In this document: positions 1 through 39,425 of the stretch, one piece after another
Numbering within the stretch: the stretch's first letter is position 1
Layout: every line of letters begins with the position of its first letter
Source: Allomuricauda sp.
Lineage (GTDB): Bacteria > Bacteroidota > Bacteroidia > Flavobacteriales > Flavobacteriaceae
DNA length: 39,425 bases
NCBI RefSeq assembly: GCF_028282265.1
Contig: NZ_JANQIH010000151.1
Span: 1-39,425, forward strand
Direction of reading: 5' to 3'
Made by a program: the position numbers and the translations under genes
The notes under the pieces: generated by a model
The model's database searches: none
Told to the model about the DNA's origin: nothing
The model's input: only the letters and a program-made list of their open reading frames with translations

Positions 1-405
1 AGGCATCGAATGGATACCAACGTGTATCGCCAACAAATAGAAACGTTGATGCAGAACTTGGGAAAGGGCCAACAAAAACAGGAAAAGATTTGTTTGGCAA
101 CCACTGCTGGAATGGAGTTTATCCCCATTGAAAACATTATTCTTTGCAAGGCCGATGGTTCCTATACTTCTTTTATCTTAAAGGACAACAACTCTCTTTT
201 GGTAAGCAAGCATCTTAAAGAGTATGAGAATCTTCTATCCGATCATCAGTTTATGCGAGTTCATAATAGCTATCTCATTAACCTAAAAGAGGTAAAAAAA
301 TACATTAAATCTGATGGGGGGTACATTATCATGAGCAACGATATGCATGTAAGCATTTCACCCCGGAAAAAAGACGACCTAATCGAGTCGATGAAAAGGC
401 TGTAG
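1..405 (+). CDS. LytTR DNA-binding domain protein, C-terminal part (5' truncated by window edge)
   Basis: LytTR-like motifs (IPIENIILCKADGSYTSF, FMRVHNSYLINLKEVKKY); frame remains open to base 1, so the true start is probably upstream. Confidence 0.8.
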   Translation, partial: RHRMDTNVYRQQIETLMQNLGKGQQKQEKICLATTAGMEFIPIENIILCKADGSYTSFILKDNNSLLVSKHLKEYENLLSDHQFMRVHNSYLINLKEVKKYIKSDGGYIIMSNDMHVSISPRKKDDLIESMKRL

Positions 406-460
406 CAATTAGTTTAGCTTTTGAACATCACATATACCTCCTTTTCTTAGGGGCAAAAGT

Positions 461-1051
461 TCAGTCCTGACTTTCTTTCTTATTTACCAGTCCTTTGGTG
501 AACTCGTTCAAAGTTTCAACTTTTTCTTCAAAATCGCCTTTCAGTGTTTTTCGGTATTCATTGAGATTTTTGACCAAATCGTCAATACTTTCTGGAAGTA
601 CTTCTTCAAAAAACTGTCTTAGGCGTTTGGCAGTTGTAGGTGATTTTCCGTTGGTTGAAATGGCAACCTTAACGTTACCCTTGGTGACAATCCCGCCCAT
701 GTAGAAATCGCAAAAAGGTGGATTATCGGCCACATTGACCAAAATGCTTCTTTCCCTACAATCTCTGTAGACCTGCTCGTTAACTTCAACTTTATCCGTT
801 GAAGCAACGACCATATGTTTTCCTGTCAAATACTTTTCACTGTAAACATCTTTTGTGATTTCCACATTATGGTTGGATGCCAAATCCAAGGTCTCCTTTA
901 AAAACTCGGGTGCAACCATCTGTACTTGGGCATTGGGGCTTGACTTCAAAAGAAAGCTCAGTTTTTCCAAACCAACATTGCCTCCACCTACTATGAGAAC
1001 ACTGAGATTGGATACTTTTAAAAAGATAGGATATAACTCGTTCCGCTCCAT
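461..1051 (-). CDS. Siroheme synthase N-terminal domain protein (precorrin-2 dehydrogenase/ferrochelatase-like)
   Basis: MERNELYPIFLKVSNLSVLIVGGGNVGLEK Rossmann fold and NVADNPPFCDFYMGGIVTKGNVKVAISTNGKSP motif; start chosen at MERNELYP rather than the longer track ORF. Confidence 0.85.
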   Translation of the reverse strand: MERNELYPIFLKVSNLSVLIVGGGNVGLEKLSFLLKSSPNAQVQMVAPEFLKETLDLASNHNVEITKDVYSEKYLTGKHMVVASTDKVEVNEQVYRDCRERSILVNVADNPPFCDFYMGGIVTKGNVKVAISTNGKSPTTAKRLRQFFEEVLPESIDDLVKNLNEYRKTLKGDFEEKVETLNEFTKGLVNKKESQD

Positions 1052-1144
1052 AATGCCGCTTTTGGAAAGTTCAAAGAACCGGTATTTGAGAAAACGGTTC
1101 CTATTAAGCAAGATAGCAAGAATAAGCTACTTCAAAATGATAAA

Positions 1145-3094
1145 TTATTCCATCTTCACAATGATGAATTCAGACCTGCGGTTAACATCATGTTCATCAG
1201 TAGAACACTTAACGCCATTTGCGCATTGGTTCAATAACTGTTTTTCACCGTAACCAATGGCACTTTCGATACGTTCACCTTCAATGCCCTGCGAAATAAT
1301 ATAGCTCCCCGTTGCCTTGGCTCTTTTATCAGATAATGTTTCGTTGTAACGGTCGCTCCCCCTTGAGTCGGTATGGGCCTCTATTTTAATGACCATTTTC
1401 GGATATTCTTTCATTACCTCAACAATCTTGTTCAATTCCTGGGCAGCATCCGGGCGAATCTCAGCCTTGTTCAAATCAAAATAGATGTTGTCGATTTTAA
1501 TTTTCATCACCCCTCCTTCGTTCACAATCAACTTATTCAGTTCTTTGGTGATTTCCATGGGAAGAGTGTTCATATAGTCCTGTTCGGCTGATGTAGAAAA
1601 GGACACCTCTTTAGGGATGAAACCCTCCTTATCTATTTTGACGTTATATCGTGATTCGCAATCCAGAGTTATATCAAATCTAAAAGCACCATATGGGTCT
1701 GTTGCGGTGGTCGCCAAAAGTTCTCCATCTCTGGAAAAAAGGTCTACCGAAACATTTACAACAGGTTGAGCTTTTGCTTTTCGAATTACACTGCCCTTCA
1801 CCGATTGCGCACATTGTTCCTCTAAACGATGAAAAGAATAAATATCATCGTTGCCCTTTCCTCCTTCCCTATTGGATGAAAAATAACCTCGATTGGTATC
1901 CTCCTGAACAATAAACCCGAAATCGTCCCTATTGCTGTTAATTGGCTGACCCAGATTATTGGGTTCCTGAAACCCATCATTGATTAATTCGCTCTCAAAA
2001 ATATCTAGTCCCCCCAAGCCCAAATGTCCGTCAGAGGCGAAATACAATTTCTCCTCAGTTACGAAAGGAAACATTTCCCTTCCGCTTGTATTAATCTTAG
2101 GCCCTAGATTTTTTGGTTGGGAAAAAACACCTTCGTCATCAATTTCAACCACAAAAATATCGGTGCCTCCAATGCTTCCGGGCATGTCAGAAACAAAGAA
2201 CAACAATTTTCCATCTGGACTCAGTGCCGGTTGGCCTACCGAATAAGTTTCACTATTGAAAGGAACTTCTTCAGCCTCGGTCCATTCCCCACCTTTTAAT
2301 TCGGAAGTGTACATTTTTAGATGGTTCGTTCCTTCGCCATCCCTCCCCAAAGCCTTATTGGTATAATTGTTTCTGGTAAAATATATCCGATTACCCTCGG
2401 GGATAAAACTTGCCACTGCTTCGTGATATCTGGTATTCAGAATGGGTGAAAATGGAAGTACTTCTGCCAAATCGGAACCTAAATCAACTGTATCGGCCAT
2501 AAAAAAATCAAGATAGGGCTGTTGGTTCCATTCGTAAAGATTTGTCTCAAATCTCAAAGAATCCCTGCTTGAGGAAAACACAATCTTATCTTTATAGTAA
2601 GCCGTTCCAAAATCGGCAACCGGGGTGTTTATTGCCAGGTTGGAAATATAGAATTGCGGCTGCCGATTCAGTAGTTCATCCAGTTCTTCATCATTGTTTG
2701 TCAATTGTGCCACATTGAACCCGCCCGCATTCAGATCCTTTGAATAAATCTTCATTATCGCTTTTGCCAAACGATAATTGCCCACTCCCTTTAAGGCATG
2801 TATATATCTAAAAACATATTCTGGGGCAAGTACTTTTTCGTATTTGGAAAACAAAAGACCATACCATTTAGTCGCATTCTCCATATCGGCATTGAAAAAA
2901 TAGCAATCCCCCAAGCGCTGTAGCACATGCTGTGAATCATCTCCTTTTTGAAAAAGGGACTCATATTGTTTTGCCGCTCTTTTGTAAAGCAGATTGTCAA
3001 AATTAGTATCGGCATCATTGTATTTTAGTTGACCCTTTGTTCCGAAGGCAACCAAAACACAAATAATTAGAAGTTGGTTCTTTAATGCTCCCAT
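1145..3094 (-). CDS. OmpA family protein with PD40/WD40-like repeats and carboxypeptidase-regulatory-like domain (T9SS/gliding-associated type)
   Basis: C-terminal OmpA motif (IYFDLNKAEIRPDAAQELNKIVEVMKEYPKMVIKIEAHTDSRGSDRYNETLSDKRAKA); PD40-like segments (GKLLFFVSDMPGSIGGTDIFVVE); start at MGALKNQ with a signal-like N-terminus. Confidence 0.87.
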   Translation of the reverse strand: MGALKNQLLIICVLVAFGTKGQLKYNDADTNFDNLLYKRAAKQYESLFQKGDDSQHVLQRLGDCYFFNADMENATKWYGLLFSKYEKVLAPEYVFRYIHALKGVGNYRLAKAIMKIYSKDLNAGGFNVAQLTNNDEELDELLNRQPQFYISNLAINTPVADFGTAYYKDKIVFSSSRDSLRFETNLYEWNQQPYLDFFMADTVDLGSDLAEVLPFSPILNTRYHEAVASFIPEGNRIYFTRNNYTNKALGRDGEGTNHLKMYTSELKGGEWTEAEEVPFNSETYSVGQPALSPDGKLLFFVSDMPGSIGGTDIFVVEIDDEGVFSQPKNLGPKINTSGREMFPFVTEEKLYFASDGHLGLGGLDIFESELINDGFQEPNNLGQPINSNRDDFGFIVQEDTNRGYFSSNREGGKGNDDIYSFHRLEEQCAQSVKGSVIRKAKAQPVVNVSVDLFSRDGELLATTATDPYGAFRFDITLDCESRYNVKIDKEGFIPKEVSFSTSAEQDYMNTLPMEITKELNKLIVNEGGVMKIKIDNIYFDLNKAEIRPDAAQELNKIVEVMKEYPKMVIKIEAHTDSRGSDRYNETLSDKRAKATGSYIISQGIEGERIESAIGYGEKQLLNQCANGVKCSTDEHDVNRRSEFIIVKME

Positions 3095-3095
3095 A

Positions 3096-4049
3096 CTAGT
3101 AGAATCTTGGAGATTTAAGTTTTTTCTCAACCGTTTTGAATTCATAGCGTAGAAAAATTTCATGTGTTCCACTGGTGAATTCTCCTAAATCGGAAGTGGT
3201 AAGATCATAGGCATAGCCAACGCTTAAATCTGGTGATATCTGCACTCCCAAAAGGGCAGAAAAAGAGTCATCCCAACGATACGCAATCCCAAAACTAAAC
3301 GTTTCCCGAAGCATGGCATTTGCAGAAACATCGGCAATAACCGGCGCCCCAGGAACCCACTTCACAAAAAAGGCTGGTTTAAATTTGATATCTGGAGTCA
3401 AGTCAATGATTTTCCCTCCAATCAAAAAATAATGGAGTCTTTCAGAGGCAATTTCTTGTTCTGCTCCGTCGTAATGGTCTTGCGAAAAGAAGTTAGGAAC
3501 AGCGAACCCCAAGTAAGAGGAAGCGGTGTGGTAGTAGACCCCTGCCCCGACCGTTGGGAAAAATCTATTCTCAATATTATTCTGAAAAGCAACATCAGGA
3601 TTCTGAATGGTCCCCTCGTTAAAATCAACATTAAATAATCTTCCGCCCGCCTTAATTCCGAATGACAATTTACGATTGGCATCATCCAGCTGAAGAGTGT
3701 ACGAAAAGTTTCCATCTACAAAAACCTCAGAAGAGGGTCCCAAGGCATCATGGGAAAGCACCAATCCAAGACCTACATTATTTCCCATAGGGCCATCAAC
3801 AGCCAATACTTGGCTAGTAGGCGCCCCATTGATTCCTACCCATTGAGAACGATGCATTAAAAGCGCCGTCAAATGACCACGAGACCCAGCATACGCCGGG
3901 TTTACGCTCATTGTGTTATACATGTATTGTGTGAACTGTGGGTCTTGTTGACCAACTACCTTAAAAGCGACCAGGGCAAACAGGGAAAGACAGATATTTC
4001 GAATTTTCCTTCTCATTTGTTTTTCGTTGTTCATGTGTACTATACCCAT
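3096..4049 (-). CDS. PorP/SprF family type IX secretion system membrane protein
   Basis: QQDPQFTQYMYNTMSVNPAYAGSRG is the typical PorP/SprF N-terminal signature; flanked by adhesin and OmpA genes. Start could also be 4034. Confidence 0.9.
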   Translation of the reverse strand: MGIVHMNNEKQMRRKIRNICLSLFALVAFKVVGQQDPQFTQYMYNTMSVNPAYAGSRGHLTALLMHRSQWVGINGAPTSQVLAVDGPMGNNVGLGLVLSHDALGPSSEVFVDGNFSYTLQLDDANRKLSFGIKAGGRLFNVDFNEGTIQNPDVAFQNNIENRFFPTVGAGVYYHTASSYLGFAVPNFFSQDHYDGAEQEIASERLHYFLIGGKIIDLTPDIKFKPAFFVKWVPGAPVIADVSANAMLRETFSFGIAYRWDDSFSALLGVQISPDLSVGYAYDLTTSDLGEFTSGTHEIFLRYEFKTVEKKLKSPRFY

Positions 4050-4053
4050 CGCG

Positions 4054-7000
4054 TTATCTATTTATGTATAACCAATCGGTTCTAGGTGATGAACCATCAC
4101 CCAAATCCAGTACATAATAATAGGTGCCCACAGGTAGCTGTTGGCCCTTCTGAACTACGGCCCTTCCATTGGAGGTACCGTCCCAATCATTGTTATAAGA
4201 GCGTTGTTCGAACACAATAGTGCCCCAACGGTTATAGACCGAAAGCACATTGTTGGGGTATCGGGAAATACAGTCTATCGTGAAAGTCTCGTTGACCCCA
4301 TCTCCATTTGGTGAAAACTCATTGTAAACCGTTAGGCACGAAGGCTCAACAAAAGCATCAGCGGTGTTGTTGGTTTCATCAATATCAAACTGGTCGACAA
4401 ATGAAAGACTTGCAATATTGAGATAGGCATCTTCATCCAATACTTCAACGGTCAAAGTCAAGATTGCCGTTTCCGATGGCATTAATTGGTCCATTTCCCA
4501 AAAACCTGAAGACTCATCATAAACCCCGATATCAACCTGTGAGGTAATCAATCGATAGCCCAAAGGGAGTACCTCTTCAATACCAACATTGGTAGCGATT
4601 GAACTTCCTTGATTGATTATGGTAATAGTAAAAACTACTTCGTCTCCAATGGTAGGTTCAGGATTGTCCACTACTTTGGAAAGGCTTATATCCACCGTTT
4701 GTGGTGTGACTTGAACCGTGGCCTCATCATCATCTGGGAGACCATCATTCAAATCATCTTGGTCCAGACTGGTATTGGGATTACTATCAGGGTCTGCAAA
4801 ATCGCTAGAAGTGATTTCGGCCACATTCAAATATTCGTCGGTATTTCCGGTAGGTGGATTTACGGTAACCAAAACAATTAAAGTCTCGGTAGTTCCATCG
4901 GGAATAGATCCATTGATAGACCACAATCCCGTTGAGGGTTGATAAATTCCGGCCGTTGCAACGCCTGATTGATACGCAAACCCTTCCGGAAGCAAATCGC
5001 TGACCACAACTCCGGTGGCATCACTCGCTCCGTTGTTTGTTAGATTCAAGGTAAACTCGATTACGTCCCCAACGTTTGGTGTCGGATTATCCACAGTTTT
5101 GGTCAAAGACAAATCTGCCAGTCCATTCGGGATCGGGACCACAGAATCCTGATCATCTTCGGAAATCAAATTGTTGTTCGGTGTAGAATCTGGGTCAAAG
5201 GTGTCCATCGCTATCAATTCGGCGGTATTGGCATATATTCCATTTTGAAGCACAGTCACAGTAATTTGAAGCGTTTCAGTGCTCCCATTTCCCAGACTTG
5301 CCAATGCCCAGGCACCTGTTACGCTATCATATGTACCTGATGATGGTACCGCTGACACAAAAGTGTATCCTGAGGCTATCACATCTTCAATTACCAAGTT
5401 GGTAGCGTCATTCGGGCTAGCATTATTGGCAGTTATGGTGAACGTAATCTGATCGCCAACGGGAGGGTTTAGGTTGTCTACCGTCTTTGTAATGGATACA
5501 TCGGTCAATATTCTTGGAGAAGTGGACTGTTCATCTTGGTCATCCTCAGAAAGTATGTTGTTTCCAGGGGTGGAATCAGGATCTGGTTGAATCGCCGAGA
5601 TGACCTCAGCAACGTTGGAATAATCTCCGGTGGGATTTGCCTGTACCGTAATATTCAAGACTGATGTGCTTCCTCCGATCATGGTTCCAATATTCCACTC
5701 CCCCGTGGCAACCGAATAACTCCCAGCTGAATCATCTGAGATATAGGTATAACCAGATGGTAATGGGTCCGACACTACCACACCGGTCGCATCACTTGGG
5801 CCATCATTGGTGACGGTAAGCGTAAAGGTTACATTATCCAAAACATCGGGAAACTCGTTGTCAACTGTTTTTTGCAGACTCACATCCGCTGAGGGTAGTG
5901 GGGTTGTTCCCGCTATATCTTGATCATTTTCAGCTAGAACATTGTTATTAGGGGTTGAATTAGGGTCAAGATTATCCGAAGCAAAAACCTCCGCTACGTT
6001 AAAATAGTCACCTGCCGGATTCACCAATGCAGTAATATTTAAGGTTTCGGTAGTCCCATTGGGGATTGTGCCATTCAGTTCCCAAATTCCACTAACAGGG
6101 TCATAAACTCCTGCTGTTCTTGAATTGGAAACATAGGTATAGCCTGAAGGAAGTAGGTCGAGAACTTCCACTCCCGTGACATCGCTAGGGCCGTCATTAC
6201 TGATACTGACATTAAATATTACTTCTTCACCCACGAAAGGAGATAAATCGTCAACAGATTTTCGCAAGACTAAATCTGACACCAAAACCGGAACAGGGTT
6301 GATGGTTTGCTGGTCATCTTCGGTGCCATCATTATTGGCCGGTTGTGAATCAATATCAGTTTCGTTTACATCCGTCAACTCGGCTGTATTGGTGTAATCC
6401 CCAGTGGTTAAGACGTTTGCAGTGATGCTTAGTGTTTCGGTGACGCCATTGGCCAGATTCCCTACCGTCCATGAACCGCTCAAGGCGTCATAAAGCCCTG
6501 TAGAGGGAGTGGAACTGACAAACGCATATCCTGAAGCCAAGACATCGGTTACCACAACATTGGTAGCGTCACTCGGGCCATCATTGGTAACGGAAACGGT
6601 AAAAACAATAGGGTCACCCACATTTGGGGTCAAGTCATCAGCTGTTTTGGTTACGGAGATATCCACTATTTGTACAGGATTTACCAAGGCATCGTCCTGA
6701 TCATCTTCTGCTAGAATTCCGTTGTTTGGTGTGGAATCAGAATCGGTTTGGTCTTGAGCTGTTATTTCAGCAACATTGGTGAAAACCCCTGTCGTATTTA
6801 CGGTCGCCGTAATATTCAAAGTTGCTGAAGCTCCATTGGCAAGGTTTCCTACTGTCCAGATTCCCGAGGTATTGATATAAGCTCCTGCACCATCATCTGA
6901 GTCATAGGCAAACCCAGAGGGTAGCTGGTCGGTTATTAAAACATTGGTTGCATCACTAGGCCCATCATTGGTTACTGTAAGTGTAAAGACCACATTCGTA

Positions 7001-8460
7001 TTGACATTAGGATTCGGATTGTTCACATCTTTTGTTAGGGAAAGGTCAACGATAGATACCGGGGTGAGAACCACATTACCTTGGTCATCCTCAGAAGATA
7101 CCCCATTGGCAGGAGTGGAATCAATGTCGAAAGCGTCTGAAGCTATAACCTGTGAAGTATTGCTATACAAACCGGAAGCATTGACCAGTACATTAATGAC
7201 CAATCGTTCGGAAGCTCCATTCAAAATGGTGCCTACCTGCCAAATTCCTGTCGTTTCGTTGTAAACACCAGAAGTAGCGGTGTAGCGTACAAAGTTAAAT
7301 CCTGATAGTAGCTGATCCACCACTTGAACATTGGTAGCATCGTCAGGGCCACTGTTGGTTACTGTAATTTCAAAACTTATTTCTTCCCCGACGTTTGGGG
7401 TCAAGTCATTGCCCACAACGACTTTTACCAAAGACAGGTCAGCTTGTTGGGGCGATACAGTGATGGCATCCTCATCATCCTCACTCTGGTCACCATCATC
7501 GTTATTGGGAAGACTGTCTGAATCGAATTGATCAATACCCGTAACTTCAGCGATGTGGGTGAATTCTCCAGCCGTCCCTGTAGGTGTCAATACGGTTGCA
7601 TTGAAGGTAAGGGTAACCGTATTTGTTCCCAAGGGCACATTAAGTCCAGTCCACGTAATGGTCCTGGTTCCAGAAGCAAAAGACCCTCCATTGGTAATAG
7701 CGCTGATACTGCCATAACCTAGGGGCACTAAATTGGTGACCGAAACCCCAGTGGCACCGACATCGCCCAAGTTGCTTAGATTAACGGTGAACGTAACGAC
7801 ATCACCAATATCAGGCGTGAGGCTGCTGGCTGATATATCCAACTCCAAATCAACACCGGAAAAGGCAATGGCTACAACGTCGGATACCGCTGGGCAAGTT
7901 CCGTTATCAACCGTCCACTGAAAAAAATACGTGCCCGGCATGGCTCCGGTAACCTCTGTTGCCGGATCATTATCATTTGCGAAACTTATCAAATTGGGGC
8001 CTGAGAGTTGTGTCCATGTCCCAACGCCAGAAGCCGGAGCAGTAGCATTCAAAAAAACTGATGTCAATTGATTTAAAGTTTGGTCAGACCCTGCATTGGC
8101 GGTGACCGTAGGCTCGACGGTAATGACGACATCATCAAATACTGGAGTGGTATCGGTACAGATGGCACTTAATCGAAAGGTGTAGGTGTTTCCACCGATA
8201 AATCCGCTAATTTCTGTAGTAAGGTCAGTGGTATCATCAATGGTAATGACCGGGCCACCGATTTGAGACCAAGTGGGGCCTGTAAGTACAGAACCTGTAG
8301 TGGAGCCAGCCAAATTGTAAGTGCCCAAATTTTCGCATATAGTCTGTGCTGAGCCAGCACTGACCGTGCAATTTTGTGAAAAACCAAAATACCCACAGAA
8401 TACAAAACATAATACGCTTATGAAAAGGCTTCTTTTGAGGTTGGCCCGAAGTAAATTCAT
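4054..8460 (-). CDS. Large secreted DUF11-repeat adhesin-like protein with gliding-motility-associated (T9SS type B) C-terminal domain
   Basis: Signal peptide; nine DUF11-like repeats (e.g. VDLSLTKDVNNPNPNVNTNVVFTLTVTNDGPSDATNVLITDQLPSGFAY); C-terminus LTVYNEFSPNGDGVNETFTIDCISRYPNNVLSVYNRWGTIVFEQRSYNNDWDGTSNG matches type B CTDs. Confidence 0.92.
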   Translation of the reverse strand: MNLLRANLKRSLFISVLCFVFCGYFGFSQNCTVSAGSAQTICENLGTYNLAGSTTGSVLTGPTWSQIGGPVITIDDTTDLTTEISGFIGGNTYTFRLSAICTDTTPVFDDVVITVEPTVTANAGSDQTLNQLTSVFLNATAPASGVGTWTQLSGPNLISFANDNDPATEVTGAMPGTYFFQWTVDNGTCPAVSDVVAIAFSGVDLELDISASSLTPDIGDVVTFTVNLSNLGDVGATGVSVTNLVPLGYGSISAITNGGSFASGTRTITWTGLNVPLGTNTVTLTFNATVLTPTGTAGEFTHIAEVTGIDQFDSDSLPNNDDGDQSEDDEDAITVSPQQADLSLVKVVVGNDLTPNVGEEISFEITVTNSGPDDATNVQVVDQLLSGFNFVRYTATSGVYNETTGIWQVGTILNGASERLVINVLVNASGLYSNTSQVIASDAFDIDSTPANGVSSEDDQGNVVLTPVSIVDLSLTKDVNNPNPNVNTNVVFTLTVTNDGPSDATNVLITDQLPSGFAYDSDDGAGAYINTSGIWTVGNLANGASATLNITATVNTTGVFTNVAEITAQDQTDSDSTPNNGILAEDDQDDALVNPVQIVDISVTKTADDLTPNVGDPIVFTVSVTNDGPSDATNVVVTDVLASGYAFVSSTPSTGLYDALSGSWTVGNLANGVTETLSITANVLTTGDYTNTAELTDVNETDIDSQPANNDGTEDDQQTINPVPVLVSDLVLRKSVDDLSPFVGEEVIFNVSISNDGPSDVTGVEVLDLLPSGYTYVSNSRTAGVYDPVSGIWELNGTIPNGTTETLNITALVNPAGDYFNVAEVFASDNLDPNSTPNNNVLAENDQDIAGTTPLPSADVSLQKTVDNEFPDVLDNVTFTLTVTNDGPSDATGVVVSDPLPSGYTYISDDSAGSYSVATGEWNIGTMIGGSTSVLNITVQANPTGDYSNVAEVISAIQPDPDSTPGNNILSEDDQDEQSTSPRILTDVSITKTVDNLNPPVGDQITFTITANNASPNDATNLVIEDVIASGYTFVSAVPSSGTYDSVTGAWALASLGNGSTETLQITVTVLQNGIYANTAELIAMDTFDPDSTPNNNLISEDDQDSVVPIPNGLADLSLTKTVDNPTPNVGDVIEFTLNLTNNGASDATGVVVSDLLPEGFAYQSGVATAGIYQPSTGLWSINGSIPDGTTETLIVLVTVNPPTGNTDEYLNVAEITSSDFADPDSNPNTSLDQDDLNDGLPDDDEATVQVTPQTVDISLSKVVDNPEPTIGDEVVFTITIINQGSSIATNVGIEEVLPLGYRLITSQVDIGVYDESSGFWEMDQLMPSETAILTLTVEVLDEDAYLNIASLSFVDQFDIDETNNTADAFVEPSCLTVYNEFSPNGDGVNETFTIDCISRYPNNVLSVYNRWGTIVFEQRSYNNDWDGTSNGRAVVQKGQQLPVGTYYYVLDLGDGSSPRTDWLYINR
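4400..7900 (-). repeat. Protein-level tandem repeat array (nine DUF11-like units) within the adhesin CDS
   Basis: Recurring 'DLSLTKxVDNxxPNVGDxVxFTLTVTNDGPSDATGVVVxDxLPSGY' units separated by acidic 'DxDSTPNNxxxEDDQD' linkers. Confidence 0.85.
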
Positions 8461-8856
8461 AATTCTGTAAATGAGGTTCTTTTACACAAGGAATCCTAAA
8501 CGTATTCAGAACTTTGCACTTATAGGAATATATGTTGTATTTCATCGATCATTTGTTGTGAATGGTCGATAAGACGATGGGTGGAACATAGAGGATTTCC
8601 TAGTTCGAGAGGCATCCTTATATCACTATTCTTACAATTGGGGTTTAAACCACCTTCTTGATAGTCAACATTTGAACATTTTAAAGAATCATACTGGAAA
8701 CCACTTTTAAGTCTTCAGTTTTTATAGGAAATATAAAATGAGCCTGATTTGAATACAACTTGAGAAAAACATCTTTTACAGCAAATCTGTGGAATTCTAA
8801 TAGATTATCTTGAAAATATTTTTAATACGTTTACCATAAGTTTTCAAAGTCTTTCC

Positions 8857-9756
8857 ATGAAAAACGTAGTCAGGGTAATTACCAAAGTGTCATTTTTTCT
8901 TATCACACTTTGCTTGGGAACAATTAGTGCCCAAGAAAATCCAGCTGAAAACAGATCATCAATAACGATTACCGATCCCATTGGCACAACGGTTTGGGAG
9001 ACCTCAGAGTTGGCAGAATTACATTGGACCACCAAAAACATGGATACAACCAAATTCATCCGATTCTTTTTGGTTCGAAATAAAACCATGGTGCAAGAAT
9101 TGGGCAGATTCCAAAATAATGGACATGCTTCAGGAATCAGACTTGCTAAAAATATTGGTTCCGGCAATAGCTATCAAGTAATGGGGATTGAACTATTCCC
9201 CGATAATAAAGAACAGGTAGCTAAGTTTGCGACTTCTTTTTTCACAATTAAGAACAAGGAATCCGATGAGCGAAAGCGACAGGCCCTATTGGCGCGAGAC
9301 AACCAAGACCTATCAAACAAGGAAAAGAAGAAAGAAAGAAAGAAATTAAAGAGGGCAGCCACATTAGCTGCGGAATCCACACCAAAATTGGATAACACAT
9401 TCCCAAAAGAGTTCGACGGGCGCAGAATTTCTTATGTCAAAAATTTAGCCTTTGAAAGTGAGCATTTAACGGTAAAAGTTTGGGATCATGACAAAGAGGA
9501 TGGTGATATTATTTCCATCTATCTCAATGGAGATTTGGTTTTGTCTGAACACCTATTGACTAAGGATTTACAAGAATTTGATATTCAGTTGGACCCAACA
9601 AAGCCCAATGATCTTCTATTGTACGCACATAATCTGGGGGAAGTTTCACCTAATACCGTTTCGGTAGAAATTACAAGTAGCCTCAAATCTGAAAAAATGA
9701 CCTTGAACTCTTATCTAAGAAGCTGCGAAGCGGTTCTCATCAACGTAAAAAAATAA
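8857..9756 (+). CDS. Secreted hypothetical protein with charged central linker and two predicted beta domains
   Basis: Signal peptide (MKNVVRVITKVSFFLITLCLGTISAQ); N-domain resembles Ser/Thr-rich GPI-anchored (Kre9/KNH) fold (ITDPIGTTVWETSELAELHWTTKN); KKKERKKLKR linker; C-domain LTVKVWDHDKEDGDIISIYLNGDLVLSEHLLTK. Confidence 0.7.
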   Translation: MKNVVRVITKVSFFLITLCLGTISAQENPAENRSSITITDPIGTTVWETSELAELHWTTKNMDTTKFIRFFLVRNKTMVQELGRFQNNGHASGIRLAKNIGSGNSYQVMGIELFPDNKEQVAKFATSFFTIKNKESDERKRQALLARDNQDLSNKEKKKERKKLKRAATLAAESTPKLDNTFPKEFDGRRISYVKNLAFESEHLTVKVWDHDKEDGDIISIYLNGDLVLSEHLLTKDLQEFDIQLDPTKPNDLLLYAHNLGEVSPNTVSVEITSSLKSEKMTLNSYLRSCEAVLINVKK

Positions 9757-9790
9757 ACCTCAACAATTCTTTTGAAGAAAGCTGAGGTTT
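9746..9790 (-). terminator. Rho-independent terminator for tRNA-Leu (minus strand)
   Basis: Inverted repeat AAACCTCA (9755-9762) / TGAGGTTT (9783-9790), followed on the minus strand by a T-run (rc of 9746-9753); overlaps the stop codon of the 8857 CDS. Confidence 0.7.
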
Positions 9791-9795
9791 AATTG

Positions 9796-9877
9796 TACCT
9801 TGGGTGGGAATCGAACCCACACTCCCGAAAGAACTGCATTTTGAATCCAGCGCGTCTACCAATTCCGCCACCAAGGC
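9796..9877 (-). tRNA. tRNA-Leu (anticodon CAA)
   Basis: RC folds as GCCTTGG TG GCG..CGC G CTGGA TTCAAAA TGCAG (variable arm) GTGGG TTCGATT CCCAC CCAAGGT A; class II variable arm; 3' CCA not encoded; G30-G40 mismatch in the anticodon stem. Confidence 0.88.
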
Positions 9878-9878
9878 A

Positions 9879-10127
9879 TTATTTCAATTTATCTCTAAGT
9901 TTTCGGAGTTTTTCTTTTCCTACTCCAGATTTCCAATACTTTTCCCTTTTTCTGCCCAAATCCCTATTATCACAGTTTTCTGAGTAAATCAATTTAAAAG
10001 GTGCATAGGGTTTAGTTGTTTGCTCCCATCCCCTATTGTGTCTATTAAGCCTTTCTTCCATATTTGATGTCATCCCTACATAAATGTAGTTGAAATCGAA
10101 ACTCGATATGGCATACACAATTATCAA
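9879..10127 (-). CDS. GIY-YIG nuclease family protein
   Basis: 82 aa: MIIVYAISSFDFNYIYVGMTSNMEERLNRHNRG...RKREKYWKSGVGKEKLRKLRDKLK; GIY-YIG-type core (VYAI..YIYVG, R/H, E). TTG start; an in-frame TGA lies just upstream; stop codon ends 1 nt before the tRNA 5' end. Confidence 0.85.
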   Translation of the reverse strand: MIIVYAISSFDFNYIYVGMTSNMEERLNRHNRGWEQTTKPYAPFKLIYSENCDNRDLGRKREKYWKSGVGKEKLRKLRDKLK

Positions 10128-10144
10128 AACAATATTTCAGCGCG

Positions 10145-10164
10145 CCTGCCTGTCGGCAGACAGG
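10145..10164. repeat. Short palindromic insertion 1 (CCTGCCTGTCGGCAGACAGG)
   Basis: Hairpin CCTG-C-CTG-TCGG-CAG-A-CAGG interrupting the tRNA-Leu fragment. Confidence 0.8.
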
Positions 10165-10178
10165 TCTACCAATTCCGC

Positions 10179-10197
10179 CCTGCCTACCGCAGGCAGG
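10179..10197. repeat. Short palindromic insertion 2 (CCTGCCTACCGCAGGCAGG)
   Basis: Perfect 7-bp arms CCTGCCT/AGGCAGG with 5-nt loop; sequence-related to insertion 1; interrupts the same tRNA fragment. Confidence 0.8.
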
Positions 10198-10239
10198 CAC
10201 CAAGGCTTTTGAGAGGTCCTCATTTTTTAAATGGGACTG

Positions 10240-10267
10240 CAAAGCTAAAAAATAATTTCATTTACAA
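10240..10267 (-). promoter_or_regulatory. Bacteroidota sigma-A-type promoter (TTG-N17-TAGCTTTG) upstream of the tRNA-Leu fragment
   Basis: Minus strand TTG (10267-10265), 17-nt spacer, TAGCTTTG (10247-10240), matching TTG/TAnnTTTG. Confidence 0.65.
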
Positions 10268-10311
10268 CCAAAAATACCTTCCTTTATCCTTTAGCAACCC
10301 GAATTAATTTT

Positions 10312-10319
10312 TAAATTTG
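10312..10319 (+). promoter_or_regulatory. Putative -7 box (TAAATTTG) for prs
   Basis: Matches TAnnTTTG, about 50 bp upstream of prs; no clear -33 element. Confidence 0.45.
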
Positions 10320-10370
10320 CACCTCTTTTGAAAAAAAGTGATTTAAAGCGCTATCCAACAAGAGATTGCA

Positions 10371-11312
10371 ATGCCGTACCAAGTACCAGAACCTAAAATA
10401 TTCGCTTGCACCCAAAGTACCACCTTGGGAGAAAAAATCGCCGAATTCTATGGAGCTGATTTGGGGAAAGTACATTTCTCAAGGTATAGTGATGGGGAGT
10501 TTCAACCTTCGTTTGAGGAATCTATACGGGGAGCCCGAATTTTCATAATAGGCTCGACCCATCCTGGACCTGAGAATTTAATGGAAATGTTGCTGATGCT
10601 TGATGCGGCAAAAAGAGCATCTGCCCGTCACATTACTGCCGTAATGCCATATTTCGGATGGGCAAGGCAAGATAGAAAAGATAAGCCCCGTGTTCCGATA
10701 GCCGCTAAATTGGTAGCCAAAATGCTGGAGACAGCAGGTGCTACACGGATTATTACCATGGACTTGCACGCCGACCAAATTCAAGGATTTTTCGAAAAAC
10801 CGGTTGATCACCTATTTGCATCGACCTTGTTTTTGCCCTATTTGAAGGAGCTTAATTTAAAAAACCTGTGTATTGCATCACCGGATATGGGAGGTTCAAA
10901 AAGGGCCTACGCGTATTCAAAAGCGTTGGAAAGTGATGTTGTCATTTGTTACAAACAACGTGCTAAAGCCAATGTCATTGACCACATGGAACTTATCGGA
11001 GAGGTGAAAGGAAAGAACGTAGTTCTTGTTGATGACATGGTCGATACAGCTGGAACATTGACCAAAGCGGCTGATTTGATGATGGAACGCGGCGCTGAAA
11101 GTGTCAGGGCCATCACAACACATGGACTGTTGTCTGGAAACGCGTTTGAAAAAATAGAAAATTCAAAGTTGAAGGAGCTCATTGTAACGGATTCTATTCC
11201 GGCTGCCGTGGAGCACCAAAAAGTAAAGGTATTGAGTTGTGCAGAACTGTTTTCCGACGTTATGCACCGTGTTCACCATAACACCTCAATTTCCTCTAAG
11301 TTTTTAATGTAA
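10371..11312 (+). CDS. prs: Ribose-phosphate pyrophosphokinase
   Basis: ARQDRKDKPRVPIAAKLVAKMLETAGATRIITMDLHADQIQGFF and VLVDDMVDTAGTLTKAADLM PRPP-binding motif. Confidence 0.95.
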   Translation: MPYQVPEPKIFACTQSTTLGEKIAEFYGADLGKVHFSRYSDGEFQPSFEESIRGARIFIIGSTHPGPENLMEMLLMLDAAKRASARHITAVMPYFGWARQDRKDKPRVPIAAKLVAKMLETAGATRIITMDLHADQIQGFFEKPVDHLFASTLFLPYLKELNLKNLCIASPDMGGSKRAYAYSKALESDVVICYKQRAKANVIDHMELIGEVKGKNVVLVDDMVDTAGTLTKAADLMMERGAESVRAITTHGLLSGNAFEKIENSKLKELIVTDSIPAAVEHQKVKVLSCAELFSDVMHRVHHNTSISSKFLM

Positions 11313-11327
11313 TTTTTAAATATAATA

Positions 11328-11981
11328 ATGAAGTCAATTACAATCAAAGGATCCCAAAGAGAAAGCGTAGGCAAGGTTTCGACCAAGGCCTTACGTAATG
11401 CTGGAAAGGTCCCTTGCGTGCTATACGGAGGGGAAAAGCCATTGCACTTTTCAGCAGATGAACTTGCGTTTAAAAATCTGGTGTATACCCCAAACGCATA
11501 CACAGCCGTAATTGAGCTGGAAGATGGAACAAAGTTGGAAGCGGTTATGCAGGATATTCAGTTCCACCCTGTTACCGATAAAATTCTTCATGTAGATTTT
11601 TATCAATTGTTTAAGGACAAGCCTGTGACCATGAATATCCCGGTTCGCTTGGAAGGAAACTCCCCAGGTGTTCGTAATGGTGGTAGGTTGCTGTTTAGAA
11701 AGCGTAAGCTTTCCATTAAAGCCTTACCAGATTTGTTGCCTGATTTTATCACTGTAGATATTTCAAAGCTTAGAATTGGAGGTACAATTCCTGTAGAAAC
11801 CCTTTTGAGCGATGATTATACCATCCTACATCCTGACAGCACCGCTGTTGTACAGGTGAAAGCATCAAGAACATCTGTTGATGATGTAGAAGACGAAGAA
11901 GAAGAGGAAGAAGGAGCAGATACCGAAGCTACTGCGGTTGAAGGTACTGCCGAGGCACCAGCGGCTGAAGCTACCGAATAA
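11328..11981 (+). CDS. rplY: 50S ribosomal protein L25/general stress protein Ctc
   Basis: [34 protein letters not shown]...[14 protein letters not shown]; acidic Glu-rich C-terminal tail. Confidence 0.93.
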
Positions 11982-12002
11982 ACCTTCTTAACAAAGCAAC
12001 AT

Positions 12003-12050
12003 AAAAGCATCCCTTTATCCCATTTTGGGGTTTGGGATGCTTTTGTATTT
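12003..12050 (+). terminator. Rho-independent terminator after L25
   Basis: AAAAGCATCCC (12003-12013) / GGGATGCTTTT (12034-12044) followed by a T-rich tract. Confidence 0.75.
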
Positions 12051-12072
12051 TTGGCCAAAAGGCAATAAGTCC

Positions 12073-12702
12073 ATGTTTAAAATCCTCAGGGCGCTTTTTG
12101 GCTCTTCCCCATATAAGTTAAACGAAAATGACCGCATGAAGAAGTTTCTTATCGTAGGCCTCGGAAACATAGGCTCCCAATATCAAGAAACCCGTCATAA
12201 TATCGGTTTTAAGATATTGGATTTCCTTTCAGGTCAGGAAGGATTTGTCTTTGATACTGACAAACTTGGTGATGTCGCCACTTTTAAGCATAAAGGCAAA
12301 AGCATACTTTGTTTGAAACCTTCCACCTATATGAACTTAAGTGGAAAAGCTGTAAAATACTGGTTGGAAAAAGAGAAAATTCCGCTGGAAAATCTTCTAA
12401 TAATTACAGATGACATTAATCTTCCTTATGGAACCCTCCGGCTAAAGACCAAAGGTAGTGATGGGGGTCATAATGGTTTAAAAGACATTCAGAACGTATT
12501 GCTGACCTCCCAATACAACCGTTTTCGGTTCGGTGTCGGTTCTGATTTCAGCAAAGGAAGACAAGTGGACTACGTGTTAGGCAAATGGAGCGCAGAGGAG
12601 GAGAATTTGATGCCTGAAAGACTTTCCAAAGCCACCGACCTTATTCGTTCATTTATCTTTGCCGGTGTAAAAAACACCATGAATCAATTCAACAATACTT
12701 GA
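12073..12702 (+). CDS. pth: Peptidyl-tRNA hydrolase
   Basis: FLIVGLGNIGSQYQETRHNIGFKILD, STYMNLSGKAV, DDINLPYGTLRLKTKGSDGGHNGLKDI. Start at MFKILRALF (12073) or MKKFLIV (12136). Confidence 0.93.
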   Translation: MFKILRALFGSSPYKLNENDRMKKFLIVGLGNIGSQYQETRHNIGFKILDFLSGQEGFVFDTDKLGDVATFKHKGKSILCLKPSTYMNLSGKAVKYWLEKEKIPLENLLIITDDINLPYGTLRLKTKGSDGGHNGLKDIQNVLLTSQYNRFRFGVGSDFSKGRQVDYVLGKWSAEEENLMPERLSKATDLIRSFIFAGVKNTMNQFNNT

Positions 12703-12703
12703 T

Positions 12704-13390
12704 TCAGAATACCCTAAACTCGAACACCCCAGAATCGGAACGATTTCCTTCACCGTCAGTGGTAACCACCCTCCAGTAGTAAATTGTGTTGGATTGAACA
12801 CTAACTGCCAACTCTCTGGTGAGCCCATCTAAATTGGCTTCGGAAGTCAAAGGCGGATTCTGATCAGAGAAAAACACTTCGTAAGAGACAATGTCATTTT
12901 CGACATCGGCCCCTATCCACTCCAAAATTACTTCGTTTGAAACACTCTTTTGGACCGTGGAGCCCGAAACCGGCCGGACAAGCTGTGCTGGAAAGGGGGG
13001 ATACGTGGTTTGCGAACCTGCATTGTAAAACAGCCATACTTCACTAACGGTTTGACCAGAATTTGGGTTTATAGAAGTAACGGTCCATGAATAGGGCGTG
13101 CCCTTATTAATAGACAAACTTGCTGAAGTTGATGTTGTAGTTATGGTTTGCGCGGAGTTTGTATTCAAATTAACTGCGCTCAGAAGATAACTTTCCGTAT
13201 TTGAGGAAGCCCCCCATTCAAAGGTGACCTGACTTAACTCTTCGCTTAGACTTTCACCTGTTGTGCATTCTGAGTTCTGTAAAGGAAAAACCAATTGAGC
13301 CGCACCAGGTGCCGCAGGCGAATCATCACCACCCCCGCAGGAAGACAAAAGACCCAAAAACGTTATGAAACACCAAAAATGCCTTGTCAT
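12704..13390 (-). CDS. Lipoprotein with fibronectin-III-like segments
   Basis: Lipobox LLSSC followed by GGGDD; FnIII-like VILEWIGADVENDIVSYEVFFSDQNPP..YYWRVVTTDGEGN; ATGA overlap with the upstream metalloprotease. Confidence 0.75.
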   Translation of the reverse strand: MTRHFWCFITFLGLLSSCGGGDDSPAAPGAAQLVFPLQNSECTTGESLSEELSQVTFEWGASSNTESYLLSAVNLNTNSAQTITTTSTSASLSINKGTPYSWTVTSINPNSGQTVSEVWLFYNAGSQTTYPPFPAQLVRPVSGSTVQKSVSNEVILEWIGADVENDIVSYEVFFSDQNPPLTSEANLDGLTRELAVSVQSNTIYYWRVVTTDGEGNRSDSGVFEFRVF

Positions 13391-16300
13391 CTTTTGATCA
13401 TTTTAAATTCTTTATTGATTTGGGCACCCCTTACCCTCATATAATAAGCACCAGGGGGTAGGGCCGAAAAATCCATTTCAAGCTCATTTCCACTAACCGT
13501 TTTAGATTCCGTAAGAACAAGTCTACCGTCCGTGGAAAAAACCTGAATATCAACGTTTCCTATTTCACTGCCAATAAAAATTTTGGTATTTGCCCCAACA
13601 GGATTGGGATAAAGAATTCCATCCAAGGATAGACGGAAAGTGCTTTCAAACACCCCTTGGCATGGAAGGTTCGTAAACACTTTTAGTGTGTTCAAACCTT
13701 CTTTTAGGTCTACCTGAAAATTTGACTCTTGAGTTTGCTGCACCAGACCATTAAGCTCAACATTGTACAGACTGCCTCCTTGCATGGTTAACAGAACAGC
13801 CCCTTCTTGTTGAACTGCGGAAACGCTAAGGCCCTCGGGCTCTGAAATAATGATATCGAAACAAGTTTCCTTGTAGGTGATTGAACCATCAGTTGCTACT
13901 ATGCAAAGGGAATATGTTCCGGCAGTCAAATTTTGATAGGTGTGGGTATCGTTAAAATTTGCATCAATTGAATTTCTAGCTCCATCCAGTGTAGCGGTAT
14001 AAGCCAAAGCTGTATTAGTTGTTGATATTGCAATGGACCCATCATTACTTGCTCTACAAGACTCACTTTGAATCTCCACCAAAAAATTATCAGTTGGGAG
14101 ACGATTGACCGGACATCCACTGGTATCCACCTCAACACCTAAAGGAGTACCCAAACAAAGATCATCACCATCATCAAAAACACCATCTCCATCAGCATCA
14201 GGCCTAAGTGTCCCCTCAACACAGATTTGCAGGGAAAAATCAACCAAAGAACCCCCATCTCCCGCAGCGGTATCCTGAATTTCAAGGGTCCATTCCCCCA
14301 AGGAAGACTCCCCCTTGAATATATCGAAAACCCCAACTGGACGAACAGTTCCAGAGATAGCTGGATTATTGGAACACGATATTTCAGAAGCCCCATCCTC
14401 AAAAACTGCATTGACATCATCAAACTCTCCACAAGTGTTGGAAAGAATTATGTTCTCAGTCCCAGAAGGCGAAATAAGTCTTACAACTAAATCGCCCAAG
14501 AAGGTATGTTCCAAGTTCATGGAGAGGCTTACATCAGAAACACTAAAGTCTTCAGGTACCGTTACTGTGGTAGAAACCGTATTTGGCGTTGATGAAGCTA
14601 TTGTCAATGGTAACCCAATGGGAACATAGCTTCTACAATCCACATTGATTGTTGTAAAACTTAATGGCGTACTAAAAGAGCCCGAACCACAGCCGTTACT
14701 TGGGCGAACCCTCCAAAAATATGGTGTCGCCGCATTCAAATTTGAAGGTGTGTACGAGCTAAGCGGAAGAGTTGCCGACTCCACAATATTCGAAAAGCCA
14801 GCATCCGTTGCTATTTCAATATCGTAACTAGGGTACCAGGAATTTTCCTCCCAGCTGAATTCTGCTCCAAGGGAAACATTGGTTTGCCCATTTGATGGAG
14901 AAGTCAATACTATGTCTGCAAAATTACTATCAAGAATAGCCAAATTTATGATGATCTCCTTTGTCTCTGAGGCCGACGTTGAGGTAATAGTAACAGGATA
15001 GATTCCAGGTGACACTGCATTGGTGTCCGAAATGGTAAGTTCAACGGAAGTATCGTCAGCGCTGGCCTGTGTGGGAGAAAAGGAAGTTCCTAAACCCACG
15101 GGAGCATTTACCGAAAAGGTGGATGTTTCACTAAATTCTGCAAAGGTTTGATACGTAAATGGAATTATGATATTACTTGGCTGGCATACTTCAAAATTCA
15201 ACTCATCAAAGTTCAAAACCACCGGCGATTCTTGAATCGTAAAATTCGAAGAGTTCACTGCAAAGAAAACATTATCGCCTGCTTTGACCATGATTCGAGC
15301 CACAGCAGTGGCATTGCCTGGTAATTGAACCTCCGTACTACCATCGTTGGGAGTTCCTTGCACCAATGTTATCGGAAAGGTGTTTCCCCCATCAACACTT
15401 AAAAAAATGTCAACAGTTTGCGCATTTATAGGGGAAGTATTAGTATTTGCCACGTCCCAAGTAACTTCTTGTATGCTCCCTGCTTCATAAGTTTCGCTTG
15501 ACTGCTGGGAGGTCACAATAAAGGGTCCCGCCGTGTCTAAAACACTTACTGTTAAAATATCGGACACCACCTGCCCCCCACCAGTAGCATTGTCTCGAAC
15601 AGTTAAGGCAAAGTTGAAGTCCTTACGAATATTTGAAACCGTTTCCCAAGCACTGCTCAAACCCGGATTGACCTGGGTTAAATTCCCTTGGGCGACTTCA
15701 GACAAACGAGGAAAATACCTTGTAGGTTCAATTGAAGGAGGTAAAGATCTAAAGTTGGCCCCGACTGGATTTTCTGGACCAAAAACATTAAAGGGAACTA
15801 TTCCATCATCGATTTGTTCCCAAGTATAGGTAAGAATATCGGCCACATCATTATCGGAAGCAACGCCTTCAAGTACAAATGCCGTTCCTATGGGAATTGA
15901 ATAATCCCCAACTGGTGTTACTACGGGAGGTTGATTGGTCAAGGCAGACGTCTCCCCGCAAACTATTGTAGATAAATAGTTTCTTATTTGTAATATGCTG
16001 TTGTAGTGATAATAGTCATCACCATCGGGTTCGACATTGTTATTCCCTGTGATACCAGCATACCCCATGATTGTCGTACCACTACCCGGTTCGGCTTGTA
16101 CTCCACTGGCCTCAGATATTTCGTTCCAAGACCAGGTATGGTTAGCTCCAAATTGGTGACCAAGCTCATGGGCGACATAATCTAAATCGAAGTTATCTCC
16201 AGAAGGTTCAAAAGCCGAAGCAAACGCCCTTCCTTTTAGACCGTCCCTACAAACTGTTCCAATACCACCCGCATTTCCATTATCTTGGCCTTGGTTCACT

Positions 16301-17166
16301 TTGTTGAACAAGTGACCAACATCATAATTCGCCTCACCTATCTCAGAGGTTAAGGTAGCCTGCACTTCAGAACCCAACGGGCCTCCCATGTAAGGGTCGG
16401 AAGTTGGGTCTGTAAAAATAACAAGGTCATTATTTGCAATCAACTCCAAGGTGACCCCCAAATCCGTTTCAAACACCGCATTAACCCTGGTTAAAGTCTT
16501 ATTTATTTCAGCTAAGGCATCCGCTACGGTCCCTCCATGGTGAACTGTATATTCCCCCGTGGTGGAAACAGCAATCCTAAATTTTCTTAGTATCTGGTCA
16601 TCCACCAATGGCACGATGGTCTTTTCAACCGATTGTTGTATTTTTTCAGTTTCGCAGGCAAACGCTTGCTTGACCGAAGCAGCGCTTCTATCATAAATCA
16701 CGTAAGACCCCTTTCTATTGGAAACCGATTCCATAAAGGATGTTTTTCCTCCCTCCAAGGAAACAATCATACTCTGAAGTCCATGGTGCGAACTACTCAA
16801 TTTTACACGATACTTTCCATCAAGGCTTCTTCCCGTGTACGATTTTATTTCCGGATACTTTTTTGCCAAATCTGGATGAAACACAGAGGTTTCTTTAAGT
16901 AGAAAGGGGACAAAATCTCCCTTCGCATGAGGAAGATAAATGACAGTATCGTCCTTACCATTAATAGGTATTTCGTTGAGCTTTTTTTGGAATACGTCTT
17001 CCTGAAGTTCAAACACTTGATGCTTCTTCTTTTCAATATTGGAAAGCGAAGGACTTTTCAATTCAGAGGTAGTTGAAACAACTTGCCAATAATCATTTTG
17101 GGCAAATAAGCAAAAGGAACTAAAAAATATGGAAATTGAAAAAACAAGATGTAATTTAGCTTTCAT
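13387..17166 (-). CDS. Secreted reprolysin-like (M12B) zinc metalloprotease with proprotein-convertase P domain and T9SS type A sorting domain
   Basis: HELGHQFGANHTW zinc motif and TTIMGYAG Met-turn; P domain (LEHTFLGDLVVRLISPSGTENIILSNTCGE..GEWTLEIQDTAAGDGGSLVDFSLQIC); C-terminal LYPNPVGANTKIFI...GAYYMRVRGAQINKEFKMIKR. Confidence 0.92.
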   Translation of the reverse strand: MKAKLHLVFSISIFFSSFCLFAQNDYWQVVSTTSELKSPSLSNIEKKKHQVFELQEDVFQKKLNEIPINGKDDTVIYLPHAKGDFVPFLLKETSVFHPDLAKKYPEIKSYTGRSLDGKYRVKLSSSHHGLQSMIVSLEGGKTSFMESVSNRKGSYVIYDRSAASVKQAFACETEKIQQSVEKTIVPLVDDQILRKFRIAVSTTGEYTVHHGGTVADALAEINKTLTRVNAVFETDLGVTLELIANNDLVIFTDPTSDPYMGGPLGSEVQATLTSEIGEANYDVGHLFNKVNQGQDNGNAGGIGTVCRDGLKGRAFASAFEPSGDNFDLDYVAHELGHQFGANHTWSWNEISEASGVQAEPGSGTTIMGYAGITGNNNVEPDGDDYYHYNSILQIRNYLSTIVCGETSALTNQPPVVTPVGDYSIPIGTAFVLEGVASDNDVADILTYTWEQIDDGIVPFNVFGPENPVGANFRSLPPSIEPTRYFPRLSEVAQGNLTQVNPGLSSAWETVSNIRKDFNFALTVRDNATGGGQVVSDILTVSVLDTAGPFIVTSQQSSETYEAGSIQEVTWDVANTNTSPINAQTVDIFLSVDGGNTFPITLVQGTPNDGSTEVQLPGNATAVARIMVKAGDNVFFAVNSSNFTIQESPVVLNFDELNFEVCQPSNIIIPFTYQTFAEFSETSTFSVNAPVGLGTSFSPTQASADDTSVELTISDTNAVSPGIYPVTITSTSASETKEIIINLAILDSNFADIVLTSPSNGQTNVSLGAEFSWEENSWYPSYDIEIATDAGFSNIVESATLPLSSYTPSNLNAATPYFWRVRPSNGCGSGSFSTPLSFTTINVDCRSYVPIGLPLTIASSTPNTVSTTVTVPEDFSVSDVSLSMNLEHTFLGDLVVRLISPSGTENIILSNTCGEFDDVNAVFEDGASEISCSNNPAISGTVRPVGVFDIFKGESSLGEWTLEIQDTAAGDGGSLVDFSLQICVEGTLRPDADGDGVFDDGDDLCLGTPLGVEVDTSGCPVNRLPTDNFLVEIQSESCRASNDGSIAISTTNTALAYTATLDGARNSIDANFNDTHTYQNLTAGTYSLCIVATDGSITYKETCFDIIISEPEGLSVSAVQQEGAVLLTMQGGSLYNVELNGLVQQTQESNFQVDLKEGLNTLKVFTNLPCQGVFESTFRLSLDGILYPNPVGANTKIFIGSEIGNVDIQVFSTDGRLVLTESKTVSGNELEMDFSALPPGAYYMRVRGAQINKEFKMIKR

Positions 17167-17220
17167 GCATAAGTAGAGTAAGTTAATTCAAAAATAAGCC
17201 TTTTTTAGCATCTCATATTT

Positions 17221-18147
17221 GTGGAGACAATCCAAGGTATTTCTCAATTTAAAAGTCCGTTTCAAACCGCGGTGACCATTGGCACTTTCGACGGCGTCCA
17301 CATTGGCCACGGTAAGATACTGGAACGCCTCATAAATGATGCCAAAACTTCTGGCTTGAAATCTACCGTCCTTACATTTTTCCCTCATCCAAGAATGGTT
17401 TTGCAAAAGGACACGGATATTAAACTCATTAATACGTTGGATGAAAAAAAGCAAATTCTTGAAAGTTTTGGACTTGACTATCTGGTTGTTCATCCCTTTA
17501 CCAAAGCGTTCTCCCGCCTTTCCGCTACCGAATTTGTAAGAGACGTTCTTGTCAACTCATTGAGCACCAAAAAAATAGTAATCGGTTACGACCATAGGTT
17601 CGGGAGGAACCGAAATGCCAACATTCAAGATTTGATTTCGTTTGGAAGCACATTGGATTTTGAGGTTGAAGAAATACCTGCGCAAGAAATCGATGATGTG
17701 TCAGTAAGTTCGACCAAAATCAGAAATGCACTTCTTGAAGGGGACATAAAAACCGCAAATAGCTATCTGAATTACGCTTATATGCTCACTGGGGTTGTAA
17801 AAAAGGGAAAGGGTTTAGGTAAGAAGTTCGGGTTTCCTACGGCAAACCTGCATATTCAAGAAAAGTACAAATTGGTGCCCAAGAACGGAGTCTATGTAAT
17901 CAAAGGAAAAATAAATGGTAAAGAGCACCATGGGATGATGAACATCGGCTACAACCCTACCGTATCGGGCAATGAGAAGAGCATCGAGATTCATTTTTTC
18001 CATTATCAAGGAGACCTCTATGATCAAAAGGTTCAGGTCCATTTATTACATCGTATACGCGATGAGCACAAGTTTGATTCCGTTCAGGAACTTCAGGAAC
18101 AACTAAAAAAAGACCGAGAACATTCATTACAATTAATTGCCAGGTAA
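17221..18147 (+). CDS. ribF: Bifunctional riboflavin kinase/FAD synthetase
   Basis: VTIGTFDGVHIGHGKIL, GYDHRFGRNRNA, SSTKIRNALLEGDI, GFPTANL; GTG start. Confidence 0.93.
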   Translation: METIQGISQFKSPFQTAVTIGTFDGVHIGHGKILERLINDAKTSGLKSTVLTFFPHPRMVLQKDTDIKLINTLDEKKQILESFGLDYLVVHPFTKAFSRLSATEFVRDVLVNSLSTKKIVIGYDHRFGRNRNANIQDLISFGSTLDFEVEEIPAQEIDDVSVSSTKIRNALLEGDIKTANSYLNYAYMLTGVVKKGKGLGKKFGFPTANLHIQEKYKLVPKNGVYVIKGKINGKEHHGMMNIGYNPTVSGNEKSIEIHFFHYQGDLYDQKVQVHLLHRIRDEHKFDSVQELQEQLKKDREHSLQLIAR

Positions 18148-18148
18148 A

Positions 18149-19468
18149 GTGCTAAATCAATTCCTCTTTAAAAAAATCGATAATGCCCAACTGGTGACAT
18201 TTCGCATTTTCTATGGATTACTAATAATTGCGGAATGCTATGGGGCCATAGCAACAGGTTGGGTTCGAAGAACCATGATAGAGCCAAAATTCACCTTCTC
18301 CTTCATTGGTTTTGAATGGCTTCAACCCCTGCCTGGAAATGGCATGTACATTTATTTTGCCATTATGGGGACCCTGGGAATTCTGATAACCTTGGGGTAT
18401 AGGTACACCTTGAGTGCCTTTCTGTTTGCAATAATGTGGTCTGGGGTCTACCTGATGCAAAAAACCTCGTACAACAACCACTATTACCTGTTAATGCTAC
18501 TAGCCTTTATTATGGCTTTGTTCCCCGCAAGTCGTGATGTCTCGTTGGACAGTAAGCTGAATCCAGGTTTCAGGTCAAAAACTATGCACAATTACATTCG
18601 ATGGTTGATAATCCTTCAATTGTTCATTGTTTACACTTATGCGTCCGTGGCCAAACTTTATGGAGATTGGTTGGACTTTAGCATTATCGAAATTTTGATG
18701 AGGGGGAAAAAAGACTATTGGTTAATAGGGGATTTTTTGCAATTGGAATGGGTCCATACCGGGGTTGCTGTTTTCGGGATAATTTTCGATTTGCTGGTCG
18801 TACCGGCCCTACTCTGGAAGCCTACGCGAAATATTGCCTTTGCCCTTTCCATATTCTTCCATTTGTTCAATAGCATCGTTTTCCAAATAGGAATTTTTCC
18901 TTATCTCGCGTTGGCGTTTATCGTTTTCTTTTATGAACCTTCCACCATTCGAAGAATCTTTTTGAGGAACAAGCCTGCAGAAATGGAAGAACAGATGGTA
19001 CTGCCAAAAAATCATAAACTCATCTTGGGATACCTTTCCATTTACTTTGTCATCCAACTTTTACTGCCCCTTCGGCATCATACCTATCCCGATGATGTTC
19101 TTTGGACCGAAGAAGGGCATCGATTGAGCTGGCGGATGATGTTACGAAGTCGTTCGGGAACGATTCGAGTGAAAGTTGTCAACAAGGAGACCCAAGAATC
19201 CGAATTCATAGAGCTTAACGACTATCTCACCAAAAAACAAAAGCGAAAGGTAGCTTGCTATCCTGACTTTACCTGGCAATTCGCGCAGCGTTTAAAGAAA
19301 GAATATGCCAAGAAAGGTGAAGACATACAGGTATTTGTCATCAATCGCGTTAAGGTAAACGATGGTAAATATTCTGAGTTCATAGATCCCGAGGTAGATT
19401 TGGCCAGCGTTCCATGGAAACACTTTTCCCATAATGAATGGATACAGCCTTCACAGGGTGAAGAATAG
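18149..19468 (+). CDS. HTTM (horizontally transferred transmembrane / vitamin K-dependent gamma-carboxylase-like) protein
   Basis: Multi-TM N-terminal half and C-terminal RHHTYPDDVLWTEEGHRLSWRMMLRSRSG typical of this family; GTG (18149) just after the ribF stop, or TTG at 18137. Confidence 0.8.
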   Translation: MLNQFLFKKIDNAQLVTFRIFYGLLIIAECYGAIATGWVRRTMIEPKFTFSFIGFEWLQPLPGNGMYIYFAIMGTLGILITLGYRYTLSAFLFAIMWSGVYLMQKTSYNNHYYLLMLLAFIMALFPASRDVSLDSKLNPGFRSKTMHNYIRWLIILQLFIVYTYASVAKLYGDWLDFSIIEILMRGKKDYWLIGDFLQLEWVHTGVAVFGIIFDLLVVPALLWKPTRNIAFALSIFFHLFNSIVFQIGIFPYLALAFIVFFYEPSTIRRIFLRNKPAEMEEQMVLPKNHKLILGYLSIYFVIQLLLPLRHHTYPDDVLWTEEGHRLSWRMMLRSRSGTIRVKVVNKETQESEFIELNDYLTKKQKRKVACYPDFTWQFAQRLKKEYAKKGEDIQVFVINRVKVNDGKYSEFIDPEVDLASVPWKHFSHNEWIQPSQGEE

Positions 19469-19499
19469 TTGTTCCACTTGATGGATTCTTATAAATTTG
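19469..19499 (+). promoter_or_regulatory. Putative promoter of serS (TTG-N20-TAAATTTG)
   Basis: TTG 19469-19471, 20-nt spacer, TAAATTTG 19492-19499, shortly before the ATG at 19517. Confidence 0.6.
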
Positions 19500-19516
19500 C
19501 CGTTCAAAATTAGGCC

Positions 19517-20788
19517 ATGCTGCAACTACAAATTATTAGGGAAAACAAGGAAGCCATTTTGGAGGCCTTGAAAAAAAGGAACTTTGATGCCAAGCCCTTG
19601 ATTGAGAGTATTTTGGATTTGGATGAAAAAAGACGTTCCATTCAAACGAACTTAGATGCTACACTGGCCGAATCGAACAAACTTTCGAAAGAAATTGGGA
19701 TGCTTTTTAAGTCTGGTAAGGCGGCGGAAGCCAATACTCTTAAAACCAAAACTGCTGACTTAAAAGAAACATCCAAGAAAATGGGGGATGATCTCAATGC
19801 TACTGTTGAAGCGTTGCAAAATCAACTGTACCAGATTCCCAATATCCCACATCCTTCAGTTCCTGCAGGTAACACAGATGAAGATAACGAAGAAATTTTC
19901 AAGGAAGGTGACATTCCCACCCTTGTGGAAAATGCACTGCCCCACTGGGAGCTTGCAAAGAAGTACGATATCATCGATTTTGAACTGGGATCCAAGATTA
20001 CCGGGGCCGGATTCCCTGTTTACAAGGGAAAAGGGGCCAAACTACAGCGGGCTTTGATTTCCTATTTTTTGGATAAAAATACAGAAGCTGGTTATGCGGA
20101 GGTGCAACCTCCCTTGGTAGTCAACGAAGCCTCTGGGTATGGTACCGGGCAGCTTCCTGATAAAGAGGGTCAAATGTATCATATTCAGGTAGACGACCTT
20201 TACCTTATACCCACAGCTGAAGTGCCCATAACCAATATGCACCGCGGAGATCTTTTAAATGAAAAAGACTTTCCCATCACCTATACGGGTTACACCCCTT
20301 GTTTTCGAAGAGAAGCGGGCAGTTACGGGGCTCATGTCCGTGGGTTGAATCGCTTACATCAGTTCGATAAGGTAGAAATTGTGCGTATAGAGCATCCCAA
20401 CAATTCGTACCAAGCCCTGGACAACATGGTGGAACATGTAAAAGATATTCTTAGGGATTTAAAACTCCCCTACCGTATTCTTCGACTATGTGGAGGCGAT
20501 TTGGGATTTACCTCAGCCTTGACCTATGACTTTGAGGTATTTTCAACAGCCCAGGATCGCTGGTTGGAAATCAGTTCGGTATCCAACTTTGAAACCTATC
20601 AAGCCAACCGTTTGAAGCTGCGTTATAAAGATGAAAATGGAAAAAGCCAATTGGCCCATACTTTAAATGGAAGTGCCCTGGCCTTACCACGGGTTTTGGC
20701 TGGTATTCTTGAAAATTACCAAACGGCCGATGGTATTAAAATTCCCAAAGTCTTGGTCCCCTACTGCGGTTTTGAGGAAATCAACTAG
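19517..20788 (+). CDS. serS: Serine--tRNA ligase
   Basis: LQLQIIRENKEAILEALKKRNFDA, class II motifs TPCFRREAGSYGAHVRGLNRLHQFDKVEIV and LNGSALALPRVLAGILENYQ. Confidence 0.97.
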   Translation: MLQLQIIRENKEAILEALKKRNFDAKPLIESILDLDEKRRSIQTNLDATLAESNKLSKEIGMLFKSGKAAEANTLKTKTADLKETSKKMGDDLNATVEALQNQLYQIPNIPHPSVPAGNTDEDNEEIFKEGDIPTLVENALPHWELAKKYDIIDFELGSKITGAGFPVYKGKGAKLQRALISYFLDKNTEAGYAEVQPPLVVNEASGYGTGQLPDKEGQMYHIQVDDLYLIPTAEVPITNMHRGDLLNEKDFPITYTGYTPCFRREAGSYGAHVRGLNRLHQFDKVEIVRIEHPNNSYQALDNMVEHVKDILRDLKLPYRILRLCGGDLGFTSALTYDFEVFSTAQDRWLEISSVSNFETYQANRLKLRYKDENGKSQLAHTLNGSALALPRVLAGILENYQTADGIKIPKVLVPYCGFEEIN

Positions 20789-20865
20789 TCGTAATAACAA
20801 CATATTTGGATTCGCTTAACAGAATCCATTCAGTTTCTACGTTATATTTGATATAAAACAAAGTA

Positions 20866-22653
20866 TTGCGTTATCTCTTCCTATTTATTGCCCATTTCTT
20901 GCTTGTAAGTGTGTCCTATGGCCAGGAAGATTTTTTGGCCAAGCAGTACTTCAATGACGGTGATTACGAAAAAGCTGTTGTTTTCTTCGAAAAATTGGTC
21001 AAAAAAAATCCAAGACGTACCGATTATGCTGAGGGTTTAGTGGCTTGTTACCAACAATTGGAGCGCTATCAGGATGCTGAAAACTTTCTTCTAAAAAAAA
21101 TTGAGGAAACCTATGCTTTTCCCACTTTTTTTATTGAACTCGGGTACAACTATACCCTTAAGGAAGAGCCAGAAAAAGCTTTGGCTTATTATGATAGAGC
21201 AATTCAAAAAATAGATGAAAATCCAAATTTTGGCTATAGCATTGGTTATCGTTTTCAAAAATATGCCCTATTGGACCAAGCCGTTCAGGCCTATACCAGG
21301 GCTATGGCCCTTAAACCTGACCTCAATTACGATTTTCAGTTGGCGCGCATTTATGGTGAACAGGGAAATATTGAAAAAATGTTTCGTTCGTATCTCAATA
21401 TCATAGTTGAAGGTAAGACTTCCCAGTCCAACGTGCTCCGCAATATTGATGAGTTCATTTCTGAAGAACCGACCAATGAAAACAATGAGATTCTAAAAAA
21501 GGTCCTCTTAAAAAATGCCCAACAAAATCCCGATGTACTCTGGAATGAGCTTTTGAGTTGGCTTTTTGTTCAGCAAAAACAATACAGGAGTGCATTTGGT
21601 CAGGAAAAGGCGATTTATAAACGTACCGACGAGGCCTCCTTATTGCGAATCGAGGATTTAGGGCAAATTGCATTGGAAGACAGGGCCAATGAAACCGCCA
21701 CCTCCATTTTTGAGTTCATTGTTGAAAATAGTACGGATCTCGTTGTACGACTGAACGCCCATTTACACCTTATTGATATCGAATTGGAAGAGTCAAATGG
21801 GAAAGAGCTTGAAAAAATTGAAGAGAAGTATCTTGAGTTACTTGCAGAATATGGCAATCAAGCCCAGACCCAGCAGCTTCAGATTGCCTATGCCAACTTT
21901 TTGACCTTCAAAAAAAATACTCCTTCACCTGCTATCGCCTTGCTAAAGGAAAGTTTACAACTCCCCCTCGGTAGAATGGTTGAAGCCTACTTAAAAATGA
22001 CCTTGGGTGATATTCTGGTGTATGATCAAAAATTTAATCAAGCCCTGATTTATTTCACACAGGTTCAAAAACGTTTAAAAAATGATGTTTTAGGTCAGGA
22101 TGCTCGATTTAAAGTGGCACAGACCAGCTTCTATAAAGGCGACTTCGACTGGGCACTTACCCAACTCAAGGTCTTGCGTGGTTCGACATCCCAACTTATT
22201 GCCAATGATGCCATGCAGCTAAGCCTTCTGATTTCTGATAATTCTTTGGAGGATTCCACCCAAACCGCTCTGAAAAAATATGCGCGGGCCGATTTGTTGG
22301 GCTACCAAAACAAAACGGAAGAAGCCATAGCTTCGTTGGAGGACATCCTTCAAAATCATAAAGGAGAACAAATAGAAGATGAAGCCCTTTTAAAACAGGG
22401 TGAGCTGCTTGTGGAGCAAAAAAGGTATCAGGATGCTGAATTTAACTATAAAAAGATTGTAGAATTTTACTCAGATGGCATTTTGGCAGACGACGCCCAT
22501 TATGCTTTGGGAGAGTTGTATCGGAACATTCTCAACGAACCTGAAAAAGCCAAGTACCACTACGAAAAAATCATATATAACTACCAAGACAGTTATTATT
22601 TCCCGAAAGCTCGAAAGCACTTTAGAAGACTTCGTGGAGATGCCATTAATTGA
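20866..22653 (+). CDS. Tetratricopeptide repeat protein (secreted/periplasmic)
   Basis: Signal peptide and multiple TPR-like motifs (EKALAYYDRAIQKIDENPNFGYSIGYRFQK; DDAHYALGELYRNILNEPEKAKYHYEKIIY); TTG start. Confidence 0.82.
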   Translation: MRYLFLFIAHFLLVSVSYGQEDFLAKQYFNDGDYEKAVVFFEKLVKKNPRRTDYAEGLVACYQQLERYQDAENFLLKKIEETYAFPTFFIELGYNYTLKEEPEKALAYYDRAIQKIDENPNFGYSIGYRFQKYALLDQAVQAYTRAMALKPDLNYDFQLARIYGEQGNIEKMFRSYLNIIVEGKTSQSNVLRNIDEFISEEPTNENNEILKKVLLKNAQQNPDVLWNELLSWLFVQQKQYRSAFGQEKAIYKRTDEASLLRIEDLGQIALEDRANETATSIFEFIVENSTDLVVRLNAHLHLIDIELEESNGKELEKIEEKYLELLAEYGNQAQTQQLQIAYANFLTFKKNTPSPAIALLKESLQLPLGRMVEAYLKMTLGDILVYDQKFNQALIYFTQVQKRLKNDVLGQDARFKVAQTSFYKGDFDWALTQLKVLRGSTSQLIANDAMQLSLLISDNSLEDSTQTALKKYARADLLGYQNKTEEAIASLEDILQNHKGEQIEDEALLKQGELLVEQKRYQDAEFNYKKIVEFYSDGILADDAHYALGELYRNILNEPEKAKYHYEKIIYNYQDSYYFPKARKHFRRLRGDAIN

Positions 22654-22689
22654 TTCTTCTCTACTTTTGGTAAATCAAACCAAAAAGCA

Positions 22690-23007
22690 ATGCTGATTTA
22701 CAACGTTACCATAAACATCGACGAAAGTGTACACGATGAATGGCTGCTTTGGATGCGGGACAAGCACATTCCGGATATGTTAGCGACAGGAAAATTCTCC
22801 CATGCCAAAATGGTGAAAGTACTGGTTGAAGAAGATATGGGGGGTGTAACCTATTCTGTGCAATACACTACAAAGGACCGCGAGACCCTGCAGGCCTATT
22901 ACAACGAGGATGCAGAAAGACTAAGGAAGGACGGCATGGCTCTTTTCGCAGATAAATTCGTGGCCTTTCGGACCGAATTGGAAGTGGTGAGCCAACAAAT
23001 TCCTTAG
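22690..23007 (+). CDS. DUF4286 family protein
   Basis: MLIYNVTINIDESVHDEWLLWMRDKHIPDMLATGKF. Confidence 0.8.
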   Translation: MLIYNVTINIDESVHDEWLLWMRDKHIPDMLATGKFSHAKMVKVLVEEDMGGVTYSVQYTTKDRETLQAYYNEDAERLRKDGMALFADKFVAFRTELEVVSQQIP

Positions 23008-23011
23008 ATTC

Positions 23012-23320
23012 TTGGACCTTCTCTTCACATATGGCACACTTCAAGATTTACAGGTTCAGACCTATATTTTTGGAAGGGTCTTAAAAGGGCACAAAGACAT
23101 CATCATCGGCTTCAAAAAAGAAGAAGGGGCGATCTATGAACGTTATCCTTTGGTTAAAAAAACGGACCAGCGAGAGCATGAAGTGGAAGGGATAGCCTAT
23201 GAGGTTACGGAGACAGACTTGGAAAAAGCCGACATTTATGAGACTAATGCCTATAAGAGGATGAAAGTTCAACTGAAATCGGGAAAAAAGGCTTGGGTTT
23301 ATGTCGAAAATTCCAACTAA
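23012..23320 (+). CDS. Gamma-glutamylcyclotransferase (AIG2-like) family protein
   Basis: LLFTYGTLQDLQVQTYIFGRVLKGHKDI, IYERYPLV, VEGIAYEVTETDLEKADIYE; TTG start. Confidence 0.8.
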   Translation: MDLLFTYGTLQDLQVQTYIFGRVLKGHKDIIIGFKKEEGAIYERYPLVKKTDQREHEVEGIAYEVTETDLEKADIYETNAYKRMKVQLKSGKKAWVYVENSN

Positions 23321-23338
23321 CTTGCAGAAAAACTTCCC

Positions 23339-24211
23339 GTGTCCAGAAAAAAGAAAAAAAAACTTGGCAAAGGCAAGTTTGATCCAAATATCAACGGGAA
23401 AGAGCCCACGGCAGTAATCGCCAAAAAGCACTTGGGGCAACACTTTTTGACCGATGAAAACATCGCGAAACGCATTGCAGACACTTTGACCCTTGAAGGG
23501 TACGACAATGTTCTTGAAATTGGCCCGGGAATGGGTGTGCTTACCAAATACCTATTGCTTCGCGGGGTGGATTTAGTGGCTATGGATTTAGATGCCGATT
23601 CCATAGTGTACTTGAATCACAGTTTTCGATTGGAGCATCCAAAGGTTTTTGAGAAAAACAAAAAGCTCAACATCATAGAGGCCGATTTTTTAAAGTTCGA
23701 CTTGAAGCAGCTCTACGGAAATGAGCAATTTGGAATCACCGGCAATTTCCCCTACAACATATCAAGCCAAATCATTTTCAAGTTATTGGAAATGAGAAAT
23801 CAAATCCCAGAGTTTTCAGGAATGTTCCAGAAAGAAGTAGCCCAACGCATTTGCGAAAAACCAGGAAGCAAAACCTATGGCATTCTTTCTGTTCTCGTTC
23901 AGGCTTTTTATGAGTCCGAATATCTTTTTACAGTGCATCCCCAAGTTTTTGATCCTCCCCCAAAAGTTCAATCGGGCGTACTGCGCTTGACACGTAAACC
24001 TAAATTTAAACTGGACTGTGATGAGCATCTTTTTTTTAAAGTGGTCAAAGCTGCCTTCAACCAAAGACGAAAGACCTTGCGTAATAGCCTTAAAACCTTT
24101 AACCTGTCCCAAAATCTAAAAGAAGATACTATATTTGACCAGCGCCCCGAACAGCTGGGAGTATCAGACTTTGTGGCGCTTACTCAGCAAATTGCCAATG
24201 ACCCCGTTTAA
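23339..24211 (+). CDS. rsmA: 16S rRNA (adenine1518-N6/adenine1519-N6)-dimethyltransferase
   Basis: [53 protein letters not shown] start. Confidence 0.95.
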
Positions 24212-25550
24212 GTTAACAGATGAGCTCTTAGTCGATATTCGACAGTTGATTGCAGATAAGAACAACGTTACTCTGCGGTCGATGATGAAGGAATTTCACT
24301 ATGCCGATGTTGCAGAGATTGCCGATGAACTTAATGTCGAGGAAGCCACATACCTGATCAAACTTCTTGATAGCGAAAAAACCTCCGACATCCTTGCCGA
24401 AATGGATGAGGATATGCGAGAGTCCGTCTTGAACAACCTTTCTGCGGCTGAAATCGCAGGCGAGCTGGAGGAATTGGATACCGATGACGCTGCAGATATC
24501 GTAAGCGAACTCCCCAAAGAGATTGTTCAAGATGTAATTGCTAAAATAGAGGACCGTGAACACGCCAAGGATATTGTCGACCTTTTGCGGTATGACGAGG
24601 ACACAGCAGGCGGACTTATGGCAAAAGAGCTCGTAAAAGTGAACGAAAATTGGAATGTTCTCACTTGTGTAAAGGAAATGCGTTCCCAAGCTGAAAACGT
24701 TACACGAGTTCATTCCATTTATGTTGTTGATGATGAGGATAAACTAAAGGGAAGACTATCATTAAAAGACCTGTTAACGACTTCCACCACTACGCACATC
24801 AAAGATGTTTACATTCCCAAGGTAGACTCGGTAAATGTCAACGAAAAAGGGGAAGAAGTGGCGAAAATCATGTCGAAATATGACTTGGAGGCCATTCCAG
24901 TAGTTGATGAAATCGGTCGGTTGGTCGGTCGTATTACCATTGATGATATTGTGGACGTAATTCGGGAAGAAGCGGACAAGGACTATCAATTGGCAGCGGG
25001 TATCTCTCAAGACGTAGAAGCCGATGACAGCATCTGGGAGCTTACCCGGGCACGACTCCCATGGTTGATATTAGGACTCTTTGGAGGTCTGGGAGCTGCA
25101 GCAATTATGGATGGATTTGAGGAAATGATCGCCAAGCATGCCATTCTTTTCTTTTTTACTCCACTTATTGCCGCCATGGCGGGAAATGTTGGCGTTCAAT
25201 CTAGCGCTATTATCGTTCAGGGATTGGCCAATGATGACCTGAAGGGAAGCATTGGGAACCGCTTGGTAAAGGAAATGTTACTGGCCCTCTTAAACGGAGT
25301 GATACTGGCCATTCTTTTAATGATTGCCACTTGGCTATGGAAAGGAAACTTTAATACGGCTTTGGCAATTTCACTATCCCTTGTGGCCGTTATTGTGGTA
25401 GCAGGAATCATAGGAACCTTCATCCCTCTGTTTTTAAATCAAAGGGGGATTGACCCAGCCATTGCTACAGGACCCTTCATTACAACGAGCAATGATATCT
25501 TCGGGATTTTGATTTATTTCTTCATTGCCAAATCAATACTTGGAATCTAA
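24198..25550 (+). CDS. mgtE: Magnesium transporter MgtE
   Basis: MgtE N-domain, CBS pair, TM domain ([43 protein letters not shown]); start overlaps the rsmA 3' end. Confidence 0.95.
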
Positions 25551-25559
25551 TCTTTTATT

Positions 25560-25925
25560 ATGAAGTCCATCAATATTCGACAAAAACATGCCGAGTTTGC
25601 CAAGCAATGGCATCCACACCAAATTGCAATGGTGGATGACATGCAAGTACTATTGGCCAAACTAAAAGGAGAGTTTGTATGGCATGCCCATGAAAATGAG
25701 GACGAGTTGTTCCAAGTAGTCAAAGGAACACTTTACATGCAGTTCAGGGATAGGACCGAAATTGTAAAGGAGGGCGAAATCATTGTTGTTCCCAAAGGAG
25801 TGGAACACAATCCGATGACCAAAAATGGTGAGGAGGTCCATGTGATGCTTTTTGAAAAGTTGAGCACCGCCCATACAGGTGATGTTCAACACGAAATGAC
25901 CCAAACAAAGTATCCCAAAATATAG
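25560..25925 (+). CDS. Cupin domain-containing protein
   Basis: GEFVWHAHENEDELFQVVKGTLYMQFRDRTEIVKEGEIIVVPKGVEHNPM. Confidence 0.87.
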   Translation: MKSINIRQKHAEFAKQWHPHQIAMVDDMQVLLAKLKGEFVWHAHENEDELFQVVKGTLYMQFRDRTEIVKEGEIIVVPKGVEHNPMTKNGEEVHVMLFEKLSTAHTGDVQHEMTQTKYPKI

Positions 25926-25956
25926 TACCCTTTTCATTATTTTCTTGGCACAAAAA

Positions 25957-25984
25957 AACCGATGATTCCTCAAAACCATCGGTT
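25957..25984. terminator. Bidirectional terminator hairpin between convergent genes
   Basis: AACCGATG / CATCGGTT inverted repeat flanked by A-runs/T-rich sequence. Confidence 0.65.
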
Positions 25985-26006
25985 CAAAAAATAGTGACTG
26001 GTATAC

Positions 26007-26945
26007 CTATTTTAGTTTTATGGCCCTCAGCCCCCCTCCTGAAGCAAATTCCGAAATGTAAATTACTTTACGCAGTGGGTCAACAGCAATACCATTTGGG
26101 GATGCAAAAGAAGCTTCTTCCAAGGCGCCATCGATTGTTCCCAATTGTCCGTTTCCAGCGAATACCGACATATCACCTGAAAGCGTTACCCTGTAAATCA
26201 CATTTTCCCCTATAGCCGTAACAAAAAGAGAATCAGCAAAAAAGGTTAAGTAACCTAAAACAAAATCCTGCACAATGATGGGTAGCGTGGCCAAAAGTTC
26301 TATGGCACCATCCCTTTTTATCTTAAGTATCTCTCCAGAAACAAAATTACCGACATAAAGATTGCCCCTGTTGTCAAAATCAATTCCTACCGAACCTCCA
26401 AGACGTACATCCTCTGCGAACACAGTGACTTCACCTTGGGGCGTTACTTTATGGACTCCCGGAAAACTAAAATTTGAAACATAGGCGTTACCCTTATTGT
26501 CCAAGGTCAGTCCTGAAGGAAATCCAGGTAAAGTAGCAAGAACAGTACGACTTCCGTCTGGTGCCACCTTCAAAACATCGGCTTCGGTAGTGCCATCATT
26601 TTGCGCGGTGAAACGAATATTGTTGACCACATATATGTTTCCATGTCGGTCTACCGCATTTCCTGTAGGTGCCAGAACACTATCCACAGCAATTTCAAAT
26701 TCTCCAGTTCTAGGCATTGTCCTCAGAACTTCGGTTCCTGAGAAGTTGCCAAAATTACTGGTTAATACATTTCCTTGTCGGTCAATGGATACACCATCAT
26801 TACCGGGGAAGTTGGGCACAATGGTTTCCACTTTGGCCTTTTCGGAAACCTTTCCAATAAAGTCATCGGTACAGGACGACGTGAGAAACACGAATGCGGA
26901 AAAAACCGCAATCCTTTTAAAGACATTGAGTTTGATTGTTTTCAT
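26007..26945 (-). CDS. NHL/SMP-30-type beta-propeller lipoprotein
   Basis: Lipobox FLTSSC; NHL-like blades (GVSIDRQGNVLTSNFGNFSG, GLTLDNKGNAYVSNFSFPGVHKVTPQGEV, GIAVDPLRKVIYISEFASGG). Confidence 0.82.
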   Translation of the reverse strand: MKTIKLNVFKRIAVFSAFVFLTSSCTDDFIGKVSEKAKVETIVPNFPGNDGVSIDRQGNVLTSNFGNFSGTEVLRTMPRTGEFEIAVDSVLAPTGNAVDRHGNIYVVNNIRFTAQNDGTTEADVLKVAPDGSRTVLATLPGFPSGLTLDNKGNAYVSNFSFPGVHKVTPQGEVTVFAEDVRLGGSVGIDFDNRGNLYVGNFVSGEILKIKRDGAIELLATLPIIVQDFVLGYLTFFADSLFVTAIGENVIYRVTLSGDMSVFAGNGQLGTIDGALEEASFASPNGIAVDPLRKVIYISEFASGGGLRAIKLK

Positions 26946-27023
26946 GAGGTTTTTCTTTTAAAATTTGTGCTAGTTTAAAGGGAAAATCCTCGCAAATCGA
27001 CTCAATGTATACAGCTAAACCAA

Positions 27024-28151
27024 TTACACCCCCATTTTTTTTATGTAATTCGAAGGGGTGTCATTCAAGACCGACTTAAATGCTTTGTTAAAGGTAGATT
27101 TTGAATTGAACCCAACTTCCAATGAAAGTGAAAGAAGGGTTCTACTCATGTGTTCGTTATTTTTGATTTTGCCAAGAAAAGCCTGTATTCGGTATCGATT
27201 GATGAACTCATAAAAACTGCTTTGGTAGATGTTATTGAGAAGCCAGGACAGGTTATTGGTAGTTGTGTTCAACTCTTGTGACAAATCCGTTAAGGTAAGT
27301 TCATTCTTAAGATATACTTTTTCGGTTTCTATGAGGTTTTCCAACTTCGATTTTAACAGCTCTATTTCGGATTCTGGCAACCTTTGTTTGTTTAGCGCTT
27401 TGCCAATCTTGGTATCCATTTGAATTCTAAAAATCTCTGGCTGCCTTAAAGCATAATATCCCACAATATAAATAAGCACAGGAATTCCAATCCAAACCAT
27501 ATCGTAGTTTACATACCAAAAGCTAAGCTTAAGGAAATACGTGTTCAAAAAACTTAGGACCCAAAGAAAAAGTATAAACCCGACAAGAACGTGAATCGCC
27601 TTAATAAACGATGTTGTCCCTTGAATGAACGAAAGTTGTGACGTTTCCCTTTCTTGATATTGAAAAATGAGCTGACCGCAGAAGTACCAAAAAATACAAT
27701 TTTGCACCAAGGCCAATAGCTCTGCCCAAAAAAATGGAACGGCAAAATCTCCACCCATCCATTTGTTGGCAAAAGTTTCGGTGGGAAGTATATTTAAGTA
27801 CACCAAATAAACAAAGTAAATCAAGGCCGGAATATAGTGGCTCCAATGCAATTGAAATTTCTCACTTCCCTTTTCAAGTAATCTTTTCAAGTAAATGTAA
27901 CCTAACGGTCCATAGAGAAATATAAACGGCTCGAGTAAAATTGCCCTTTGAATGACCCAGAACTGCTCCGCCTTAAAAATGACCACTTTGGTAAATAACA
28001 CCATGCATGCCAATGCAATCTGAATGGACAGCACAATGTTCGCTTGGGTATTGGTACGATGGACCATGGGCAAGGTGATTGCCAAAAAAAGACCTTGTGC
28101 CACACCTAATAGTATCACAAGGTCCACCGAATTGAAATTGCCCATTCCCAC
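27024..28151 (-). CDS. AraC family transcriptional regulator with N-terminal membrane domain
   Basis: Several TM segments then HTH LTLTDLSQELNTTTNNLSWLLNNIYQSSFYEFINRYRIQ..LSLEVGFNSKSTFNKAFKSVLNDTPSNYIKK. Confidence 0.88.
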   Translation of the reverse strand: MGMGNFNSVDLVILLGVAQGLFLAITLPMVHRTNTQANIVLSIQIALACMVLFTKVVIFKAEQFWVIQRAILLEPFIFLYGPLGYIYLKRLLEKGSEKFQLHWSHYIPALIYFVYLVYLNILPTETFANKWMGGDFAVPFFWAELLALVQNCIFWYFCGQLIFQYQERETSQLSFIQGTTSFIKAIHVLVGFILFLWVLSFLNTYFLKLSFWYVNYDMVWIGIPVLIYIVGYYALRQPEIFRIQMDTKIGKALNKQRLPESEIELLKSKLENLIETEKVYLKNELTLTDLSQELNTTTNNLSWLLNNIYQSSFYEFINRYRIQAFLGKIKNNEHMSRTLLSLSLEVGFNSKSTFNKAFKSVLNDTPSNYIKKMGV

Positions 28152-28278
28152 TTAATTGATTTTACAAAAATAAAATATGTCCATTCATATTTCGACCGAA
28201 TGTATACACGAACACTTCTAATTCTTTACGATTTGAAATTTAGTCGGAAATTGTAAATTGCGATAAGACCAATATTAT

Positions 28279-29211
28279 ATGAAAGTACTCCATCTGGATA
28301 CCAATCACCCGCTATTGATAGATCAGTTCGCGGCACTCGGCTTTGAAAACCATGAAGATTACACCTCTTCCAAAGAAGAAATAGAAAATAAGATACATGA
28401 ATATGATGGTGTGGTCATCCGAAGTAGATTTACTATAGATCAGCAATTTTTGGACAAGGCCACCAACTTAAAGTTTATAGGCCGTGTAGGCGCTGGTCTT
28501 GAAAATATTGATTCCAAATATGCGAAGCAAAAAGACATTTTTTTGGCTTCGGCCCCCGAAGGAAACCGTAATGCGGTTGGGGAACATACCTTGGGAATGC
28601 TCTTGGCCCTCATGAATAAATTGACCAAGGCCAATAGAGAAGTTAAAAAAGGCAAATGGGACAGGGAAGGTAATCGCGGTGACGAATTGGATGGAAAGAC
28701 GGTGGGTATCATTGGATATGGTAATATGGGGAAGGCTTTTGCCAAGAAACTAAACGGTTTTGAAGTAGAGGTCATCTGTTATGATATTATCGGAGGTGTT
28801 GGTGATGAAAATGCAAGACAGGTAGGCATCATGGAATTCCAGCAAAAATCAGATGTGGTAAGCCTTCATGTTCCTCAAACAGAAAGTACCATTGGAATGA
28901 TAAATTCAGAATTCATAGATGGGTTTCACAAACCATTTTGGCTTTTAAATACCGCTCGAGGCAAGTGTGTGGTCACCAAAGATTTAGTGCAAGGACTAAA
29001 ATCCGGGAAAATATCGGGAGCTGGTCTGGACGTTTTGGAATACGAAAAGAAATCTTTCGAAAACATGTTCATTCAAAAACCGAAGGCTTTCAAATATCTA
29101 AGAAAAGCCAAAAATGTGCTTTTGACCCCTCACGTGGCCGGTTGGACGAAGCAAAGCAAAGAAAAATTGGCCCAGACCATTGTGGATAAGGTCAAGGAAA
29201 GATTTTGCTAA
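28279..29211 (+). CDS. D-2-hydroxyacid dehydrogenase (phosphoglycerate dehydrogenase-like)
   Basis: KFIGRVGAGLENIDSKYAK, GKTVGIIGYGNMGKAFAKKLNGFEVEV, LLNTARGKCV, LLTPHVAGWTKQSKEKLA. Confidence 0.9.
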   Translation: MKVLHLDTNHPLLIDQFAALGFENHEDYTSSKEEIENKIHEYDGVVIRSRFTIDQQFLDKATNLKFIGRVGAGLENIDSKYAKQKDIFLASAPEGNRNAVGEHTLGMLLALMNKLTKANREVKKGKWDREGNRGDELDGKTVGIIGYGNMGKAFAKKLNGFEVEVICYDIIGGVGDENARQVGIMEFQQKSDVVSLHVPQTESTIGMINSEFIDGFHKPFWLLNTARGKCVVTKDLVQGLKSGKISGAGLDVLEYEKKSFENMFIQKPKAFKYLRKAKNVLLTPHVAGWTKQSKEKLAQTIVDKVKERFC

Positions 29212-29220
29212 ATTTAATGG

Positions 29221-29637
29221 GTGAAGAAGACCGTATTTGTTTTTTCAGCCCTTATCATCGCTTTGCTGGCTCTCTTCAAGCTTAGCGAATACTCATATAT
29301 TTCTGGAGATTTGGGAATTGAAACCGCGATTTCCATAATTGCCATCCTTTTTTTCATCATTGGAGTTTATATTAATAAGCGGTCTAGTCCAAAAACAGAC
29401 GCGACCCTCCATCAAATTGACGAACAAAAAGTAAAACATCTCGGTATTAGCAAGCGGGAATACGAAGTTCTTGTCCAGATTTCCAAAGGACTTTCAAACA
29501 AAGAAATCGGTGAAAGACTCCATCTCTCCGAGAGTACGATTAAAACCCATGTTTCAAACCTACTGGTGAAACTTGACGCCAAACGAAGAACCCAGGCCAT
29601 ACAGATAGCAAAAGAGCTGAAAATCATAGCTGTATAG
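29221..29637 (+). CDS. LuxR-type HTH regulator with two N-terminal transmembrane segments
   Basis: Two hydrophobic segments then LGISKREYEVLVQISKGLSNKEIGERLHLSESTIKTHVSNLLVKLDAKRRTQAIQIA; GTG start. Confidence 0.87.
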   Translation: MKKTVFVFSALIIALLALFKLSEYSYISGDLGIETAISIIAILFFIIGVYINKRSSPKTDATLHQIDEQKVKHLGISKREYEVLVQISKGLSNKEIGERLHLSESTIKTHVSNLLVKLDAKRRTQAIQIAKELKIIAV

Positions 29638-29650
29638 CCCCAATCCTACG

Positions 29651-29674
29651 AAAGTACTAGGAAATTGGTACTTT
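29651..29674. promoter_or_regulatory. Inverted repeat AAAGTAC-N10-GTACTTT, candidate operator/stem between LuxR-type gene and DUF4199 gene
   Basis: Perfect 7-bp arms at 29651-29657 and 29668-29674; a TACATTTG (-7-like) box lies downstream at 29704-29711. Confidence 0.4.
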
Positions 29675-29738
29675 AGTATGACCCCTTCAGCGCCACTTCA
29701 ACCTACATTTGACCTAATCATTTTTAAACATCTCGATT

Positions 29739-30245
29739 ATGAAAAAAACAGTAATACGGTATGGTTCTTATGGTGCCATTGCCATTTGTCTTCTTTTCCT
29801 TGCTAGCTGGTTTGTTCTTGATGACCTTCCTCTTTCCACCCAAGAGGTTTTAGGGTATGTTTCCATGATTGTCTCCCTGAGTTTTGTTTTTTTCGGAATA
29901 AAACATTTTAGGGACAATGAAAATGATGGAAAGGTTAGTTTTAAAAAAGCGTTGACCATTGGTATTCTAATTAGTTTAATAACTGCTTTTGTATTTGGTA
30001 TTTTGGATGTCATCTACACCGAAGTGCTGAATCCAGAATTTATGGATAACTATTACGAACAAACCACTAAAAACATGGAGGAAAGACTATCGGCCGAAGA
30101 ATTTAAGGTGAAACTGGCCGAAATGGAATCCCAAAAGGAAATGTTCAGCAATCCCATTTTCACTTTTGCCATCATGGGGATGACCGTTTTTGTTATTGGA
30201 TTTATCATCTCATTGATTTCAGCATTGATACTGCAACGTAAATAA
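29739..30245 (+). CDS. DUF4199 domain membrane protein
   Basis: Typical layout: TMs plus YTEVLNPEFMDNYYEQTTKNMEERLSAEEFKVKLAEMESQKEMFSNPIFTF. Confidence 0.82.
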   Translation: MKKTVIRYGSYGAIAICLLFLASWFVLDDLPLSTQEVLGYVSMIVSLSFVFFGIKHFRDNENDGKVSFKKALTIGILISLITAFVFGILDVIYTEVLNPEFMDNYYEQTTKNMEERLSAEEFKVKLAEMESQKEMFSNPIFTFAIMGMTVFVIGFIISLISALILQRK

Positions 30246-30253
30246 ATAACACT

Positions 30254-30715
30254 ATGACCATTGAAGCCAAAACTCCGGATGAGTACATTGAAAAACTTCC
30301 AGAAAACCGTAAGGAAGCTGTTTCAAAGCTTAGGGAAACTGTAAAGACCAACTTGCCCCAAGGTTTCGAAGAGTGTATCAGTTACAAAATGATAGGATAT
30401 GTAGTACCACATTCATTGTATCCTTCAGGTTACCATTGTGACCCGAAATTACCTCTCCCCTTTATCAATATTGCTTCGCAGAAGCACTTTGTCGCGCTCT
30501 ACCATTCTGGCATTTATGCCAACCAAGAACTTTCGGATTGGTTTACCGCAGAGTATCCGAAATATGTCAAGACCAAATTGGACATGGGAAAGAGTTGCAT
30601 TCGGTTTAAAAACCCAGATACCATTCCTTTTGGATTGATTGCGGAATTATGCCAAAAAATGACTCCAGAAGACTGGATAAGCTTATATGAAAACAACACA
30701 AAAAACAGGAAATGA
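30254..30715 (+). CDS. DUF1801 domain-containing protein
   Basis: TPDEYIEKLPENRKEAVSKLRETVKTNLPQGFEECISYKMIGYVVPHSLYPSGYH. Confidence 0.85.
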   Translation: MTIEAKTPDEYIEKLPENRKEAVSKLRETVKTNLPQGFEECISYKMIGYVVPHSLYPSGYHCDPKLPLPFINIASQKHFVALYHSGIYANQELSDWFTAEYPKYVKTKLDMGKSCIRFKNPDTIPFGLIAELCQKMTPEDWISLYENNTKNRK

Positions 30716-31110
30716 AAAATAGAGTAACAGGATTGGGTGGGTTTTTCTTCAAAACCAAGAATCCAGACAACATCAAAGAATGGTACAAAAATCACTTGGG
30801 CATTCCAACCGACAATTACGGCTGGAGTTTCTGGTGGAAGGATAAAGAGGGCAATGATTGTATGACACAATGGAGCCCCTTCAATGAAGATACCGACTAC
30901 TTTCAACCCAGTGAAAAACAGTTTATGATGAACTTTAGGGTTGAAAATTTGGTAGAGCTTTTGGACGTTTTGAAAAATGAGGGGGTAACCGTTGTAGGTG
31001 ATATGCAAGAATATGATTATGGTAAGTTTGGTTGGATATTGGACCCAGAAGGCAACAAAATTGAACTATGGGAGCCTGTTGATAAAGCGTTCCTAGAGCA
31101 AACGAAATAA
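30712..31110 (+). CDS. VOC (glyoxalase/bleomycin resistance) family protein
   Basis: GLGGFFFKTKNPDNIKEWYKNHLGI...GWILDPEGNKIELWEPVD; 4-bp overlap with the upstream gene. Confidence 0.88.
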   Translation: MKNRVTGLGGFFFKTKNPDNIKEWYKNHLGIPTDNYGWSFWWKDKEGNDCMTQWSPFNEDTDYFQPSEKQFMMNFRVENLVELLDVLKNEGVTVVGDMQEYDYGKFGWILDPEGNKIELWEPVDKAFLEQTK

Positions 31111-31150
31111 TCCTTATTTTTAGACATGTACAACCAACAAAGTAAATACC

Positions 31151-31624
31151 ATGTCTGAAGAAAAAAAAGATTTAGGAGATAAGTCGGAAGAGGCTTTTGA
31201 CAAAGCCAAGGAAGCCGCCAAGGAAACTGCTGAGGAGGCTAAAGAGGCTGCAAAGGATTTTGCAGATGAAGCCAAAGAAGCTGCCCAAGAATTCAAGGAA
31301 GATGTGAAAGAAGCTTTTGACCCGGCAAACCCGGAAAGTGGAAAGACCGTTGCGATCGTAGCCCATCTTACCGTCATTGGATGGATTATCGCTATTATCA
31401 TGAACAGTAGCAACAAGACCGAAATAGGTTCCTTTTATATAAGACAGGTGCTGGGTATTATGTTAATCGGTTTTATTCTGGGAATAATTCCAATTGTGAA
31501 TTTCATTGGGGTGATTTTGACCCTCATTCTTTGGATAGTTAGTTTGGTCGGTGCCATCAACGGAAATCAAAAACCTGTGTTCTTGGTAGGAGAGTATTTC
31601 CAGAACTGGTTTAAGGGACTATAA
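31151..31624 (+). CDS. Membrane protein with N-terminal LEA-like 11-mer repeat helix and C-terminal DUF4870/Tic20-like membrane domain
   Basis: AKEAAKETAEE/AKEAAKDFADE/AKEAAQEFKED repeats; TM domain GKTVAIVAHLTVIGWIIAIIMNSSNKTEIGSFYIRQVLGIMLIG. Confidence 0.78.
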   Translation: MSEEKKDLGDKSEEAFDKAKEAAKETAEEAKEAAKDFADEAKEAAQEFKEDVKEAFDPANPESGKTVAIVAHLTVIGWIIAIIMNSSNKTEIGSFYIRQVLGIMLIGFILGIIPIVNFIGVILTLILWIVSLVGAINGNQKPVFLVGEYFQNWFKGL

Positions 31625-31633
31625 AACACTAAA

Positions 31634-31665
31634 AAAAGTCAGAAAAACATCCTCTGGCTTTTTTA
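31634..31665 (+). terminator. Rho-independent terminator
   Basis: AAAGTCAGA / TCTGGCTTT (one G-T) hairpin followed by T-run. Confidence 0.65.
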
Positions 31666-31681
31666 TTTATTGATTTTATCG

Positions 31682-31697
31682 TAATATTGCAATATTA
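31682..31697. promoter_or_regulatory. 16-bp perfect palindrome TAATATTGCAATATTA, candidate ArsR operator
   Basis: Perfect palindrome 7 bp upstream of the arsR-like ATG (31705). Confidence 0.7.
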
Positions 31698-31704
31698 AAT
31701 TATT

Positions 31705-32028
31705 ATGGGGGTTACAAAAGCACATATTTTTTCGGTAGAGCAAAATGAGCTCGCACAAGCAGCCAAGGTTCTTGCGCATCCAGCACGTATTGCTATCTTG
31801 GAATATATCAGCAAACAGGAAGCTTGTATTTGTAACGACCTTGTAGATGTTATCGGGTTGGCACAGCCTACCATATCACAACATCTGAACGAAATCAAAA
31901 AAATAGGCCTGCTCGAAGGAACCTTTGAAGGGAAAAATCTTTGCTATTGCATAAACCAGAACAGATGGGTTGAACTGCAGGAGGCCTTTCACACCTTTTT
32001 TTCCAATATTAACCGTAATTGTTGTTAA
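31705..32028 (+). CDS. arsR: ArsR/SmtB family metalloregulator
   Basis: AKVLAHPARIAILEYISKQEACICNDLVDVIGLAQPTISQHLNEIKKIGLLEG; Cys pair in ACICND and C-terminal CC. Confidence 0.9.
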   Translation: MGVTKAHIFSVEQNELAQAAKVLAHPARIAILEYISKQEACICNDLVDVIGLAQPTISQHLNEIKKIGLLEGTFEGKNLCYCINQNRWVELQEAFHTFFSNINRNCC

Positions 32029-32031
32029 ATC

Positions 32032-32529
32032 ATGAGTACGAAAGAATTCTTGGAACTACTTAAATCCAACCAAAACAAAGAACTTATGTTCGAATACCTA
32101 CCTGGCAAATATGTTGGTGCCAACTATCATATTACCGAGGTTAAAAATATCACCATTGACTCCGTTGATTGTGGTGCAGGAACAGATTTCTGGAAAGAAA
32201 CCATTGTGCAGCTATGGGAAAGTCCAAAGGAAACAGATAAAAAGGAATTCATGTCAAGTTATAAGGCGTTGGGCATTCTTAACAAAGTAGACCGTATGCA
32301 CCCCATGACCCAAGATGCTGAACTGAAAATTGAATATAGCAACACAACATTTCACACCGCCCAGCTCTTTGTTCAAGGCTACTCCATCGGTAAAAATGCT
32401 TTAATTCTTCACCTCTCAGTCAAAAAAACAGACTGTAAAGCCAAAGAAACCTGTGGCGTACCTGTTGAAACTCACGAAAGTCAAAAAGAATTGGCGAATT
32501 GTTGTGCGCCTGGAAGCGGTTGTTGCTAA
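32032..32529 (+). CDS. DUF6428 family protein with Cys-rich C-terminus
   Basis: FLELLKSNQNKELMFEYLPGKYVGANYHITEVKNITIDSVDCGAGTDFWKETIVQLWES; tail CCAPGSGCC; ars-cluster context. Confidence 0.8.
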   Translation: MSTKEFLELLKSNQNKELMFEYLPGKYVGANYHITEVKNITIDSVDCGAGTDFWKETIVQLWESPKETDKKEFMSSYKALGILNKVDRMHPMTQDAELKIEYSNTTFHTAQLFVQGYSIGKNALILHLSVKKTDCKAKETCGVPVETHESQKELANCCAPGSGCC

Positions 32530-32541
32530 CTTTGTTATACC

Positions 32542-33033
32542 ATGAAGATACGTGAAATGAGTCCCGATGATTGGGAGTCTGTTTCCAAAATTTATAAGGA
32601 AGGTATCGAAACGGGCATAGCTACTTTCGAACAGCAAATCCCTTCCTATGAGCATTGGGACGAAGCGCATATCCAATCATGTAGATTAGTGGTGGAAGAA
32701 AACGGAACGCTGTTGGGATGGGCAGCTTTATCTCCTGTTTCCAGTCGATGTGTGTATGGAGGTGTTGGCGAGGTCAGTATATATGTGGGAAACTTGAGTC
32801 GTGGAAAGGGAGTTGGGAAAGCACTTTTGCAACAGCTTATCGATGAAAGTGAAAAAGCCGGTTTTTGGACGATTCAATCGGGAATCTTCCCAGAGAATAA
32901 GGCAAGTATACATCTCCATGAAAAAGTAGGCTTCCGATTTATCGGAAAACGAGAACGGGTTGGCAAAATACATGGGGTTTGGAAGGATAACCTCCTTTTT
33001 GAAAAACGTAGTAACCAAGTAGGAATAGATTAA
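32542..33033 (+). CDS. GNAT N-acetyltransferase, phosphinothricin-acetyltransferase/ArsN1-like
   Basis: YKEGIETGIATFEQQIPSYEHWDEAHIQSCRLVVEENGTLLGWAALSPVSSRCVYGGVGEVSIYVGNLSRGKGVGKALL; ars-cluster context. Confidence 0.85.
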   Translation: MKIREMSPDDWESVSKIYKEGIETGIATFEQQIPSYEHWDEAHIQSCRLVVEENGTLLGWAALSPVSSRCVYGGVGEVSIYVGNLSRGKGVGKALLQQLIDESEKAGFWTIQSGIFPENKASIHLHEKVGFRFIGKRERVGKIHGVWKDNLLFEKRSNQVGID

Positions 33034-33052
33034 TCATCAAATCAAAAAAACT

Positions 33053-33475
33053 ATGAAAAACGTATTGGTCCTCTGCACAGGAAATTCATGCCGAAGCCAA
33101 ATGGCCCATGGCTATTTGAACAGCTACCAAGATTCATTGGCAAAGATTTACAGCGCTGGTATCGAAACCCACGGACTGAATCCGGGAGCGGTTGCCATTA
33201 TGAAAGAAGATGGCATTGATATCTCCCACCACACATCAAATCATGTGGATGAATACGAAGGGATTGAGTGGGACTACATCATAACCGTATGTGATCACGC
33301 CAAAGAGAATTGTCCGTTCATTCCCGCTAAAAACGCTGAGCGAATACACCACAACTTTTCAGACCCTTCAAAAGTTAAAGGAACAGAACAGGAAATTCAT
33401 GAAGCTTTTTTTAAGACACGAGAAGAAATCAAGGAGTTTTGCTATGAGTTTATAAAAGAAGAGCTCACAAATTAA
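33053..33475 (+). CDS. arsC: Arsenate reductase (low-MW protein tyrosine phosphatase family)
   Basis: P-loop LCTGNSCRSQMAHGYL and resolving-Cys region TVCDHAKENCPF. Confidence 0.9.
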   Translation: MKNVLVLCTGNSCRSQMAHGYLNSYQDSLAKIYSAGIETHGLNPGAVAIMKEDGIDISHHTSNHVDEYEGIEWDYIITVCDHAKENCPFIPAKNAERIHHNFSDPSKVKGTEQEIHEAFFKTREEIKEFCYEFIKEELTN

Positions 33476-33482
33476 AGGCTTA

Positions 33483-34484
33483 TTACTGTTCTTCATAATC
33501 TAAGGGCAGCAGGTCGGCTATTCTTTTTGTTCCCATGTCTCCCCCAAAAAGAATGGGCTTTTTTGACGTGTGATTTCCGAAGGAATCGATAAAAAATACG
33601 TTGCCTTCCATTTTCATGAGGGAACCAAAGCTATCCAAATAGGTGATGTAAAGTTCTTTTTCCTTGCATGAAACTAGGGCAATTCCGGTTTTTGAATGTT
33701 CCAACAATAAAACTGAATAAGAATCTGTTTCAAAAGCGTTTCTATAAACCTTGAAGCTTTCTTCCTTCAATTTCTTTTGGTACAAAGAACGCATGAAGTG
33801 CAACGTGGACCCTTGATACACCTTTTTGCGCCTTCGGATGGATTTTGCCCCTTTCTTATCTACAAAAAAAGACTTGCCGGTATTAAAGGTTCTTTCAATC
33901 TTAGGATCCAATTTCTCGCTATTACTGAAAATCAACTTAAAATTCTCGAGAACATAGTTGATTTCATATCCCAAATACTCATTCTTAATCTGAAGCGGAA
34001 CATTGGCAAAGGCATACATCGTCTTTTCCGAATTGCTATAATGAAGTATCAAATCTTGCGGATTGGCAATTGTGGTTTCGCGGGCAGCTCGTGTCTCTCC
34101 CAGAAACTCCCTCAAAAATATCCTCATTTTCTTTTTTCTGTCCCAAATGTCCTCTTCCAAAACCACCTCATTCAGTTCGATCAACTTTGGTTTTAAATAA
34201 ACAACACCCATGTTCGCTTGAACTGAATCGAACAGAGCTGTTTTGTATCCGATATGACTAACTACCAAAGTAGCTGTCATTTCTTCCCTTTTTTTAAGCT
34301 CAAAAAAACCGTTCCGATTAGTAACAGTACCCAAAGTGGTTCCATCAAAAAAGACCGATGCCCCAATCAAAGGTTGCTCTGTTCCAGTCTCTTTGACATA
34401 TCCTGAAATTAATGTTTGTCCTGAACAAAAAACTATGGAAAAAACCGCGAAAACTACTGTTAAGAAAATGCTGCGGTAGGGCAT
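33483..34484 (-). CDS. Carboxypeptidase-like regulatory domain-containing protein
   Basis: Signal peptide; ISGYVKETGTEQPLIGASVFFDGTTLGTVTNRNGFFELK. Confidence 0.85.
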   Translation of the reverse strand: MPYRSIFLTVVFAVFSIVFCSGQTLISGYVKETGTEQPLIGASVFFDGTTLGTVTNRNGFFELKKREEMTATLVVSHIGYKTALFDSVQANMGVVYLKPKLIELNEVVLEEDIWDRKKKMRIFLREFLGETRAARETTIANPQDLILHYSNSEKTMYAFANVPLQIKNEYLGYEINYVLENFKLIFSNSEKLDPKIERTFNTGKSFFVDKKGAKSIRRRKKVYQGSTLHFMRSLYQKKLKEESFKVYRNAFETDSYSVLLLEHSKTGIALVSCKEKELYITYLDSFGSLMKMEGNVFFIDSFGNHTSKKPILFGGDMGTKRIADLLPLDYEEQ

Positions 34485-34485
34485 T

Positions 34486-36279
34486 TTAGGGGTTTTTAAG
34501 TTCCAATTCTGCTTGGAATTCCTCCATAACCGGCTTTACGGTACTTTCGGGGAGGTCGGCAATTTTAATATACATCAATCCATCCACTGAATTATTGAAA
34601 AGGGGGTCCACATTAAAAGCAACAACTTTCGCATTCTGCTTAATGTACTTTTTAATCAATACCGGTAAACGAAGACTGCCAGGTTCCACTTCGCTGATAA
34701 GCTTATCAAATTTATTGAGGTCGGCCTGGGTTTCATCAAAAACAAACTCTTTATCAGCATCGTTGAGCTTCACCTTAAACTCTTTTTTGGGACGAATGTA
34801 TTGCGCCACATAAGGATCCCAATAATTGGATTTCATGAATTCAATCATCAAAGATTTCGAGAAATTCGAAAACTGATTACTTATACTTACCCCTCCAATT
34901 AAGTATTTGTGTTCTGGATGTCTTAGAGTGGTATGGACGATTCCCTTCCATAACAAGAAGAGCGGCATCGGTTTTTGCTGGTATTCTTTTACGATATAGG
35001 CCCGCCCCATTTCAATGGATTTCCTCATCATTCCATATAGCTCCGGTTCAAATCGAAAAAGATCTTGAAGGTAAAACCCGTCAATCCCATATTTTTCAAA
35101 TATCTGGGACCCCAATCCCATTCGATACGCCCCTACAATAATTTTCTCTTCATTATCCCAAAGAAAAAGGTGATGGTAGTACGAATCAAACTGGTCAAGG
35201 TCAATGGCGTTATTGGTTCCCTCTCCTACTTCCCGAAAAGTAATTTCGCGCTGGCGACCTATCTCTTTTAGGATAAAGGGCATATCTTTCTCTTGGGCCA
35301 AGTAAACCTCGTAGTTTTTACTTTGGAGCAACCTACAATCCTTTTCCCTAAGCTTTTCTATCTCCCCTTCAAGCACCTTCACACTAACGGCGGAAGCAAT
35401 TTTTTTAGGGGACTTCGGAATTTTCAGCGATGTGGGCACCTTATCAATCAATCGTTCCGTTTCAAAGGCATTAGCCAGTAAATAGGTTTTCTTGCGGAGC
35501 AACTCTGTGAATCCATCCAAAGTTTCTTCTTCTTTCTGGGAATCGACTGATATGGGCTGACCCACTCGAACCTTTATGGGTCTTCGGCTTTGGGTAGTTA
35601 GCTCAGATGGAAGCTTCGCGGTCCTAAAGACATCGTTCATCTTTGAAAGTCGGTAAAAAAGACGACTGTTTCGAGCGTGAAAATAGATAGGCACAACAGG
35701 TACTTCCGCCTTACGTATCAATTTAATGGCCGCTTCTTCCCAAGGGCGATCCACGACCAACTTTCCGTCTTTATAAGTAGACACTTCTCCGGCCGGAAAA
35801 ATTCCAAGGGGATGACCATCCCTTAAGTGCGAAAGAGCATTCTTAAAACCCATGACACTGCTTTTTGCGTCCTTATGGCTTTCAAAAGGATTAACAGGCA
35901 TAATATAGGGTTTCAAAGGCTGAATACGTTGTAACAAAAAATTGGCAATGATTTTAAAATCCTCGCGCTGTTGCAACATTAGCTTCAGCAATAAAACTCC
36001 GTCGATTCCACCCAAAGGATGATTGCTGATGGTAATGAAAGGCCCAGATTTCGGTAGTCGCTTTAGGTCTTCCTCAGGAATTTCGAAATCTATTTCATAG
36101 TGCTCAAGGATAGCATCCAAAAAATCGGGGCCATCAAGCTCTCGGTTTCTGTTATAGAAACGATTTATGGTGGTCATTTTGGTAGCCACCATCAAAAGCC
36201 AACCTATAAAAGTGCCTAAGAAGCCATACCGATTCACATGAATCACCTTTGCTACTTCCTTCGCCGAAACCAACCCCAT
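34486..36279 (-). CDS. olsF: Bifunctional acyltransferase: PlsC-like O-acyltransferase fused to OlsB-like GNAT N-acyltransferase (OlsF-type)
   Basis: N-terminal ISNHPLGGIDGVLLLKL (HX4D) and FPAGEVSTYKDGKLVVDRPWEEAAIKL; C-terminal IVGAYRMGLGSQIFEKYGIDGFYLQDLFRFEPELYGMMRKSIEMGRAYIVKEYQQKPMPLFLLWKGI. Confidence 0.75.
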   Translation of the reverse strand: MGLVSAKEVAKVIHVNRYGFLGTFIGWLLMVATKMTTINRFYNRNRELDGPDFLDAILEHYEIDFEIPEEDLKRLPKSGPFITISNHPLGGIDGVLLLKLMLQQREDFKIIANFLLQRIQPLKPYIMPVNPFESHKDAKSSVMGFKNALSHLRDGHPLGIFPAGEVSTYKDGKLVVDRPWEEAAIKLIRKAEVPVVPIYFHARNSRLFYRLSKMNDVFRTAKLPSELTTQSRRPIKVRVGQPISVDSQKEEETLDGFTELLRKKTYLLANAFETERLIDKVPTSLKIPKSPKKIASAVSVKVLEGEIEKLREKDCRLLQSKNYEVYLAQEKDMPFILKEIGRQREITFREVGEGTNNAIDLDQFDSYYHHLFLWDNEEKIIVGAYRMGLGSQIFEKYGIDGFYLQDLFRFEPELYGMMRKSIEMGRAYIVKEYQQKPMPLFLLWKGIVHTTLRHPEHKYLIGGVSISNQFSNFSKSLMIEFMKSNYWDPYVAQYIRPKKEFKVKLNDADKEFVFDETQADLNKFDKLISEVEPGSLRLPVLIKKYIKQNAKVVAFNVDPLFNNSVDGLMYIKIADLPESTVKPVMEEFQAELELKNP

Positions 36280-36354
36280 GCTTTATCAATTAGGTAAAGG
36301 TAAATATAGGAAATAACCCAAACAGGGAAGCAAACAATTAAAACCCAAACGAAT

Positions 36355-37605
36355 TTATTTTACAACCAGCTGGACCGTCTCCCTGCCTCGTTGCTCGACC
36401 AAAACTGTTCTTCCGTTTTGAAAGGATTTCAAAGCATCATCATTAAAATGGCGTATGGTATATAATGAAACATTTTCATGACAGACCACCTTGAATTTTC
36501 TTTTAAGCTCTTCCAACATGGATGGCAATCCTCCAAACTTGTTGTCCAAACAAACAGAGAAACTTATTGCTGAATTTTGAATGAGATCTACTTTCATGCG
36601 GTGATCGTGGAACAATTTGAAGATTTCACTTATGTTGTTTTCAACTATGAAGGAGAAGTCAAGGGAGGACAGTTTTAATAAAACCTGATTTTTCTTCACA
36701 ATGAAGCAAGGTATTTCAGGTGAGATTCCCTGACCCTTAGCAACCTTGGTCCCATTCCCTGACGGATCAATAAAAGACTTTACATGTAAAGGAATCTCCT
36801 TGCGCTGCAGGGGTTGAAGTGTTTTGGGATGAATCACGGAAGCTCCATAAAAAGCCAATTCGATAGCCTCTCGATACGAAACATGGTCCAAAAGTTGGGT
36901 TTCCTTAAAAGTACGGGGGTCAGCATTCAATACCCCAGGAACATCTTTCCAGATAGTCACCGAATCGGCATTAAGACAATAAGCCAAAATTGCGGCTGTA
37001 TAATCCGACCCTTCTCGTCCTAGTGTCGTGGTAAAGTTATTGTCATCACTTCCCAAGAATCCCTGTGAAATATTGAGCTTGGTAACGTCTACTTTTTCAT
37101 TGACTTCTTTTTGGGTACGTTCCCAATTTACCCTTGCATCTCTATACGAGCTGTCTGTTTTAATCAACTCCCGTACATCTTGCCAAACATTGGGTATTCC
37201 TACTTCGTTGAGATAGGCACTTACAATAGTGGTTGAAATCAGTTCTCCATAACCCACTACCTGATCATACACGAATGAATACTTTGGCGACTTGTTCCAC
37301 GCTAAAAAGCCCTTTACTTCCTCAAAAAGAGCCTTGACCTTTGCGTAAATAGGATGATTTTTGTTTTCAAACAAATCAACCAAAATGGCATTATGATATT
37401 CCAACACTTCTTGTAAAGCATTAGATACTTTATCCTTATCTTCAAAATAAGCTTCAACCACATTTTCCATGGCATTGGTCATTTTTCCCATGGCTGAAAC
37501 CACTAAAAAAGTGTCGCTGTATCCGACCTCTTGCAATACCCTTACCAAGTTCTTCACTCCGTTTGCATCCTTGACAGATGCACCGCCAAACTTAAAAACT
37601 CTCAT
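36355..37605 (-). CDS. lysC: Aspartate kinase
   Basis: MRVFKFGGASVKDANGVKNLV, TTLGREGSDYTAAILAYCLNADSVTIWKDVPGVLNADPR. Confidence 0.92.
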   Translation of the reverse strand: MRVFKFGGASVKDANGVKNLVRVLQEVGYSDTFLVVSAMGKMTNAMENVVEAYFEDKDKVSNALQEVLEYHNAILVDLFENKNHPIYAKVKALFEEVKGFLAWNKSPKYSFVYDQVVGYGELISTTIVSAYLNEVGIPNVWQDVRELIKTDSSYRDARVNWERTQKEVNEKVDVTKLNISQGFLGSDDNNFTTTLGREGSDYTAAILAYCLNADSVTIWKDVPGVLNADPRTFKETQLLDHVSYREAIELAFYGASVIHPKTLQPLQRKEIPLHVKSFIDPSGNGTKVAKGQGISPEIPCFIVKKNQVLLKLSSLDFSFIVENNISEIFKLFHDHRMKVDLIQNSAISFSVCLDNKFGGLPSMLEELKRKFKVVCHENVSLYTIRHFNDDALKSFQNGRTVLVEQRGRETVQLVVK

Positions 37606-38099
37606 GTAATCTTTTCTGAATTTATATTTTCTATATATGCTTCAATTCCTTTTTCATTTAACTGAACCACGTCCCAATCTCGCATTACCTTTGCACCCTT
37701 GCTTTCATAAAAAGTGATGGCCGGATCATTCCAATCCAAAACCTCCCAACAGATTCGTTTTACCCCCAGGGCATATCCATACCTAACAACCTCATCCAAA
37801 AGCGCTGATCCGACTCCCTTGCCCCTCGCCTTTTCTGTAATAATTAGGTCCTCCAGATGAATCACAGGCCCTTTCCAGGTAGAATAACGAGGGTATACCA
37901 AGGCGATGCCCAAGATTTGGTCAAGATTTTCGGCGACAAAACAATGAAAAAGTGGTTTTTTACCAAAACCATCTCTTATCAAATCCTCAGATGTGACCTC
38001 AACTTCCTGAGGTTCATTTTCATACTCCGCCAATTCCTGAATCAAGCCGATGACCTGATTCATGTCTTCTTTACGAGCTTCTCGAATTGCAAATTCCAT
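37602..38099 (-). CDS. GNAT family N-acetyltransferase (diamine/spermidine acetyltransferase-like)
   Basis: FAIREARKEDMNQVIGLIQELAEYENEPQEVEVTSEDLIRDGFG...LEDLIITEKARGKGVGSALL; start at MEFAIRE. Confidence 0.87.
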   Translation of the reverse strand: MEFAIREARKEDMNQVIGLIQELAEYENEPQEVEVTSEDLIRDGFGKKPLFHCFVAENLDQILGIALVYPRYSTWKGPVIHLEDLIITEKARGKGVGSALLDEVVRYGYALGVKRICWEVLDWNDPAITFYESKGAKVMRDWDVVQLNEKGIEAYIENINSEKIT

Positions 38100-38208
38100 A
38101 TTGTTACAAATAAAACTCAAAGTTATAAATATCTAAAACTAAACCTCATCGAAAACGATGTAGTATCACAAAATACCCGATATTTGCCTTCAAATAAAAC
38201 ACTCTTCC

Positions 38209-39222
38209 ATGTTTGAAAAACAACATATCACACTTGGGGAATTCATCATAGCCAATCAGAATTCATTTCAATACACTTCAGGGGAATTATCCCGTCTTCT
38301 TAACGGTATTCGGTTGGCCGCAAAAGTAGTTAATCACGAAGTGAACAAGGCTGGCCTTGTTGATATTATTGGGGCCGCTGGGGATACCAATATCCAGGGG
38401 GAAAACCAACAAAAACTGGATGTGCTTGCCAATGAAAAGTTCATCCAAACCCTTAAAAATCGTGAAATTGTCTGCGGAATTGCTTCGGAAGAGGAAGACG
38501 ACTTCATTGCAATCAACAGCTTCGACGAAAAACACCAAAATAAGTACATTGTTTTAATCGATCCATTGGACGGTTCTTCAAACATTGATGTAAACGTATC
38601 AGTGGGTACTATCTTTTCTATCTATAGAAGAGTTACTCCAGTTGGTACTCCAGTTACCTTACAAGACTTTTTGCAGCCCGGCAGAAATCAGATTGCAGCA
38701 GGTTATTTTGTTTACGGTACGTCGACTATGCTTGTGTATACCACCGGAGATGGGGTAAACGGCTTCACCTTGAATCCCGCGTTAGGAACATTTTACCTCT
38801 CCCACCCCAACATGCAATTCCCTGAAACCGGAAAAATCTATTCGGTAAATGAAGGGAATTACATCCATTTTCCACAAGGGGTAAAAGACTACATCAAATA
38901 TTGTCAGATGGAAGAAGGTGACCGACCCTATACCTCTAGATATATTGGTTCGTTGGTATCGGATTTCCATCGAAACATGATCAAAGGTGGAATTTATATG
39001 TATCCTAAAAGCAGTAAAGCCTATAATGGAAAATTGCGATTGTTATACGAGTGCAACCCCATGGCCTTTTTGGCCGAACAGGCCAACGGAAAGGCTAGTG
39101 ACGGCTTTAATCCCATTATGGATATACAGCCCACTGAGCTGCATCAAAGGGCTCCTTTTTTCTGCGGAAGCAGAAAGATGGTAGAAAAAGCTGAGGAGTT
39201 TATGGCCTTGGCCAGTTCTTAA
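38209..39222 (+). CDS. fbp: Class 1 fructose-1,6-bisphosphatase
   Basis: [55 protein letters not shown]. Confidence 0.96.
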
Positions 39223-39425
39223 TGGTCAAGAAGATATTGATAGGCCTCAAAATCTATTCTTCCTGAGAAAATATCAAATGATTTTTTAATCAATTCTTTG
39301 GCTCCGTCCAAAGAATACCCCAATCCTATAGCATATTTTTCAATAAGGATCATTTGATCCTCATGGATCTTACTGTCAGCAAAAACTATCTTGAAGAAAT
39401 CGAACAAACGCTTAAGCCTTTGTTC
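39219..39425 (-). CDS. TerB-like (tellurite resistance TerB fold) protein, C-terminal part (truncated by window edge)
   Basis: [50 protein letters not shown]; frame open to the window end; 4-bp convergent overlap with fbp. Confidence 0.55.

Follow-up and report, generated by a model that had tools for sequence, protein, structure and literature searches.

The unit in the tRNA-Leu(CAA) gene of this Allomuricauda genome probably belongs to a widely distributed family of minimal homing-type mobile elements that insert in bacterial tRNA genes and re-supply the displaced tRNA end, cleavage by the encoded nuclease being the presumed step. As read from the DNA, the unit consists of one GIY-YIG ORF of 80–90 aa and a copy of the tRNA end displaced by the insertion. 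Comparison of sites and relatives demonstrates the insertion, the reconstitution of the tRNA, the patchy occurrence and the nuclease clades linked to the target tRNA, and homing would be the most economical account of them. An earlier note on the window (the whole stretch of 39,425 nucleotides that was analysed, contig NZ_JANQIH010000151.1) had proposed that a nuclease ORF with a replacement tRNA 5′ half had inserted in the tRNA gene and kept the tRNA functional. The comparisons that could have refuted this core proposal support it; homing driven by the nuclease is the part that we infer.

Organization of the tRNA-Leu locus

On the minus strand, the locus reads as a displaced 5′ part of tRNA-Leu, an 82-aa GIY-YIG ORF and a complete tRNA-Leu(CAA), and the sequence, ARAGORN, the ORF and its Pfam match place these three pieces where the earlier note had put them. 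The displaced copy (10138..10206, minus strand, 69 nt), delimited from the sequence and by alignment, begins at nt 1 as had been claimed, and it extends to nt 30, not nt 29. It consists of tRNA nt 1–9 (10206-10198), palindrome 1, CCTGCCTGCGGTAGGCAGG, behind nt 8/9 (10179..10197), tRNA nt 10–23 (10178-10165), palindrome 2, CCTGTCTGCCGACAGGCAGG, behind nt 23 (10145..10164), and tRNA nt 24–30 (10144-10138), all on the minus strand. The two insertions that the earlier reading had removed from the copy are palindromes and a constant part of the arrangement. In the window, the displaced copy had an alignment score of 43 compared with at most 24 in 100 shuffles; because of this score, and because the layout recurs at the corresponding site in three related species, at a tRNA-Ala of this genome and at about 100 other tRNA genes, it is not a chance match.

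The single-domain GIY-YIG nuclease ORF (9879..10127, minus strand) has a TTG start and was identified by Pfam, by an alignment of 51 relatives and by a structure model. Its stop codon ends at 9879 and nt 1 of the tRNA is at 9877, so that one base (9878) separates them, in agreement with the earlier reading. The complete, rebuilt tRNA-Leu(CAA) occupies 9795..9877 on the minus strand (ARAGORN; Rfam RF00005, 51.2 bits), and its nt 1–24 (9877-9854) are a repeat of the displaced half. Between the repeats of the window there is the 82-aa ORF alone and no integrase gene, which rules out a tRNA island of the integrase type.

The tRNA-Leu gene has an element, TAGCTTTG (10240..10247, minus strand), which we take to be a −7 promoter element of the Bacteroidota type; it was read from the sequence and lies in a stretch that is conserved before the tRNA in the uninserted sites of the genus. 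In the window, this promoter now precedes the displaced half, the ORF and the complete tRNA. A probable terminator of the tRNA gene, AAACCTCA ... TGAGGTTT and then ATTTTTTTTA, was read from the sequence at 9755..9790 on the minus strand, and it was missed by the terminator scan, probably owing to its long loop. At position 9837 of the window, nt 41 of the tRNA-Leu is a G, so that the anticodon stem has a G31.G41 mismatch; C is found there in the genomes of the genus that were retrieved for comparison, and an assembly error is possible. Two large genes of the window are unrelated to the element and were read from their translations only: one for a repeat-rich surface protein with a C-terminal domain of the gliding-motility type (4054-8460), and one for a large putative secreted metalloprotease (13387-17166).

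Filled and empty sites in the genus

Orthologous sites were located with the tRNA gene as query against 60 other Allomuricauda/Muricauda genomes, and the neighbourhoods were retrieved. The arrangement prs, promoter, tRNA-Leu was recovered in 49 distinct genomes. Four of these sites are filled (the window, G032, G027 and G057) and 45 are without the insert. A single tRNA behind the same promoter is the rule in the genus (43 of the 45), and the empty sites that the earlier note had called for are thus found; the remaining two, in G028 and G008, have the tRNA with a large island. Compared with their empty neighbours, the filled sites of G057 and G027 align, with no long gap, exactly as far as tRNA nt 24; an insert of about 310–320 bp follows, and the alignment resumes at the start of the complete tRNA. 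The core of the insert is flanked on both sides by tRNA nt 1–24 as a direct repeat. The earlier note had placed the insertion within the anticodon stem; the sister comparisons move the junction to a point after nt 24, at the end of the D-loop, and nt 25–30 are a short remnant. After insertion, the resident nt 1–24 remain behind the promoter, the ORF follows, and nt 1–24 of the element are joined to the resident or co-transferred remainder, with a complete tRNA gene retained.

On a tree of the neighbouring prs gene, filled sites are dispersed, and well-supported branches force at least three changes. The genus contains orthologous empty and filled alleles with a patchy distribution on the species tree, which is one of the features of homing endonuclease elements. 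The genome of the window has a second case at tRNA-Ala(GGC), with a broken 5′ copy bearing a palindrome, the ORF and a complete tRNA, in which the ORF stop codon TAG is formed by tRNA nt 8–10. No tRNA was found near the nine other GIY-YIG matches of this genome.

The two island-bearing sites, L045 (G028:C1:1456736-1456874) and L060 (G008:C1:744948-745080), show the same tRNA-Leu with a different kind of element. A 5′ half (nt 1–44 and 7–43, respectively) is followed immediately by a complete, divergent tRNA-Leu of the GCCTCGG type, and the 3′ half (29–82) lies about 67 kb or 10 kb away. These islands bring a whole replacement tRNA. At a Tamlana locus, L146, such a whole-tRNA-replacing element and the GIY-YIG unit are both present.

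Characteristics of the GIY-YIG protein

The ORF matches Pfam PF01541 with 54.9 bits against a cut-off of 22.6 (E=1.1e-14). In the alignment of 51 sequences, Y5, Y16, R26 and E62 are invariant and H30 is nearly so, and the 82-aa protein thus has both the fold and the catalytic Tyr, Tyr, Arg and Glu by which the GIY-YIG superfamily is defined. The structure model is a single domain with a pLDDT of 96, and the nearest solved folds are those of UPF0213, SLX1 and the catalytic domain of I-TevI. In terms of sequence, the closest solved relatives are UPF0213 proteins (best solved matches 1ywl and 1zg2). The protein resembles the UPF0213-type single-domain proteins in size, fold and best solved matches, but the other GIY-YIG proteins of similar size in the same genome lie away from tRNAs and form a separate branch of the protein tree, apart from the tRNA-linked family (SH-aLRT 98). 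Values of dN/dS are about 0.05–0.25 in most pairs of nucleases, and this sequence measure demonstrates selection on the protein.

The nuclease tree, which was built from only 83 columns and in which many forks are poorly resolved, groups by target tRNA and layout, with 29 changes compared with 57 after shuffling (0 of 200 shuffles). Clades that track the target tRNA are what recognition of the tRNA gene by the protein would predict.

Distribution and layouts beyond the genus

A profile made from five such proteins gave 37 matches in the genus and 308 in a species-wide genome collection, the best 80 of which were taken. The resulting 110 loci are nearest relatives chosen by similarity, many come from metagenome assemblies, and the layout calls rest on ARAGORN. 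A complete tRNA on the same strand lies beside the ORF in 101 of the 110, behind it in 80 and in front of it in 21; the remaining nine have tRNA pieces around the ORF or reach a contig end. Apart from two tandem-array loci of one genome, which have displaced tRNA pieces only, we found no ORF relative that lies apart from tRNA sequence. Hosts come from many families of Bacteroidota and from Ignavibacteria, Fidelibacterota and several lineages of Patescibacteria. Because this set had been selected by similarity, a random sample of 297 Bacteroidota genomes was taken, with E<=1e-24 as the threshold for members. Members were present in 24 of the 297 genomes and in 22 of 141 genera, and 28 of their 30 loci lie beside a same-strand tRNA. 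The random sample adds Arg(CCT), Arg(TCT), Ser(GCT) and Cys(GCA) as targets, together with more cases at Leu(GAG) and Leu(CAG); the ORF family has been found at Leu, Arg, Ala, Ser and Cys tRNAs.

Two layouts were observed. The order in the 5′ form is broken 5′ part, ORF, complete tRNA. The 3′ form is its mirror image and consists of the complete tRNA, a terminator-like stretch, the ORF and the broken 3′ part, and it often has the terminator in duplicate. The displaced piece is thus on the far side of the ORF, as a 5′ part upstream or a 3′ part downstream, and small GIY-YIG ORFs with a truncated copy on the far side, which the earlier note had suggested looking for, were found in Bacteroidota, Ignavibacteria and Patescibacteria. 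The displaced copy scored above all 100 shuffles in 89 of 98 loci of the nearest relatives and in 22 of 23 of the random sample. At several loci the reading frame runs into the tRNA and is closed by a TAG or TGA of the tRNA.

In Dokdonia pacifica (L104), the displaced half keeps the Dokdonia acceptor stem GCCGAAA, and the complete tRNA has GCCTTGG paired with CCAAGGT. At L099, the displaced and complete copies similarly have different, internally compensated acceptor stems. These stems fit replacement by foreign DNA from another lineage. Tandem copies of the unit are common, as a break-inducing nuclease would promote. The array at L245 has five copies that are 98–100% identical with a period of 450 bp; it lies behind a tRNA-Leu(CAG), which is itself preceded by a broken 5′ half with no ORF. 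No plasmid or annotated phage was found to carry the unit. Only one viral contig has a family member (L252, IMGVR_UViG_3300028786_000154, 1-380); this contig opens with the member, followed by a hairpin-broken 3′ part of tRNA-Leu, and is probably the host edge of a provirus.

Palindromes in the displaced copies

Inserts in the displaced copies were detected in 98 loci with an alignment that scores only the continuity of the tRNA. At least one clean insert, usually a palindrome of 19–20 nt, was present in 92 of the 98 loci. Among the 122 inserts, 71 are exactly 20 nt long and 108 have a stem of at least 6 pairs. The insertion points are nt 8/9, 14/15 and 23 for the 5′ form and, in most cases, nt 61–66 for the 3′ form, which are the borders of helices and loops in the cloverleaf. 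The 64 different inserts have a mean stem of 6.25 compared with 4.06 in shuffles (combined p about 1e-31).

Palindrome 2 of the window has the same sequence at each of the four filled sites of the genus and accounts for 27 of the 122 survey inserts. Palindrome 1 is inverted in G032 and absent in G027 and G057. The type of palindrome varies by lineage. The main palindrome is absent from 38 of the 61 genus genomes and has 1–9 sites in the others, and some of its other copies lie within further hairpin repeats (such as CTGAGCG^AAGTCGAAG). In another lineage the palindrome is CCCCGAC-NNN-GTCGGGG; it occurs once per genome, is confined to the element, and differs in the loop between two species with the stem kept. 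These low copy numbers rule out that the palindromes are a general REP family of the host. At L002, L003 and L011 of the same genome as the window, GIY-YIG genes that are not tRNA-linked adjoin REP-like hairpins such as TCATTCCTGCGAAAGCAGGAATC and CTGAGCGTAGTCGAAG, and small GIY-YIG genes may be linked to palindromes more widely; common REP repeats adjoin the genome's other GIY-YIG genes at only 2 of 20 sites.

In the predicted RNA fold of the window's displaced copy, the two palindromes base-pair with one another, and the D-arm lies between them (−45 kcal/mol, z=-4.9). Removal of the hairpins in silico lowered the predicted formation of the acceptor stem of the complete tRNA from 0.91 to 0.00 in the window, and from a median of 0.56 to 0.28 over the 5′ form (p=0.0008); an equal-length control cut also lowered it, to 0.37 (p=0.08 against the natural sequence). 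In the 3′ form, the folding test showed nothing of this kind, as the terminator was ignored.

Some loci depart from the common pattern. At L107 (a Croceitalea MAG, contig CALGQU010000162.1) and L210, the sole full-length tRNA-Leu(CAA) at the locus bears the palindrome at nt 23; a hairpin-broken 3′ half is on a second contig, and no intact tRNA-Leu(CAA) was found in the MAG. At L176:486-712 (G057:C1), a hairpin-broken 5′ half of tRNA-Leu(TAG) stands directly before the complete tRNA with no ORF between them, an arrangement that, as judged from the sequence, is an ORF-less relic or a non-autonomous form.

Proposed homing and alternative explanations

If the unit homes, the nuclease would recognise and break the uninserted tRNA gene, and repair would copy the element in, with the conserved tRNA sequence providing homology on both sides. 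The hairpins may lock the displaced half away and so prevent it from pairing with the 3′ half of the tRNA, for which the folding test provides thermodynamic support in the 5′ form only. The main difficulty for homing is that the rebuilt tRNA still looks like the target, and the donor allele seems to keep its presumed target. The complete tRNA of filled alleles is the same or nearly the same as the tRNA of empty sites, only the displaced copy being disrupted, and no sequence change that would make the donor tRNA resistant was seen between filled and empty alleles. Resistance of the donor may come from the flanks, from dosage, from nicking or from structure. It also counts against homing that the nuclease tree is poorly resolved, that a single viral contig, and no plasmid or annotated phage, was found to carry the unit, and that the protein is a bare GIY-YIG domain; homing enzymes of the I-TevI type have a separate DNA-binding part.

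The retained target and the bare domain also favour the view that the unit is a passenger, which spreads between genomes when conserved tRNA loci recombine in the ordinary way (for instance through natural transformation), and that the protein has a house-keeping or structure-specific role on DNA unrelated to breakage of tRNA genes. Its closest relatives, UPF0213 by sequence and UPF0213 and SLX1 by fold, agree with such a role. A passenger would have no need to adjoin tRNA genes. Members of this branch nevertheless adjoin one in nearly every case, none of the nine further GIY-YIG matches in the genome does so, and the nuclease clades follow the target tRNA; we therefore regard the passenger view as unlikely. 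The presence of SLX1, a structure-specific nuclease, among the nearest folds could also mean that nuclease and hairpins form their own system, like REP sequences and RAYT transposases, in which the nuclease acts on hairpins and the hairpins enter the loops of tRNA-like and REP-like structures. The inserts at helix/loop borders of the tRNA, their strong excess of palindromy and the nesting of the same palindrome in other hairpin repeats agree with this. A REP/RAYT system has many dispersed hairpins per genome that are mobilised by a linked enzyme, and the low copy number of the palindromes and the change of palindrome type among lineages make it quite improbable here.

It is very improbable that the nuclease cleaves the tRNA itself and that the transcribed, hairpin-bearing half is an RNA decoy or antitoxin, with the pair kept by addiction. 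The very stable fold of the displaced half between the tRNA promoter and the ORF would suit such a role in the 5′ form, but in the 3′ form this half sits behind the ORF and a terminator-like stretch, and DNA is the substrate of the GIY-YIG enzymes that have been characterised. The two relatives with large islands (L045, L060) do have partial and complete tRNA-Leu copies in tandem, and the fragment could in principle be what remains of an old array of tandem tRNA-Leu genes separated by an unrelated ORF, the objection that the earlier note had raised against itself. This origin is contradicted by the uninserted relatives: the promoter leads into the displaced half at filled sites and directly into the sole tRNA at empty ones. 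The same ORF family is also placed alike at Leu, Arg, Ala, Ser and Cys tRNAs, and the array origin has almost no likelihood left. GIY-YIG intron nucleases are a known class, as are group I introns in tRNA genes, which would suit a degenerate group I intron that lies in the tRNA-Leu gene and bears a GIY-YIG ORF. Introns in bacterial tRNA genes have been described (PMC3984707). The tRNA is complete, contiguous (ARAGORN) and on one side only, and Rfam found no intron, which rules this candidate out; the insert position also differs, in the D-loop in one form and in the T-arm in the other, and we consider the intron reading scarcely conceivable.

Relation to known systems

For the proposed homing into tRNA genes, in which the element replaces the end that it displaces, the nearest parallel lies in the mobile endonuclease ORFs of fungal mitochondria, which create gene hybrids in atp6 of Allomyces macrogynus and in atp6, atp9, cox2 and nad3 of Glomus (PMC3630166). 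In both cases, an endonuclease ORF enters a gene with a foreign copy of the end that it displaces, the resident end becomes a relic, and the distribution is patchy, with horizontal transfer. The fungal ORFs replace the 3′ end of mitochondrial protein genes, whereas the present unit is found in bacterial chromosomal tRNA genes, at either end, with an ORF of only about 82 aa and a hairpin in the relic. The Seg nucleases of T4-type phages, above all SegB, are likewise small, free-standing GIY-YIG nucleases beside tRNA genes (PMC2988022, PMC13096335), and SegB is known to promote the inheritance and tandem amplification of a tRNA segment. Tandem amplification comparable to that at L245 is promoted by SegB of phage T6 (PMC13096335). 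Unlike the present unit, seg genes are intergenic and of phages, split no tRNA, supply no replacement end and have no hairpin-bearing displaced copy. Integrative islands share the tRNA gene as the site and the restoration of a tRNA end by the element. They carry integrases and classically restore the 3′ end; the present unit has no integrase and is about 300 bp.

No account of small tRNA-linked GIY-YIG genes in bacteria was found in the open-access literature, and an earlier description elsewhere is possible. We consider it an evenly balanced proposition that these genes represent a class of tRNA-gene parasites that has not been described and that crosses phyla. In such a class, a bare GIY-YIG domain would home into many tRNA genes, at one end or the other, and supply the lost end anew; it would need the hairpin of the displaced copy (for insulation of the tRNA precursor or for self-protection) and would have tandem amplification as a second route of spreading. 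tRNA genes are the landing sites of large integrase islands and of self-splicing introns. A unit of about 300 bp that splits and rebuilds an essential tRNA gene with no splicing meets the same problem in another way, and it is possibly among the smallest autonomous mobile units of bacterial chromosomes. It explains puzzling partial tRNA copies, and it has parallels in the SegB-driven amplification of tRNAs in phages and in the mobile ORFs of mitochondria. With uninserted and inserted alleles in culturable marine Flavobacteriaceae, the model is directly testable.
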